Below, piece by piece: positions 1 through 64,000 of a DNA stretch of 64,000 bases. Both the position numbers and the translations under genes were made by a program. The stretch comes from Bacteroidota bacterium (GTDB lineage Bacteria; Bacteroidota; Bacteroidia; JACCXN01). The notes under the pieces were generated by a model. The model was not told where the DNA came from and did no database searches. It saw only the letters and a program-made list of their open reading frames with translations. The number at the start of each line of letters is the position of its first letter. The first letter of the stretch is position 1. The stretch covers positions 1 through 64,000 of the forward strand of contig JACCXN010000042.1 in assembly GCA_013696965.1 (NCBI GenBank), written 5' to 3'.

Positions 1-9
1 CGTGCCTTT

Positions 10-293
10 ATTTCATATGTATATAATTTGTTTTTTAAAGGTCATATAGTATAGCCATGTTATATTCATTAGCGTTTGTGAACGGTTCGTGCATGGCTAT
101 TTCATATGTATATAATTTGTTTTTTAACTGTCATTTGGTATAGCCATGTTATATTCATTGCTGTTTGTGCACAGTTCGGTGCATGGCTATTTCATATGTA
201 TATAATTTGTTTTTTAAAGGCCATCCCGATTTATCGGGATAGCCATGTTATATTCATTAGTATTTGTGCACTGTTCGTGCATGGCTATTTCAT
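10..293 (-). repeat. Tandem array of three ATGAAAT-bounded units
   Basis: Three tandem units of about 89, 90 and 98 bp start at positions 10, 99 and 189. Each boundary is the 7-mer ATTTCAT (ATGAAAT on the minus strand), and a last copy sits at 287-293. Every unit carries the inverted arms ATAGCCATG and CATGGCTAT. The third unit also carries the perfect hairpin ATCCCGATTTATCGGGAT, which explains its greater length. The array lies just 3' of the minus-strand gene ending at 316. The few bases before position 10 resemble the end of another unit, so the array may continue past the left edge. Related copies lie at 10466-10660 and 47857-47953. The small ORF readable through it is a by-product of the near-multiple-of-3 period. 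Confidence 0.9.
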
Positions 294-315
294 ATTCTTC
301 TGAAGTATTTGAAAT

Positions 316-1104
316 TTATTTTTTCATAAACTGATCCATTTTACTATCAAAATTAATATAGTAAATGCCTTTGGTTAAATTACCCACATCCACATTTAAT
401 GCAAATCCTTTCTTAACAATATTTCCATAGTTGTCATAAATTTCAAACATGGTTTCAGTAGTAAAGACTATTTCTTTAGACACTTTTAAAGGACTGAAAG
501 ACACCTCTGCTGACATTGATCTAAACTTAGTTGTAGGCGAGTATCTTGGTTTACCAGTATAATCTACTTGTTTTACTCTGAATTGGTTTTCTCCTGAATG
601 GGGCGCAACTTTAAATGAATATTCATTTGCTCCTGGCGTTCCTTTGCCTTCAACTTCTCCAACATTTATCCACTTATTCCATCTGTATTGTTCAATAACA
701 AAAGGCAATTTTCCGGTTTCTCCTTTGGTTGACCATTGAACAATATCTTCTTTTTCTATCTTAATATTAACTACCTCAAAAGTGCTTTTTGGTTTTAAAA
801 CCTCTGGGTTAAGTACCTTTGGTTTGCAATCGTCCTTGTGCATAATTTTGACAACTACTGCGGCCCCAAGTTCAAGTTGAAATGAAGAAAAATCAATTTC
901 GAATGCGCTCGAATTCGTTTCATCGGCAGTTACCCTGTCATTAATTCGAACTTCAAAAACACAAAAACCCACACTTGATCCAGCAAAAGGATTTTGAATA
1001 TAAAGATTCTTGCCTTGGTAATTGCCTTCTAAAACTATTACACCGGCTGCTTTTGCGGATACAATTGAAAATACAAGGACGAATATTGTGAAAATTATTC
1101 TCAT
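316..1104 (-). CDS. Secreted protein with T9SS type A-like C-terminus
   Basis: This 262-residue protein starts with a clear signal peptide (MRIIFTIFVLVFSIVSAKA), so export is expected. The middle, roughly residues 110-200, looks like a fibronectin-type beta region ending in an FRVKQVDYTGK strand. The last ~50 residues read EIYDNYGNIVKKG...LTKGIYYINF, the usual pattern of a type A Por secretion sorting domain (a 'Y-D-x-x-G-x-x-V' strand, then 'L-x-x-G-x-Y'). I infer secretion through the type IX system. No catalytic motif was recognised. It is a single-gene unit, with the repeat array immediately 3' of it and a 279-bp gap without genes before the next gene. The specific function is unknown. 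Confidence 0.7.
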   Translation of the reverse strand: MRIIFTIFVLVFSIVSAKAAGVIVLEGNYQGKNLYIQNPFAGSSVGFCVFEVRINDRVTADETNSSAFEIDFSSFQLELGAAVVVKIMHKDDCKPKVLNPEVLKPKSTFEVVNIKIEKEDIVQWSTKGETGKLPFVIEQYRWNKWINVGEVEGKGTPGANEYSFKVAPHSGENQFRVKQVDYTGKPRYSPTTKFRSMSAEVSFSPLKVSKEIVFTTETMFEIYDNYGNIVKKGFALNVDVGNLTKGIYYINFDSKMDQFMKK

Positions 1105-1383
1105 AAAATTAAAAAATCTAAATCGCCCATTATTAGGACATTTTATTTTAAGTATGCAATAATAGGTTCTTCTTTTAAGAATTCAAAGCAAAATTGTAAA
1201 AAAAAATCGACATTTCCATTTTTTTTATAGAAAAAGTTTGGTTTTAGATTACAAATACAACAAATAACATGTTACAAATTAATTGAATAATTATTAATTA
1301 TCCAAAACCATAAAATAAATGCATCAAAATTTGGAATTTTAACTTCCTATTATTAACCTTGCTGTTGATTTATATATGATTTC

Positions 1384-3099
1384 ATGAAAAAGAATATACT
1401 TATACCAATTTTTCTATTGTCCCTTTTATTTTCTTGCACATCACCCTCTGTTGAAGAAAATAAACCTAGATCAGTTAAAGGAAATGTAGTGTATGGTGGT
1501 ACTTTAAGAATCAACAAAAACCGACCCATGATTTCACTTTATCCACCTTATATTACGGATTTAGTGTCTTCACATGTTTCGTCACAAATTTATGAAGGTT
1601 TGGTTAAATTTGATTCTAAAGATCTTTCTATTTTACCCTCTTTAGCAACTAAATGGGAGATTGATTCGAGTGGAACAATTTATACATTTACACTTAAAAA
1701 AGGAGTTTTTTTTCATGATGATCAATGTTTTGCCCAAGGCAAAGGACGTGAATTAAAAGCTTCTGATATTAAATATACATTTGAGTTATTGTCAACTCCA
1801 AGTCCATTTAACCATTCATTTAACTTTACTTTAAAAGGAAAACTAAAAGGAGCGGATGAATTTTATGAATCTTCTGTTTTAGAATCCAAACCCGAACTTT
1901 CAGGTATTAAAGTAATTGATGATTATACATTTCAATTGTTTTTAAATAGTCCGAATTCCACTTTCCTTTACATTCTTGCGAGCCCTTCAATGGTAATACT
2001 TGCAGAGGAGGCCGTAAAACATTATGGCCATATGCTCACCATTGGAACAGGACCCTTTATGTACAGCCAAAATAATAATTCTGGAAATCTTATTCTAACA
2101 AGAAATTCAATGTATCATGGGTATGATGTTCTCGGAAATCAATTGCCTTATCTTGATTCTATAGAATTTAGCTTTATTGAATCAAAAAAAGAAGAGCTTG
2201 TTGCTTTTCAAGCAAAGAAGGTTGATTTGATAATTGGTTTACCTTCTGAATCTATAAGGGAAGTTGTTGAAAATCAGATTGGCGATTTTAAGTTGGACCC
2301 CCCGAATTACATTTTGGACAGATCACTTGAACTAGTAACACAATTTTATGAATTTAACACAACAAATTCAATTTTTAAAGATAAGCGTTTACGCCAGGCA
2401 TTTTCATACGCTGTTGATAAAAATCGCATTTTTAATGATGTGATTTTAGGCGAAGCTTTTGGCCCCGGTATTCATGGAATTTCACCACCATCTTTTATTG
2501 GATATGATATAACTGCTATTAAAGGATATGACTTTGATCCTGAAAAGGCAAGAAAATTGCTTTCGGAGGCAGGATATCCAAATGGAAAAAATTTCCCTTC
2601 AATTAAATTAAGTATATCTTCTGGAGAATCAAAAAATACCGCTGTTGCCTTGGAATTTTCAAGACAAATAAAGAAAGTATTAAATGTAGATATTGAACTT
2701 GAAATTTTGCCTTATTCAACTTTGATAGAAAATTCAAAATATGCTAAAGGGGACATAACGAGATCTGCATGGATTGCTGATTATCCAAGCCCTGAGAGTT
2801 TTCTTTCCATGTTTTATGGAACAGGGGTGCCTTTGTCTAATGATCTTCCTTCTTTTCCAAATACTACCAGGTTTGTAAATACGAAATTTGATAGTTTATT
2901 TCAAGCTGGAGTTAATACTGTGAATCAAAGGGAGAGTTACAACTTTTTTTTAAGAGCGGAACAATTGATGATTGAAGAGGCTCCCGTAATGGTGCTTTGG
3001 TATGACGAAAAATACAGATTGTATCAATCAAATGTCCGTAATTTTCATCCTAATCCAATTAATTATTGGGACTTCTCCCAAGTATATAAGGATAAGTAA
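1384..3099 (+). CDS. Peptide/oligopeptide ABC transporter substrate-binding lipoprotein
   Basis: This 571-residue protein belongs to the SBP_bac_5 (DppA/OppA) family. A lipobox ends at Cys18 (LLFSC), so it should be a lipid-anchored binding protein. Family features are the early 'SHVSSQIYEGLVKFD' segment, the 'LATKWEID...YTFTLKKGVFFHDD' strand pair, and the late 'RLRQAFSYAVDKNRI' helix. Length is normal for the family. The likely substrate is a short peptide, though the family also binds other solutes. No permease gene lies beside it, and the matching double ATPase is about 48 kb away at 50946. A hairpin terminator follows directly, so it is probably transcribed alone. Confidence 0.88.
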   Translation: MKKNILIPIFLLSLLFSCTSPSVEENKPRSVKGNVVYGGTLRINKNRPMISLYPPYITDLVSSHVSSQIYEGLVKFDSKDLSILPSLATKWEIDSSGTIYTFTLKKGVFFHDDQCFAQGKGRELKASDIKYTFELLSTPSPFNHSFNFTLKGKLKGADEFYESSVLESKPELSGIKVIDDYTFQLFLNSPNSTFLYILASPSMVILAEEAVKHYGHMLTIGTGPFMYSQNNNSGNLILTRNSMYHGYDVLGNQLPYLDSIEFSFIESKKEELVAFQAKKVDLIIGLPSESIREVVENQIGDFKLDPPNYILDRSLELVTQFYEFNTTNSIFKDKRLRQAFSYAVDKNRIFNDVILGEAFGPGIHGISPPSFIGYDITAIKGYDFDPEKARKLLSEAGYPNGKNFPSIKLSISSGESKNTAVALEFSRQIKKVLNVDIELEILPYSTLIENSKYAKGDITRSAWIADYPSPESFLSMFYGTGVPLSNDLPSFPNTTRFVNTKFDSLFQAGVNTVNQRESYNFFLRAEQLMIEEAPVMVLWYDEKYRLYQSNVRNFHPNPINYWDFSQVYKDK

Positions 3100-3124
3100 C
3101 TCTATAAATGGAACTTATTGCTTA

Positions 3125-3157
3125 AAAACCTGCTTTATTTTTTATAGCAGGTTTTTT
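3125..3157 (+). terminator. Rho-independent terminator after the binding-protein gene
   Basis: The stem AAACCTGCT pairs with AGCAGGTTT around an AT-rich loop and is followed by a T run. It lies about 25 bp after the stop codon of the substrate-binding lipoprotein gene. Confidence 0.85.
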
Positions 3158-3238
3158 ATTTAATGGTAATTCTTTTCACTATTTTGCGTTAAATAGTAAG
3201 AAAATTAAATTTTTCAACAAAATAAAAATAAAAAAAGC

Positions 3239-3246
3239 TACTTTTG
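3239..3246 (+). promoter_or_regulatory. Bacteroidota -7 element for typA
   Basis: TACTTTTG matches the Bacteroidota consensus TAnnTTTG exactly and lies 30 bp before the typA ATG at 3277, implying a leader of about 25 nt. It also sits just after the terminator of the preceding gene, as expected for a new transcription unit. No strong -33 TTTG is seen. Confidence 0.7.
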
Positions 3247-3276
3247 CAGCCCAATTAAAGAAATTAATAACACAAA

Positions 3277-5085
3277 ATGCAGAATTTAAGAAATATTGCT
3301 ATTATAGCACACGTTGACCACGGCAAGACAACTCTTGTAGATAAAATACTACATCAATGCCAGCTTTTCCGTGAGAATCAACATTCCGGAGAATTAATAT
3401 TAGATAATAATGACCTTGAAAGAGAAAGAGGAATTACTATCCTAGCCAAAAACGTTTCTGTTAGATATAAAGGAAATAAAATAAATATAATTGATACTCC
3501 TGGCCACGCTGACTTTGGAGGCGAGGTTGAAAGAGTATTAAACATGGCGGATGGGGTTCTTTTACTTGTTGATGCTTTTGAAGGACCAATGCCTCAAACT
3601 CGTTTTGTGTTGCAAAAGGCCATTCAAATGGGCCTTAAGCCTATTGTTGTAATTAACAAGGTGGATAAGCCGAATTGCAGACCTGACGAAGTTCAGGATG
3701 GAGTATTTGATCTTATGTTCAATCTAGGTGCCACTGAGGAACAGCTTGATTTCCCAACAATCTATGGTTCTTCTAAAGAAGGCTGGATGAGTACTGACTG
3801 GAAAAATCCAACAACGGATATCACCGCTTTGCTTGATGCTATTTTGGAATCTATTCCTGCTGCGCCTGCTTACCATGGTTCACCTCAAATGCAAATTACC
3901 TCTCTTGATTATTCATCTTTTGTAGGTCGTATTGCTATTGGAAGATTACTTCGCGGAACATTAAATGAAAATATGCCAGTATCTCTTGTTAAAAGAGATG
4001 GAAAAATTGTTAAATCAAGGATAAAAGAACTTTACTTATTTGAAGGCTTAGGAAAGCTGAAAGTAACTCAGGTAAATGCCGGAGAGATATGTGCTGTAAT
4101 GGGTATTGAAGGTTTTGAAATTGGAGATACAATTGCTGATATTGAAAATCCTGAGGCATTAAAACCGATTTCCATTGACGAGCCAACTATGAATATGCTT
4201 TTTACCATAAACAATTCACCGTTTTTTGGTAAGGAAGGTAAGTTTGTTACATCACGCCATCTTAGAGAGCGTTTGAAAAAGGAAACTGAAAAAAACCTTG
4301 CTCTTCGTGTTGAAGATACTGAATCTGCTGATTCTTTTCTTGTTTTTGGAAGGGGGATTTTGCATTTATCGGTGTTAATTGAAACAATGAGAAGAGAAGG
4401 ATATGAATTCCAAGTTGGACAACCTCAGGTTATCATTAAAGAAATTGATGGACAAAAATGCGAACCAATTGAAGCTTTAACCATTGATGTTCCTGAAGAA
4501 TTTTCTGGTAAAGTTATTGAACAGGTAAGTATGCGTAAGGGGGAAATGAAAATCATGGAACCTAAAGGAGATTTGATTCACCTTGAATTTGAAATTCCTG
4601 CAAGAGGAATAATAGGTATGAGGAACAATATCCTTACTGCAACAACTGGCCAAGCAATTATGGCTCATCGTTTCAAAGGATATGAACCTTGGAAAGGCGT
4701 TATTCAAGGCAGAATTAATGGTTCTTTAATTTCAATGGAAAATGGAACGGCTATTCCTTATGCAATTGATAAAATGCAAGACAGGGGAAGATTTTTTGTT
4801 GATCCAACTGAAGAAATTTATACAGGACAAGTTATTGGTGAGAATTCAAGACCTGATGATCTTGTAATAAATATTACCAAAACAAAAAAATTAACTAACA
4901 TGCGTGCATCAGGATCTGATGACAAAGTGAGCATAGCACCTGCTGTTAAGTTTTCTCTTGAAGAAGCACTTGAATATATTCAAAGGGACGAATATGTTGA
5001 AATTACTCCAAAGTCTATGAGACTAAGAAAAATAGTATTGGATGAAAACGAAAGAAAGCGGACACAAAAAAAAATAATGTCATAA
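3277..5085 (+). CDS. typA: Translational GTPase TypA/BipA
   Basis: A 602-residue ribosome-associated GTPase of the EF-G-like family, thought to act in 50S assembly and stress adaptation. The G-domain motifs are all present: P-loop AHVDHGKTT (residues 11-19), switch II DTPGHADF (73-80) and NKVDK (127-131). They are followed by the beta-barrel domain, the EF-G III/V-like domains and the TypA-specific C-terminal domain ending in a basic tail. Length and order match the family. The start is supported by the TAnnTTTG element at 3239 and by the conserved N-terminus (MQNLRNIAIIAHVDHGKT). It is monocistronic, with terminators on both sides. Confidence 0.97.
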   Translation: MQNLRNIAIIAHVDHGKTTLVDKILHQCQLFRENQHSGELILDNNDLERERGITILAKNVSVRYKGNKINIIDTPGHADFGGEVERVLNMADGVLLLVDAFEGPMPQTRFVLQKAIQMGLKPIVVINKVDKPNCRPDEVQDGVFDLMFNLGATEEQLDFPTIYGSSKEGWMSTDWKNPTTDITALLDAILESIPAAPAYHGSPQMQITSLDYSSFVGRIAIGRLLRGTLNENMPVSLVKRDGKIVKSRIKELYLFEGLGKLKVTQVNAGEICAVMGIEGFEIGDTIADIENPEALKPISIDEPTMNMLFTINNSPFFGKEGKFVTSRHLRERLKKETEKNLALRVEDTESADSFLVFGRGILHLSVLIETMRREGYEFQVGQPQVIIKEIDGQKCEPIEALTIDVPEEFSGKVIEQVSMRKGEMKIMEPKGDLIHLEFEIPARGIIGMRNNILTATTGQAIMAHRFKGYEPWKGVIQGRINGSLISMENGTAIPYAIDKMQDRGRFFVDPTEEIYTGQVIGENSRPDDLVINITKTKKLTNMRASGSDDKVSIAPAVKFSLEEALEYIQRDEYVEITPKSMRLRKIVLDENERKRTQKKIMS

Positions 5086-5497
5086 CTATTTAAGTCCTTG
5101 TTATTTTACTCTAAACTAGTAGAATGATTAAATAAGGTTGAAGGAATTGTAATAATAATTAACCGTTTCAAAAGTAAAATTTTGAGACGGTTTTTTAGTG
5201 AATTTTTAACAGCATACAGAAAAGTTAAAAGGGGTTTGAATCGCTGTTTTAATCCATTGAGCATTTTATTTCTAAATACCGATTTAAAAAAATAAGTTGT
5301 AGAAATGGTTAACTCATTTTAAAAATTCAAATTAGAAATTGCAATAAAATTAGCCTAATAGAAATGGTTGGCAAATGCTATTATTCTTAATACTGCTAAT
5401 CAAATCGGTTTTAATTATTAAGGAGTGTGCTTTTTTTTGAAAGTTTTCGAAAAACATCCTTTAGAATAATTTATTTGTTATTCTAAAAGATGTTTTT
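5086..5497. other. Gene-free convergent intergenic region
   Basis: This 412-bp AT-rich stretch lies between the convergent typA and accC genes. It holds the typA terminator at 5161-5196 and a second long hairpin at 5453-5498. I see no ORF with coding character, no tRNA and no recognisable RNA motif in the rest. Confidence 0.7.
5161..5196 (+). terminator. Terminator after typA
   Basis: AACCGTTTCAAAA pairs with TTTTGAGACGGTT (one G-T pair) around a short loop and is followed by TTTTTT. It lies about 75 bp after the typA stop codon. Confidence 0.85.
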
Positions 5498-5498
5498 T
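5453..5498. terminator. Bidirectional terminator at the 3' end of the accC operon
   Basis: AACATC-x-TTTAGAATAA pairs with TTATTCTAAA-AGATGTT around a short loop, giving a stem of about 17 bp. A T run follows on the plus strand (seven T) and on the minus strand (five T). It abuts the accC stop codon and can stop the minus-strand operon, and also read-through from typA. Confidence 0.8.
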
Positions 5499-6838
5499 TA
5501 CTTTTTAATGTCGAAATTCTCTAGGAATTTGGTAGTGTAATTTCCACTGATAAAATCCTCATTTTCCATAAGTTTAATATGAAAAGGGATAGTTGTTTTA
5601 ATTCCTTCGATTACAAATTCACTCAAAGCCCTGTGCATTTTTGCTATGGCCTCTTTCCTGGTTTGAGCAACAGTTATTAACTTGGCAATCATGGAATCAT
5701 AATTTGGAGGTATAGTATATCCAGCATAAATGTGGGAATCAACACGTATTCCATGTCCGCCAGGAGTATGCAATGTTGTTATTTTTCCTGGTGAAGGTCT
5801 AAAATCATTGTATGGGTCCTCAGCATTAATGCGACATTCAATTGCATGCATTTGAGGAAAATAATTTTTTCCGGAAATAGGAATACCTGCAGCCACCAGG
5901 ATTTGTTCCCTTATAAGATCATAATCGATAACCTCTTCTGTTATTGGATGCTCAACCTGAATTCGGGTATTCATTTCCATGAAATAAAAGTTGCGGTGTT
6001 TATCTACAAGAAATTCAACAGTACCTACCCCTTCATAATTTACAGCCGATGCAGCTTTAATAGCAGCTTCTCCCATTGCATGACGCAATTCATCAGTCAT
6101 AAAAGGTGATGGAGTTTCTTCAGCAAGCTTTTGATGCCTGCGTTGAATGGAACAATCTCTTTCAGACAAATGGCATACTTTACCGAATTGATCACCAACA
6201 ATTTGAATTTCAATATGTCTTGGCTCTTCGATATATTTCTCCATGTACATTCCGTCATTTCCGAATGCTGCTGCTGCTTCCTGTCTTGCAGAATCCCATG
6301 CTGCTTCAATATCTTCCTCTTTCCAAACAATACGCATTCCCTTGCCTCCGCCTCCTGCAGTTGCTTTCAAAATAACAGGGTACTTAACTTTTTTTGCTGT
6401 TTTCTTTGTGGTTTCAATATCTGTTAGAATCCCAACAGATCCGGGAACAGTTGGAACACCAGCTTTAATCATTGTGGCTTTAGCTGATGCCTTATCTCCC
6501 ATTCCGTTTATCATTTCGGGAGAAGCTCCAATAAATTTAATTCCGTGTTCCTGGCAAATTTTAGAAAATTTAGCATTTTCTGATAAAAAACCATATCCAG
6601 GATGTATTGCATCGGAGTTTGTAATTTCTGCTGCGGATATAATATTAGGAATCTTTAAATAAGAATCTTTGCTTGGTGCAGGTCCAATACAAACTGCTTC
6701 ATCAGCAAATTTCACATGAAGACTTTCCTTATCAGCAGTTGAATATACAGCTACTGTATGAATACCCATTTCCTTGCAAGTGCGAATTATTCTAAGGGCT
6801 ATTTCTCCCCTATTGGCGATAAGTATTTTTTTAAACAT
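5498..6838 (-). CDS. accC: Acetyl-CoA carboxylase, biotin carboxylase subunit
   Basis: This 446-residue ATP-grasp enzyme carboxylates the biotin of AccB using ATP and bicarbonate, the first half-reaction of malonyl-CoA synthesis. Visible family marks are the N-terminal [20 protein letters not shown], the glycine-rich ATP loop [13 protein letters not shown], the metal/ATP site segment [17 protein letters not shown], and a C-terminal domain beginning [11 protein letters not shown]. The length is normal for AccC alone, with no fused BCCP or carboxyltransferase. It is the last gene of the yceD-rpmF-plsX-fabH-accB-accC operon, 15 bp after accB. A terminator lies directly after the stop. The carboxyltransferase subunits are not in this window. 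Confidence 0.97.
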
Positions 6839-6853
6839 AGAAGAATCTTTTAT

Positions 6854-7330
6854 TTATGCCGGTTCAACTAAAAACAATACCTGGTCATATTCTACAGGCT
6901 TTCCGTCATCTACAAGCACTTTAACAATTCTACCTGCAATATCGGATTCAATTTCGTTAAAAAGCTTCATCGCTTCTATAATGCAAATTACCTTTCCTGG
7001 TTGTATTTCATCTCCCACACTTATAAAAGAAGGCTTGTCTGGTCCTGAAGAACGATAGAAAGTTCCAATCATTGGGGATTTAATAGCAATATATTTACTC
7101 TCATCACTTACAGGAGTAGCCACCGCTGCAGGAGCAGCCTGTGGAGCAGGAGCCTGATGTGAAGCAAGTTGTTGAGGAGCTTGTTGCATCATCTGAACAG
7201 GCGAGGCCATCATTACTTGCTCTGGCTTTGTTTTAATTACTATCTTAAATCCTTTTGTTTCGAGTTCTACTTCAGTCACACCTGATTTGGCGACAAATTT
7301 TATCAGGGCTTGAATTTCATTTATGTCCAT
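6854..7330 (-). CDS. accB: Acetyl-CoA carboxylase, biotin carboxyl carrier protein
   Basis: A 158-residue carrier. The N-terminal part (MDINEIQALIKFVAKSG...) is the usual AccB helix region. It is followed by a flexible Ala/Pro/Gln-rich linker at about residues 45-75 and a biotinyl domain. The biotin attachment site EAMK is intact, with the modified lysine at about residue 122. The domain ends in the typical PVEYDQVLFLVEP strand. It lies between fabH (52-bp gap) and accC (15-bp gap) in the same transcript, so the carrier and its carboxylase are made together. Confidence 0.96.
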   Translation of the reverse strand: MDINEIQALIKFVAKSGVTEVELETKGFKIVIKTKPEQVMMASPVQMMQQAPQQLASHQAPAPQAAPAAVATPVSDESKYIAIKSPMIGTFYRSSGPDKPSFISVGDEIQPGKVICIIEAMKLFNEIESDIAGRIVKVLVDDGKPVEYDQVLFLVEPA

Positions 7331-7382
7331 AATTTTCCTTTAAAAATTTCGGTAAAGATATAAAAATATGCAATGTTGAATC

Positions 7383-8381
7383 CTATTTTGTATCGTAAGC
7401 CCATTTAACATAAATAGCTCCCCAGGTAAAACCACCTCCAAAGGCAGCCAAAACAATGTTGTCCCCTTTTTTTAATTCCTTTTCCCAATCCCATAAGCAC
7501 AGTGGAATTGTTCCAGAAGTTGTGTTACCATATTTTTCAATGTTAAGCATAACCTTTTCCATACCAATGCCCATTCTTTTTGCTGTGGCATCTATAATTC
7601 TTTTATTTGCCTGATGAGGAACAAGAAATGAAACATCATCAGCCTGAAGATTATTCTTTTCCATAATTTCTACCGAAACATCAGCCATTCCTTTAACAGC
7701 AGCCTTAAAAACCGGCTGGCCTTCCTGGAATATAAAATGTTCCTTGGCATTCACTGTCTCAATACTTGCCGGTTTTAACGAACCACCAGCTTTTTGATGT
7801 AAATAAGTTCTTCCAGATCCATCTGATTTTAGTATTGAATCTAAAATCCCAAAGCCCTCATTATTGGGTTCAAGTAAAACAGCACCGCAACCATCACCAA
7901 AAAGGACACAGGTTGTACGGTCGGTGTAATCAACAATAGAGGACATTTTATCTGCTCCAACTATTACCACTTTTTTGTGTTTCCCAGATTCAATGAATTG
8001 AGTTCCGGTTGCAAGTGCAAAAAGAAAGCCTGAACAGGCAGCAGCAAGATCATATCCCCATGCATTTTTGGCACCAACTTTATCACAAATAATATTTGCA
8101 GTAGCAGGAAAAATCATATCCGGAGTAACTGTAGCGCAGATAACCAAATCGATTTCCTCAGGAGAGATTCCTCTTTTTTCACACAGCATTCTTACTGCCT
8201 CAGCTCCCATATCAGAGGTTGCTTTTCCTAATCCCTTTAATATCCTTCTCTCTTTAATTCCGGTTCTTGAAACAATCCAATCCTCAGAAGTATCTACCAT
8301 TGTTTCAAGAATTTTATTAGTCAGTACATAATCTGGCAAATAGCCTTGTACTGCTGTAATAGCAGCTCTAATCTTTGTCAT
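7383..8381 (-). CDS. fabH: Beta-ketoacyl-ACP synthase III
   Basis: This 332-residue thiolase-fold enzyme condenses acetyl-CoA with malonyl-ACP to start fatty-acid synthesis. The catalytic triad can be placed at Cys116 (in AAACSGF), His256 (in VPHQAN) and Asn286 (in YGNTTSG), all in the expected context. The N-terminal signature [16 protein letters not shown] is present. It follows plsX with a 1-bp overlap of coding ends (8381), suggesting translational coupling, and precedes accB. The plsX-fabH pairing is widespread in bacteria. Confidence 0.97.
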
Positions 8382-9319
8382 TATTGAAAAGCTTCTTTAA
8401 TTTTATCTGAAAGGTTTGCATCAGCTATCTCTTTGGATAAAATCAGCATATTTTTAATTGCTAATTCATTGGATATTCCGTGGCCAATTATAACATTGGC
8501 ATTTATCCCTAAAATAGGGGAACCTCCGTAATTTTCATAGTTAAAACGTTCAAAAAATTCATCGGTAATTCCTCTTCGCTTTATCAGGTTATAAAATGCT
8601 TCAGCCTCTTTTAAAATAATGTTACCCGTAAACCCATCACATACCATTACATCAATATCTTCATTGAAAATATCACGGCCTTCAATGTTTCCAATAAAAT
8701 TGAATTCCGTGGTTTCTTTCATCAGTTCATGGGCTGCCTGGGTTAAAAGATTTCCTTTTTTTTCTTCCTCTCCAATATTCATCAATCCCACTCGAGGATT
8801 ATTTATACCAAAAATATGTTTGGCATAAAGAGAACCCAGTAAACCGAACTGATAGAGTACATCGGGTTTGCAATCTGCGTTAGCACCAACATCCAGAATA
8901 ATACCCACTTTGCCATTTTCCTTGGGAAGGGCTGAGGTTATACAAGGCCTGATGACACCGGAAACAGGCTTAACAGAATAAACAGAACCAACAAGCATAG
9001 CACCCGTGTTACCAGCGCTTGCAAAGCTGTTAATTCTTTTTTCTTTCAACATGCTAAAGCCTACGGCAATGCTGGAATCTTGTTTTTTGCTAAATGATTT
9101 TGTAGGGTGTTCTCCCATTTCGATAACTTCTGTAGTATGTACAATTTCAAAGTTATCAGGAGAAACTCCCGAAGCGTTGAGGATTGGAACAAATAAATCG
9201 GCATTACCGATTAATACGATTTTAACCTCAGAAGGGAGTTGCTTAAAAGCAAGAATTGCACCTTTGGTGGTTACCTCAGGTGCAAAATCCCCGCCCATAA
9301 TATCTAGACCTATTTTCAT
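8381..9319 (-). CDS. plsX: Phosphate acyltransferase PlsX
   Basis: A 312-residue enzyme that makes acyl-phosphate from acyl-ACP, feeding PlsY in phospholipid synthesis. The N-terminus [15 protein letters not shown] is the family signature. Other typical segments are [35 protein letters not shown] and [15 protein letters not shown]. It lies between rpmF and fabH on the minus strand, the order seen in many bacteria. Confidence 0.97.
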
Positions 9320-9382
9320 CTATTTCCCCAATAATGAATAAACGGAAATAAAAATTCCTGGTTTTTATTCAAAAAGGATTAT

Positions 9383-9571
9383 CTATTGTTGTTGCTTTTC
9401 CATTACAACTTTGCCCTTATGGTAAAGTTTTCCTTCATGCCAGTGAGCTCTGTGATAAAGATGTGGTTCACCAGTTGTTGGGCAAAAAGCAATTGTTGGA
9501 GGTACTGCATTATCGTGAGTTCTTCTCTTGTCTCTTCTCGATTTGGAGATCCGGTGTTTAGGATGTGCCAT
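9383..9571 (-). CDS. rpmF: 50S ribosomal protein L32
   Basis: This 62-residue basic ribosomal protein has the conserved L32 opening [17 protein letters not shown]. The region that often holds zinc-binding CxxC pairs in other L32 forms has only a single Cys, so this is probably a zinc-independent version. It lies 16 bp after yceD and 63 bp before plsX, the classic yceD-rpmF-plsX order that couples ribosome and membrane synthesis. Confidence 0.97.
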
Positions 9572-9587
9572 TTTATGTTAATTTTAG

Positions 9588-10088
9588 TTATTTAAGTTTA
9601 TTTAATATATCCCATCGGGGATCACTGTTGTTAATTTTTGGTTTAAGCTCTTCCAGTTTTTTAACAATTTCCGGATTGCATTCTCCCTCTGGATGACTAT
9701 TTATCAAAGGAATTGCAAGAACAATGTATTCATAAATAAATTGTGAAACATTTAACTCCTGCTCATTATAAGATAAAACAAACACCTCATCCGTTTCCTC
9801 ATGGGTTGCCTCTCCAAATGAAACAAACAACCTGCGTTTGGTTTGCACTGAAATTTCAAGTTCATCCAAACACCTGTCGCATTCTACAATAGCTTTTCCT
9901 TCAATTTCAAAATTAAGGGTAAGCATATTGCTTTGTTTCAATAAAAAAAGATCAATATTAAAAATTCCTTTTTTTATTTCTGAATATTCAAGCTCCTCAA
10001 AAAACGATTCATTAATTGCGTACTTATACTGATATTCCCCATCTTTTAATCCAACAAAGGGAATTGATAATTGATTAAGATCAAACAT
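9588..10088 (-). CDS. YceD/DUF177 family protein
   Basis: A 166-residue protein of the DUF177 (YceD) family, usually encoded directly before rpmF and linked to 23S rRNA/50S maturation. The conserved Cys pair is visible in ECDRCLDEL, and a later Cys follows in HPEGECNP. It is the first gene of the lipid operon. A TAnnTTTG promoter lies 16 bp upstream on the minus strand. The exact role in Bacteroidota is inferred from the family and the conserved gene order. Confidence 0.9.
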   Translation of the reverse strand: MFDLNQLSIPFVGLKDGEYQYKYAINESFFEELEYSEIKKGIFNIDLFLLKQSNMLTLNFEIEGKAIVECDRCLDELEISVQTKRRLFVSFGEATHEETDEVFVLSYNEQELNVSQFIYEYIVLAIPLINSHPEGECNPEIVKKLEELKPKINNSDPRWDILNKLK

Positions 10089-10104
10089 TTTAAAATAAAG
10101 TTGG

Positions 10105-10112
10105 CAAAGTTA
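10105..10112 (-). promoter_or_regulatory. Promoter -7 element of the yceD-accC operon
   Basis: On the minus strand the sequence reads TAACTTTG, an exact TAnnTTTG match, with the G 16 bp before the yceD ATG. It should drive the six-gene operon, since gene gaps downstream are all short. Confidence 0.7.
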
Positions 10113-10119
10113 ATAAAAA

Positions 10120-10152
10120 AAATTTAATGCTTGTCATAAAAACATTAAATTT
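10120..10152. promoter_or_regulatory. Inverted repeat over the -33 region of the lipid operon promoter
   Basis: AAATTTAATG at 10120-10129 is the perfect reverse complement of CATTAAATTT at 10143-10152, with a 13-bp spacer. It sits immediately upstream of the -7 element at 10105-10112, covering the expected -33 position. It could be an operator for a dimeric repressor. No regulator gene is visible nearby, so this is inference. Confidence 0.4.
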
Positions 10153-10327
10153 AATCAGATATTGCCTGTTAACCTATGAATATCTCCCTGAAAACCAGGT
10201 ATGAATTTTGCTATTAATTTAAAAATATTCACCCCAGTTCATTTATGTTGGCAAAACCTTGAATTTCACAAAAAAAAGAAAAATCTTTAAAGAGTCCAAA
10301 CAATTTTCGAATTCCCGTTGAAAATTG

Positions 10328-10335
10328 TATTTTTG
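10328..10335 (+). promoter_or_regulatory. Candidate promoter -7 element before the lytic transglycosylase
   Basis: TATTTTTG matches TAnnTTTG. It lies 138 bp before the first repeat unit and about 320 bp before the ATG at 10654, so the transcript leader would include both repeat units. Confidence 0.5.
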
Positions 10336-10465
10336 CATTGTAAAAAACTATTTAAGAATATATTTTCAATAAAGTGTAATTGTTTTTGACTTTTACCGTA
10401 TAAGATTGAATAATTTAGTGAACCCAATGCAACTCGATATTAATATTATTTAATCTTTTACTTAT

Positions 10466-10660
10466 ATGAAATAGCCATGCACCAAACGTTCACAAACGCT
10501 AATGAATATAACATGGCTATCCCGATAAATCGGGATGGCCTTTAAAAAACAAATTATATACATATGAAATAGCCATGCACCGAACTGTGCACAAACAGCA
10601 ATGAATATAACATGGCTTTACCATATGACAGTTAAAAAACAAATTATATACATATGAAAT
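10466..10660 (+). repeat. Two ATGAAAT-bounded repeat units overlapping a start codon
   Basis: Two tandem units start at 10466 (98 bp) and 10564 (90 bp), with ATGAAAT at 10466-10472, 10564-10570 and 10654-10660. The last 7-mer provides the ATG AAA T of the lytic transglycosylase gene. The first unit has the hairpin ATCCCGATAAATCGGGAT between its CATGGCT arm and the CTTTAAAAAAC tail; the second does not. Orientation is opposite to the copy at 10-293 on the plus strand and the same as that at 47857-47953. Confidence 0.9.
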
Positions 10661-11643
10661 ACCTGATATTTCTTCCTTTTTTTTCAATTTTATCCTGGTT
10701 TCCCTCAAAGGACACTCCAACTGAACCAATTGCTATAGTGCCTTTGGCCGGAATTGGCTTTGATAAAATGGAAGTGAAAAATGTCAATGATTCACTGGGG
10801 AGATTTTTTATACAAATTCCTCAATTATATGTTCAAAGGTGGGATACACTTGCCCAGACTAAATTTTGGAGAACACTAATCAAACTTTCTCCAGATTCAG
10901 GAATAATCAATATTAGCAGTAGCAGGCAGATTATTGAATTGTTTTCTAATAGTGGCTGGGAAAAACAATCGCCTGAAAAAAAAGAGGCATACAGGGACAG
11001 TGTTAGAAGGGTTCATAATTTGGGTATTGAAGATAAAATTTTCTTTTCAAGAGGCAAAGGAGATTTTTATGATTTTGAGGGCGCAATTCAAACTATTGAT
11101 AAAGGAATATTTATTTTTGAACAGGAAAAAACTGATCCTTTTTTCGCCCAAACCATATTGCTCATAGAGAGTCCGGGGAAATGCGCAAAATCAAATGTTG
11201 GGGCTTGCGGGTCTTTTCAACTAATGAAAAGCGTTGCCATACAAATGGGAATGAAGGTTAATAGCGTGGTGGATGAACGGACAGATTTTGACAAATCAGC
11301 AGCAGCCTCTGCAAAACTTATTCGTACAGTATGTATTCCCCAAGCAAAAGATATTTTATTAAGGCACAATATAAGTTATAATGAAACTGATTTGTGGTTC
11401 AGGTTGTTGGTTTTGCACATTTATCATGCTGGAGCAGGAAATGTAAGTGGTGCCGTTAATATTATACAACCGCTTACCGGAGATATGAACTTAATAACAC
11501 AACTTTGGCAAACTAAGTACAAAGGATTTGGAAATGCTTCGCAAAATTATTCTCAAGTTGCCCTAGCATCGCTTTTGGAGCTTGATCATATTATTTACAA
11601 CAAATGCGAGGATGTACTTTTTCACCCTCTTATTTATAAGTAA
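10654..11643 (+). CDS. Lytic transglycosylase, SLT-domain protein
   Basis: A 329-residue exported protein (hydrophobic start MKYLIFLPFFSILSWF). It has a C-terminal lysozyme-like SLT domain at about residues 160-320 that cleaves peptidoglycan glycan strands. The catalytic Glu is probably E172 in LLIESPG, followed by the family segment GACGSFQLMKSVAIQMG and a later AGAGNVSGA motif. The N-terminal 150 residues are unassigned, and I see no LysM repeats. The start codon coincides with the ATGAAAT edge of the repeat array, so the original leader has been displaced by 188 bp. Confidence 0.82.
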   Translation: MKYLIFLPFFSILSWFPSKDTPTEPIAIVPLAGIGFDKMEVKNVNDSLGRFFIQIPQLYVQRWDTLAQTKFWRTLIKLSPDSGIINISSSRQIIELFSNSGWEKQSPEKKEAYRDSVRRVHNLGIEDKIFFSRGKGDFYDFEGAIQTIDKGIFIFEQEKTDPFFAQTILLIESPGKCAKSNVGACGSFQLMKSVAIQMGMKVNSVVDERTDFDKSAAASAKLIRTVCIPQAKDILLRHNISYNETDLWFRLLVLHIYHAGAGNVSGAVNIIQPLTGDMNLITQLWQTKYKGFGNASQNYSQVALASLLELDHIIYNKCEDVLFHPLIYK

Positions 11644-11667
11644 ATAAGGGATATTTATTAAAAAAAG

Positions 11668-11675
11668 TATTTTTG
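11668..11675 (+). promoter_or_regulatory. Candidate promoter -7 element for tamB
   Basis: TATTTTTG fits TAnnTTTG. It lies in the 207-bp gap after the lytic transglycosylase gene and about 175 bp before the tamB ATG. Confidence 0.5.
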
Positions 11676-11850
11676 CAGCTTGCTTTTCTAAGGTAGTTCC
11701 CCCAATGGTAGAAAATGTTTCTCAATTAGATTTTAAATGCTAATTACAGAAATTTTTTACCCCCGTAAGATGATCTGAAGACAGTTTGAGATTTGGCAAT
11801 AAATTTGAATCCTTCTTTTTGATTTGCCAAAAAATTGTTATACTAACAGA

Positions 11851-14800
11851 ATGGATACAAAAAAGGCCGGAAATTATTTTTTTATATTATTAAAGATAAT
11901 CGGCTGGATAACAGGTTCACTAGTAGGACTTTTTGTGTTTTTGTTTTTAATACTTAAAATTCCCGGTGTACAAAAAAAACTAGGATCATACACCGCTGCT
12001 TATCTTACAAAAACACTTGACACAAAAGTGGAAATTGCAAAAATCACTTTGAATCTTCCCAAATCAATTCAAATAAAGAAGATATACATTGAAAGCTTAC
12101 ACCAAGATACATTGTGGTACAGCAATGATTTAAAAGTAAATCTTGATTTTTTCTCTCTTTTAAAAAATCGTGTTGAAATAAATTCAATTTATCTTGAACA
12201 TTGTACTGCTCACATTCAAAAATCAATTGTTGATAGCTCCTATAATTTTGACTTTATCATTCAAGCTTTTGTTAATGACCAGAAAGATGAAATAAAAACT
12301 GAAGAGAAAGGAAAAGCCTGGGATTTTTCGATTCAGCAAGTAGAATTGAAAAACATATATTTTACATTGGATGATCAATTTCTACAAACCAAAATAAACA
12401 CAAGCCTAGATTATTTAACTATCGATATAGATGAACTTGACCTTGAAAACCAGGCGTATTTAATCGATGCTGTTTTCTTAAAGGGTGTACATTTAGTTTA
12501 TGAATCTAATAATAAAGACCCCGAAACAGTAGAACCTGATTTAGAAAGTTCACTTCCTGTGATTTTAGTAAACAACATTAACATGGAAAACATTAATATC
12601 TCTTATAAAGATATTAATGGAGATCAAAACCTGGGTTTTTATATGGCCAGGTTTGGGGCTGAGGAACTTAATCTTAACCTTTCCACTCAAATTGTAGAAC
12701 TGGATAGAATATCACTTCAAAAAGCTGATGTATTCTATTCCACCTATGCCCCAAGGAATGAACATTCAACAGAAGTAACTGATAAAACTATTGAGCAGTT
12801 GCCATGGATGGCAAAATTAAATCAAATCGATCTTTCAGAAATCGCATTCAAATACCAGAATAAAGCAGAGCCAGAACTTGCAGAAGGAATTGATTTCAAT
12901 AATCTTATGGTTTCAAATTTTAATTTTAATGCAACTAATATTTATTTCCACGAGGATAGCATTCATGCCAAGCTAAATCACTTAACATTAAAGGACAAAA
13001 GCGGTTTTGAAATCAGGGAATTAAAAACTCTTTTCACTTTAAATCCACAAGGAATTCAATTCAGCGATTTATATTTAGAAACCGGGGAAAGTATCCTTGG
13101 CAATCATTTGGAACTGAATTATCCTTCCATGGATGCTATTTCAGATAATCTGAGTGCATTATATATGAATGTAAAACTCGAAGATTCACATGTAGGATTT
13201 AAAGATTTGGTTTATTTTGATTCTGGACTTGCAAAAAATCAATTTTTTGTTGATAATAAGGATAAAAAAATCACCCTTAATGGCAAGATAGAGGGCCTTT
13301 TCTCAGATATACGGCTTAAAAATTTCACTCTGGGATATTCTCCCTCAACAAACATTTCTGTTAATGGCAGTATTAAAGGTTTACCAAATAACAAACAAGC
13401 CTTTTTTAATTTTGATACCATCCTATTAAATACCACCAGAGGTGATTTAACCGCTATAGTTCCTGACACATTATTACCTAAAGAAATTACTATTCCAGAA
13501 ATTATTGCTTTAAATGGGAATTTCAAGGGAACTATCACTGATTTTAATAGCGCCATGAACTTAAATACTTCCCTCGGAAGTATAAATGCTGATGTGGTGT
13601 TAAAGTCAGATACACTTTTTAAAACCGGTGATTATTGGGCCCATCTTTCAGTTATAAACCTGGATGCAGGGAAATTTCTAAAACAGGAAGAATTACTTGG
13701 GAAAATTGAGTTGGTTGCATCCCTTAAAGGGTCTGGTTTAACTCTTGAAAATATGGTGGCAAATGTGGATGCCACTGTAAAAAAAGCAGTTGTAAATAAT
13801 TATGAATACAACGATTTAAGAATTAACGGTCTTTTTCAGCAACAGAATTTTTCTGGTATAATCAAGCTGGAGGATGAAAACCTTGCATTTGATTTTGATG
13901 GCAATGTTGATTATAGCAAGGAATTACCAAATATTACTGCCAATATTAACCTCAAGGGAGCTGATTTAAAAGCTTTGAATTTTTCTAAGGAAGACATTCT
14001 GCTTCAAGGAGTTTTATCAGCGCATATTGAAGGAAACAATATTGATGATCTCACTGGAAATATTGGCATTCGCGATGTTTTAATCATTAAAAACAATCAA
14101 CCTTATCGTATTGACTCATTACTTTTTGTTTCTGTTAAAGAAGAAAAGCAAAAAATTGTTACCTTGAATTCCGACTTTTTTGCAGCTCGATTTGCGGGAA
14201 CAATCAATCCTTCGGAATTAGGGAAAGTTATTCAAAATCAAATCAACAGTTACTTCGATTTGCATTTAAGTGAAACCATTGATGAGCAAAAACTAAAGCC
14301 ACAGGATTTCAAATTTGAAATTTCTGTTTCTGAAGCTTTAATCCTAAAGGATATTCTTGTACCAGGTTTACAGGAATTACAAAAAATAGAAATAAAAGGA
14401 AGTTACAATAGTCTTGCTTCCAGTATAAACCTTCAAATTAAAGCTCCCCTTGTTGTATATGAGCAAATCACTGTTGATTCACTGGTATTAAATATTAATT
14501 CCAGCGATAAGGGTCTGACTTATTCGATTTTTCTGAATGAGATTTCAAATCCTTCCTTAATACTTCAAAATCCTTCTTTAACCGGAACCATTGCAGGTGA
14601 TTTAATAAGTACCCGGTTTAAAATTATTGATGAAAACAACAACGAGAAGTTTGGATTTACGGCCTTGGTAAAAAGCATTGAAAATGAGTTTACATTGCAT
14701 TTACTGCCCGGCCAGGTTATTTTAAACTATGCTCCATGGAATCTTCCTTCCGATAATAATATCAAAATTACTGATCAAGGTTTTGCAATACATAACCTGG

Positions 14801-16926
14801 TTCTAGAAAAAGACAATCAAATGCTTTCAATAAATATAAAAGGAAGGATTCCATCAGACACATTAGAAATTGTTTTTAATAATTTTAATGTTAAAAGTTT
14901 ATCTGAAATTATTGAAAAGGACAATGAACCTTTGTATAGGGGAATTATTGATGGCCAAGTTGAAATAATGGGATTTCAGCAAGAACATATCGCATTTTTA
15001 TCTGATTTATCAATTGCAAATTTAAGTTATAAAACAGATACCATAGGTGATGTAAAGATTCATGCACATAACCGCAAGGAAGATTTGTATACTATTAATG
15101 CATCAATTGAAGGAAAAGGCAATGAAATTAAAATTGAAGGTACTTATGCCCAGCAAACACAAAAACTTGATTTTATTTTAGATGTAAGGAATTTGGAACT
15201 AGGAACCGTCAAACCCTTTGTTGAACAAAGCATAACTGAACTATCCGGAAGCATGAGAGGCAATCTGTTAATTACAGGAACGGTAGATGATCCGGATATT
15301 GACGGAACATTAAATTTTCAGAAAACCGGCTTTAACCTGGTGAGTTTGAATTCTTATTTTACTTTAAAGGATGAGCTTATCTTTTTTGATAAAAAAGGAA
15401 TAAATTTCAGGTCAGTAACTTTAATGGATACTGCTTCAAATGCAGCTGTGATTAATGGTTACATATTAACCAAAGATTACAGGCAAATGTTTTTTGACCT
15501 AAATGTAACAACAGCTAATTTTTTGGCTCTAAACACATCGGAAACTTCAAATGAACAATACTACGGAACTATCATTGTTGAGAGTGATTTAAGGATTAGA
15601 GGTAATTTAGATCAGCCTGTAATAAATGCACGTATTAATTTAAAGGATGGCTCTGATCTTACATACATTATTCCGGCAGATGAAATTGCTGTAATAGAAA
15701 GGGAGGGAATTGTAGAATTTATTATTGTAGATAAAGATTCTATAAATTCAATTATGAACAAAACTGAACCAAAGGATACTATCCGTACCGAAATCAGAGG
15801 AATTGATTTAAGTGCCAATATAACTATTGATAAGGAAACAAAATTACGGATTGTTATAGACCCTGCCACTGGTGATTTTATTGAAGTTATAGGAGGTGGA
15901 ACAATGAGTTTTAGTATGGATCCTGCAGGAGCAATGACCTTAACCGGGATTTATGAAATAAATGAGGGTAATTACAGACTTTCTTTTTATGATTTAGTAA
16001 AAAGAGATTTCGCAATTAAACCAGGAAGTACAATAACATGGACAGGGGATCCATTAAATGCAGTTGTAAATATTTCTGCCATTTACACTATAAGAACCTC
16101 TCCTTCAGCCCTTATGGAGAGTCAACTTGGAGCAACAGATGATCAGCAACAAAGATCATTAAACCAACCTTTACCCTTTGAGGTTTATTTAAACATGCGG
16201 GGAAGTATGCTTAAACCGGAGATAGATTTTAATATAGAATTGCCATATGATAGAAAAGGGGTTATGGACGGAACAGTAAACAGGCGTCTTCAAATTTTAA
16301 ATGAACAGGAAAATGAGTTGAATAAACAAGTTTTCGCCCTATTGGTTCTAAACAGGTTTTTACCACCCGATCCCCTTGAAGCTGCCAATGGAGGCGGATT
16401 AACTGCCACTGCCAGATCAAGTGCTTCAAAAATTCTTACCCAACAACTTAATCAGTTTGCAAGAAAGCGAGTGGCAGGCGTTGAAATTGCATTTGATGTT
16501 GAATTGTATGAAGATGCTACTGAATTACAAGTGGATTTGGAAAGAGCATTTCTTGACGATCGTTTAAGGGTTGAAGTTGGAGGAAGGGTTGATTTAGAAG
16601 ACCGAAACAGAAGCCAAAGGAGTAGTGATATTGTAGGTGATGTAGCAGTGGAATACAATCTTACTCCTGATGGCCGATACAGGTTAAGAGCATTTAGGAA
16701 AAATGAATTTCAAATGTTAATTGATGGTGATGTTGTTGAAACTGGACTGTCGTTGATTTTCACCAAGGATTTTGATAGATTTAGGGATCTATTCAGAAGG
16801 AGTAATGGGAATGGAAGCAATGGGAATGGAAGCAATGGGAATAGAAAAAATGGAAATGGCAAGAAGGGGAAAGATGAATCAAGTGAACTTATTAATTCCA
16901 ATGAATTGCCTGATAAAAAGAATTGA
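11851..16926 (+). CDS. tamB: Translocation/assembly module protein TamB (DUF490)
   Basis: A very large protein (1691 residues from the ATG at 11851; an upstream in-frame TTG at 11824 is less likely). One N-terminal membrane helix (about residues 10-36) anchors it in the inner membrane. It is followed by a long AsmA/TamB-type beta-rich periplasmic region. The C-terminal ~400 residues (for example GTMSFSMDPAGAMTLTG..., NEGNYRLSFYDLVKRDF) are the conserved TamB domain. TamB spans the periplasm and works with an Omp85 partner, here the next gene 71 bp downstream. The extreme C-terminus is an odd Gly/Asn/Lys-rich tail encoded by 15-bp tandem repeats. Confidence 0.9.
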   Translation: MDTKKAGNYFFILLKIIGWITGSLVGLFVFLFLILKIPGVQKKLGSYTAAYLTKTLDTKVEIAKITLNLPKSIQIKKIYIESLHQDTLWYSNDLKVNLDFFSLLKNRVEINSIYLEHCTAHIQKSIVDSSYNFDFIIQAFVNDQKDEIKTEEKGKAWDFSIQQVELKNIYFTLDDQFLQTKINTSLDYLTIDIDELDLENQAYLIDAVFLKGVHLVYESNNKDPETVEPDLESSLPVILVNNINMENINISYKDINGDQNLGFYMARFGAEELNLNLSTQIVELDRISLQKADVFYSTYAPRNEHSTEVTDKTIEQLPWMAKLNQIDLSEIAFKYQNKAEPELAEGIDFNNLMVSNFNFNATNIYFHEDSIHAKLNHLTLKDKSGFEIRELKTLFTLNPQGIQFSDLYLETGESILGNHLELNYPSMDAISDNLSALYMNVKLEDSHVGFKDLVYFDSGLAKNQFFVDNKDKKITLNGKIEGLFSDIRLKNFTLGYSPSTNISVNGSIKGLPNNKQAFFNFDTILLNTTRGDLTAIVPDTLLPKEITIPEIIALNGNFKGTITDFNSAMNLNTSLGSINADVVLKSDTLFKTGDYWAHLSVINLDAGKFLKQEELLGKIELVASLKGSGLTLENMVANVDATVKKAVVNNYEYNDLRINGLFQQQNFSGIIKLEDENLAFDFDGNVDYSKELPNITANINLKGADLKALNFSKEDILLQGVLSAHIEGNNIDDLTGNIGIRDVLIIKNNQPYRIDSLLFVSVKEEKQKIVTLNSDFFAARFAGTINPSELGKVIQNQINSYFDLHLSETIDEQKLKPQDFKFEISVSEALILKDILVPGLQELQKIEIKGSYNSLASSINLQIKAPLVVYEQITVDSLVLNINSSDKGLTYSIFLNEISNPSLILQNPSLTGTIAGDLISTRFKIIDENNNEKFGFTALVKSIENEFTLHLLPGQVILNYAPWNLPSDNNIKITDQGFAIHNLVLEKDNQMLSINIKGRIPSDTLEIVFNNFNVKSLSEIIEKDNEPLYRGIIDGQVEIMGFQQEHIAFLSDLSIANLSYKTDTIGDVKIHAHNRKEDLYTINASIEGKGNEIKIEGTYAQQTQKLDFILDVRNLELGTVKPFVEQSITELSGSMRGNLLITGTVDDPDIDGTLNFQKTGFNLVSLNSYFTLKDELIFFDKKGINFRSVTLMDTASNAAVINGYILTKDYRQMFFDLNVTTANFLALNTSETSNEQYYGTIIVESDLRIRGNLDQPVINARINLKDGSDLTYIIPADEIAVIEREGIVEFIIVDKDSINSIMNKTEPKDTIRTEIRGIDLSANITIDKETKLRIVIDPATGDFIEVIGGGTMSFSMDPAGAMTLTGIYEINEGNYRLSFYDLVKRDFAIKPGSTITWTGDPLNAVVNISAIYTIRTSPSALMESQLGATDDQQQRSLNQPLPFEVYLNMRGSMLKPEIDFNIELPYDRKGVMDGTVNRRLQILNEQENELNKQVFALLVLNRFLPPDPLEAANGGGLTATARSSASKILTQQLNQFARKRVAGVEIAFDVELYEDATELQVDLERAFLDDRLRVEVGGRVDLEDRNRSQRSSDIVGDVAVEYNLTPDGRYRLRAFRKNEFQMLIDGDVVETGLSLIFTKDFDRFRDLFRRSNGNGSNGNGSNGNRKNGNGKKGKDESSELINSNELPDKKN
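16804..16848 (+). repeat. 15-bp tandem repeats in the tamB 3' end
   Basis: AATGGGAATGGAAGC occurs twice in a row, and a third diverged copy follows. They encode NGNGS-like units at the C-terminus of TamB. The region is low-complexity and likely variable in copy number. Confidence 0.8.
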
Positions 16927-16997
16927 TTTCCAATATAAAAATAGTACTAAGGCATTAAATAAATAACGAAAACATGAATTCTAGGATTTTTTAAAGC

Positions 16998-19388
16998 ATG
17001 TCAGGAATTATTACATATATACAATTAGTGATTAATAATTTATGGAAAAGTAAATCTACTTACAAAAGTGTATGTTTTATTCTTCTCGTACTAATCTTTA
17101 ATTCATGCAGCAATACACGATTCTTAGCTGAAGGGGAAGAGTTATATACTGGTGCAGAAATAAAGGTGATAAGTGATGATGACATTCCCAATAAGTCCGA
17201 ATTAATTAATGAAATGAAAAGTGTTGTTCGTCCAGAACCAAATACTACTCTTTTCGGGATATTAAGACCGAAATTAAGCATTTACAATTTAGTTGGGGAA
17301 CCAAAAAAAGAGAAAGGTGCCCGCAGCTGGATCAGGAATAAATTTGGTGAGGCCCCAGTTCTATTCTCAGATGTACCCATTACAACAAACATCCAGATAT
17401 TAATAAACAGATTAGAAAATTTCGGCCATTTTACACCACAAGTAACTTATGAGATAAAAAGGAAAAACAAAAAAGCCTCAGTTGAATACAAGGCAACAAT
17501 ACAAAAACCTTATACAATTAGAAGCATTTCCTATCCCACCGGCAATCAAGAGCTGGAATTGCGAATAAGGCAAGACAACGAAAACAGGCCACAACCCGGG
17601 GAGCCATATAATTTAACCAGGCTTAAAACAGAGCGAACGCGAATAGATTCTTTATTAAAAAACATGGGCTTTTTTTATTTCAATCCCGATTATATTATTT
17701 TCAGGGTTGATTCTACAGTTGGGAACCGGGAAGTAGATATTTTTGTTGAAGTAAAAAAAGATATTCCAGCAAATGCCAGAATTTCCTTTGAAATAAAAAA
17801 TGTAATCATCAATACAAATTATTCATTAGATGAGGAGCAAAAAACAGCCCTAGATGTTGATACTACTCATATAAATGGCATGATAATATATGACAGGAAC
17901 AATGATTTTCGTCCTGTTATTTTCGCAAGAACTGTTTTTTTAAGGCCAGGGGAAACTTATTCACGCAGAAACCACGAAGTAACTATAAGCCATTTAATGG
18001 GTCTTGGAACTTTCCAATTTGTTAATGTGCGGTTTATTGATTTAAATGCACAAGGTGACACTGGAAAGTTAAATGCTGTTATTAACCTCACCCCTATTCA
18101 AAAAAGAGCAATAAGACTTGAATTAAGTGCAATTTCAAAATCAAATAATTTTGCCGGGCCAGGAGCAAGTTTAAATTATCGAAACCGTAACCTATTAAGG
18201 GGAGCAGAACTTTTCATTGTTAATTTAAGCGGTAATTATGAAACCTTAATTTCAGGACGACAGCGAGGGTTAAACTCATATGAACTGGGGATAAATACTG
18301 AATTACAAGTTCCAAGATTCATCGCACCATTTAATTTTAATAAGGATAGGCCTATGAATTTCATTCCCCGAACCAGAATGCTACTTGGTTATCAAATGCT
18401 CAACCGTGTGCAGTTCTTTTGGCTGAACTCCTTTAATACTTCCTTTGGTTATATTTGGAATGAATCAAAAGTTAAAAGACATGAGCTGAATCCTATTTCA
18501 TTAAGTTATGTAAGACTAGGCAATGAAAGTGATCAGTTTAGAGAAATACTGCAAAGAAATCCAATCTTAAGAAGAAGTTTTGAAAATCAACTTATTTTTG
18601 GAAGCACTTATTCCTTTATTTACAATGATCAAATTTTAGAGGAAAAGAAACACAATTATCATTTTAGATTAAACCTGGATATAGCAGGAAATACAATGCA
18701 TTTAGGTCAACTGGTTTTTAGGGAAGAAGCTCCAACAGAAGAAAAACCTTACCTGGTATTGGGGATACCCTATTCTCAATATGCAAGAAGTGATGTGGAT
18801 GTCAGATATTATTATCGAACAGCTCCAAAAAGCCGAATTGTAGTAAGGCTTGTTGCAGGTTCAGGATATGCTTATGGAAATGCCCGCACGCTGCCTTATA
18901 TAAAGCAGTTTTTTATAGGAGGGGCAAACAGCATTAGAGCCTTTCTTCCCCGTTCATTAGGTCCTGGAACATACCGCACATCAGTTTCTGATACTATTCC
19001 TTTTGAAAGAGGCACCCTATTGTATTTTGACCAAACAGGAGATATAAAACTCGAAAGCAATTTGGAATTCCGTTTCCCAATAATAGGCTTTTTAAGAGGA
19101 GCTGTATTTCTTGATGCAGGAAATGTATGGACTTTTCGTGAGAATCCTAACACTCCGGGTGGTCAATTCAATTTTAATAAATTTTACAATGAAATAGCCA
19201 TTGGTACAGGTTTTGGTTTTCGTGCTGATGTAGAATTCTTTGTTTTACGCCTTGATTTAGGAATACCGCTTAGAGAACCTTTTCAACCAATTGACAATCG
19301 CTGGGTTATTCACCTTATAGATTTTGGAAGTCCTCAATATAGAAGACAAAGTCTTGTTTTGAATATTGCAATAGGATACCCTTTTTAA
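16998..19388 (+). CDS. Omp85-family outer-membrane protein, TamA/TamL-like
   Basis: A 796-residue Omp85 protein. Near the N-terminus a hydrophobic stretch ends in IFNSCSNTRFLAEGE, which looks like a lipobox (Cys at about residue 37). This fits the lipoprotein variant of TamA (TamL) reported for Bacteroidota. POTRA-like segments follow (about residues 60-370). A C-terminal beta barrel has typical Omp85 strands: FIGGANSIRAFLPRSLGPG and FLDAGNVWTF. It follows tamB in the same direction with a 71-bp gap, so the two probably form one envelope-assembly module. The start at 16998 gives an unusually long region before the lipobox, so an internal start is possible. Confidence 0.87.
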   Translation: MSGIITYIQLVINNLWKSKSTYKSVCFILLVLIFNSCSNTRFLAEGEELYTGAEIKVISDDDIPNKSELINEMKSVVRPEPNTTLFGILRPKLSIYNLVGEPKKEKGARSWIRNKFGEAPVLFSDVPITTNIQILINRLENFGHFTPQVTYEIKRKNKKASVEYKATIQKPYTIRSISYPTGNQELELRIRQDNENRPQPGEPYNLTRLKTERTRIDSLLKNMGFFYFNPDYIIFRVDSTVGNREVDIFVEVKKDIPANARISFEIKNVIINTNYSLDEEQKTALDVDTTHINGMIIYDRNNDFRPVIFARTVFLRPGETYSRRNHEVTISHLMGLGTFQFVNVRFIDLNAQGDTGKLNAVINLTPIQKRAIRLELSAISKSNNFAGPGASLNYRNRNLLRGAELFIVNLSGNYETLISGRQRGLNSYELGINTELQVPRFIAPFNFNKDRPMNFIPRTRMLLGYQMLNRVQFFWLNSFNTSFGYIWNESKVKRHELNPISLSYVRLGNESDQFREILQRNPILRRSFENQLIFGSTYSFIYNDQILEEKKHNYHFRLNLDIAGNTMHLGQLVFREEAPTEEKPYLVLGIPYSQYARSDVDVRYYYRTAPKSRIVVRLVAGSGYAYGNARTLPYIKQFFIGGANSIRAFLPRSLGPGTYRTSVSDTIPFERGTLLYFDQTGDIKLESNLEFRFPIIGFLRGAVFLDAGNVWTFRENPNTPGGQFNFNKFYNEIAIGTGFGFRADVEFFVLRLDLGIPLREPFQPIDNRWVIHLIDFGSPQYRRQSLVLNIAIGYPF

Positions 19389-19464
19389 TTTGGATAATTC
19401 ATGCACCTAATATAAAAAAACAGCAGATTTAGTTGAATTTCCTGCATATAAATTAATCTGATTT

Positions 19465-20595
19465 TTAAATTACGGCACTCATTTTTTCTATAAGCTTATT
19501 AATTTCCTGCTCTGTTGTATACTTACCTAAACTAAACCGAATGGAACTATACGCTTTTTCATTTGAAAGGCCCATTGCCTTAAGCACATGAGAAGGCTCA
19601 ATTAATGCAGAAGTGCATGCAGAACCAGTTGAAACAGCAAAGTCCTTTATTTTAAGAATTAAATTTTCAGCCTTTAAACCATCAAAGGAAACATTAAGTG
19701 TATTGGGAAGTCTATATTTAATGCTGCCGTTAAATGACACCCCTTTTAAATTCAAAAGTTTTTCCTGTAACTTATCTCTTAATTGTGAAATAGATAAATT
19801 AACATCCATTTCATTTTTTGCTAATTCACATGCTTTTCCAAGTCCTAAAATCCCAGGTACATTTAAAGTGCCTGAACGCAATCCTCTTTCATGTCCTCCC
19901 CCCTCAATGAGAGGAACAAGAGTTACACGTGGATTTTTTCTTCTTATAAATAAAGCACCAGCACCTTTTGGCCCATACATTTTATGCGAAGATAAAGGCA
20001 TTAAGTCAATCCCATATTCATCAACATTTACCGGTAATTTACCCAAGGCTTGAGTTGCATCACTCAAAAAAACACTCCCCTTTTTGTGAACAATCTCTGC
20101 AATGTTTTTAATGGGTTGAATTACCCCGGTTTCATTGTTTGCATACATTACACAAACGAGAATAGTTTGTGGGCTAATTGAATTTTCTAATTCTGTTAAA
20201 TTAATTAACCCCTCAGAATCCACATCCAGGTAAGTAATTTTAGCTCCTCTTTTTTCTAAAGTACTGCAAACATCCAAAACCGAATTGTGTTCTGTTTTAA
20301 CGGTGACTATATGATTCCCTTTGCTTTTATACGCTTCAAAAACTCCTTTTATAGCAAGGTTAATTGATTCGGTAGCGCCACTGGTAAAAACAATTTCCTG
20401 CCCAATGCATCCTATTAGTTCGGCTACTTGGTTACGAGCGATATTAACAGCTTCATCTGCTTCCCATCCAAAGGCATGGGTGCGACTTGAGGCATTTCCA
20501 AATTTTTTTGTAAAATAAGGAAGCATTAACTCAAGAACCCTTTCGTCAACAGGAGTAGTGGAATTATAATCCAGGTAAACAGGAGTTGCATTCAT
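19465..20595 (-). CDS. Cysteine desulfurase (NifS/IscS-type)
   Basis: A 376-residue PLP enzyme that removes sulfur from cysteine for Fe-S clusters or thiolation. The PLP lysine is about Lys205 (LSSHKMYGPKGAGAL) and the catalytic persulfide Cys about Cys327 (STGSACTSAL). The opening VYLDYNSTTPVDERVLE is typical. No scaffold or tRNA-modification gene is adjacent, so IscS versus NifS cannot be decided. A TAnnTTTG element ends only 4 bp before the ATG, suggesting a leaderless or near-leaderless mRNA. Confidence 0.95.
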   Translation of the reverse strand: MNATPVYLDYNSTTPVDERVLELMLPYFTKKFGNASSRTHAFGWEADEAVNIARNQVAELIGCIGQEIVFTSGATESINLAIKGVFEAYKSKGNHIVTVKTEHNSVLDVCSTLEKRGAKITYLDVDSEGLINLTELENSISPQTILVCVMYANNETGVIQPIKNIAEIVHKKGSVFLSDATQALGKLPVNVDEYGIDLMPLSSHKMYGPKGAGALFIRRKNPRVTLVPLIEGGGHERGLRSGTLNVPGILGLGKACELAKNEMDVNLSISQLRDKLQEKLLNLKGVSFNGSIKYRLPNTLNVSFDGLKAENLILKIKDFAVSTGSACTSALIEPSHVLKAMGLSNEKAYSSIRFSLGKYTTEQEINKLIEKMSAVI

Positions 20596-20599
20596 AAAA

Positions 20600-20607
20600 C
20601 AAATTTA
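20600..20607 (-). promoter_or_regulatory. Near-leaderless promoter element of the cysteine desulfurase gene
   Basis: The minus strand reads TAAATTTG, an exact TAnnTTTG match, with its G only 4 bp before the ATG at 20595. Transcription would start at or within a few bases of the start codon. Confidence 0.45.
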
Positions 20608-20675
20608 ATATATCTTCTATTTATAAATCATTTACAAATGAATATTAATCTTACTAATTTAAAACTATTTTCCGC

Positions 20676-20683
20676 TAAATTTG
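20676..20683 (+). promoter_or_regulatory. Promoter -7 element deciding the DMT transporter start
   Basis: TAAATTTG lies 11 bp before the ATG at 20695. It falls inside the upstream extension of the open frame, so the annotated start should be 20695 rather than 20638. Confidence 0.6.
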
Positions 20684-20694
20684 CTGCTACGATT

Positions 20695-21594
20695 ATGAAA
20701 AAATATAAAAACCTGCTGCTTTTACATCTTATTGTTTTTATTTATGGCTTTACCGCCATTCTAGGAGCCCTAATTTCAATACCCTCAGACGAACTGGTTT
20801 GGTACAGAATGCTCATTGCCTTAATTGGAATTCTTGTTTTTATTTTAATGAAAAGGGCAATACAACCTTTGAGTTTTAAGGAAATATCCATGTTTTTATT
20901 AACAGGAATTATTATAGCCCTGCATTGGATTTTCTTTTTTGAAGCCATTAAAGTTTCTACCGTTTCAGTAACACTTGTAACGCTATCTTCTGCAACGTTA
21001 TTTACAGCCCTTCTGGAACCTTTGTTTTTTAAAAGAAAAGTGATTTTTTACGAAGCAATCTTTGGAATAATTATTCTTTTCGGACTTTATATGATTTTTA
21101 ATTTTGAAACTCAGTATCGATTGGGAATAATGTATACATTGTTTTCTGCACTAATGGCTTCGCTTTTCACTGTTATTAATGGCAAATTTGCAACAAAATA
21201 CAATCCAGGAACAGTAAGTTTTTATGAAATGGCAGGAGGCTTTTTGGGTATTTCTGTTTTTTTTCTGTTTACTTCAAACTTTAATTTAAACATGTTTTCG
21301 CTTTCGGGAAATGATTTAATTTACCTTTTGATTCTTGGACTTGTGTGCACTGCATTTGCATTTGTTGTTAGTATTTCAATTATGAAAGAGCTAACTCCAT
21401 TCACAGTGACCATGACCATAAATCTTGAACCTGTTTATGGGATTATTCTGGCGTATCTTATTTTCAGAGAAAGCGAAAAAATGACTACAGAGTTTTACCT
21501 TGGAGCTTTGATTATTTTAGCAACTATTTTTACAAATGGTTGGCTAAAAAGCAAAATGAGAAAAAGAAAAGTGGGCAGTTCCATTGTTGTTTGA
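20695..21594 (+). CDS. EamA/DMT-superfamily transporter
   Basis: About 299 residues with ten predicted membrane helices arranged as two EamA repeats. Helices begin at NLLLLHLIVFIYGFTAILG, and the second half carries the characteristic late segment LEPVYGIILAYLIFRE. The substrate cannot be read from the sequence; relatives export amino acids or metabolites. The start at 20695 is chosen because the promoter-like TAAATTTG lies within the longer frame and the shorter protein begins with a normal MKKYKN-hydrophobic N-terminus. It is divergent from the cysteine desulfurase gene. Confidence 0.88.
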   Translation: MKKYKNLLLLHLIVFIYGFTAILGALISIPSDELVWYRMLIALIGILVFILMKRAIQPLSFKEISMFLLTGIIIALHWIFFFEAIKVSTVSVTLVTLSSATLFTALLEPLFFKRKVIFYEAIFGIIILFGLYMIFNFETQYRLGIMYTLFSALMASLFTVINGKFATKYNPGTVSFYEMAGGFLGISVFFLFTSNFNLNMFSLSGNDLIYLLILGLVCTAFAFVVSISIMKELTPFTVTMTINLEPVYGIILAYLIFRESEKMTTEFYLGALIILATIFTNGWLKSKMRKRKVGSSIVV

Positions 21595-21614
21595 TTTATT
21601 TAAAAACAGAAATT

Positions 21615-22184
21615 ATGCAAGAAAATCAATATATAGCACTGCTTCGAGGAATAAATGTAGGTGGTAATAACATTATCAAAATGGTTGATTTGAAAGCCTG
21701 TTTCGAAAAATTGGGTTTTACTCAAGTCACTACCTACATTCAGAGTGGGAATGTTTTTTTTATATCGGAGGAAAAAGAGAAAAGCATATTGGCAAATAAA
21801 ATAGAAACTGTTTTATCCGAAACATTTAATTATAAATCTCAATTGGTTTTAATTTCTCAAAAGCAAATTGAAGCGGTAATAAAAGAGGCTCCTAAAGGAT
21901 TTGGTAGTAAATCTGATGAATTTAAATATGATGTTCTTTTTTTAAAAGACTCACTTAGCTCCTCAGAAGCCATGGAAAAAGTAAATGTAAGGGAGGGAAT
22001 AGATGAGTCTTATCAGGGAACAAATGTTCTTTATTTTTCAAGAATAACAAGCAAAGCCGGACAAAGTTATTTGGATAAATTAATTTCTAATCCTGTTTAT
22101 AAGAGCATGACCATACGTAACTGGAACACTACCTCAAAGTTGGATTTAATAATGAAGGAAAGAGTTGAAGGACCAAAGAAATGA
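21615..22184 (+). CDS. DUF1697 family protein
   Basis: About 189 residues starting MQENQYIALLRGINVGG, the hallmark opening of DUF1697 (YALLRGINVGG...). It is followed by the LKACFEKLGFTQVTTYIQSGNV segment and the C-terminal MTIRNWNTTSKL strand. The family is widespread and of unknown function. The ATG at 21615 is used; the longer frame from 21540 overlaps the transporter gene and lacks homology-like residues. It lies 20 bp after the DMT gene, probably in the same transcript. Confidence 0.9.
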   Translation: MQENQYIALLRGINVGGNNIIKMVDLKACFEKLGFTQVTTYIQSGNVFFISEEKEKSILANKIETVLSETFNYKSQLVLISQKQIEAVIKEAPKGFGSKSDEFKYDVLFLKDSLSSSEAMEKVNVREGIDESYQGTNVLYFSRITSKAGQSYLDKLISNPVYKSMTIRNWNTTSKLDLIMKERVEGPKK

Positions 22185-22226
22185 TCTATTGCTGTTAAAA
22201 ATAAAATTTCCTGTAAAATTTATACT

Positions 22227-24614
22227 TTAAAAATCGATCTTGTAATAAAACAAGGGTAAAAATCCAAGCTGGTATTCCTCGCGTAAGGGATTAACTGTTG
22301 GGTTGTTTGGATTGGGTGCATAGGAAAGCGCTAAAATATTTTTGGAGTTGGAAACATTAACAAAATCTATTGCAATTTCATGCGCTATTTTTCTGCTGTT
22401 AATTTTATAATTGATCCTCAAATCGGTTCTGAAATAATCCTTAAATTGTAAGCTATTTGTTTGATCGGTTATATAAACAGCTTCATTGGCAAGAGAGGAT
22501 GCATTTATATCAATTGGAGTATATCTTCTGCCTCCAGCCCATGTTATTTTTGTGCTAATTCCAAGATTGGTTTTTTTCCCGGTTTTAATTTCCCTGCCGG
22601 CTAAAATGTTCGTTGCAAATCTACCATTGTAATCAGTATTTCTTTCGATTCCATCGCTTCCTTTATATTTTGATTGGTAAAAGGAGGTGGTAATTAGAAA
22701 GAAATAAGATTTGCTAAAAAAACGTTCGAGAGTGAATTCAATTCCTTGATTTTTTCCTGTTCCTGTATTTTGTAAACTATCCGGAAAAAGCCTGGTAAAA
22801 CTAGCCCCTTGGTTAAGAATAGTGTAAGCAGAAGGTTGAAATTCCACAGGTATATTATAAAGCTGCTGATAATAAATTTCAGTTTTGAATCTTAAATTTC
22901 TGGCCATATTATAATCATAGGAAAGTACATAATGGGCACTTCGCGTAAAATCAAGTCCTTTATTGTGTTGGATAACATTACCCTGCATGTCAATTGACTG
23001 AGCAAAATAAATATAGGTAGGTTGCAACTGACTATGCATTCCGGCCCCCAATCCCAAAGCATGATTTTCCTTTAGCCTCCATTTTAATCCTCCTCTGGGT
23101 TCAATAGATGAACTTCTGTTTAAAGAAAAATACTGAGCATGTATTCCGGAGATGAACTCAAGATCATCTGTAATTTTAACCTTCCATTGAATATAAGGCT
23201 GAATCAACAAGGCACTACCAGTATGATCAAGCCGGGTAACAAATTGTTGTTGGGTGTTATTAAAAATACTGTCACTCATATTAAACTGATACCTGTTGAT
23301 TAAAAACCCGGGTTTAATTGTGTGCCTGCTGCTCACTTTTTTATTCAAAAAATAGGCAGCTGTAAGTTTTGTTTCTTCTGATTTATAAACTAAAATAGGA
23401 TTAAGTGAAGTAACAGAATAAGAAGAATCGCGCCTTATTAAATTATGTAAAGAATGTGATTCGGCATAAGAACCCGACACGGTAAGTTTAGTGTATGCGG
23501 TAGGATTTATATAATGTGTGTATGAAGCTCCTGAAACGCCCATGGAAGTGCCAAAATATTGATCTCTGTCCTTACTTCCATACAATTCTTCTGTTGACTC
23601 AACTTGTTTGCTAAGAATAATATCAATGCTGCTTTTGCCACCAATTCCGAAAAATGAAAGATTGCCTTTTTTTGTTGGAAAATTTAATTTAAAGGCCGCA
23701 TCCTGATACATAGGAACAGCCGAGGTTCCAATAGAAACATTAAGCGCTTCGAACAATTTTAAAGTAGAATATCTATAGTTGAAAAGGTAAGAGGATCTCT
23801 TTTCCTTTGAAATTGGCCCTTCGGCAGTAAGCTCAGTGCCTAAAAAACCGAACTGTCCGGTAAATTCATGTTTTTCATTGTTTCCATTTTTCATTTTAAC
23901 ATCAAATATACCAGCTACACTGTTTCCATATTCTGCAGGAAAAGCACTAGTCAGGAAATCTGAATTACTTAATACCTTATTATTTAAAATACTTACAGGA
24001 CCACCTGATGTACCTGAAATTGCAAAATGATTAGGGTTTGGAATATCAATACCTTCTAGTCTCCATAACACACCCATTGGTGCATTTCCGCGAACTACAA
24101 TATCATTACGTGCATCATTTGCACCCTGAACTCCAGCGAAATTTGAAGCCATACGGGCAGGATCACCCCTGCTTCCTGCATACCTGTCAGTTTCTTCAAT
24201 GGAAAAAGTCCTTGCACTTACTACTGCCATTTCATTTATTGCCTGGTCTTTTCTTGTAGCTGATATCTCAACTGCAGCAATAGAAGTAATAGATTCTTCA
24301 AGCTCTACGGTAACAATTACTTCTTTACCTGAAGTAATTGTTATTCCATTCAAATAAAGTGGTTTATAACCAATGAACGTTATTTTCAAGTCTTGTCTTC
24401 CCAGTGGTACTTGCTCAATTCTGAAAAAACCGTTAGCATCAGTTGTTACACCTCTTAAACTTACAGTATCACTTGTAAGTATTACCGAAGCTCCTGGTAA
24501 GGGCGATTTTGATTCCTTATCAATCACACTTCCCCTGATAACCTGTTTAAAGTCTTGGGCTGAAAGTTGAATGACACAAAAAAATCCAAGGATAAATAGT
24601 ACAAACTTTTGCAT
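22227..24614 (-). CDS. TonB-dependent receptor with carboxypeptidase-like N-terminal domain
   Basis: A 795-residue outer-membrane receptor: signal peptide to about residue 19 (FCVIQLSAQ), then a CarboxypepD_reg-like domain (about 24-110, GSVIDKESKSPLPGASVIL...LPLGRQDLKITFIGYK). Next come a plug domain (FAGVQGANDARNDIVVRGNAPMG) and a barrel ending in an aromatic FYYKIDF C-terminus typical of barrel insertion. The plug lacks an obvious substrate-specific signature. Neighbours give no hint, since there is no SusD gene. It is probably a single-gene unit. Confidence 0.9.
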   Translation of the reverse strand: MQKFVLFILGFFCVIQLSAQDFKQVIRGSVIDKESKSPLPGASVILTSDTVSLRGVTTDANGFFRIEQVPLGRQDLKITFIGYKPLYLNGITITSGKEVIVTVELEESITSIAAVEISATRKDQAINEMAVVSARTFSIEETDRYAGSRGDPARMASNFAGVQGANDARNDIVVRGNAPMGVLWRLEGIDIPNPNHFAISGTSGGPVSILNNKVLSNSDFLTSAFPAEYGNSVAGIFDVKMKNGNNEKHEFTGQFGFLGTELTAEGPISKEKRSSYLFNYRYSTLKLFEALNVSIGTSAVPMYQDAAFKLNFPTKKGNLSFFGIGGKSSIDIILSKQVESTEELYGSKDRDQYFGTSMGVSGASYTHYINPTAYTKLTVSGSYAESHSLHNLIRRDSSYSVTSLNPILVYKSEETKLTAAYFLNKKVSSRHTIKPGFLINRYQFNMSDSIFNNTQQQFVTRLDHTGSALLIQPYIQWKVKITDDLEFISGIHAQYFSLNRSSSIEPRGGLKWRLKENHALGLGAGMHSQLQPTYIYFAQSIDMQGNVIQHNKGLDFTRSAHYVLSYDYNMARNLRFKTEIYYQQLYNIPVEFQPSAYTILNQGASFTRLFPDSLQNTGTGKNQGIEFTLERFFSKSYFFLITTSFYQSKYKGSDGIERNTDYNGRFATNILAGREIKTGKKTNLGISTKITWAGGRRYTPIDINASSLANEAVYITDQTNSLQFKDYFRTDLRINYKINSRKIAHEIAIDFVNVSNSKNILALSYAPNPNNPTVNPLREEYQLGFLPLFYYKIDF

Positions 24615-24770
24615 ACTTCTTTTTTGAAAAAATGAAAAAAAACCTTGTAAAAAAACGAATAAAAAAACGATAAAATGTTACCACCAATAAGTATTAACAG
24701 TAGAAAGTTAAATTATTAAACCATGGCCACAAATAGCAATTTGAAAGCAATACCAATGTTCCGGAAATTA

Positions 24771-25691
24771 TTATTGAATGGAAGGAGATGAAGAATTAGT
24801 GGATTCTCCAAAACGAATGCCTAACATTATTTCATGCGTTCCAGAACTATATTTCTGAAGGCCGGAAATTGTATAATCATAAGCATAACCAAATAAAAGG
24901 TTATCCTGATAAATAAATCCTATCATCGCAGAAACGGCATCCCTGGTTCTAAAGGTTGCGCCAACCCATACTTTTTCCTGGTAAATAACTCTTGCACTAA
25001 TATCAAATTGAACAGGAACAGGCTCCACATATTTAACCAACAACATGGGTTGTATTTGAAAATTTTCCCCTGCATCAAATTTATATCCTGCTGTTAGAAA
25101 ATAGTGGCTTTCAAGTCTAGCACGGTTTTCATTATTGGCAAAAAATTTAAGTTTGTTTTGAGTAATTTGAGGAGTAGAAATACCAACAAAATATTTATCG
25201 TGGTATAAATGAACTCCAAAACCAAAATCAGGTACCACAACAGATTGTACTCCAGATGAAAAATAGTTGTCTCCTTGATCTCTTACTGTTATTTTAGACC
25301 CATCAATTGCAAATTGGAGCACTCCTGCAGATAAACCCATTGCCAATTTAGTTTTTTCCGCAATTCGTAAATGGTATGAATATGAAAAATTTGCTCCAAT
25401 TCTTCTGGTTGGTCCGGTAATATCAGTAAATACAGTGGCTCCAACACCCATGTTTTTTTCTTTAATGGGTGAATTCATGCTAAGGGTGAATGTTCTTGGT
25501 GAATCAGTAATACCAACCCATTGGCTTCTGTTGTTTAATCGGATATTAAAATGGCCATCTGTTCCTGCCACTGCCGGATTAATTGCAAAATCATTTAGGA
25601 AGTACTGACTATAATGCTGTATTTGTTGTGCTTTTAGCACAACCGAAGCAAACATTACAGGAATAAGAATAAATAATAATTTTTTCAGCAT
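24771..25691 (-). CDS. PorP/SprF family type IX secretion-associated membrane protein (pair 1)
   Basis: A 306-residue protein with a signal peptide (ending VVLKAQ) and the family opening QIQHYSQYFLNDFAINPAVAGTDGHFN. The repeating beta strands suggest an outer-membrane barrel, and the C-terminal GTHEIMLGIRFG is family-typical. PorP/SprF proteins are needed for secretion or attachment of T9SS cargo with type B C-terminal domains. This one starts 4 bp after the 3492-residue SprB-like gene and is very likely its dedicated partner. Confidence 0.92.
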   Translation of the reverse strand: MLKKLLFILIPVMFASVVLKAQQIQHYSQYFLNDFAINPAVAGTDGHFNIRLNNRSQWVGITDSPRTFTLSMNSPIKEKNMGVGATVFTDITGPTRRIGANFSYSYHLRIAEKTKLAMGLSAGVLQFAIDGSKITVRDQGDNYFSSGVQSVVVPDFGFGVHLYHDKYFVGISTPQITQNKLKFFANNENRARLESHYFLTAGYKFDAGENFQIQPMLLVKYVEPVPVQFDISARVIYQEKVWVGATFRTRDAVSAMIGFIYQDNLLFGYAYDYTISGLQKYSSGTHEIMLGIRFGESTNSSSPSIQ

Positions 25692-25695
25692 AAGT

Positions 25696-28600
25696 TTATC
25701 TCATTATTGTGATTGGACCTGTTAATGGTTCAAATCGGTCATCGTGAAGATTAATAACATAATAGTAAGTTCCAACAGGAACTCCTCCCCCATTGTAAGT
25801 TCCATTCCATGGATTTGTATAACCAGGATTTGAACGAAACAGCATTTCACCCCATCGATTGTAAACCTCAACTATTGATTCCGGGAAGAATTGAATGTTA
25901 TCAATTATCCAGGTATCATTTAATCCATCACCATTAGGAGTAATTCCATTTGTAACAATAATTTTAGGTATTACACTTACCAAAACCGAATCATTACTGA
26001 CGCAACCATTCTGATCAGTTACAGTTATATGATAAATTGCTGAATTTGCAGGAGTAACAGATGGATTTGCAATAAGAGCATTATCAAGACTTTCAGATGG
26101 ACTCCATAAATAAGTGTTTCCTGGTGAAGAGGTCGGAGAGCCACCAATTGTTAAACTGGTTCCGGCAATAATCGAGGCATCTAATCCAGCATTTACCTCA
26201 GGAGATGCATTTACTGTTACAGTTACTGTATCAAAAGCAACGCACTGACCAACTTCCGCAGCAAGTAAATATTGATGAACACCAGCTGAAGGATTAACCT
26301 GGAAAATGCTATCCTTACTTACTTGGATCCTATCAGGCAAGGTATACCAGGTAAAAGTGCTTCCTCCCCTTCCTGTTAAAAATACCGGCCCCCTACCAAC
26401 ACAATATGTAGTATCTGATAATGCAAGGGCAGAGACTTGCAATAAAGGGTTAAGCATTATAAGTGTATCTTTTTTACAACCCATCTGATCGGTAACTGAA
26501 AGAGAATATGAACCTTCAAAAAGATCATTGATATCTTCTAATGTAGAGTTTGAACTTCCACCCCATTCAAATATATAAGGGGTAGAGCCTCCTGTAATTG
26601 TTACATTGATAGAACCATTATTCACATTACTACAAGTAGGGTCAATAATTGTGGTTAAATTAATTACAATTGGAACAGGTTCATTAATGGTTAAATTTTG
26701 TGATGCTGTGCAACCGTTAAAATCTGTAACTGTTACAGGATAAGAACCTGCACAAAGATTAGTGTTAGATCCTGACCCCCAATTGTAGCTGTATGGCAAA
26801 ACCCCGCCGCTTGCAATTATTGTTGCCTGTCCATCACAGATTCCACCACAGCTTACATTTATAACATTGGGAGAACTTAAGGATAATTGATTAGGATTTG
26901 TCAATGAAGTTGACATAAATGTTATACAACCTGACACAGCATCCTGAACCTCTACAAAATAAGTTCCTGCACAAAGGTTAATCGCAGTTGAAGCATTGAA
27001 AGCTCCCGGAGTCCACAAATAATTATAGGTTCCGGAGCCTCCGCTAGCCAAAACCGTAGCAGATCCATCGCAAACACCGAAGCAATTTACAGCCGTGGAA
27101 GTTATACTTGCAGTAGGGCCATTTGTATTGGATACAGCAATATTCAAAGATTCAGAGCAACCATTAGCATCTGAAATAATTACATTATATAAACCAGCAC
27201 ATAGGCCTGTAAGCGAAGATGTTGTTTGTCCTCCTGATGTCCAATTATAAGTATATCCACCCGCTCCGCCAGACACAATCAGATTTATAGAGCCATTACA
27301 CACAGTACAAGAACTATTGGTTATGAAACTATTTACACTAATTTGAGATGGTTGTAAAATATCAACAGAGGCAACACGCTTACATCCATTTGCATCAGTA
27401 ATTTCCAGTGAATAATTTCCTGCTGATGCAGCGCTTATTGTATTTGTTGTTTGTGCACCTGGAATCCATAAATAGCTATAAGGAGAAACACCTCCCACAG
27501 GGTTTACAACCGCTGAACCATCAGATAAACCAAAACAACTTACATCAGTTACATTACTGTTTTCGCCCGTTGGTCCACCGTTATCACTGATATTTACATT
27601 TATTGATTCTGAACAACCAATGGCATCTGTTACTTGAACAGAATAAACCCCAGAACATAAGTCTATAGAAGTAATTGTTGTATTATTATTTGACCATAAA
27701 TAGGTATAAGGGCCAGTTCCACCTGACACATCAATAACAGCTGATCCATCACATTCCCCGCAGTTTGCATTTGTAGTTGAAGCTGTTATAAGTATTGGGG
27801 GTTTAGTGTTTATTACTACCGTTTGTCCGGCAGTACATCCATTAGCATCAGTAACAGAAACAATATTGCTTCCTACACATAACCCTGTTGCTGTTTGTGT
27901 AATTTGCGAACCAAAATTCCAGCTGTAACTATAAGGAAGAATTCCCCCTGTAGGAAAAACTACTGCAGTTCCATCGCAACCTGATTCACAAGAAACACCG
28001 GTAGTTGAAGAAAATCCAAAAATAATTGAAGCAGGTTGTGTAATGGTAGCCGTTGCAAAACTTATACATCCCAAAACATTATCGGTTACAGTTACAATAT
28101 AGTTTCCTGGACAAAGTGATGAAATACTATTTGATGCAATTCCATTACTCCAAACAATTGAATAATCACCTGAGCCATTGCTAACAGCAACAGAGGCAGA
28201 ACCGTTGCAACTTCCGTTACATGTAGTATTAGAAGATGAAATAACCAATACTGGACCATTCGTATTACTAAGGGCAATTGTGTCATTTTTTGAACAACTC
28301 ATCGCATCTGTAATTGTAACCGGATATAAAGCTGCTCCTAAGCCTGTAATAGTAGGAGTAGATTGGCCACCAATTGCCCAAAGATATGTATATGGTGCTG
28401 CTCCTCCTGTTGGGGTTAAGGTAATTTCTCCATTTGTATCACCACAATCAGGTTCTATAAAACTGGGATTAGCTATAATTTCAGAAGGTCCATTTATAGT
28501 AACAGTAACATTCATTATGCAACTATTTGCATCCATTACCTGAACATTATAAACACCAGCAGAAGCATTAGAAATTGTGTTTGATGTATAACCTCCCGGA

Positions 28601-31600
28601 GTCCATGAATAATAATAAGGTGTTGTTCCTCCAGATGGAAATATTGTGACTCCCCCATCCAATGATCCATAACAAGAAACATTAGTTGTTGTTTGAGAAG
28701 CCCCTGTTGGACCATTAGAATTAGTTACAGCAATATTTTCTGTTATAGAACATCCATTTGCATCAGTAATAAGCACTGAATATAAGCCTGCACAAAGACC
28801 TGCAATGGACGATGAAGTTTCATTGTTACTCCATATATAACTGTAAGGACCTACACCACCAATAGGGTTTACTCCTGCTGATCCATCACATACTCCACAA
28901 TCAGCAGATATGGAGGAAGCATTCGCTTGAATTATTGTTGATTCTGAAATAATAACTGTATTAATTGTTATGCAACCAACAATATCTGTTACAGTTGCAT
29001 AATAAGTTCCTGCACATAATCCTATTGCATTCTCTGAAGTGCTAGGGTTGGATGTCCATGAATAAGTATAGCCGGGAGTTCCACCGGAAACAGAAAGGGT
29101 AGAACTACCATCACAGTTTGTATTGCAACTGGCATTATTTGAGGTAGCAATAACAACAGGTCCATTTTCATTACTTACAGGAACCGTAAAGTTTTGCATA
29201 CAACCGGAATTATCAGTTATATTAACTGTGTATAAACCAGCACATAAATTTACTGCTGTATTTCCTATATCTGAATTACTCCAGCTTATATCATAAGGAG
29301 CACCACTTCCCCCTAATGGGCTAACTGTGGCTTCTCCATTACAAATATTGCAAGGGGGGCTGGTAACGGTAAAATTATCGGTAATGGCAGCTGGTTGCGT
29401 TAAGGTAAGTGCTGTATTATAATTGCAACCATTTGCATCTGTAACAATAATTGAATAATTACCTGCACATAAACCAGATGGATTTTCAGATGTATAACCC
29501 CCAGGAGACCAAAGGTAAAAATAGGGTGCAGTGCCTCCTGTTGGGGTAATTAAACCTGTTCCATTACAAGCTCCATAACAACTAACATTTGACCCTCCGG
29601 CCGAAGCAGTAAGTATATTTGGCTGAGTAATATTAAAACTACTTACTCTTGAACAACCACTAGCATCTGTAACAGTTACATTATATAATCCAGGGCACAG
29701 ATTACTTAGGGTATTTCCTGAAAATCCGGTTGACCAGTTAATTGTATAAGGCCCTGTTCCTCCTGAATTTACAATTGAAATACTACCGTTGCATGAACCA
29801 TTGCAGGTAATTTGAGTTATAGTTGAATTTACAGTAATAATAGAGGGTTCTGTAATTGTATAGGAAAAGGCTCCATTACATCCGTTTGCATCAACAACTT
29901 GTGCAGAATAGGTCCCGGGAGCTAAACCAGAAACAGTAGCTATTCCCGATGTAATAACCACAGGACCAGTTGACCATGTAACAGAATAAGGGGATGTTCC
30001 TCCGGTAATATTTACTGTTGCTGTACCATTCATATACCCGTTGCAGGAAACATTTGTATTGGTTCCACTAACTTGAAGAGGGCCAGGAACCTGAATTAAA
30101 ATAGATTCATTTCCTATGCAATTATTTCCATCTTCTATTTGAACAGTATAAGTCCCAATACACAAACCAGATTGAGAAGCACTATTGCTTAGGCCTCCTG
30201 ACCAGGTATAATTGTAACTTCCATTTCCACCCGATGTATTAAGAAGGATTGCTCCATCACATACACCTTGACAGCTAACATTATTTATAATGGGATTACC
30301 CTGAACAGGCTCGGGTTCTCCAATAGTGATTGTCTCAAAAGTAATACATCCTAGTGTATCTGCAACTTGTACAAAATGAATTCCAGCACATAAATTTATT
30401 GCAGAAGGTGAAGTATTTGAGCCAGGAGTCCAATTATAAGAAAAAGGATTATTTGGCCCAGAAGCAGTAACAGTTGCTGTTCCGTTGCATGCTCCAAAGC
30501 AAAGTGCATCAGTAAAAACATGTGAGGTTAAAGGGCCTCCGTTATTGCTTACTGCAACAGAAAAAAGAATTGAACATAAAGAAGCATCAGTGATTGTTAC
30601 ATTATATAAGCCAGCACAAAGATTAGTTGCAGTAGCTGTTGTTTGTTGAGCTGGATCATCCCATAAAAATGTAAAGGGGCCACCTACACCACCCACCGGG
30701 AAAACTGTTGCGCTTCCATCGCAAATTCCACATGTGGCTATGTTAGACGTTGATGTAGCAGTAATTTCAAGAGGTTCTGTAATGTTGAAACTTTGAGTTG
30801 CAACACAGCCATTAATATCTGTTACTTGAACATTATAAGAATCGGAGCATAAACCTGCAATGGAGGAGGTTGATTGTCCATCAGGAGTCCACAAATAGGT
30901 ATATGAACCAGTACCACCTATTGGACTTACGGAAGCTGTACCATCACAAATTCCAAAACATGAAGCATTAGTAGAGGATTGATTTAAAAGTATAGCAGAA
31001 GGTTGAGCTATAACCACAGAAGCATTGCTGGCACAACCATTTGCATCTGATACAGTTACAGTATAATTACCTGCGCAAATTCCACTTTGAGCAGAGCCAG
31101 ATAATCCTAAGGGCAACCATGAATAATTATATGGACCTGTTCCTCCGGAAGCCACTGCATTGAGTGTACCTGAACAAACACTATTACATAACAAATCTGT
31201 ACCTGTGGCATTGAGTGTTAATAAATCAGGCTCAGTAATATTTATGTTTAATGTTATACAGCAACCGGGGGAAAGCGAATCGCAAATGCTTACTGAATAA
31301 TTTCCTTTACAAAGATTAGCGATAGAAGAAGTAGTTTGTCCTGTTGACAGCCAGAAATATGTATAGATACCAGAACCACCTGTTGCTGTTACTGAAGCGG
31401 TTCCATTGCAGTTTTCAAAACAATTTAAATCAGTTTTAGAAATGTTTCCAGCTAATCCAGCAGGTTCAGTGATAGTGAATATTTGATTTACATTACAACC
31501 ATTTGCATCAGTAATTGTAACTTGATATGAACCAGGACACAAACCTGTATTTGAAGGACCATTAGGTCCTGTTGGAAACCAAGAAAAGGAATAAGGCGCT

Positions 31601-34600
31601 TGCCCTCCTGATGGATTTACATTTGCAAGTCCATTACACGAGCCATTACAATTTATGTTTGTACTTAGGGGGTTAGGATTTATCATAGTAGCCGCCCCAA
31701 CATTTATTGTAAGGTTAACAGAACAACCATTAATATCTGTAATAGAAACAGGATAATTACCAGGACAAAGATTTGACCTGAAAGGATTTGTGGAACCATT
31801 GGACCATAAAAATGTATAGGGCCCGCCATTACCGCCCGAAGGACTTAAAAAAACAGATCCGTTGCAAAATCCATTACAGCTAACATTGGTTACAATTGGA
31901 TTACCCACAATTTGATTGGGCTGGTTTACAGTATCAGAAACACTGGTTACACAAAGGTTTGCATCTGTAACAGTAACAAATTGAACTCCAGCACACAAAT
32001 TACTCACCAGTTCAGTGGTTGGCCCTGAAAACCAGCTATAGGTATAAGGTGCTAAACCACTATTAGCAACCACAGAGGCTGTACCATCACAAACACCATT
32101 GCAACTGGCTGGCGTTGTGGAAGAGGTAATTTGTGGACCAGAAACAGAATTAACAATTATAAAGAAAGTATCAATACAAGAAACATTGTCTGTAATTTGA
32201 ACCCAATAAACAGCAGCAGCAAGGTTTGTAGCAGGATTTCCTGTTTGGCCATTACTCCATAAATAGGAATAGGAAGGAGTTCCTCCAGAAGTATTTAATA
32301 AAATTTCCCCATCCGTATTTCCACATGTTGCATTGGTAATGTTTGGTGCTGGATCTATTAACATAGGGGCATCAATAAAAACACTATCAACAATCGAACA
32401 AGCATTTTGATCTGTAATTGTAACCACCTGGTAACCTGAGCATAAATTGTTAGCTGATGCTGTAGCTTGAATGGGAGTGCTATTCCATTCATAAGCTAAA
32501 GTTCCACTTCCTCCGGCTGCATTTGCAAAAGCACTACCATTACAGGTTGAGCCACAAATGGCATCTACAACATTGGAAAAATTTAATGTAAGTACTGGAG
32601 GATTAATGAAAACAGTATCAGCAGAATGTGAACATCCATTGGCATCTGTAACTGTAACTGTAACCGGTCCAGCGCAAATACCGGTAGCTGTTTGAGTTGT
32701 TTGAACAATTGGAGTATTCCAACTATAAGTATAAGGATTTAAACCCCCAAAACCAGTTGCAGTAGCCTGAGCATCACATGCACCAAAACAACTTATACCT
32801 GTACCGGTACTGTTAATGGTAATATTTACCAATGGGCTAATCTGTACCTGCAATACTATAGAACATCCTTTTGAGTCAGTAACCGTTACAGAATGAGTAC
32901 CAACACACAAGAAAATGGCAGTTGGTGTAGTTTGAGGAATTGGAGTATTCCAAAGATAACTATAGGGAGCAGTTCCTCCTCCAACGCTAACAGTAGCTTG
33001 TCCGTCACAAACTGTATTACAACTTGCTGAGGCATTAGTTACACTGGCATTTAGTACCAATGGCTGGGTAATGGTAACGTTTGTTGAATCTAAACATCCA
33101 TTCGCATCTGAAATAATAACAGTGTAAAGTCCCGGACAAAGATTGGATATTGATTGGGTAAATTGAGGAGGATTTGTATTCCAGGAATAAGAATATGCTC
33201 CAGAACCTCCAGTTGCATTAGCTGTAGCAGTTCCATCACATATTCCAAAACAATTTACATTGGTGAAAGTTGCTGAAGCTTGCATTATTACAGGCTCTGA
33301 AATATTTTCAGTATGCATGTAAACACATCCCAGATTATCTGTAATGGTTGCTGTGTATGAACCCATACAAAGATTAATGGCTTGGTTTCCGGATTGAACC
33401 GGATTAGTATTCCAGCTAACATTGTATGGGGGTGTAGCTCCTGAAAGTGATAATGTTATTGAGCCAGTGCAGTTTCCAAAACAATCAACCTGCACTAAGG
33501 CAGCTGTTGAATTGAATACTGGAGGTTGCGTTAAAGTTACTGTTTGTTGCTGAAAACATCCAAATACATCTGTTACAGTAACAGTATAAGCAACACCAGC
33601 ACAAAGGTTTATTGCAGTTTGTCCAATCTGGTTTGGAATCATATTCCATAAAAAACTATAGGGACCAGTACCACCACTTGGATTTGCTGTAGCAGTTCCA
33701 TTGCATAAACCGAAACAAGTAATGTTGTTTACAGTAACATTTGGAACAATTGTAGTTGGGTTTATTACTTCTGCCGAGGCACTAGCAGTACAACCATTGT
33801 TATCAGAAACAATAACGCTGTAAGTATTAATACATAAGCTACTGGCAGTTTGTGTTGTTTGAGAGTTACTCCAATTGTAAAAATAAGTTCCTGTCCCCCC
33901 GCTAACATTTGCTGTTAACTGACCATCGCAAACTCCTGAACAACTAACATCATCATCATTTACAAAAACTGTAAGCAAAGCTGGTTCATTTACAAAAACA
34001 GTATCAAAGACCTGACAATTGTTTTGATCGGTAACAATAACTGAAAATTGCCCTTCACATAATGCTGTTATTGGGCTGCCAGAAACAGCATTAGACCAAA
34101 TTGAGGTATAGCCTGGGGTTCCACCGGAAATATTAACATTTGCTGTACCATCACATGAACCAAAACAGCTAATATCAGTAGAACTGGCATTGGCGATTAA
34201 AATACTAGGCTCAATTATGTCAATACTTCCACTAACAGTACAACCTTGAGCATCCGTAACTGAAAGAGAATATGTATCAGGACAAAGATTATTTATTGAG
34301 GAGTTCAGGCCAGTAGTATTTGAGAGAACGATATTGGAACTGTTAGTCCAAACCATGTTAAAAGGACCGGTACCACCCGTTGGCGTACCGGAAGCGGAAC
34401 CATCACAATTGCCATTGCAAATCACATTGGTTCCATTAATAGACAACAATAGGGGAGCCGGCTCGGTAATAACGAAAACAACTGTATCATTACATGCATT
34501 ATTATCGCTCACAATAACAGTATAAGTCCCAGGGCAAAGGCTAGTTAAAGCGGATCCTGAAAAAACACCAGGAACGGTTGCAGTCCAGGCAAAATTATAG

Positions 34601-36174
34601 GGGCTTGTTCCACCAATTGGACTCACCGATGCTTCTCCATCACAAGCACCACCACAAGTTACATTTGAAGATAAAGGATTTAGAACAAGAGGATCAGGCT
34701 CTGTAATTGTTATACTTTGAATTCCTACACATAATGAATCATCTGTAACAGTAACCGTATAAGAACCAGGGCAAAGATTTGAAATTCCAGGAGTAGTTTG
34801 TGAACCTCCCCATAAATAATCATAACCTCCAGGGGAAGCTGTTGCTGGTTGTCCATTAATAGTTCCGGTTCCACCTAATGGGTTTGCTAATGCCTGACCA
34901 TTGCAAAACCCAAAACAAGAGATATTTGTGGGTGTAATATTTGGAGTTAAAAGTTGTGGTTGTACAAGGCTTGTAGGAAATGTTTTGGAACAACCATTGA
35001 AATCGGTAACAGTAACGGATGTAGATGGTGTTACACATAATGCGGTATCTAATTTCTGGGTTTGTCCATCTAGCCATAAGTATGTATAAGGAGCGGTTCC
35101 AGCCCCCGATAAGGGCGTTACATTAATCCAGCCATTACAATAACCAAAACAGGTAGGAACTTTTTTAGCGAAGTTAACAGCAAGAGGATTTGGAGCATTA
35201 ACAGTTATAAATGCAGGAAATTGACTCATATCACATGAATCAGTAATCAAAACAAGGTAATTACCCGGCCCAATATTAGTTAATGGGTTGCCATATGCAA
35301 TGCCTGCGCCTAAAGTGCCTCCAGTCCATTCAAAACCAAGATTTCCGCATGCCCCATACACATTTGTTATGTTAATTGATCCATTTGTAGCAGGACCTTC
35401 CGAAGAGTTATTACAGCTTGGAGAAATAATTGTATACTTAATGCTATCTACTTGAAGTAAAGAGTTTGCACCGTTGTTGTGGGTTTGATTTTTTTGGGTG
35501 TAAATAAAGTCTGGGGGAAACTTTACGTTAACAGATTTTGCATTAAACCCTATGGGAATTTGTTCGAGTATAATTTTTGATTTACCAAAATCAACATTTG
35601 CCTTTTTTCCCTTGATTTGTACTGTTTTAGCCTTTATAAAATTATTGTTTGAGCTAAAATAACCTGTTTCAAAGTAAATAGATTTTTGATTGAAAAAATT
35701 ACCCTCAAGTTTCCATTCACCCTTTTTACCAATAAAAAAAACATTTGAATTAAGTAATATATCCTTTGTATTTATTGTATTTCCTTTGGATTCTGACTTA
35801 AAGAAAATATCCCCGGAAAATAAAAAATTAACTTCTTGATTTAATTCAAATGATCCATGAATATTTAAATTGGATTGGCCTTCAAAAAAAGGATAAGGAG
35901 TCCCTTGTTTCCAGGAAAAATTTTTACAAACAGAAGTTGCAGATACAAATACATGCTGATTAGAAACTGTAAAAGAATTTTCATCAAATATTACGTTATC
36001 ATTCTCAGTAGGAATTGACATTCCCCCTTTTCCGCCTGATTTTGATGACCAATGTTGGGAATTATCCCAATTTCCAGATCCTTCTACCCAAAATCGATCT
36101 GCAGCTGTTGCATTATTTGTAAAAAGTAATACTAAATTTGATAGGATTATTAGGGCTAGTAGCTGTTTTTTCAA
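25696..36174 (-). CDS. Giant SprB-like adhesin with T9SS type B sorting domain
   Basis: A 3492-residue secreted protein. A signal peptide (to about residue 25, NNATAA) leads into an N-terminal domain (about 26-245) opening DRFWVEGSGNWDN, common in large Bacteroidota surface proteins. Then about 38 SprB repeats of ~77 residues run from residue ~330 to ~3240, each with a C-x-G-x-C-(D/N)-G start and a VTVTDANGC-like end. The paired cysteines probably form disulfides. Two Ig-like segments follow, then a CHU_C/gliding-motility C-terminal domain (ITPNGDGLNDTW...VEVYNRWGEM), the type B signal. SprB carries gliding motility in Flavobacterium; this protein is a candidate gliding or attachment adhesin. 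Gliding itself is not shown. Confidence 0.93.
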   Translation of the reverse strand: MKKQLLALIILSNLVLLFTNNATAADRFWVEGSGNWDNSQHWSSKSGGKGGMSIPTENDNVIFDENSFTVSNQHVFVSATSVCKNFSWKQGTPYPFFEGQSNLNIHGSFELNQEVNFLFSGDIFFKSESKGNTINTKDILLNSNVFFIGKKGEWKLEGNFFNQKSIYFETGYFSSNNNFIKAKTVQIKGKKANVDFGKSKIILEQIPIGFNAKSVNVKFPPDFIYTQKNQTHNNGANSLLQVDSIKYTIISPSCNNSSEGPATNGSINITNVYGACGNLGFEWTGGTLGAGIAYGNPLTNIGPGNYLVLITDSCDMSQFPAFITVNAPNPLAVNFAKKVPTCFGYCNGWINVTPLSGAGTAPYTYLWLDGQTQKLDTALCVTPSTSVTVTDFNGCSKTFPTSLVQPQLLTPNITPTNISCFGFCNGQALANPLGGTGTINGQPATASPGGYDYLWGGSQTTPGISNLCPGSYTVTVTDDSLCVGIQSITITEPDPLVLNPLSSNVTCGGACDGEASVSPIGGTSPYNFAWTATVPGVFSGSALTSLCPGTYTVIVSDNNACNDTVVFVITEPAPLLLSINGTNVICNGNCDGSASGTPTGGTGPFNMVWTNSSNIVLSNTTGLNSSINNLCPDTYSLSVTDAQGCTVSGSIDIIEPSILIANASSTDISCFGSCDGTANVNISGGTPGYTSIWSNAVSGSPITALCEGQFSVIVTDQNNCQVFDTVFVNEPALLTVFVNDDDVSCSGVCDGQLTANVSGGTGTYFYNWSNSQTTQTASSLCINTYSVIVSDNNGCTASASAEVINPTTIVPNVTVNNITCFGLCNGTATANPSGGTGPYSFLWNMIPNQIGQTAINLCAGVAYTVTVTDVFGCFQQQTVTLTQPPVFNSTAALVQVDCFGNCTGSITLSLSGATPPYNVSWNTNPVQSGNQAINLCMGSYTATITDNLGCVYMHTENISEPVIMQASATFTNVNCFGICDGTATANATGGSGAYSYSWNTNPPQFTQSISNLCPGLYTVIISDANGCLDSTNVTITQPLVLNASVTNASASCNTVCDGQATVSVGGGTAPYSYLWNTPIPQTTPTAIFLCVGTHSVTVTDSKGCSIVLQVQISPLVNITINSTGTGISCFGACDAQATATGFGGLNPYTYSWNTPIVQTTQTATGICAGPVTVTVTDANGCSHSADTVFINPPVLTLNFSNVVDAICGSTCNGSAFANAAGGSGTLAYEWNSTPIQATASANNLCSGYQVVTITDQNACSIVDSVFIDAPMLIDPAPNITNATCGNTDGEILLNTSGGTPSYSYLWSNGQTGNPATNLAAAVYWVQITDNVSCIDTFFIIVNSVSGPQITSSTTPASCNGVCDGTASVVANSGLAPYTYSWFSGPTTELVSNLCAGVQFVTVTDANLCVTSVSDTVNQPNQIVGNPIVTNVSCNGFCNGSVFLSPSGGNGGPYTFLWSNGSTNPFRSNLCPGNYPVSITDINGCSVNLTINVGAATMINPNPLSTNINCNGSCNGLANVNPSGGQAPYSFSWFPTGPNGPSNTGLCPGSYQVTITDANGCNVNQIFTITEPAGLAGNISKTDLNCFENCNGTASVTATGGSGIYTYFWLSTGQTTSSIANLCKGNYSVSICDSLSPGCCITLNINITEPDLLTLNATGTDLLCNSVCSGTLNAVASGGTGPYNYSWLPLGLSGSAQSGICAGNYTVTVSDANGCASNASVVIAQPSAILLNQSSTNASCFGICDGTASVSPIGGTGSYTYLWTPDGQSTSSIAGLCSDSYNVQVTDINGCVATQSFNITEPLEITATSTSNIATCGICDGSATVFPVGGVGGPFTFLWDDPAQQTTATATNLCAGLYNVTITDASLCSILFSVAVSNNGGPLTSHVFTDALCFGACNGTATVTASGPNNPFSYNWTPGSNTSPSAINLCAGIHFVQVADTLGCITFETITIGEPEPVQGNPIINNVSCQGVCDGAILLNTSGGNGSYNYTWSGGLSNSASQSGLCIGTYTVQIEDGNNCIGNESILIQVPGPLQVSGTNTNVSCNGYMNGTATVNITGGTSPYSVTWSTGPVVITSGIATVSGLAPGTYSAQVVDANGCNGAFSYTITEPSIITVNSTITQITCNGSCNGSISIVNSGGTGPYTINWSTGFSGNTLSNLCPGLYNVTVTDASGCSRVSSFNITQPNILTASAGGSNVSCYGACNGTGLITPTGGTAPYFYLWSPGGYTSENPSGLCAGNYSIIVTDANGCNYNTALTLTQPAAITDNFTVTSPPCNICNGEATVSPLGGSGAPYDISWSNSDIGNTAVNLCAGLYTVNITDNSGCMQNFTVPVSNENGPVVIATSNNASCNTNCDGSSTLSVSGGTPGYTYSWTSNPSTSENAIGLCAGTYYATVTDIVGCITINTVIISESTIIQANASSISADCGVCDGSAGVNPIGGVGPYSYIWSNNETSSSIAGLCAGLYSVLITDANGCSITENIAVTNSNGPTGASQTTTNVSCYGSLDGGVTIFPSGGTTPYYYSWTPGGYTSNTISNASAGVYNVQVMDANSCIMNVTVTINGPSEIIANPSFIEPDCGDTNGEITLTPTGGAAPYTYLWAIGGQSTPTITGLGAALYPVTITDAMSCSKNDTIALSNTNGPVLVISSSNTTCNGSCNGSASVAVSNGSGDYSIVWSNGIASNSISSLCPGNYIVTVTDNVLGCISFATATITQPASIIFGFSSTTGVSCESGCDGTAVVFPTGGILPYSYSWNFGSQITQTATGLCVGSNIVSVTDANGCTAGQTVVINTKPPILITASTTNANCGECDGSAVIDVSGGTGPYTYLWSNNNTTITSIDLCSGVYSVQVTDAIGCSESINVNISDNGGPTGENSNVTDVSCFGLSDGSAVVNPVGGVSPYSYLWIPGAQTTNTISAASAGNYSLEITDANGCKRVASVDILQPSQISVNSFITNSSCTVCNGSINLIVSGGAGGYTYNWTSGGQTTSSLTGLCAGLYNVIISDANGCSESLNIAVSNTNGPTASITSTAVNCFGVCDGSATVLASGGSGTYNYLWTPGAFNASTAINLCAGTYFVEVQDAVSGCITFMSTSLTNPNQLSLSSPNVINVSCGGICDGQATIIASGGVLPYSYNWGSGSNTNLCAGSYPVTVTDFNGCTASQNLTINEPVPIVINLTTIIDPTCSNVNNGSINVTITGGSTPYIFEWGGSSNSTLEDINDLFEGSYSLSVTDQMGCKKDTLIMLNPLLQVSALALSDTTYCVGRGPVFLTGRGGSTFTWYTLPDRIQVSKDSIFQVNPSAGVHQYLLAAEVGQCVAFDTVTVTVNASPEVNAGLDASIIAGTSLTIGGSPTSSPGNTYLWSPSESLDNALIANPSVTPANSAIYHITVTDQNGCVSNDSVLVSVIPKIIVTNGITPNGDGLNDTWIIDNIQFFPESIVEVYNRWGEMLFRSNPGYTNPWNGTYNGGGVPVGTYYYVINLHDDRFEPLTGPITIMR
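26452..35187 (-). repeat. About 38 SprB-type repeats (~230 bp each)
   Basis: I counted the signature C-x-G-x-C-(D/N)-G or its shortened forms (for example CGICDG, CNICNG) 38 times between residues ~330 and ~3240, plus a divergent unit just before. The mean period is about 77 residues. The units are diverged at the DNA level rather than identical. Confidence 0.85.
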
Positions 36175-36416
36175 ATTAAAAAAGAATTAAACTTTTATCA
36201 ATGCGATTTTACGAAAACTTTCTTTGTTTTGTTTCCAATACACTCTGTTTTTTAATAATAGAAAGAGTCCTTTTAAAACTATTCTAGAACAAAACTGTCA
36301 ACGAAGATAATAATTTGTGCGTAAAGTACTTATAGAAAAAACATTTTTTTCATTTGAAGAATGCTATTCAGTATGTTTTTTATTAAAACAAATGCAGTTA
36401 TTATTAAAAAGACATG

Positions 36417-38810
36417 TTACTTTTTCTTGATTTTGCCTTCAAAAGGAATCACTACTGTTATCCTGAAATTTCTTCCTGGTTCAGGAATATTTAAAATTCT
36501 GTACCGGCTGAGGTGATTAAAATATTTTTTATTGGACAAGTTGTTTACCGAGAAAATGAATTGAATTTTCTGCTTCTTAAAATCAATAGATGTTCCCATT
36601 GAACCGTTTAACAAAACATATCCTGGAGTTTTCAACTCATTGCGTGCAGTTTGATTTTGTGCAGCAAAGGCTTTTGCATTTATATTAAAAAAAGTGTTTC
36701 TGAACTTGGAATTAATTGTTTCTAATTCATATTCCCCCTCTATTTCAACTGAAAATGGAGGTGTAAACGGAAGTGGAAAGTGTAATAAAATATCGTGAGC
36801 CATTACATATTCTCCTGTTAGCCCCAAATGCATTGCTTTATTTAAATGATAATCGGCTTTAAACTCTCCTCCTGTTGTAATTGCTTTTGTTTGTCTAAAA
36901 ACATAAGTTTGTCCCCCTTCTGGTAAAGTTGAAAATCTACCGCTAGGTGTTAAAAAAATATAATTATCAAAATAATAGAAAAACGGAGTTAGGGCAAAAA
37001 AGAAGTCCCCTTTATGGTGGCTTAAACCTAGATCCAGTTGATATCCTCTTTCAGAACCTAAAGATGAATCTCCCATTTCATGTCTGAAAGCTCCGTGGTG
37101 GATGCCATTTGAGGCAAGTTCATTGGTAGTTGGAGATCTGAAACTACTTCCAACATTTAATTTGAAATTCCAGAATTCAGTAAGATTATAGGAAAGTCCT
37201 ATTCCTCCTGAAAAATTACCGAAATTTCTGTTAATATTACTGTTTCTTCTTACATAGCTCCTAATCGATACTGAGTCTTCATAAACAGGTTCCAAATATT
37301 CATAAATTTGAAGTACTGTTTGATCATACCTTAATCCTGCATTAAAAAACAGATCTTTATTCATTCTAAATTTTTGAAATACAAAACCTGCAATGTTTTT
37401 GGAGGTGTAATCAGGAATCAAAAACTGAAAACCTCCTCTATTGTTTTGTTGGAAATTTCCTGAAAGGCCGAAAACAAAATTTGATTTTTCTGATTTTTCC
37501 ACCTGGTACCTTACGTTCGCTGTATATGTTTGAAGCAATAAATCAAGTTCTACATCACCATTTGGAGTTGGTCCTTTTCCATGTGCAAAAGGAACAGATA
37601 ATTCTTGCCTATGATTCTGTTGGTAACCCATATCAATAGTCAACCAATTTTTAAAAACAAGCAAATTAGAGTTGGAGATAACTTTAAAATGCTTTGTCTT
37701 CTGGGCAGGAAGTTCAATATTCCTATAGTCTCCATCGTGTGCAAGTTTGAATGCTCTTGGTGTTCCATGAGCTCCGGGAAATAATCCTGCATGTTGGTCA
37801 AACGCTGAAAAAGTAACGGTTGAATGACCCCAGTTGCGCTGAAGACCAATTGTGGATGAAAAATTATTTTCCACTCCAGCTGTATTTTTTAAACGTTTGC
37901 CCTCTATAGGCAATAAAAAATTGTTATAAACAAAAGAATCAGCAGGTATTTTGTAATCAGCATAGTTTTGATGAGTCAACCTAAATCTGAAAATATTGCC
38001 TTTTCTATTGCCTTCAACCATTGCAGAAGTTCCAATTAAATCATTATTCGAAGCCCCTTTTAAAAGTAGGGATGAAGTAAAAGTGTTTTCATGAGGCACA
38101 ATAGCAGGCCTGATGTTTATTACTCCACCCATTGCATCTGAACCATAAATGAGAGATGCTGGTCCTTTTAAAATCTCAACCCTATCAATGTTATGCTGGT
38201 CTATTTCAAGTCCATGATCTGCACCCCATTGCTGGCCTTCCTGTTTTATTCCATTTTCAGCAACAGCTACCCTGTTAAAAGCCATACCCCTTATAACAGG
38301 CTTGGATATTCCTGTTCCAAGGTTTATGGAATTAATTCCCGGTATTTTTTCAAGCGTTTGGGCAAAACTTGTACCTGCATTTTTTTGAATAAATTCCCTG
38401 TTAATTACCTCAACAGACATCGAGCGTTCCTGGTCATCTATGTTTAATGTACTTTCTTCAATTACAAATGCTTTTAGTTCAAGGGATGTGGATTTTAAAA
38501 TTATATCGATATTTTCATTACCAGAAATTTTAAAGGTCCAAACTGCAGTTTCATATCCAGTATAATATACATGCATATGATAGGAGCCCGGTTTTATTTT
38601 TAAAAATTGGTAATTTCCACTAATGTCCGTAGTGGTACCAATATTTAATTCATGGATAAATACAGTAGCTCCGGGCAACAAAACATTTTCAGTATTTCTT
38701 ATTGTCCCCTTTAAGGAATAAAAAGCCTGGGCTGAAAGTGCAAAAGGGGCCACATAAAAAAACGACAACAAAATTAACCTGTATATTGAGCAGGAAAGGT
38801 CTTTTTTCAA
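36417..38810 (-). CDS. TonB-dependent receptor, possibly for metal uptake
   Basis: 797 residues. A signal peptide (to about 27, ALSAQA) is followed by a carboxypeptidase-like domain and a plug with the segments GISKPVIRGM, NGIKQEGQQWGADHGLEIDQ and VEILKGPASLIYGSDAMGGVINI. The plug resembles receptors of the ZnuD-like metal or small-ligand type. The barrel is complete, ending in a strand plus KIKKK. It lies 67 bp after a small His/Cys-rich exported protein sharing a promoter, which supports a metal-linked role. Ligand identity is inference. Confidence 0.88.
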   Translation of the reverse strand: MKKDLSCSIYRLILLSFFYVAPFALSAQAFYSLKGTIRNTENVLLPGATVFIHELNIGTTTDISGNYQFLKIKPGSYHMHVYYTGYETAVWTFKISGNENIDIILKSTSLELKAFVIEESTLNIDDQERSMSVEVINREFIQKNAGTSFAQTLEKIPGINSINLGTGISKPVIRGMAFNRVAVAENGIKQEGQQWGADHGLEIDQHNIDRVEILKGPASLIYGSDAMGGVINIRPAIVPHENTFTSSLLLKGASNNDLIGTSAMVEGNRKGNIFRFRLTHQNYADYKIPADSFVYNNFLLPIEGKRLKNTAGVENNFSSTIGLQRNWGHSTVTFSAFDQHAGLFPGAHGTPRAFKLAHDGDYRNIELPAQKTKHFKVISNSNLLVFKNWLTIDMGYQQNHRQELSVPFAHGKGPTPNGDVELDLLLQTYTANVRYQVEKSEKSNFVFGLSGNFQQNNRGGFQFLIPDYTSKNIAGFVFQKFRMNKDLFFNAGLRYDQTVLQIYEYLEPVYEDSVSIRSYVRRNSNINRNFGNFSGGIGLSYNLTEFWNFKLNVGSSFRSPTTNELASNGIHHGAFRHEMGDSSLGSERGYQLDLGLSHHKGDFFFALTPFFYYFDNYIFLTPSGRFSTLPEGGQTYVFRQTKAITTGGEFKADYHLNKAMHLGLTGEYVMAHDILLHFPLPFTPPFSVEIEGEYELETINSKFRNTFFNINAKAFAAQNQTARNELKTPGYVLLNGSMGTSIDFKKQKIQFIFSVNNLSNKKYFNHLSRYRILNIPEPGRNFRITVVIPFEGKIKKK

Positions 38811-38877
38811 AACTTCAAGTAAATGGAATTAAAAATACCATTGCCCTTTTTTTAAATGGGCAACAAAAACAAGAGGA

Positions 38878-39213
38878 TTACAAAAAAGAGTATGCAGGGG
38901 GAGCTCTTTCGGAAACAATACCGCAAAAGAAATTAAAAAAAATTGAAGTTGCTATTTGATTCTCTAAATGGAAAAAGGATGAATAAAAAGTAATAGGGAA
39001 AGATAAAAGGCCAAGTTCTTTAACAAAGTAGCTATCGCAAAAAAAGCAAAAATCTTCTTCAATTTCATGCAAATGATAGGTTCCGCTTGATTTTTTATGC
39101 TCTCCTGATTCACACACTGCTTGGTGATGATGCAATAAGTTTAAAGGTAAGTGAAGAAAAATCCACATACCTAATAAAAATAAAAATGTTGTTTTTACCG
39201 CTATTGCCTTCAT
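38878..39213 (-). CDS. Small exported His/Cys-rich protein
   Basis: 111 residues. An N-terminal hydrophobic helix (VKTTFLFLLGMWIFLHLPL) could be a signal peptide. It is followed by a metal-ligand-like region with HHH, several single His and a CFFC pair (about residues 28-62). Then comes a second hydrophobic stretch. I do not recognise the family with certainty; such proteins commonly precede TonB receptors in Bacteroidota. It heads a two-gene unit with the TonB receptor at 38810. The start is supported by a TAnnTTTG element with its G 11 bp upstream. Confidence 0.72.
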   Translation of the reverse strand: MKAIAVKTTFLFLLGMWIFLHLPLNLLHHHQAVCESGEHKKSSGTYHLHEIEEDFCFFCDSYFVKELGLLSFPITFYSSFFHLENQIATSIFFNFFCGIVSERAPPAYSFL

Positions 39214-39223
39214 TGTTATTTTA

Positions 39224-39231
39224 CAAAGGTA
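39224..39231 (-). promoter_or_regulatory. Promoter of the His/Cys protein and TonB receptor unit
   Basis: The minus strand reads TACCTTTG, an exact TAnnTTTG match, ending 11 bp before the ATG at 39213. The leader would be only a few nucleotides. Confidence 0.6.
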
Positions 39232-39322
39232 GCTTTTTCTAAATTAATACTAAATCAAAAATTATTTAGAAAATTCTAACCTTTTATTTTGCATTTCGTA
39301 CTAAGCAGTAATTAAAATAATT

Positions 39323-39499
39323 ATGAATAAAATAATCATCTGGTTGAAAATCGGGAAAGTATTTATTGACCAGGAATCTATAAGAGGTTTGAAACGCAAA
39401 GGCCCACAGACTCAAATCAGTTTATTTAGCAACCAGGTTTTAGTTGTTAATGCCTCCTATGACAAAATAATTGAAATGCTTCCTTCTGGCAGGTTTTAA
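39323..39499 (+). CDS. Small uncharacterised protein (58 residues)
   Basis: The frame opens MNKIIIWLKIGKVFIDQES and ends EMLPSGRF. It looks like a compact alpha/beta protein with no signal peptide or cysteines. It fills a gap between divergent and convergent genes, and its stop overlaps the 3' end of the PorP/SprF gene at 39496 by 4 bp. The ATG is preceded by AT-rich sequence only. Coding is plausible from residue composition; I do not recognise a family. Confidence 0.5.
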   Translation: MNKIIIWLKIGKVFIDQESIRGLKRKGPQTQISLFSNQVLVVNASYDKIIEMLPSGRF

Positions 39500-40446
39500 T
39501 GATAAGCAGGACAAAGGGTTCCATTTTGTTTTCCTTTCCTTCCGCATAAATACACTCCTATCATAATTTCATGGGTATTAGAACTTGCAGTTCTGATTTT
39601 TGAAGTTGTATAATCGAATGAATATCCCATATCAAGGAATGGAAGTAATTTCAGCCTTATTAATGCTGCTAAGGCATCCCTGTTTCGCAAGGAAAATCCT
39701 AATGAAAACACATTCTTGTAATCCCAAATTAAATTCAAATCAATTGCTGGAGGGGCCATAGGAATGAATTTTACCATGGTTGACGGAATCAGGGAATATT
39801 CCCGATTAATGATCAATTTGTGACCTGCAGAAAAAACATAATGTCTGGCAATCTTACTGTCATTCCCTATTTGGCCACCAGGGCCTTTTATCCTTTTATT
39901 GTATATTTGGCCTGCTGCCAATCCTGCATATGTATTTTTGCTATATAGCCATAAACCTGCAGTAAAATCAGGCAGGACTAAAATACTTTGAGACCCAGCA
40001 ACTGCATTATCTACAGGGTTAAATAATGTTACATTATTGTCAAAAACAAATTGTTGTAATCCTGCAAAGGCCCCGGCAGAAAGAGTATAGTAATTATTTA
40101 AGGGGATATGATAGGCGTATGCCGGATAAATATATGTTTTAGTAAATGGGCCTATTTGATCTTTTTCAAGATAAAAACCAACACCATGGTAGGGTTGAGA
40201 AGGCATTTTTTTCTTATTCTTTATCCTGGTTTGAAAACTAAAGTAACCTATTTTAGGAGCTCCCTCAAATCCAAGCCATTGTAACCTATACCCTGTTCTA
40301 ATATCAATACACTCCTTGCTTCCTGCTACTGCTGGGTTATGGCCAAATTGATTGAACATATATTGTGTGTATTGTCTTGTTTGCTGGGCATGTAAAAATT
40401 CTAAACCAAAAATAATTATAAAAATAAAAAATACAGTCTGTCTCAT
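39496..40446 (-). CDS. PorP/SprF family membrane protein (pair 2)
   Basis: 316 residues, signal peptide to about residue 20 (EFLHAQ) and the family core QTRQYTQYMFNQFGHNPAVAGSKE. The strand pattern and the terminal SNTHEIMIGVYL match PorP/SprF. The ATG overlaps the stop of the upstream type B cargo gene as TAATG (40444-40448), giving strong translational coupling. That makes it the dedicated partner of the 408-residue protein. Confidence 0.92.
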   Translation of the reverse strand: MRQTVFFIFIIIFGLEFLHAQQTRQYTQYMFNQFGHNPAVAGSKECIDIRTGYRLQWLGFEGAPKIGYFSFQTRIKNKKKMPSQPYHGVGFYLEKDQIGPFTKTYIYPAYAYHIPLNNYYTLSAGAFAGLQQFVFDNNVTLFNPVDNAVAGSQSILVLPDFTAGLWLYSKNTYAGLAAGQIYNKRIKGPGGQIGNDSKIARHYVFSAGHKLIINREYSLIPSTMVKFIPMAPPAIDLNLIWDYKNVFSLGFSLRNRDALAALIRLKLLPFLDMGYSFDYTTSKIRTASSNTHEIMIGVYLCGRKGKQNGTLCPAYH

Positions 40447-41672
40447 TATTTGATAATTGTTATTGATCCCCGGAATATTTCCGCTGATTTGTCATCTGTT
40501 TTTGCGTTTAAATCTATAGTATAAAAATATGTGGAAGCAGGAAGTTCCACTCCCAAACTTGATCCATCCCATTCCTCATTTTGTTCATACCCCTTTGATC
40601 TAAAAACCTTTTGCCCCCATCGGTTGTATATATCAATAACACAATCAGGGTAGTAATTTATAAAATGTATCTGCCAAACATCATTTACACCATCTCCATT
40701 AGGAGTAAAAGCATTTGGAATTACAATGCGCGGCAAAACAAAAACAGTAACCTTATCCTGTGCATTACAAAGTTCATCACTGTAAGTATATGTAGTGTAT
40801 GTAGTTGTTCCACCAGGAGAGGCAATGGGAGATTGAGTTTCAAAACTATTTAATCCTGATGGAGGATTCCACAAATAAAAGATCCCATTTCCATCTGCAA
40901 ACAGTTGAACACTTCCTCCTTGAATTATTGTTTTGTCTTCTCCTGCATTAACAAAAAGTGTATTATTAAGTTCCTGAACATAAAATTCTTCTTTTTGTTT
41001 GCATCCAAAAGCATCTGTAACAGAAACAGTATGATTTCCAACATTAAGCTCAGAAAAACTATTGCTGTTTTGTGGTGTACCCTCCAACATGGAATAGGTA
41101 TAAGGGCCAGGCCCCATATTAATGCTATCAATTTTTACAGCACCTTTCTTTTGAAAACAAGTGGCATCCTCAATATCAGCTTCTGCTGAATATGTTACAG
41201 CATCTCCAGAAATACTAATTTCAATAGTGCAGGCAGAAGGCAATCCAGCATTTTCACTATTAATTATCAAATAATAAGTGGTATGTGGATTCAGAGAAGT
41301 TCCACTTAATGAAAATGTTCCCTGTGATCCACTATTGCAATCAAGTTCTGTATAATTTGAAGGATTGCAACCTGAAGCTGAAGAAATAAGTGTTCCGCTT
41401 ACCTGGGTCCCTGCATCGCAAACCGAATTAACTTTTACAGAAGCATTACCACCCTTTTGATTGGTAGTAAATTTATACCATGTTGTATTGTTGGTGCTAT
41501 GGCAGGCAGAGGTCCAGGAATCAGCACCTGCATTAGAATTACTGGCACTGTGGCTTTCTCCGAAACATACTTGCTGGGCTCCCGAACATTCATTGTTGGC
41601 AGGTTGAGCTGCTAGAACCAGACTAAACAAAGAAAACACAAAAAACAAAAGTAATGGCAAAGGTCTTTTCAT
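40446..41672 (-). CDS. T9SS type B cargo with one SprB-like unit
   Basis: 408 residues. A signal peptide to about residue 22 (LVLAAQ) is followed by a Cys-rich N-terminal beta domain (residues ~27-155) of the kind seen in Bacteroidota surface proteins (NECSGAQQVCFGE...). Next come one SprB-like unit (about 165-232), an Ig-like segment (about 235-312) and a type B sorting domain (IPNAFTPNGDGVNDVW...DIYNRWGQKVF). It is a small version of the giant adhesin layout and is coupled to its own PorP/SprF gene. The ligand is unknown. Confidence 0.88.
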   Translation of the reverse strand: MKRPLPLLLFFVFSLFSLVLAAQPANNECSGAQQVCFGESHSASNSNAGADSWTSACHSTNNTTWYKFTTNQKGGNASVKVNSVCDAGTQVSGTLISSASGCNPSNYTELDCNSGSQGTFSLSGTSLNPHTTYYLIINSENAGLPSACTIEISISGDAVTYSAEADIEDATCFQKKGAVKIDSINMGPGPYTYSMLEGTPQNSNSFSELNVGNHTVSVTDAFGCKQKEEFYVQELNNTLFVNAGEDKTIIQGGSVQLFADGNGIFYLWNPPSGLNSFETQSPIASPGGTTTYTTYTYSDELCNAQDKVTVFVLPRIVIPNAFTPNGDGVNDVWQIHFINYYPDCVIDIYNRWGQKVFRSKGYEQNEEWDGSSLGVELPASTYFYTIDLNAKTDDKSAEIFRGSITIIK

Positions 41673-41696
41673 TCAAATAAAATATGGGTGAAAATA

Positions 41697-41704
41697 CAAA
41701 AATA
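41697..41704 (-). promoter_or_regulatory. Promoter of the 408-residue cargo/PorP pair
   Basis: The minus strand reads TATTTTTG (TAnnTTTG), preceded by TTTG with an 18-bp spacer, matching both parts of the Bacteroidota promoter consensus. The G lies about 25 bp before the ATG at 41672. Confidence 0.7.
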
Positions 41705-41794
41705 TTTTGCAAAAGACATTTTCAAAATAATTAGGAAAAAATTATGAAATCACGGGTTTAATTCTTATTTCAATTTTCTACTAATCAGTATTAA

Positions 41795-43120
41795 TTATAA
41801 AAATTCATTTGCCAGGTTTGCTAGTTCAGATCTTTCGCCTTTTTCGAGTGTAATATGAGCATAAAGAGCTTGATTCCTGATTCTATCTATTAAATATGAA
41901 AGCCCGTTACTTTGAGTGTCAAGATAAGGTGTATCTATTTGAAAAACATCACCCGTGAATATTATTTTTGTGTTTTCTCCTGCCCTGGAAATAATGGTTT
42001 TAATTTCATGAGGAGTAAGATTTTGGGCCTCATCCACAATGAAAAAAATATTGGAAAAGCTTCTACCCCTGATATAAGCTAATGGAGTAATTACGATTTT
42101 TTCATTTTCAATCATTTCATTTATATTCTTCTGCTCTTTATCTTTTTCGCCAAACTGGTTCTTTATAAATTTCAGATTGTCCCACAAGGGTTCCATATAT
42201 GGGTTTAATTTTGATTTAATATCTCCCGGTAAATATCCTATGTCCTTATTACTTAAAGGCACAATTGGTCTTGCCAAATGAATTTGCAGGTAGTTCCTTC
42301 GCTGTTCAAGGGCACCTGCCAGGGAAAGCAGCGTTTTCCCTGTTCCTGCAACACCTTGTATTGTCACCAACTTTACATTTGGGTTTAAAATAGCATGCAT
42401 TGCAAATGCTTGCTCCGCATTTCGTGGGGTAATACCAAAAGCAGAACTCTTAGTTACCCTTTCAAGATTGCCACTTAAACTATTAAAATAAGCCAGAACA
42501 GATTTTTGGTCACTCTTTAAAATGTAATAATGATTAGCTGAAACAGCACCCTTAATGATTTTATTTGAATCACAGAAACCCTTTTCATACACCTCATCAA
42601 TTATGCTTTCAGGCGTTTTTTCAATAATTGTTTTACCTGAATAAAGATCTTCTGGAGCCTTTATTTTTCCTGTTTCATAATCTTCGGCAGTTAAATTAAG
42701 CGATTTGGCCTTTATTCTTAAATTTATATCCTTGGTTACCATTATCACTTTTTTTTCTGGAAATTGTTCAGAAAGATAAAGTGCGGCATTCAAAATCCTG
42801 TGGTCGGCCTTATTTTCTCCGAAAACTTTTTGAGCATCAATGGAAGCATTCTCATTCATTACTATTTTGAGCCTTCCTAATCCTTTTTCCTTAAAATTTA
42901 TCCAGTCCTGAAGTGTGCCTTGGCCTGAAATCTTATCAATAAAACGAATAAATTCACGGGCCTCAAAGTTTTTTGTATCATTCCCTTTTTTGAAATTATC
43001 AAGCTCTTCAAGTACTGTTATGGGTATTGCTACATCATGTTCTTTAAAACTTTTAATAGAATTATGATCGTATAGAATTACAGAAGTATCCAAAACAAAA
43101 ATTTTACTGATCTTTTTCAT
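41795..43120 (-). CDS. PIN-domain/PhoH-family ATPase
   Basis: 441 residues with two domains. The N-terminal PIN nuclease domain (about 1-140) has the acidic start VLDTSVILYDH and later VTKDINLRIKA. The C-terminal PhoH ATPase (about 230-441) has Walker A GVAGTGKTLL and Walker B FFIVDEAQNLTP. Fused PIN-PhoH proteins are thought to couple RNA unwinding with cleavage; the substrate here is unknown. A TAACTTTG promoter lies about 125 bp upstream. The gene stands alone. Confidence 0.92.
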   Translation of the reverse strand: MKKISKIFVLDTSVILYDHNSIKSFKEHDVAIPITVLEELDNFKKGNDTKNFEAREFIRFIDKISGQGTLQDWINFKEKGLGRLKIVMNENASIDAQKVFGENKADHRILNAALYLSEQFPEKKVIMVTKDINLRIKAKSLNLTAEDYETGKIKAPEDLYSGKTIIEKTPESIIDEVYEKGFCDSNKIIKGAVSANHYYILKSDQKSVLAYFNSLSGNLERVTKSSAFGITPRNAEQAFAMHAILNPNVKLVTIQGVAGTGKTLLSLAGALEQRRNYLQIHLARPIVPLSNKDIGYLPGDIKSKLNPYMEPLWDNLKFIKNQFGEKDKEQKNINEMIENEKIVITPLAYIRGRSFSNIFFIVDEAQNLTPHEIKTIISRAGENTKIIFTGDVFQIDTPYLDTQSNGLSYLIDRIRNQALYAHITLEKGERSELANLANEFL

Positions 43121-43469
43121 GGCTTTATTCTATATGGGATTAAAAATAACTATATTTTCACATAACTGTTAGGTGATTTAAAATAAATAGAATTTTGTTT
43201 TTTGAGTTTAAAAAATTCAAACCTTATGTTGGGCTATCTATGAACCAAAGTTAAAGGAAATAAAAGGAACAATAAAAACATTGGACTAAACTAATTTTTC
43301 AATTTTCACTGTGCTGTAAATAGTATCTATAAACAAATATAGTGAAATCAGGAATTTCTGAAAAGCCACAGATTTTCATTTGCCAATCAAATTAGCAATG
43401 AAAATAAAGATTTTAGCCTATTTCCTTTTATTTTTTTATTTTTACTGCCTTTAATAAAAAACATTGCTG
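43121..43469. other. Divergent intergenic region with phoH promoter
   Basis: 349 bp between phoH (minus) and the isomerase gene (plus). It contains TAACTTTG on the minus strand at 43246-43253, an exact TAnnTTTG match. An upstream TTG lies at about the right -33 spacing. No convincing plus-strand promoter or ORF is seen. Confidence 0.6.
43246..43253 (-). promoter_or_regulatory. Promoter -7 element of the PhoH-family gene
   Basis: The minus strand reads TAACTTTG, with TTG about 19 bp further upstream. It implies a leader of roughly 120 nt before the ATG at 43120. Confidence 0.55.
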
Positions 43470-44453
43470 ATGTTCGAACTAATAACAAATTTTCCACAAC
43501 AACTCCGGGAAGCAATAAAGATAGGAGAAAGTGCAAGTTTAACAAAGGCCAAAGTACCCATATCCAATATAGTGATATCAGGACTTGGGGGGTCAGGGAT
43601 TGGAGGAAGCATTGCATCACAATTGTTTGAAAAGGAAAGTCCTGTTCCAATTACTGTAAACAATAAATATTTTCTACCAGCCTTCGTTAATAGTAATACT
43701 CTGGTTATTATTTCTTCCTATTCCGGAAATACTGAAGAAACTATCTCTTGTATGAAGGAGGCAATGAAGAAAAGTGCAAAAATTGTTTGCATTACTTCAG
43801 GAGGAGCAATTGCAGAAATGGCAATTAACAACAAACTTGATTTTATTAAAATTCCAGGTGGAAATCCTCCACGCACATGTCTTGGTTATTCATTAACCCA
43901 GTTAATGTATATTCTTTCTTTCTATGGAATCATAAGTCCATCCTTTAAAGAAAAATTAAATGCAGCCATTGAATTAATCATTGATCAAAAACCTCAAATT
44001 ATTGTAGAATCCAAGGCAGTTGCTGCAAAACTTTTACATAAATTACCTGTTATATATTCTGTTTCATCCGGAGAAGCCATTTCAATTCGATTTAGGCAAC
44101 AACTCAATGAAAATGCGAAGGTACTTTGCTGGCACCATGTTTTTCCAGAACTCAACCACAATGAACTTGTTGGCTGGACAGAAAAAAACGAGAACATGGC
44201 TGTTGTAATTTTCAGAAACAACACCGACTTTATAAGGAACCAAAACAGAATTGAAATATCAAAACAAATAATTGCACGTTATACTTCTACAATAATTGAA
44301 ATATTTTCAAAGGGCGAATCCAATATAGAGCATGCCATTTACCTGATTCATTTGGGAGATTGGATATCCTATTTCCTTGCAGATTTAAAAGGCATTGATG
44401 CAGTAGAGGTTAAAGTTATCGACCTATTGAAATCAGAGTTATTAAAAAGTTGA
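43470..44453 (+). CDS. Bifunctional phosphoglucose/phosphomannose isomerase (SIS fold)
   Basis: About 327 residues from the ATG at 43470 (an in-frame TTG lies at 43464). Two SIS domains are visible, with the first strand-loop SGLGGSGIGGSIASQ and the SSYSGNTEETI phosphate loop, plus LNENAKVLCWHHVFPELNHNE near the active site. The pattern matches the archaeal-type PGI/PMI family rather than classic Pgi. It interconverts glucose-6-P or mannose-6-P with fructose-6-P. It is followed at 7 bp by lipB. Confidence 0.85.
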   Translation: MFELITNFPQQLREAIKIGESASLTKAKVPISNIVISGLGGSGIGGSIASQLFEKESPVPITVNNKYFLPAFVNSNTLVIISSYSGNTEETISCMKEAMKKSAKIVCITSGGAIAEMAINNKLDFIKIPGGNPPRTCLGYSLTQLMYILSFYGIISPSFKEKLNAAIELIIDQKPQIIVESKAVAAKLLHKLPVIYSVSSGEAISIRFRQQLNENAKVLCWHHVFPELNHNELVGWTEKNENMAVVIFRNNTDFIRNQNRIEISKQIIARYTSTIIEIFSKGESNIEHAIYLIHLGDWISYFLADLKGIDAVEVKVIDLLKSELLKS

Positions 44454-44460
44454 GGTGTAA

Positions 44461-45165
44461 ATGCAGCGAGTAGAATTCAGGGATCTTGGATTAATTGATT
44501 ATAAGCAAGCCTGGGACCTGCAGGAGAAAATTTTTCAACAAATAATTTCAGAAAAAGTAAAAAACAGGGAACTCCTTCCAGAACAACAAAAAAAAACGCC
44601 CGGCTACTTACTATTTTGTGAACATCCCCATGTTTTCACCCTTGGAAAAAGTGGCTCAGTAGACAATCTGCTTATTGATGAAAAGGGATTGGCAGAAAAA
44701 AATGCAACTTATTATAAAATCAACAGAGGGGGCGATATTACTTATCATGGTCCAGGTCAACTTGTGGGTTACCCCATTCTTGATTTAGATAATTTTTTTA
44801 CAGATATTCACAAGTACTTGCGTTATCTTGAAGAAGCAATTATTCTAACACTTGCTGAATATGGAATAGAGGCTGGCCGTTTTCCTGGCTATACAGGCGT
44901 TTGGCTTGAGCCAGAAAATCCTGAAAAAGCGAGGAAGATTTGTGCCATGGGAGTAAGATGTAGCAGGTGGGTAACCATGCATGGTTTTGCCTTTAATGTA
45001 AACACCAGCCTTGATTATTTCAACCTGATTGTTCCTTGTGGTATAAAGGATAAGGATGTAACCTCAATGAAAAAAGAACTTAATGGAGATGTTGATATCA
45101 TTGAGGTTAAAAATAAATTAAAATCACATTTGGAAACACTTTTCCATATGGCCCTTTTTGATTAA
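44461..45165 (+). CDS. lipB: Octanoyl-[ACP]:protein octanoyltransferase
   Basis: 234 residues. LipB moves octanoyl groups from ACP to lipoyl domains, the first step of lipoylation. Family landmarks are CEHPHVFTLGKSG, NRGGDITYHGPGQLVGYPI, the catalytic lysine region KICAMGVRCSRWVTMHGFAFNV, and the catalytic Cys in FNLIVPCGI. It is 7 bp after the isomerase gene and 20 bp before the serine hydrolase gene, so a common transcript is likely. No lipA is in the window. Confidence 0.96.
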   Translation: MQRVEFRDLGLIDYKQAWDLQEKIFQQIISEKVKNRELLPEQQKKTPGYLLFCEHPHVFTLGKSGSVDNLLIDEKGLAEKNATYYKINRGGDITYHGPGQLVGYPILDLDNFFTDIHKYLRYLEEAIILTLAEYGIEAGRFPGYTGVWLEPENPEKARKICAMGVRCSRWVTMHGFAFNVNTSLDYFNLIVPCGIKDKDVTSMKKELNGDVDIIEVKNKLKSHLETLFHMALFD

Positions 45166-45185
45166 ATTGTATTTAGAAGAAATTA

Positions 45186-46346
45186 ATGAAAGCACTGAAA
45201 AAAATATTGGCGGTAGTATTCCTTGTAATTGCTCTTGCAAATGTTCTGGTTTTTGTTTCGGGTAATACACATTTGTATAAAGCCATTGCCAACACTTATT
45301 TTAAAGGCCGCTCGGGACCTAGTATTACAGAATATGGAATTTTTTCGAGCCGGGAAATAAAAAATGGAACACCCCAGCCGTGGAATTTAAGTACAAAGTA
45401 CAACACTGGCAAAATAGATGAAAGCCTAAAGGAGCAAATGGAAGCTTTGGAAACTGTATCTCTTCTAGTGATCCGGGATGATTCAATAAATTTCGAACAA
45501 TACTATGATGGATTTGATAAGGACATGAAATCAAATTCTTTTTCAATGGCAAAAACTATTGTTGGAATATTAACAGGAGTGGCTTTAAAAGAAGGTCAAA
45601 TCAAAAGCCTTGACCAACCAGTGGGAGATTTTTTGCCGGAATTTAAGGAGGGGAAAAAATCCAAAATAAAAATCCGTCATTTATTAACAATGAGTGCAGG
45701 AATGGATTTTGATGAAGATTACAAAAGTCCATTTGCTTATCCTGCCCTGGCTTATTATGGTACAGATTTACGATCCCTTACTTTAAAATACAATGCATTG
45801 GAAGAGCCTGGGACCATATTCAGGTATTTGAGCGGAGATACCCAGCTTCTGGCTTTTGTGCTAGCTGAGGCCACAGGTAAAACAATAAGCGATTACGCTT
45901 CAGAAAAATTATGGAAACCCATGGGTGCCGAACATCCTGCTTTTTGGAATCTTGATTCTGAAAATGGCGTTGAAAAAGCATACTGTTGCTTTATTTCAAA
46001 CGCACGTGATTTTGCAAGACTCGGGAAATTGTATTTAAACTGGGGCAATTGGCATGGAAAACAAATTGTTGACTCTACTTTTGTAGCTGAATCTATAATA
46101 CCTGCAAAATTGGTTGATAAACAAGGAAACAGCAACAAAAATTATGGTTTAAAATGGTGGTTGGTAAAATATAAGGAAATGCCAATATTTTATGCTCGTG
46201 GAATTCTTGGCCAGTATATTATTTGTATTCCTCAAATGAACATGATTATTGTGAGGCTAGGACATAAAAGAGAAGTAACTTTACCGGGAAACCACCCCTC
46301 AGATTTATTTGTATATATTGATGCGGCTTTACAGGCCCAAAATTAA
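45186..46346 (+). CDS. Serine hydrolase of the beta-lactamase/class C family
   Basis: 386 residues with an N-terminal hydrophobic anchor or signal (AVVFLVIALANVLVFVSG). The active-site Ser-Lys motif is SMAK in SFSMAKTIVG, and the second motif appears as FRYLSGDTQ (Y-x-S in place of Y-x-N). The third KTG-like motif is not clear. Relatives act as esterases, D-aminopeptidases or PBP-like enzymes, so it should not be read as an antibiotic-resistance gene. It is third in the isomerase-lipB cluster. Confidence 0.85.
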   Translation: MKALKKILAVVFLVIALANVLVFVSGNTHLYKAIANTYFKGRSGPSITEYGIFSSREIKNGTPQPWNLSTKYNTGKIDESLKEQMEALETVSLLVIRDDSINFEQYYDGFDKDMKSNSFSMAKTIVGILTGVALKEGQIKSLDQPVGDFLPEFKEGKKSKIKIRHLLTMSAGMDFDEDYKSPFAYPALAYYGTDLRSLTLKYNALEEPGTIFRYLSGDTQLLAFVLAEATGKTISDYASEKLWKPMGAEHPAFWNLDSENGVEKAYCCFISNARDFARLGKLYLNWGNWHGKQIVDSTFVAESIIPAKLVDKQGNSNKNYGLKWWLVKYKEMPIFYARGILGQYIICIPQMNMIIVRLGHKREVTLPGNHPSDLFVYIDAALQAQN

Positions 46347-46464
46347 AATTTTCTATACATTACCAAAGAAATTCTTCTTTCAATAAAAGTAGAATTAGTA
46401 AGTTATTTAATAGATTACATTGTATATTTTAAATTAACGAATGTAATTTTATCGCATTTATAAA

Positions 46465-46869
46465 ATGAAAAAAGATATTCCTGTATTAGAAGTTAAAGAT
46501 ATTGCAATTGCTATTGTTAAAGAGGAAAACGAACTTGCTCAAACCATTTGGAATGTTTACATGCTCAATTTAAAAAACATGGAAATAGAAGGAGTGCTTG
46601 TAACTTCTAAGGGTTATGGAATTGTAAATGAAAAAAAACTAACTACCTCCACATTAAGACATTTCTTAGATAAAATGGCACCCATGTCATACATGAAAAT
46701 TGAACCTATAATGGAAGATGTTTTCAAACTGAACAATGAGTACTGGATAAGTTTTTATCAAAACAAAACATTGTTTGATAAAAAATATATATTTTTAGCT
46801 GAAAGCGTAACCCAGGAAAACCTTATTACCATTCCCTTAATAAACAAACCTGGAGTAATGATAAAATGA
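46465..46869 (+). CDS. Small conserved-looking cytoplasmic protein
   Basis: 134 residues, no signal peptide, mixed alpha/beta composition (VKDIAIAIVKEENELAQTIWNVYMLNLKN...). Coding character is good and there is no overlap with neighbours. I do not recognise the family. It stands alone after the serine hydrolase gene, separated by 118 bp. Confidence 0.7.
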   Translation: MKKDIPVLEVKDIAIAIVKEENELAQTIWNVYMLNLKNMEIEGVLVTSKGYGIVNEKKLTTSTLRHFLDKMAPMSYMKIEPIMEDVFKLNNEYWISFYQNKTLFDKKYIFLAESVTQENLITIPLINKPGVMIK

Positions 46870-47285
46870 AATGCTGCAATTAATTTTGCAGATTTCTTCA
46901 ATATAATTTCCTCCTTCAACAGAATCCTTTCTGCTCTTTTCCCAATTTTTCCAGTATAACCCATTTGATCAAAGGTCTCTAATCTGAAAACTTCCTGATT
47001 TCCATTCTTGAATCTCCGTTAATTTTCCTGGATTGTTTTTTCTGTGATTTTCCTTCCTAATATGATTGGTGTAAATACAGTAGCGGATTACAGCACCAAA
47101 CCAATAACCGTGGAAAAATAGGAGGTAAAAATTTATACACTTTGGGAGAGGGAGAAGAGCTGTTAAATAATTTTTCTTAGCTCTATTTCAAAGGCTTTGA
47201 AGATAAAAAGGGGAGTTATTCCACGAAATGGCACAGAATTTTCACATTCCCTTTCCTTAAAAACTTAATAGAATTCATCTGCCAT
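46870..47285. other. Gene-free stretch before the REP/RAYT locus
   Basis: 416 bp with no supported ORF or RNA. The minus strand has scraps of open frame interrupted by stops, consistent with decayed sequence. It ends at a type A sorting-domain remnant beside the transposon-like locus. Confidence 0.55.
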
Positions 47286-47363
47286 TTACCGGCTCACCAC
47301 TACTTTTTTTATCAATCTTTCCTTGTCCGTTTGCAGCTCCACAAAATAAACTCCCAGTGCACT
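47286..47363 (-). pseudogene. Truncated type A T9SS sorting-domain remnant
   Basis: The minus strand reads SALGVYFVEL...KKVVVSR followed by a stop, the last ~25 residues of a typical Por secretion type A domain (GVYFVEL strand, basic KK-V-V end). It is cut off upstream by the REP copies at 47369. No matching 5' part is found on the far side of the element at 48305, so the rest of the cargo gene has been lost. Confidence 0.7.
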
Positions 47364-47368
47364 CCTAC

Positions 47369-47552
47369 CCCCGTACGCTAAGCTGTGGGGCCAGCCTGTG
47401 GGAAGGGCTTAGTGTGGAGCCTATCCTGTAACTTTTAGTTACGCTTGCAGCATGCCAAACCCCCGTAGGCTAAGCTGTGGGGCCAGCCTGTGGGAAGGGC
47501 TTCGTGTGGAACCTATCCTGTAACTTTTAGTTACGCTTGCAGCATGCCAAAC
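47369..47552 (+). repeat. Two tandem REP copies
   Basis: 92-bp direct repeats with about four differences, each ending CATGCCAAAC. Each holds the stem-loop GTAACTTTTAGTTAC. GC content is markedly higher than the surrounding DNA. Confidence 0.85.
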
Positions 47553-47594
47553 TTCTTTTGCCGTATTAAATCCCATTTTAAAATAGTTATATGT

Positions 47595-48236
47595 ATGTCA
47601 GAGAAGTATAAAACAGATAGCGAAGGCTTATACTTTGTCAGTTTTAGTGTTGTTGGTTGGTTGGATATTTTTGTAAGAAGAAAGTACCAGGATATTTTAA
47701 CAGATAGTATAGCATATTGCCAGAAAAATAAGAACCTGAAAATTTATTGCTATTGCATTATGCCCAGCCATGTTCATTTTATAAGTTATTCCCAGAACAA
47801 AGAATTATCAAATATTTTGAGGGATTTAAAAGCATTTACCGCTAAACAACTAATAAATGAAATAGCCATGCACCGAACAGTGCACAAACGCTAATGAATA
47901 TAACATGGCTATACCATATGACCTTTAAAAAACAAATTATCTACATATGAAATTATGGAAAATCCACAGGAAAGCCGAAAAGAATATCTTTTGAATCAGT
48001 TCAGACATTATGGAAAAATAAGTCCGCAGAAACAAATTATGCAGTTTTGGAAACACGATAATCATCCATTTTATTTATATAGCAATAAAATGATCCAGCA
48101 GAAAATAGATTATATTCATGATAATCCGGTTGAAGCAGGTTTTGTAAACTATCCTTATGAATGGAGATTAAGCAGTGCAAATGAACAAAGCCCTATAAAA
48201 TTAAATGACAGGATTTTTGGTTGGCTGCAAGTGTAA
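47595..48236 (+). pseudogene. Y1/RAYT transposase interrupted by a 90-bp repeat unit
   Basis: The 5' part (ATG at 47595, MSEKYKTDSEGLYFVSFS) carries the HUH motif in MPSHVHFI. The 3' part carries the catalytic-tyrosine helix KIDYIHDNPVEAGFV. Between them a repeat unit supplies the stop TAA at 47892-47894, so the metal site and tyrosine lie in separate ORFs. Both parts are in the same frame because the insert is exactly 90 bp. Removing it gives LINEI-MENPQESRKE, which matches the usual RAYT run '...NPQESR'. Function is almost certainly lost. The longer frame from 47490 only translates the REP and is not the start. Confidence 0.9.
47857..47953 (+). repeat. Single ATGAAAT-bounded unit inside the transposase gene
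   Basis: One 90-bp unit runs from ATGAAAT (47857-47863) to just before the next ATGAAAT (47947-47953). It shares the arms AGCCATG and CATGGCT and the tail CTTTAAAAAACAAATTAT with the copies at 10-293 and 10466-10660. It lacks the long CCCGAT hairpin. Confidence 0.92.
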
Positions 48237-48305
48237 CTATAAGTTACAGGATAGGTTCCACACTAAGCCCTTCCCACAGGCTGTCCCGACAGCTTAGCGC
48301 GTACG
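48224..48305 (-). repeat. Inverted REP copy on the right side
   Basis: This is the reverse complement of the left REPs with scattered differences (GTAACTATAAGTTAC hairpin, CTAAGCCCTTCCC). Its hairpin overlaps the stop codon of the transposase (48234-48236). Confidence 0.85.
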
Positions 48306-48402
48306 GAGTGGGTGAATTAATAGGTTAATTCATAATAAGTTGTGTCAAAAGCAGGGTAAAATATTTCAAAATGATAAGTAGTTGAAAATTCACTGTTTTT
48401 AT

Positions 48403-48915
48403 TTATATAATACTATCTATAGATACTCCGATCAAACGTTCGATACTATTTCCATATAAATCTGTATAAAATCCTAATAAAAAGCTATCACTCTCATCAA
48501 AAGGTTGTGTGTTTTTAATATGAAGCTTCAAGTAAGCCTCCGGATTAATATAAAGCAGTGTTTTTTTCCTTTTGTCTGGCGAACATTCATCTCTTGCCCC
48601 TCCTTCCACAGAATCATAATATTTTTCTTTAATTGCCTTCATAGTATAGTAGTAATCGGAGGAACCTTCAAACTCCATTAAGAAATGACCATTCTTATCG
48701 GTTTTTATTGTTTTGGTAACAAATCCTCCAGAACAGCTAAAACATCCACTTTTATTTGCAATTAATATAACTGTGGCATCCGCTATGGGCTTGTTCGTAG
48801 TTTCGTCATAAACAGAACCTTTCTCTAATACCTTGTTGCAGTCTTTCTTTTTGCAGGAGAGCAGGAATTGGAAGACAATCAGAGCAAAAAAGATATATTG
48901 TTGATTTTTTAGCAT
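48403..48915 (-). CDS. Lipoprotein with carboxypeptidase-like regulatory domain
   Basis: About 170 residues from the ATG at 48915. A hydrophobic start ends in the lipobox FLLSC (KKKDCN after it). The rest resembles a small beta-sandwich (KGSVYDETTNKPIADATVILI...TDKNGHFLMEF) of the carboxypeptidase regulatory-like type, plus Cys residues (CFSC, DEC). It is probably a surface or periplasmic lipoprotein of unknown role. Confidence 0.72.
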   Translation of the reverse strand: MLKNQQYIFFALIVFQFLLSCKKKDCNKVLEKGSVYDETTNKPIADATVILIANKSGCFSCSGGFVTKTIKTDKNGHFLMEFEGSSDYYYTMKAIKEKYYDSVEGGARDECSPDKRKKTLLYINPEAYLKLHIKNTQPFDESDSFLLGFYTDLYGNSIERLIGVSIDSII

Positions 48916-48924
48916 AAAATACAA

Positions 48925-49477
48925 TATTTAAAAGACGAAGATAGAACTGTTTTTTGGAATCCTAAAAAATTAAGTTTTTTAATTCTTTTATTATAATCTA
49001 TATGATGAACTGCCAATTTCGCTCAATAGTCTAAACATTTTTCATATCTAAGCATTGCAGGCACTAGCGCTGGATGAAAACAGCTCTTTGACTTTTGCCA
49101 AAGAGTGTTGGGTCTGTGTGGTTGAGGCAAAAGGCAATGTGTTGTTTTGTGTATTGTTGGATTTCGATTTTTTTGGTGCCTGAGGAAAAATTAAATTACG
49201 AAGCGTAGGGCTGCTACGGTATTTGAAAATTGCAGAAAAATTGCTGAATGAATAAGGCAAGAAAGGCCACCAATCCATTCTGTGAAGCGAATAAAAAGAC
49301 TGTCGCAGAACTATTTATTATCTGTAAACCATTGCAATTTTCATTCATACAAAAATTATACAGAAAAAGGCTTTTTAATAAATTGTAAATTCAAAAAAAA
49401 TCTAAACAGAAAAAAAAATTAATGTAAAAAGAAAACCATAACTTTAAGTAACATCATTAATTAAAAAAATCAATAAA
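48925..49477. other. Gene-poor region with a non-AT-rich block
   Basis: 553 bp. Positions ~49050-49310 are less AT-rich than the flanks and read like a decayed fragment (a 76-residue minus-strand frame has a Ser/Lys-rich sequence without recognisable motifs). The rest is AT-rich. I see no promoter consensus, RNA gene or inverted terminal repeats. The block may be a remnant of another element. Confidence 0.5.
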
Positions 49478-50197
49478 ATGCTAGAGCAATTGAATTTGGA
49501 AAATATTCTTTTTCTTGATATTGAAACAGTTCCTGAATACGAAACCTACCAAATACTTCCAGAGGAATTAAAACTTTTATGGGGACAAAAGGCTTCCTTT
49601 CTTTCAAAAGACGGATCAACACCTGAAGATATTTATGACAGAGCTGGCATTTATGCTGAGTTTGGAAAAATTGTATGCATTTCAACAGGAATTTTAACCA
49701 GGGAAAACAACTGGCGTTTTAGGATGAAATCTTTTTCCGGAGAGGATGAAAAGCAGTTGTTAAGCGATTTTATCGAATTGTTAAACAGCCATTACAACAA
49801 ACCAAAACATCTTTTATGTGCACACAGTGGTAAAGAATTTGATTTTCCTTTTATAGCTAGAAGGATCTTAATAAATGGACTTAAATTACCAGCCGCTTTA
49901 GCTATCGCAGGGAAAAAACCTTGGGAAATCCCTCATCTTGACACCCTGGAACTGTGGAAATTTGGAGATTACAAACACTATAGTTCATTAAACCTTCTTG
50001 CAGCAATCTTTGGAATTCCTACTCCCAAGGACGATATTAATGGCAAGGATGTTTGTAAAGTTTTCTATGAGCAGAAAAATCTGGAAAGAATTGTTGCCTA
50101 TTGCCAAAAAGATGTATTAACAGTAGCGCAATTGATTTTAAAATATAGGGGCGAAAATATTATTGATGGCCAGAACGTTACAATAGTTAAGGGCTAA
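49478..50197 (+). CDS. Predicted PolB-like 3'-5' exonuclease
   Basis: 239 residues of the DEDDy exonuclease fold (DNA_pol_B_exo2 type). Exo I is LFLDIETVPEYE with Asp and Glu at about residues 13 and 15. Exo II is in KHLLCAHSGKEFDFPFIARR and Exo III in VAYCQKDVLTVAQL. No polymerase domain is attached. It would trim single-stranded DNA or RNA ends; the physiological substrate is not known. It is monocistronic as far as seen. Confidence 0.88.
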   Translation: MLEQLNLENILFLDIETVPEYETYQILPEELKLLWGQKASFLSKDGSTPEDIYDRAGIYAEFGKIVCISTGILTRENNWRFRMKSFSGEDEKQLLSDFIELLNSHYNKPKHLLCAHSGKEFDFPFIARRILINGLKLPAALAIAGKKPWEIPHLDTLELWKFGDYKHYSSLNLLAAIFGIPTPKDDINGKDVCKVFYEQKNLERIVAYCQKDVLTVAQLILKYRGENIIDGQNVTIVKG

Positions 50198-50289
50198 CTA
50201 TTGCAAGCATTTTGAATTCCAAAGAAAAAATATGTTTTTTGATTCAATATTTTCACTTTATATTCGCCAATTAATTAATTCTATTAAGC

Positions 50290-50811
50290 ATGTATAAAAA
50301 GATAATAATCCGGCTATTTTCAGTAATACTATTTGCTGGGATTTCTTCATGTAATCAAACATCTGATTTATCAGAATATGGTGAAACATTTGAAAAAATC
50401 ATTTTAAGTAAAGATGGGTCATTCAGAAGCATTAATATTGGAGAAAGCATTGAAGCAGTAAAAGCTAAGGAAACAGGAAATCTTGTTGAGGAAGATACGG
50501 ATTACCTGCATTATGATGTTGAACTCAACAAAACTGATTATTACAATATTACATATTATTTTGATGGCAGCGGATTGTATGAAACCATGTTTGATGCAAC
50601 TTTTGATAAAAAATCCAGCGCAGAAGAATTATTCAAAAATTTCAGCGCTTTTTATTCCAACCAATACGGGGAGCCGAAAAATGAAGAAGGTTTTCATATC
50701 TGGGAGACGAGTTCAGCTGCATCAAAAAAAATAGAAATAGCCTTGTCTAACAATAGCGGGGGTACAGAAAACGGATATATTTCATTGATTATTTCCAATT
50801 ACGACTATTGA
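50290..50811 (+). CDS. Uncharacterised lipoprotein
   Basis: 173 residues. The N-terminal signal ends in the lipobox GISSC (Cys at about residue 21). The remainder is an acidic globular region (SINIGESIEAVKAKE..., YYNITYYFDGSGLY) without recognisable motifs. It stands between the exonuclease and ABC ATPase genes without close coupling. Function unknown. Confidence 0.75.
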   Translation: MYKKIIIRLFSVILFAGISSCNQTSDLSEYGETFEKIILSKDGSFRSINIGESIEAVKAKETGNLVEEDTDYLHYDVELNKTDYYNITYYFDGSGLYETMFDATFDKKSSAEELFKNFSAFYSNQYGEPKNEEGFHIWETSSAASKKIEIALSNNSGGTENGYISLIISNYDY

Positions 50812-50945
50812 TTGTTTCGCTAAGAGCGACATTAATCATTTGAATAACTGCATTGGTCGTAAAACACATAAAAACAGCAATAATTTATTGATTGTAATGT
50901 TCCTATAAGCTACATTTACAATCCTTTAAAAAATTTAACGCATTA

Positions 50946-52784
50946 ATGGAAAAGCAGCCACTTCTAGAAGTAAGAAACTTAGTTACTGAGTTTAGAACAG
51001 AAGACGAGACAGTTAAGGCTGTTAATGATATATGTTTTACATTACACAAAGGTGAAACAATAGGCATTGTAGGAGAATCTGGTTCAGGAAAATCTGTAAC
51101 TTCACTTTCGGCAATGCGGCTTATTCCCAATCCTCCGGGAACCATTACAGGTGGTGAAATGATTTTTTATTCTAAAACTCGTGGCCCTGTTGATCTTGTA
51201 AAGCTTTCTGAGAAAGAAATGAGAACTTTCAGGGGGAATGAACTAGCCATGATTTTCCAGGAACCAATGACCTCTTTGAACCCTGTTTATACCTGTGGAG
51301 ATCAGGTTATGGAAGCCATAATGCTACATCAGCATATTGGTAAACAGCAGGCAAAAGAAATGACAATTTCTCTTTTCAAGGAAGTTCAACTTCCTCGTCC
51401 TGAAATAATTTTCGATACCTTTCCACATCAAATTTCCGGTGGGCAGAAACAAAGGGTGATGATTGCAATGGCAATGTCATGTAAACCTTCAATTTTAATT
51501 GCAGATGAACCAACTACCGCTTTAGATGTAACTGTACAAAAGACAATTCTTGAACTTATGAGCAAATTACAGCAGGAACATGGTATGGGCCTGCTATTCA
51601 TTACTCATGATCTTGGTGTAATTGCTGAACTTGCTGACAGAGTATTGGTGATGTACAAAGGTAAAATTGTAGAGCAAGGTTCTGTCCTGGACATTTTTGC
51701 AAACCCCCAACATCCATATACAAAAGGCCTTTTGGCTTGTCGGCCTCCATTAAATAAACGCTTGAAATGGCTTCCTACAGTTTCCGATTTCATGAAAGTG
51801 GATGAAGTAGGAAACATGTCTGAAAGTGCACAAACTATTGATGAAGTTATAACTAAGCTTGTTATTACTGACCAGCAGCGTGAGGATAAACACAAGGAAC
51901 TATATGCTCAAAAGCCCATCCTTCAAATAAAAAACCTGAAAACTTATTTTCCAATAAGCCAGGGATTATTTGGAAAGGCTAAAGATTTTGTAAAAGCTGT
52001 TGATGATGTTTCTTTTGATGTTTATCCAGGGGAAACGCTTGGCCTTGTGGGTGAATCAGGATGTGGAAAAACAACATTGGGAAGAACAATTTTAAGATTA
52101 GTTGAACCTACAGAGGGTGAAATTATTTTCAACGGACGTAACATTGTTGATTTGAATACCAAAGAACTTCGTGAGATTAGAAAAGACATACAAATAATTT
52201 TCCAGGATCCTTATTCTTCATTAAATCCAAGAATTACCATTGGGGAGGCAATTATGGAACCAATGCAAGTGCATGGTATATTACCAAATGATAAAGCAAG
52301 GAAAGAAAAAGTAGTAGAATTATTAGAACGGGTAAACATGAATCCAAATCATTTTTACCGATATCCACATGAATTTTCAGGTGGACAACGTCAACGTATT
52401 TGTATTGCCAGGGCTTTGGCCCTTAATCCTAAATTTATCATCTGTGATGAATCCGTTTCGGCACTTGATGTTTCTGTTCAGGCACAGGTTCTGAACCTGC
52501 TTAATGAGCTACGAAATGAGTTTAATTTTACCTATATTTTTATTTCCCACGATTTATCTGTTGTAAAATACATGTCTGATCGTATGGTTGTGATGAATCA
52601 GGGGAAAATTGAGGAAATGGGTGATGCTGATCAGATTTATTCAAATCCACAAACTTTATATACTCAAAAACTTATTGGAGCAATTCCAAAAGGAGAAATT
52701 GATGATATTAAAGCTTCAATGGAAAGAAAAAACAAATTGAGATTTATCATTCCTCAAAGTAAGCCAACTTCTCTTCAGGAGTAA
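50946..52784 (+). CDS. Double ABC ATPase of the peptide/nickel (Dpp/Opp) type
   Basis: 612 residues containing two ATP-binding domains in one chain. Domain 1 (about 5-270) has GESGSGKSVT, ISGGQKQR and ILIADEPTTALD. Domain 2 (about 320-590) has GESGCGKTTLGRT, FSGGQRQR and FIICDESVSALD. This corresponds to DppD fused to DppF. It powers import of peptides or similar solutes with permeases not present here. The binding lipoprotein at 1384 may belong to the same system. Confidence 0.92.
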   Translation: MEKQPLLEVRNLVTEFRTEDETVKAVNDICFTLHKGETIGIVGESGSGKSVTSLSAMRLIPNPPGTITGGEMIFYSKTRGPVDLVKLSEKEMRTFRGNELAMIFQEPMTSLNPVYTCGDQVMEAIMLHQHIGKQQAKEMTISLFKEVQLPRPEIIFDTFPHQISGGQKQRVMIAMAMSCKPSILIADEPTTALDVTVQKTILELMSKLQQEHGMGLLFITHDLGVIAELADRVLVMYKGKIVEQGSVLDIFANPQHPYTKGLLACRPPLNKRLKWLPTVSDFMKVDEVGNMSESAQTIDEVITKLVITDQQREDKHKELYAQKPILQIKNLKTYFPISQGLFGKAKDFVKAVDDVSFDVYPGETLGLVGESGCGKTTLGRTILRLVEPTEGEIIFNGRNIVDLNTKELREIRKDIQIIFQDPYSSLNPRITIGEAIMEPMQVHGILPNDKARKEKVVELLERVNMNPNHFYRYPHEFSGGQRQRICIARALALNPKFIICDESVSALDVSVQAQVLNLLNELRNEFNFTYIFISHDLSVVKYMSDRMVVMNQGKIEEMGDADQIYSNPQTLYTQKLIGAIPKGEIDDIKASMERKNKLRFIIPQSKPTSLQE

Positions 52785-52800
52785 TTTTACAAGATTCTTT

Positions 52801-52823
52801 TTTAAAGAGTTCATCTCTTTAAA
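52801..52823. terminator. Hairpin between convergent ABC ATPase and recJ units
   Basis: TTTAAAGAG pairs perfectly with CTCTTTAAA around a 5-nt loop, about 17 bp after the ABC stop codon. There is no clear T run on either strand, so termination strength is uncertain. Confidence 0.4.
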
Positions 52824-52836
52824 TTAACCATTTTCA

Positions 52837-53007
52837 CTATTTTCTTATTATCCATTTAATTACAAAAATGGTACAAATTGCCGCCAGGGAAGCAGAGAGC
52901 GCATATAAAAAATAACGCAGATTCCCCGTTCCAAGGGAAACAACAAGAAATAGCAAGGGGAATAAAATTAGGATTACTTTTCCAAAATTTTTAATGAATC
53001 CGGTCAT
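52837..53007 (-). CDS. Small membrane protein downstream of recJ
   Basis: The minus-strand frame starts MTGFIKNFGKVILILFPLL and ends IVIKWIIRK-like (56 residues). It has two hydrophobic segments (about residues 11-26 and 33-50), suggesting a two-helix membrane protein. The ATG is one base after the recJ stop, so translation is probably coupled. No family recognised. Confidence 0.6.
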   Translation of the reverse strand: MTGFIKNFGKVILILFPLLFLVVSLGTGNLRYFLYALSASLAAICTIFVIKWIIRK

Positions 53008-53008
53008 A

Positions 53009-54736
53009 TTAATAGCGTAGATCTTTTAGATGAAGCTGTAGTGTTACTTCTCCCATAAAATGATTTTCTTCAATAGAGTAGCAAATATCAAAAGGCTCAC
53101 CGCTTCTCATTTTATTTTCATGTTCAGCCATATTAAAGCCAATTGCAGCGAAACTTACAGAAGGATTATTTGGTTGAAAAACATTTATTTTCAAATGAAG
53201 ATCTTTTAAAATTCTGGTTGTGTTTTCTTTGCAAACCACGCCTTGTGAAACAAACACAGGACTCATATTTTCCGGACCGAAAGGGGCTAACTGTTTTAGA
53301 ATTCTCATGAACTTTACAGAAATTTCTGATAATTCAAGCTTTGCATCAATTTCTATTCTTGGAATCAGCAGTTCTTCATCAATTAATTCATCCACTATCT
53401 TTTCAAATTTTTCACTAAAAGCCTTTATGTTTTCCAGCTTTATGGTAAGCCCTGCTGCATATTTATGCCCTCCAAATTGTTCCAGGAGTTCACTGCACTT
53501 GTCTATGGCATTATGAACATCAAAGTCTTTTACAGAACGTGCAGAACCTGTGGCAAATCCATTTGACTGAGCCAATAGAATAGTAGGCCGGTAATAGGTT
53601 TCTGTAAGCCTGGAAGCAACTATTCCAATTACACCTTTATGCCAATCCTGATGGTATAAAACAGTGGTTTTCCTGTTTATCAAATCTTCATCAGTTGAAA
53701 TCATTTCTAATGCCTGTTGAGTAATGCTTTTATCCAGTTCCTTTCTTTTAATATTGTTTGCATCAATGATTAAACCTGTAGACTCAGCAAGTTCCTTTTC
53801 CTTGGATATTAACATTTCCACCGCTTTTTTTCCACTGGAAATTCTCCCTGCCGCATTTATTCTGGGCCCTATAATAAAAACCACATCTGTAATTGTAAGT
53901 GTTCTATTAATGTTGTTTTTTAAAAGAAGTGCTAAAATACCTGGTCGCGGATTTTTATTTAATTGCTCCAAGCCAAAATGTGCCAGAACCCTGTTCTCTC
54001 CTACAATAGGTACAATATCCGAAGCTATGCTTATAGCCGTCAAATCCAGGTATTGAATTAGATTGCTAAAAGCAATATGCTTTTTTTCACAATATGCCTG
54101 CACTAATTTAAAACCTATTCCACATCCTGATAACTCTTTAAAAGGATAATTGCAATCTAATCTTTTGGGATCCAAAACAGCTGATGCATCAGGGAGTATT
54201 TCACCGGGAAGATGATGATCACATATAATAAAATCAACGCCCTTTGTATTTGCATATTCAACTTTATCATTTGATTTAATTCCGCAATCAAGGGCAATGA
54301 TCAATGAAAAATTATTTTCAAAGGCATAATCAATTCCTTGAAATGAAATGCCGTAACCTTCGGAATAGCGATCGGGTATATAATAATCTACGGCAGGATA
54401 AAAGGATGAAATGAATGAATACACCAATGCAACTGAGGTTGTTCCATCAACGTCATAATCCCCATAAACCAATATTTTTTCTCCACTCTTTAATGCTAGC
54501 ATCAATCTATTTACAGCCTTATCCATATCCTTCATTAAAAAGGGGTCGTGTAAATGATCAAGGGAGGGACGAAAAAAGGATTTTGCTTGTTCAAAATCAG
54601 TGATTTTTCTTTGAACAAGCAAATTTGCTAATATTGGATCTATATTTAATTCACTCGAAATTCTTTCAATAGACAATTGACTTCCAGGCTCTTTTACAAG
54701 CCATCTTTTTTGTCTAATTTTATTAAGTAACTGCAT
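53009..54736 (-). CDS. recJ: Single-stranded-DNA exonuclease RecJ
   Basis: 575 residues. The DHH domain has the motifs YGDYDVDGTTS (motif I), DCGIKSNDK and ICDHHLPGE (motif III). These are followed by the DHHA1 region with HKGVIGIVASRLTE and FGGHKYAAGLT, then a C-terminal OB-like domain. It is a 5'-3' ssDNA exonuclease in recombination and mismatch repair. A TAATTTTG element lies 4 bp before the ATG, implying a near-leaderless mRNA. It is followed by a 56-residue membrane protein gene. Confidence 0.96.
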   Translation of the reverse strand: MQLLNKIRQKRWLVKEPGSQLSIERISSELNIDPILANLLVQRKITDFEQAKSFFRPSLDHLHDPFLMKDMDKAVNRLMLALKSGEKILVYGDYDVDGTTSVALVYSFISSFYPAVDYYIPDRYSEGYGISFQGIDYAFENNFSLIIALDCGIKSNDKVEYANTKGVDFIICDHHLPGEILPDASAVLDPKRLDCNYPFKELSGCGIGFKLVQAYCEKKHIAFSNLIQYLDLTAISIASDIVPIVGENRVLAHFGLEQLNKNPRPGILALLLKNNINRTLTITDVVFIIGPRINAAGRISSGKKAVEMLISKEKELAESTGLIIDANNIKRKELDKSITQQALEMISTDEDLINRKTTVLYHQDWHKGVIGIVASRLTETYYRPTILLAQSNGFATGSARSVKDFDVHNAIDKCSELLEQFGGHKYAAGLTIKLENIKAFSEKFEKIVDELIDEELLIPRIEIDAKLELSEISVKFMRILKQLAPFGPENMSPVFVSQGVVCKENTTRILKDLHLKINVFQPNNPSVSFAAIGFNMAEHENKMRSGEPFDICYSIEENHFMGEVTLQLHLKDLRY

Positions 54737-54740
54737 TTTT

Positions 54741-54748
54741 CAAAATTA
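54741..54748 (-). promoter_or_regulatory. Near-leaderless promoter element of recJ
   Basis: The minus strand reads TAATTTTG (TAnnTTTG) with its G 4 bp before the ATG at 54736, the same spacing as at the cysteine desulfurase gene. Confidence 0.45.
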
Positions 54749-54912
54749 ATAAAACCGGATTGGCATATGCCTAAAATTAAACAATAAATATTAACAATTG
54801 AATCAAATCAATAAGGCACAAAAACACAGGTAGTTATTAAAAATAATATAGCTACAGATGTTAAATTAGAAACCAGGGTAGAGAAGAATTAATAAACGAA
54901 TAAATTCCATAC

Positions 54913-55299
54913 ATGAAAATCAACCGTATAAAAGAAACCTGTCTTTACGTGAAAAATCTGGAAAGCACTGAAAAATTTTACACTCAAATTATAGGCCTTG
55001 TTACATACAGCAAGGTAGTGGGAAAACATATTTTTTTTAAAGCAGGAGACTCAATGTTGCTTTGTTTTTTAAAAGGAGTTACCAAGGAACAAAGCAATCT
55101 TCCATCACATTATGCAGAGGGGAAAATACATTATGCTTTTGAAGTAGATGTAGATGAATATGAAAATTGCAGGAATAAAATAAAATTATCCCATATAAAA
55201 ATCGAACATGAACAAAGTTGGAAAAACAATTTAAAGTCCTTTTATTTCAGGGATCCTGATTTACATTTGGTAGAAATTTTACAGGCAGGGATTTGGTAG
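54913..55299 (+). CDS. VOC-family (glyoxalase/dioxygenase-like) protein
   Basis: 128 residues with a single VOC fold: ETCLYVKNLESTEKFYTQIIGL at the start, a His in KIHYAFEVDVDEY and a Glu in LHLVEILQ near the end, which suit a metal site. Related proteins include glyoxalase and fosfomycin-type enzymes; the substrate cannot be deduced. It is divergent from recJ. Confidence 0.85.
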   Translation: MKINRIKETCLYVKNLESTEKFYTQIIGLVTYSKVVGKHIFFKAGDSMLLCFLKGVTKEQSNLPSHYAEGKIHYAFEVDVDEYENCRNKIKLSHIKIEHEQSWKNNLKSFYFRDPDLHLVEILQAGIW

Positions 55300-55388
55300 G
55301 CAAAGAGCAATAAGAGGTTATTTAGAGAAGTAAAAATTACTTCCTAAAATACCCTGTTTAAGGTATTCCGGATGAAACAAATACAACA

Positions 55389-55396
55389 TATCTTTG
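55389..55396 (+). promoter_or_regulatory. Promoter -7 element of the Cys-rich small gene
   Basis: TATCTTTG fits TAnnTTTG, 18 bp before the ATG at 55414. Two perfect small hairpins (GAAGTAA-AAA-TTACTTC at 55327-55343 and AATACC/GGTATT at 55348-55367) lie just upstream. Confidence 0.5.
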
Positions 55397-55413
55397 TTTT
55401 CCTTAGATATACA

Positions 55414-55563
55414 ATGGATACAATCGATACATATTCCGCTTTACAAGCTCCTCAGGAATTAACCTGTGCCTGTTTTTCATTCGCTTTTGAATGTAAAAAG
55501 AAAAAAAATTGTTGTAAAAAACACAAAACAGCTAAAAGATGTAAAAGCTGTCCGGATAGGTAA
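55414..55563 (+). CDS. Small Cys-rich basic protein (49 residues)
   Basis: The frame from the ATG at 55414 reads MDTIDTYSALQAPQELTCAC and ends CKSCPDR, with seven Cys and a Lys-rich stretch. A promoter-like TATCTTTG inside the longer upstream frame argues for this start rather than 55372. Paired Cys (CAC, CC, CKSC) suggest a metal site or redox function. No family recognised. Confidence 0.5.
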   Translation: MDTIDTYSALQAPQELTCACFSFAFECKKKKNCCKKHKTAKRCKSCPDR

Positions 55564-55703
55564 TCCCTTTAAATTTTTAATTACCTATTATTTAAGCATT
55601 CCTAACCTAATTAGTTTAAGTTAGCAGAAAAAACGCTTTGGAATTCAATCAAACCCTAAACTTCTATTTAATAAAAATACTCCAGGGCTTATTTCGAGTA
55701 TAA

Positions 55704-56693
55704 TTAAATACTGGTTTTTGCAATTCTGCTTATTACTCCGGAATAAATAGCTGAAATTTCGAATGCACCCCTTCTTCCTGTGTAGGCTCCCAGGTAGGAA
55801 GAATTAATATCATAACTGATCCTATACACATTTGCTCCCTGCTTTACTCCTGCATGAATTATTATTGCATCCTTATTCCTGTATCCAAGGCCAAAAATAA
55901 TATCATATTCGGTATCTTTTAACTTATAATATGCAAGTGCACCGATATTCAATTCAGTTGCTTTTGCCTGCATCATAAATAAAACAAGAGGGCTTACTGA
56001 AATTTCATTATTAATTGTGATATCAGAACCTGCCGAGAAAACAAAGCGCATTGGCATGCGGCTCTTCTGGGCAGTAAAGGATTCATTAGGCATAGTAAAG
56101 TGATAAATTGAGAATCCACCAAATGGCTTAACTTTCTTTTCTTCGTCACGGTATTTATAGTAGATCCCCAAATTTCCATCAAGTTTAAGAAGACTGGTTC
56201 TGTCAAAATACTCTCCACTGGATAATCCTGGATCAAATCCTCCATCAGCAGTTGAAGAATATTGATTATCAAACAACATACTCTGAGGATTAAAACTCTT
56301 TTGAAAAACACCTAATTGCAATCCTGCAGAAAGAAAATGCTTTTCAGTTGGATCATCCATTATTTGATATGCGCCAGAGAGCATGAAATTTAAATTATTG
56401 AAACTAGAATTACCTGCCCGGTTATTAATTATGTAACCACCGATTCCGTATCGTTTATGCACCCTGTCATAAGCCAAATAACCTGTATTAAATGGCTTAC
56501 CCAGTGATCGCCATTGTTGACGAAAATCGCCATAAATACGGTAATCTGTTTTTTTATCCCCTAAATACATTCCTGTTAATGCAGGATTGGAATATAAGGT
56601 AGCGGCATCATACTGGGAAAGGTGAAAATCCTGTGATTTTGCTGCTTGACAAAGCAATAAAAAAGCTGCTGTAAAAAATATATTTATCTTCAT
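55704..56693 (-). CDS. PorP/SprF family membrane protein (pair 3)
   Basis: 329 residues, signal peptide (LLLCQAAKSQ, about residue 20) and the opening DFHLSQYDAATLYSNPALTGMY. Barrel-like strands follow to the C-terminus. It starts 9 bp after the stop of the giant adhesin gene at 56703 and is its likely T9SS partner. It is more diverged from pairs 1 and 2 in its opening (no QYSQYF), so it may serve a different cargo class. Confidence 0.9.
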   Translation of the reverse strand: MKINIFFTAAFLLLCQAAKSQDFHLSQYDAATLYSNPALTGMYLGDKKTDYRIYGDFRQQWRSLGKPFNTGYLAYDRVHKRYGIGGYIINNRAGNSSFNNLNFMLSGAYQIMDDPTEKHFLSAGLQLGVFQKSFNPQSMLFDNQYSSTADGGFDPGLSSGEYFDRTSLLKLDGNLGIYYKYRDEEKKVKPFGGFSIYHFTMPNESFTAQKSRMPMRFVFSAGSDITINNEISVSPLVLFMMQAKATELNIGALAYYKLKDTEYDIIFGLGYRNKDAIIIHAGVKQGANVYRISYDINSSYLGAYTGRRGAFEISAIYSGVISRIAKTSI

Positions 56694-56702
56694 AATATTA
56701 AA

Positions 56703-59700
56703 TTATCTTAATAATGTTACATCTCCAGACATTTTCACATCCTGGTTATCAGAAGTTTTTCCTACAATGATATAAATATATACCCCTGCTGGTTGCTTGA
56801 CTCCATTTATTGTTCCATCCCAACCTGTACTTTGGGTGTTAGTCATGAAAATCATATTTCCCCATTCATTAAACACCCTAAAATCAAGTTGAACAAATGG
56901 TCCTCCACGTACATAGAGTACATCGTTTCTTCCATCACCATTTGGAGTAAAAGCATTGGGAATTGCCACAGGACCATCAGTGGTAACTGGCTTTTCAATT
57001 AGGGTTAATATAGTTTCTGTGGAATCAGTACATCCTTGAGCATTTAAAACTGTAAGAAGTACTGAATATGTTCCGGGTAAAGCATATTGATAAGTGGAAT
57101 TCTCAGTAATTGAACTATTGTTATTATCATCATAATCCCAAATCCATCCAGTTGCACCCGTAGAAGTACTTGTAAATGCTATTTGTTCTCCTACATAATG
57201 AGGGGCAGCAGATACATCAAATCCTGCCAAAGGAGAGCCGGAAACTGTTACATTATTGGAAACGGTATCAATACACCCATTTGCAGTTGTAATGATAAGA
57301 GAAACAGTATAAGTAGCTGCATTTGCATAAGTATGTGATGGATTTTGCAAAATACTTGTATTCCCATCACCAAAACTCCATGCCCAATTTGCACTATCAT
57401 TTTCCGCAACCAGGGTAATATCAGAAAAATCAGCTTTAAGACCAGAACATCCGGCAACAAAAGTAAAGCCTGAATTAAGCGGTTCCTGAACTGCCACTGA
57501 ATCGTTTACTGTTGCAACACAGCCAGAATCAGATGTAATAGCAAGGGTGACATTATAAGTCCCATAAGTAGCATAAGAATGGCTTGGGTTTTGAATTACT
57601 GCGTTCCCATTATCACCAAAACTCCAATTCCATGAAGTAATGTTGCCGGAATTGATGGAGGAAATATCATTAAACTGAATCCCTAATTCTCCACAATTCA
57701 AAACAAAACCGAAAAGAGCATTGGGTGTTGAATTTACCGAAGCTGTTTGAATCAAAGTATCCTTACATCCGGAATTATTCGTTACTACAAGCATAACATT
57801 ATAGTTCCCGGCTTGAGAATAAGTATTGCTAGTGTTTTGTGCTGAAGCAAATGTTCCATCGCCAAAATCCCAACTCCAACTTACAACATCTAAACTGGAT
57901 CCGTCAGTAAAAGAAACTTCAGAACCTGAACAAATCGTTGGAAAGGTAAAATCAGCTACCGGATTATTACCAAAGGTTACCAGGAAAGAATCTATTTCTG
58001 CAAAACAATTTCCATTGTCAAAGGATTCAAGGTAAATGGTTACAGAACCAGCGGATAAATCTGCCACAGAAGGAATATATTCACCAGTAAGCGTTAAATT
58101 ATCAGGCATAAAGCTTCCTGTTCCACTTGATGACCAAATGCCCCCTGCTGCAACAGAAACAGTTCCATTAAGTAGAATTTGATCATTCTGGCAAACTGAA
58201 ATATTCTCGCCTGCAAAAACCTCTGGAGAAGGAGAAAATACTACCTGAATGGAATCAGAAACTGGTAAGCATGAATTTGTTGCTGAAAGCACTATATAAA
58301 TGCTACCTGCGCTAATATCTGATGCTCCCGGGGTATAAATAGCATTCATATTTGTGTCATCATCAAATGATCCTGAACCATTCATTACAGACCAAACAGC
58401 GGTACCTGCTCCTCCAGTAATTGTTCCTGACAAAACAATTACCGCATTGTTTGAACAAACTATTGTATCATTTCCCGGATTTAATTGAGGAATTTCCTGA
58501 ATATAAATAACAACAGTGTCATTGCTTGTTCCACAACCAGAATTACTAGTTGCTTCAAGAATTAAAATAACAGATCCGTCAATGTTATCCTGGGGGCTTA
58601 TGAAATACTCAGTATTCATAACACTTTCATCTGTAAAGGTACCAGATCCAAGCGTAGACCAAATACCACTACTGTTTCCAGTTGCCGATCCATTCAATTG
58701 GACCTGTGTGGTTCCTTCACAAACAATAATATCATTGCCAGAATTTGCCAATGGAAGTGAGAAAATTTCAATAACAACATCATGAATGGCCATAGCACAT
58801 CCTCCTGAGGCTGAAATTGTATTTGTAACAGTATAAACACCTGGTGTACTTGTTGTTAAATCAATTTCACCACTGAATGTATTTATAAATTCTAAACCTA
58901 CAGGTATCGCAGTGAATACACCTGGGCTAGATCCAACTGGAAAGTCAGCAAGCAATGAACCTGTTCCCTGACAAAAAGGACCCAGATAACTAAATGTAGC
59001 ATCAGGAGAATCAGTTATTGTAATTAATGCTTCTGCTGTATCAGGGCAAGTTCCATTGGTTATGAATGTTATAACATAAGTATCAAGAGCTGAAGCTAAA
59101 ACATCAATTTCACCTGTAGAGGTACTTACAAAAACAATTCCTAGTGGATTTGCTGAAAAAATACCGGTTGCTCCAGAAGATACGATGGGAATTGCATTTG
59201 AACCAGTAACGCAAAATGTTCCTGATGTAAAATTAAATGTTGCATCATCCTTATTAATTGTAATAGTCATTTGACTTGAAGCTGCGATACACGAACCTGC
59301 AGGATCATCGGTAGTTAAAGTAACTGTAACAGTTCCTGCTGAAATATCACCAATTCCTGGAGAATAAACAGCATTCAAATCATTTACAGAAGGATTAAAA
59401 GTACCATCACCAGAAGTTGACCATTCTGCTGAAGTTGCAGATCCACCAAATGATCCTGAAAGGGTAGCATTTGAACCTTCACAAATTGTTTGGTTTATAT
59501 TAGCACTAACGGTTGCTGATGGATCAATAGTGATTAGCACATTATCTGTTGCGGATGGACAAGGTCCTGTTGTGGTAAGTGTAATACTTACAAAGCCATT
59601 TGAAACATCTACTATTGAAGGTGTATAAACAGCATTTAAATCTGAAGTGGAGGAATAAGTACCACCAAGAGATGACCATTCTCCTCCTGTAGCTGAGCCT

Positions 59701-62700
59701 CCAATTGTTCCACTTAAATTTACTGTTTCTCCTTCACAAATAGTTTGAGGGATACCAGCATCAGCTGTTGGAACAGGATTTATTGTTATTGTAAGTGAAT
59801 CTAATGCCACATCACAAGGTCCTGGAGGATTATCTGAAGTTAAATAAATAGTAACACTACCAGATATAATATCAGCAAGAGAAGGCGTGTAAGTAACGGT
59901 TGGATTTGTTGAATTTGGAGTAAAATCTCCTGTTCCTCCGCTCCAGTTTAAAGCACTAGCAGTTCCACCGAATATTCCGGATAATTGAATTTGATCCCCT
60001 TCACAAATTTGAGTTTGAGTTGCAGAAGCAATCACAGATGGTTCTTCAAAAATAGTAACAGAGAATGTTTCCTGAGCTTGAGCACATCCACCTGCAGGAG
60101 CAATAAAATTGGTAATGGTATATGTTCCAGGTGTACTTGCGGATAAATTAATTTGGCCGGTGTTAGTACTTACAAAAGACAATCCGGATGGAGAGGCACT
60201 ATATACTCCTCCAGAAGCACCTGTTGGATATACAGGAAGCGGATTTACATCCCAAGAACAATAAGGAGTATTATAACTAAAAGAAGCGTTAGGTGAATTT
60301 GTAATAGTTAAAGATTGAGTACTGGAATTTGGGCAAGGTCCTGCTGTTGTAAATGTAATTGTATAAGTACCTAAAGATGATTGGCTAAGATCCACTTCCC
60401 CTGTTGAATTGTTTGTAAAAATCAATCCTGCTGGAGATGAAGTGAATGTTCCTGGTACTCCGCCAAAGGTTGTTGGTACAGGATACATTCCGGTTAAACA
60501 AACAGTTCCTGAAGAATAAGCAAAAGAAGCATTATCAATATTAATAAGAATAAGCACTGTATCAACAGCTGATTGACATACTCCTCCTGGAGAATCTGTT
60601 GTTAGAATTATTACTGCTTGACTCGCACTTACCTCTGCAGGAGTGGGTGTATAAGTAGCACTCATATTACTGTTAGAGGGTGAAAAGACCCCATTTCCAG
60701 TCCAGATAGCGGAAGTGGCAGAACCCCCAAAAGAACCATTCAGGGTTGCAGATTGGCCTGAACAAATGATAATATCACTACCGGCAGAAGTCGTGGCTGC
60801 GGGATGAACTATAATAACAAATTCTTCACTTGCTTGTGCACATCCACCATCAGCAGCAATAAAATTGGTTATGGTATATGTTCCAGGAGAACTTGTACCT
60901 AAATTTATTTCACCTGAGGAAGAATTTACAAAACTTAGGCCTGAAGGACTTGCACTAAATGAACCTGCACTTGCACCAAGGGGAAAAACCGGCTGTATAT
61001 TAGTTCCGAACTGGCAAACATCTGTCACAAAACTAAATGACGCATCTGGCGCATTGGTAATAGTAACAACTTGGTTTGCAGTGTTAGGGCAAGGTCCATT
61101 GGTTGTATACGTAATTGTATATGTTCCTAATGTGCTATTAGCTAAATCAATTTCTCCTGTTACAGTGCTATTGAAACTCAATCCTGCAGGAGAAGCAGAA
61201 AATGAACCAGTAAAACCTCCTGTAACAGATGGTGTTGGGTTAAATCCGGTAGCACAATAAGTAGCTGAAGAATATGCAAAGGATGGATCATCCAATGGAG
61301 TAATATTCACAGTTACTGCGGTTGAAGGACCTTGACAAGAGGAGACAATTGTACTTACATTGTAAGTTGTTGCAGTGGTTAGGGCTGGAGAATTAAAAGT
61401 ATTACCCGTACCTAATAATGAACCACCTGAATTATACCATTGATAAGTTCCTCCTGGTGCTGTTGCTGTCAATGAAGCTGTTTGGCCATAACATATAGTT
61501 AAACCCGTTGCTGTAGGAGCATTAGGTAGAGGTGTTACTGTAACAGTAACTGCTGTTCTACCTGTGCTGGTGCAACCATTCATGGTAGTTTGAACATAAT
61601 AAGTAATGGATGAAACTAACACAGGAGTAGTATAGGATGAACCTGTATTCAACAAGGATCCTCCAGTTACATCATCATACCATTGATAAATTCCACCAGG
61701 ATTTGTTGCAATTAAAGTAGCACTTGTTCCCTGACAAATAGTCGCATTTGCAACTGTTGGGGCTACTGGATATGGATAAACCGTGACTATTACCTCAGCT
61801 GCAGGGCCTTCACATCCATTGATTGTACTTGTAACATAAAAATTGGTTGTTGCATTTAAAACTTGCGTAGTGTATGAACTTCCCGTTTGAAGATTATTTC
61901 CACCAGGAGCATCATACCAGTTGTAAATTCCTCCTGGTGCAGTAGCTGAAAGGGTAGAAATTTGTCCTTCACAAATTGATCCATTTAATGCTGTTGGAGA
62001 TGCAGGAGTAGGATTAACAATTACCTCTACGGAAGTTCTTGGACCTTCACATCCATTGATTATTGTTTGAACATAAAAGCTTGTGTTTACTGTTAGAACT
62101 GGGGTTGTAAAAGGATTTCCAGAAAAAAGCAAATTGCCAGCAGAAGGACTATCATACCATTGATATGTACCTCCAGGAGCTGTTGCAGTTAATATAGCTG
62201 TTTGACCTTGACAAATGGTAATCCCATCAGCGCTAGGAGCTGCGGGAATAGAATTAATAACAACAGTTATTGTATCAACTGCTGAATTACATGGACCTGA
62301 GGGATCATTTGTGGTAAGAATTAGATTTACGAAACCTGCAGTAATTTCAGCGGCAGTTGGAGTATAAGTCATGGCCAAAGATGATGCTGAAGGCAAATAA
62401 TCTCCATTGCCATTTGACCATGTTGCAGAACTTGCAGTTCCGCCTATAATTCCTGAAACACTGACTGTTTGACCGGCACAAATATTTATAGTGGTACCTG
62501 CATCTACAGTTGCAGCTGGATCAATAGTAACAGTATTGGTGGAAGAAGTGGCAATACACCCTCCTCCTGCTGAAATTGAATTTGTTATAGTATACGTTCC
62601 TGGTACACTAGCCTGAAGATTTATTTCTCCGGTTGAAGTATTATCAAAAATTAAACCGGCAGGAGTGGCGCTAAAAGTACCAGCGCTTGTTCCGGGCTGA

Positions 62701-64000
62701 AAATTCGGTAATGGATTGCTAGCAAACTGACAAAAAGGTGTGGCATAGCTAAAAGTTGCATCGGGAGAGTTTGTAATTGTGACTGTTGTATTTTCTGAAT
62801 CAGGACAAGGGCCATTTGTTGTAAATATAATGGAATAAGTTCCAAGGGCACTTGCTCCAATGTTAATTTCCCCGGTTGATACACTATTAAAGACTAATCC
62901 AGATGGTGTTGCTGAAAATGTTCCAGTAAACCCACCTGTAATGCTAGGAGTTGGATTTGAGGCTGTAATACAATAGGTGCCTGAAGCATATGAAAATGAG
63001 GGATCATCTGTTGGAGTAACAATTACGGTTACAGCCGTTCTTGAACTTGTACAACTGTTAACAGTAGTCTGAACATAATACGTTGTAGTTTCTATTAAAA
63101 CAGGCGTTGTAATTGACGCTGCAGATGCTAATAAAGAACCTGCAGTAGCATCATTGTACCATTCGTAGTTTCCACCTGGAGCAGTAGCATTTAGTGTTGT
63201 GTTGTTCCCTTCACAAATTGTATTACCTAATGCAGTTGGTGCAGATGGAATCGGGTTAACTGTTACCACAACAGCAGTTCTTGGGCTAGGGCAACTATTT
63301 ACAGTAGTTTGAACATAATATGTAGTTGTAACATTTAAAACAGGTGTTGTAAATGTAGAACTTGTAGCAAGTAGAGTTCCGCCTGTTGGTGCTGTATACC
63401 ATCTAACTGTCCCTCCGGAAGTACTCGAAGCGGATAAAGAGGCGGTATTTCCAGCACATATTGTTACTCCACTAGCTGTAGGCGCCTCCGGAGTTGGATT
63501 TATAGTTACATTTACACTTCCAGCTGATCCAGTACAACCATTAACAGTAGCTGTTACAGTATATGTTCCGGCATGAGCCAAGGTTGCATTAGAAATGGTT
63601 TTGCTTGAGCCAGTAGAAGAATAAGACAATGGACCAGTCCAAGTATATACTGCGCCTATAACTCCTGATGCTGTTAAGGTTATGCTTGAACCTTCACAAA
63701 CAGGGCTATTAGAAGTAACGTTAGGTATTGCAGGTATAGGATTAACAGTAACAGAAACAATTCCTTCGGGTCCTGTACAGCTACCCACTGTTGCCGCAAC
63801 AGAATAGGTTCCAGAAGCAGTTGATGGGGCATTAGAAATGGAAGGATTTTGATTCGTTGAAGCATAACTGTTAGGGCCACTCCAAACATAAGAAGCATTT
63901 GTAATTGAAGAAGCGAAAAGATTCAAAGTTTGACCGGCACATATTGCCGAATTGCTTGTTGCGCTTGGTGCTGCAGGTGTTAGATTTACAGCAACATTAG
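56703..64000 (-). CDS. Giant Ig/PKD-type T9SS type B adhesin, partial
   Basis: At least 2430 residues; the frame is still open at the right edge, so the 5' end lies outside. From N to C: many Ig-like units (repeats of ICQGQTA..LTATAPGGTYQWY and related). Interleaved are beta units ending FxSxSTGEI-like, then about four PKD domains (SWDFGDG, NWSFGDN, AWSFGDG, GWIWDYDD) at roughly 57000-57975. Last comes a type B sorting domain (IPNAFTPNGDGRNDV...RVFNEWGNM). It has no SprB repeats, unlike the protein at 25696. It is a probable surface adhesin exported by T9SS with the PorP/SprF protein at 55704. Confidence 0.92.
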   Translation of the reverse strand, partial: NVAVNLTPAAPSATSNSAICAGQTLNLFASSITNASYVWSGPNSYASTNQNPSISNAPSTASGTYSVAATVGSCTGPEGIVSVTVNPIPAIPNVTSNSPVCEGSSITLTASGVIGAVYTWTGPLSYSSTGSSKTISNATLAHAGTYTVTATVNGCTGSAGSVNVTINPTPEAPTASGVTICAGNTASLSASSTSGGTVRWYTAPTGGTLLATSSTFTTPVLNVTTTYYVQTTVNSCPSPRTAVVVTVNPIPSAPTALGNTICEGNNTTLNATAPGGNYEWYNDATAGSLLASAASITTPVLIETTTYYVQTTVNSCTSSRTAVTVIVTPTDDPSFSYASGTYCITASNPTPSITGGFTGTFSATPSGLVFNSVSTGEINIGASALGTYSIIFTTNGPCPDSENTTVTITNSPDATFSYATPFCQFASNPLPNFQPGTSAGTFSATPAGLIFDNTSTGEINLQASVPGTYTITNSISAGGGCIATSSTNTVTIDPAATVDAGTTINICAGQTVSVSGIIGGTASSATWSNGNGDYLPSASSLAMTYTPTAAEITAGFVNLILTTNDPSGPCNSAVDTITVVINSIPAAPSADGITICQGQTAILTATAPGGTYQWYDSPSAGNLLFSGNPFTTPVLTVNTSFYVQTIINGCEGPRTSVEVIVNPTPASPTALNGSICEGQISTLSATAPGGIYNWYDAPGGNNLQTGSSYTTQVLNATTNFYVTSTINGCEGPAAEVIVTVYPYPVAPTVANATICQGTSATLIATNPGGIYQWYDDVTGGSLLNTGSSYTTPVLVSSITYYVQTTMNGCTSTGRTAVTVTVTPLPNAPTATGLTICYGQTASLTATAPGGTYQWYNSGGSLLGTGNTFNSPALTTATTYNVSTIVSSCQGPSTAVTVNITPLDDPSFAYSSATYCATGFNPTPSVTGGFTGSFSASPAGLSFNSTVTGEIDLANSTLGTYTITYTTNGPCPNTANQVVTITNAPDASFSFVTDVCQFGTNIQPVFPLGASAGSFSASPSGLSFVNSSSGEINLGTSSPGTYTITNFIAADGGCAQASEEFVIIVHPAATTSAGSDIIICSGQSATLNGSFGGSATSAIWTGNGVFSPSNSNMSATYTPTPAEVSASQAVIILTTDSPGGVCQSAVDTVLILINIDNASFAYSSGTVCLTGMYPVPTTFGGVPGTFTSSPAGLIFTNNSTGEVDLSQSSLGTYTITFTTAGPCPNSSTQSLTITNSPNASFSYNTPYCSWDVNPLPVYPTGASGGVYSASPSGLSFVSTNTGQINLSASTPGTYTITNFIAPAGGCAQAQETFSVTIFEEPSVIASATQTQICEGDQIQLSGIFGGTASALNWSGGTGDFTPNSTNPTVTYTPSLADIISGSVTIYLTSDNPPGPCDVALDSLTITINPVPTADAGIPQTICEGETVNLSGTIGGSATGGEWSSLGGTYSSTSDLNAVYTPSIVDVSNGFVSITLTTTGPCPSATDNVLITIDPSATVSANINQTICEGSNATLSGSFGGSATSAEWSTSGDGTFNPSVNDLNAVYSPGIGDISAGTVTVTLTTDDPAGSCIAASSQMTITINKDDATFNFTSGTFCVTGSNAIPIVSSGATGIFSANPLGIVFVSTSTGEIDVLASALDTYVITFITNGTCPDTAEALITITDSPDATFSYLGPFCQGTGSLLADFPVGSSPGVFTAIPVGLEFINTFSGEIDLTTSTPGVYTVTNTISASGGCAMAIHDVVIEIFSLPLANSGNDIIVCEGTTQVQLNGSATGNSSGIWSTLGSGTFTDESVMNTEYFISPQDNIDGSVILILEATSNSGCGTSNDTVVIYIQEIPQLNPGNDTIVCSNNAVIVLSGTITGGAGTAVWSVMNGSGSFDDDTNMNAIYTPGASDISAGSIYIVLSATNSCLPVSDSIQVVFSPSPEVFAGENISVCQNDQILLNGTVSVAAGGIWSSSGTGSFMPDNLTLTGEYIPSVADLSAGSVTIYLESFDNGNCFAEIDSFLVTFGNNPVADFTFPTICSGSEVSFTDGSSLDVVSWSWDFGDGTFASAQNTSNTYSQAGNYNVMLVVTNNSGCKDTLIQTASVNSTPNALFGFVLNCGELGIQFNDISSINSGNITSWNWSFGDNGNAVIQNPSHSYATYGTYNVTLAITSDSGCVATVNDSVAVQEPLNSGFTFVAGCSGLKADFSDITLVAENDSANWAWSFGDGNTSILQNPSHTYANAATYTVSLIITTANGCIDTVSNNVTVSGSPLAGFDVSAAPHYVGEQIAFTSTSTGATGWIWDYDDNNNSSITENSTYQYALPGTYSVLLTVLNAQGCTDSTETILTLIEKPVTTDGPVAIPNAFTPNGDGRNDVLYVRGGPFVQLDFRVFNEWGNMIFMTNTQSTGWDGTINGVKQPAGVYIYIIVGKTSDNQDVKMSGDVTLLR
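57000..57975 (-). repeat. Four PKD domains in the giant adhesin
   Basis: Four units of about 80-85 residues share W-x-(F/Y)-(G/D)-D-(G/N) cores with a 'P-S-H-x-Y' or 'T-Y' strand after them. They sit just before the sorting domain, the usual place in Bacteroidota adhesins. Confidence 0.8.

Follow-up and report, generated by a model that had tools for sequence, protein, structure and literature searches.

A gene-free repeat unit that interrupts a RAYT gene in a Bacteroidota bacterium belongs to a probable ATGAA-targeted mobile element family of Bacteroidia

The window, that is, the whole stretch of 64,000 nucleotides analysed here, comes from a draft genome of a Bacteroidota bacterium (GCA_013696965.1, contig JACCXN010000042.1). 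It contains a gene for a REP-type Y1 transposase (RAYT) that is split by a 90-bp unit, and a second ATGAAAT follows the unit directly (Table 1). The first part of the gene matches Pfam Y1_Tnp (E = 6e-7). When the unit is skipped and one ATGAAAT is kept, the joined protein reads ...KQLINEI-MENPQESRKE..., the fusion that the original prediction had described. The joined protein is identical to an intact paralogue on contig C4 (L062: KQLINAIKENPQESRKE) at 155 of 177 residues without a gap, and the DNA is identical at 442 of 532 positions, with no gap across the joined site. The exact restoration of the frame had also been put forward in the original prediction; this in itself says little because 90 is a multiple of three, and what counts is the gapless alignment with the paralogue together with the loss of the unit's in-frame stop from the reading frame.

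Table 1 Features of the interrupted RAYT gene, its repeats, and two unit arrays (positions in the window)
Feature	Position	Strand	Basis
Inserted mobile unit, 90 bp including one ATGAAAT	47857..47946	+	Model R1, 125 bits
Left tip ATGAAAT, element-owned	47857..47863	+	Tip statistics over 72 units
Left stem, 5' arm AGCCATG	47864..47870	+	Compensatory changes
Inner hairpin TGCAC...GTGCA	47869..47884	+	
Left stem, 3' arm CATGGCT	47904..47910	+	
Conserved right block	47907..47951	+	Model R2, 68.4 bits
Internal CATATG, guide-like, partner of the junction	47915..47920	+	Covariation
Junction CAT/ATG: three last element bases and three first host bases, pairing with 47915-47920	47944..47949	+	Covariation
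Host target ATGAA(AT), right copy	47947..47953	+	Empty-site logic
RAYT (Y1_Tnp, PF01797), 5' part; true coding ends near 47862, after which the frame enters the unit and stops	47595..47894	+	
RAYT, 3' part, open downstream of the unit	47947..48236	+	
The RAYT's own REP-like repeats, two 92-bp copies in tandem, distinct from the unit	47367..47550	+	
Inverted copy of the RAYT's REP-like repeat	48216..48299	-	
Array of three units, at the contig end	10..293	-	
Two-unit array that ends on a start codon (329-aa ORF)	10466..10660	+	

The interrupted gene is flanked by its own REP-like repeats of 84-92 bp, two in tandem upstream and one inverted downstream, and the flanks of the intact paralogue are related to these repeats. 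The homology of another RAYT copy (L067, 1600-1834) ends right after NPQE(R), near a contig end; this is probably a second broken copy. At the insertion position the paralogues of the same genome have ATGCGAT (L062) and ATGCAAT (L067) and no exact ATGAAAT, as would be expected of diverged paralogues rather than orthologous empty sites.

The search of the 3.86-Mb draft genome gave 93 matches to the unit at E <= 0.001, far more than chance would give, and the right-block model gave 101 matches at E <= 0.01; six units lie within the window. The elements are about 75-110 bp long and are found either singly, at unrelated loci without common flanks, or in head-to-tail arrays whose neighbours have one ATGAAAT in common. 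As originally predicted, the unit has no ORF of its own, and this absence of any gene supports the accompanying proposal that it is moved in trans. The variants are mosaic, with alternative inner hairpins, a CCCGATAAATCGGG module, or a longer right part; at four loci (L026, L036, L038, and L048) the right part holds an extra AAATGCTTTAGCATTCTTGAGTTCCTTAAAGGAA segment with two more hairpins. On two contigs (L023 and L042) the units are preceded by an identical 52-nt left flank and followed by different right flanks, which may reflect rearrangement through arrays or an assembly artefact. In many units a CCCGATAATCGGG-type palindrome takes the place of CCATATG; a Y1 transposase gene (L059, 1700-1800, G000 C33) is interrupted near a CCCGATAATCGGG palindrome, which is possibly a still smaller mobile palindrome.

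The unit model (R1) matched at least 54 of 395 Bacteroidia genomes and at least 27 of 197 genera; these counts are lower bounds, as ten candidates per genome were scored. With the right-block model, matches came from 35 of the 396 genomes searched in the phylum, one of which (G506, a weak match) lies outside the class. The carriers include the isolate Algoriphagus yeomjeoni DSM 23446, a Crocinitomicaceae MAG, a Dysgonamonadaceae MAG, and the MAGs 336R_metabinner_104 and nzgw115. No unit was matched in phage and plasmid records by blastn, or in viral contigs by one exact pattern. As no Rfam family matched the units at gathering or relaxed thresholds and no description of the family was found in the open-access literature, the family is undescribed in these sources.

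Of 72 units drawn from many Bacteroidia genomes, 60 carry ATGAAAT as the left tip; in the right copy, the bases after ATGAA vary. The seventh position is T in 69 of the 72 left copies vs 25 of the 72 right copies (P = 1e-15). At 118 array-terminal right ends, collected with ATGAA as a required part of the pattern, the base at position 6 is A in 99 cases, T in 14, G in 4, and C in 1. Since the seventh base is nearly always T on the left and varies on the right, the left copy is the element's and the right copy is the host's, with ATGAA as the minimal target, and the asymmetry at position 7 rules out a simple target-site duplication. Insertion is precise: the element enters just 5' of an ATGAA that is already there, and no target duplication of the classical kind results. 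The original prediction of a precise arrival at a pre-existing ATGAAAT in the RAYT gene thus stands as to precision and a host ATGAAA; the T at the seventh position of the right copy is host sequence that matches by chance, the shared part being only ATGAA(A). The RAYT gene is one of many ATGAA sites struck by the family.

In the genus g99, a unit of 89 bp is present on contig C43 of the genome G175 and missing from the orthologous locus in G145. The upstream flanks are 95% identical, and the two alignments overlap by exactly ATGAAA. At this site ATGA serves both as the stop of an upstream gene, which looks sigma-factor-like by eye, and as the start of the gene that follows; both signals are intact after the insertion. 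Empty sites with exactly one copy of the motif had been named in the original prediction as support. The case here comes from two close relatives that belong to a different family; it is the only fully clean orthologous empty site obtained. No intact gene with the 90 bp in coding form was seen, and the empty orthologous site does not lack ATGAAA. This site and the roughly 93-101 genome copies bear out the earlier claim that the repeat is or was mobile; the original prediction did not extend to the element's ownership of the left copy, the wide distribution of the family, or the start codon as its commonest landing place. At the gcvT locus, the unit lies directly before ATGAAAAATACA in both G145 and G175; in G395, G398, and G399 the gene begins at a single ATGAAAAAC with no unit before it. 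The orthologous copies at L237/L238 and L239/L219 have diverged, which indicates decay after insertion.

In an alignment of 82 sequences (A6) that was not fitted to a structure, the internal CATNNG pairs with the junction CNN/ATG, where the slash marks the insertion point, in 96.3% of cells. This right helix has 20 double changes vs 2.3 in shuffled alignments; none of 500 shuffles reached 20, and slid controls gave at most 9. Examples of the covarying pairs are CATCTG with CAGATG, CATGTG with CACATG, CATTTG with CAAATG, CATACG with CGTATG, and CATAAG with CTTATG. The host ATG supplies three of the six pairs. For the left helices there are 118 double changes vs 33, in an alignment fitted to the model. 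The covariation shows a left hairpin and a right helix that spans the insertion point and includes the target ATG. Wobbles in the right helix lean toward the plus strand (14 G.T vs 1 A.C), a pattern that would fit RNA or plus-strand DNA better than minus-strand DNA and is not decisive; those in the left stem (15 vs 10) do not differ significantly.

An ORF of 60 aa or more starts at 20 of the 37 right ends listed for the genome under study; when the ends before another unit or cut by a contig end are left out, about 20-23 of 31 are ORF starts. For all genomes, 81 of 118 right ends (about 70%) are start codons. By a crude ORF call, only 14% of the non-coding ATGAA sites in 231 kb of the genome under study are ORF starts. 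The enrichment is real and its size uncertain because the ORF calls overlook short genes; target choice and selection against other sites are inseparable here. The genes downstream of the units have no common function by eye.

We consider it probable that the unit is a non-autonomous, structured mobile element that is targeted to ATGAA and moved in trans, the likeliest enzyme being an HUH (Y1-like) transposase. Elements of the IS200/IS605 type insert 3' of a target of 4-5 nt, on one DNA strand and without duplication; in them and in REP elements, guide sequences that adjoin hairpins pair with the cleavage sites and so select them, and gene-free derivatives of IS200/IS605 can be moved (PMC6006769, PMC7290912, PMC8266576). 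The unit likewise lies beside a fixed target of 4-5 nt without duplication and has two hairpins with pairing across the junction, on an active strand that may be plus or minus. When read on the minus strand, it lies 3' of the 5-nt TTCAT and has hairpins close to both ends, in keeping with the IS200/IS605 layout. The enzyme supplied in trans would recognise the hairpins of the unit and act on single-stranded DNA, and the internal CATNNG would serve as the guide that chooses the cleavage site, as the guide sequences do in IS200/IS605 and REP elements. A new copy would insert beside the ATGAAAT of a previous copy and so build a tandem array. Start codons would dominate because many Bacteroidia genes begin with ATGAA and the insertion restores both edges of the site, so that the start codon is kept; in one case the overlapping stop codon of the upstream gene was preserved as well.

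No transposase gene with the ends of the element was found among 41 Y1 loci in 12 carrier genomes, an absence that is not final where the genomes are drafts; likewise, none of about 40 further right-block matches without a nearby left end was a gene-bearing copy. At only two of the 41 Y1 loci, which are orthologous (L131 and L132, 2072-2178, in two species of the genus g8), does a unit lie within about 330 bp of the Y1 gene; it is about 330 bp downstream of that gene, and a sugar-epimerase-like gene that starts ATGAAAGTA follows it. These Y1 genes were rejected as the cognate transposase, being orthologues with their own REPs between the gene and the unit. In the case of the Y1 gene on contig C94 of G000 (L056, 1186-2500), a triple-hairpin repeat of about 180 bp, with copies found at that locus only, ends with ...AACAATT directly on ATGCC; the ATGCC starts belong to an IS200-like tnpA and to two truncated 5' ends of tnpA. 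The layout is similar, but the target and the sequence of the repeat are different, and this gene was also rejected as a candidate. For IS608-like transposition, a strong lagging-strand bias is expected. Among 15 listed units in the complete genome G314, about seven lie with the leading and about eight with the lagging strand, that is, without bias, relative to an origin placed approximately, near 2.15 Mb, from sampled GC skew. The HUH (Y1-like) single-strand route is no more than our best guess, as these searches gave no Y1 gene with the unit's ends and no gene-bearing copy, and the weak strand test gave no bias. It is possible, though we hold it only tentatively, that the unit represents a new class of start-codon-targeting elements, in which CATNNG pairs with the target ATG, the enzyme lies outside the known Y1 IS200/REP groups or acts on transcribed DNA or RNA, and the units form structured 5' leaders for many Bacteroidia genes.

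The proportion of right ends on start codons relative to non-coding ATGAA (crude ORF calls), the right helix covering the AUG, and the plus-strand wobble pattern would also suit a cis-regulatory RNA leader, whose right helix sequesters the start AUG and whose copies spread because they are useful, mobility being incidental. We regard this as unlikely, as copies are also found within the RAYT gene, beside ATGAA between genes, and in tandem arrays; the downstream genes have no common function by eye; orthologous copies decay (L238 vs L237) or are missing in close relatives; and Rfam has no matching family. We give somewhat less weight still to a site-specific recombinase acting on a folded circle, integron-cassette-like or Xer-dependent, with ATGAA as the crossover core. 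The precise junctions, the arrays, the structured ends, and the short common core speak for it; however, the empty site has only about 5-6 common bases and no second binding arm, on which ground Xer/dif-like recombination was rejected, no GTT/RYYYAAC boxes of attC type were seen by eye, and no integrase was seen near the units in an unsystematic look.

A plain MITE that prefers ATGAAAT and duplicates a target site of fixed length, which the motif on both sides at the RAYT locus recalls, is very improbable: the copies differ where the host differs (ATGAAT, ATGAAG, or ATGAAC on the right vs ATGAAAT on the left), and there are no terminal inverted repeats of the DDE type. We attach equally little credence to arrays from local recombination or slippage and a RAYT copy from gene conversion rather than transposition; the tandem arrays and mosaic units show that recombination occurs and may explain array growth, but the single copies without common flanks and the clean empty site contradict it for dispersal. 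Ribosome bypassing, known from phage T4 gene 60 and hinted at by ATG AAA TAG, was rejected because it need not be invoked at start codons and relatives do not conserve the TAG.

The favoured reading, a mobile element moved in trans, is closest to the PATEs or MITEs of IS200/IS605, which are also gene-free, have palindromic ends, keep a target of a few bases on one side without duplication, and move in trans (PMC7290912). The unit differs from them in that no parent IS with matching ends was found in the carriers, both tips carry ATGAA, the placement at start codons is strong, and no strand bias was seen in the 15 units of G314. Arrays form because both tips carry the same ATGAA. REPINs and the REP or BIME elements moved by RAYTs resemble the unit in size (about 100 bp), in having two hairpins, many copies, arrays, and mosaics, and in the absence of genes (PMC3116915, PMC8266576). 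However, the unit is not composed of two inverted REPs, has no GTAG or equivalent tetranucleotide foot in the aligned units, and has a precise ATGAA target, and the RAYTs inspected in these genomes are flanked by other repeats. Integron attC cassettes also form arrays of folded units joined at a short core, but the unit has no cassette genes, and neither attC boxes nor an integrase was seen. Another small mobile repeat of Bacteroidota, from Porphyromonas gingivalis, is described as a MITE holding a minisatellite (PMC4596501) and, by that description, is a different published element. We regard the unit as small non-autonomous mobile DNA and file it under neither PATE nor REPIN because no transposase gene sharing its ends was found among the Y1 loci searched.

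This gene-free element has altered the 5' ends of many genes; a single genome may contain as many as a hundred copies or more, and the carriers span at least 27 of the 197 Bacteroidia genera sampled. It can mislead gene callers, and it can break assemblies, since many arrays lie at contig ends. The covarying helix over the target makes guide-directed targeting directly testable, and the landing on start codons with both sides preserved is a natural experiment on the tolerance of Bacteroidota for new 5' leaders.
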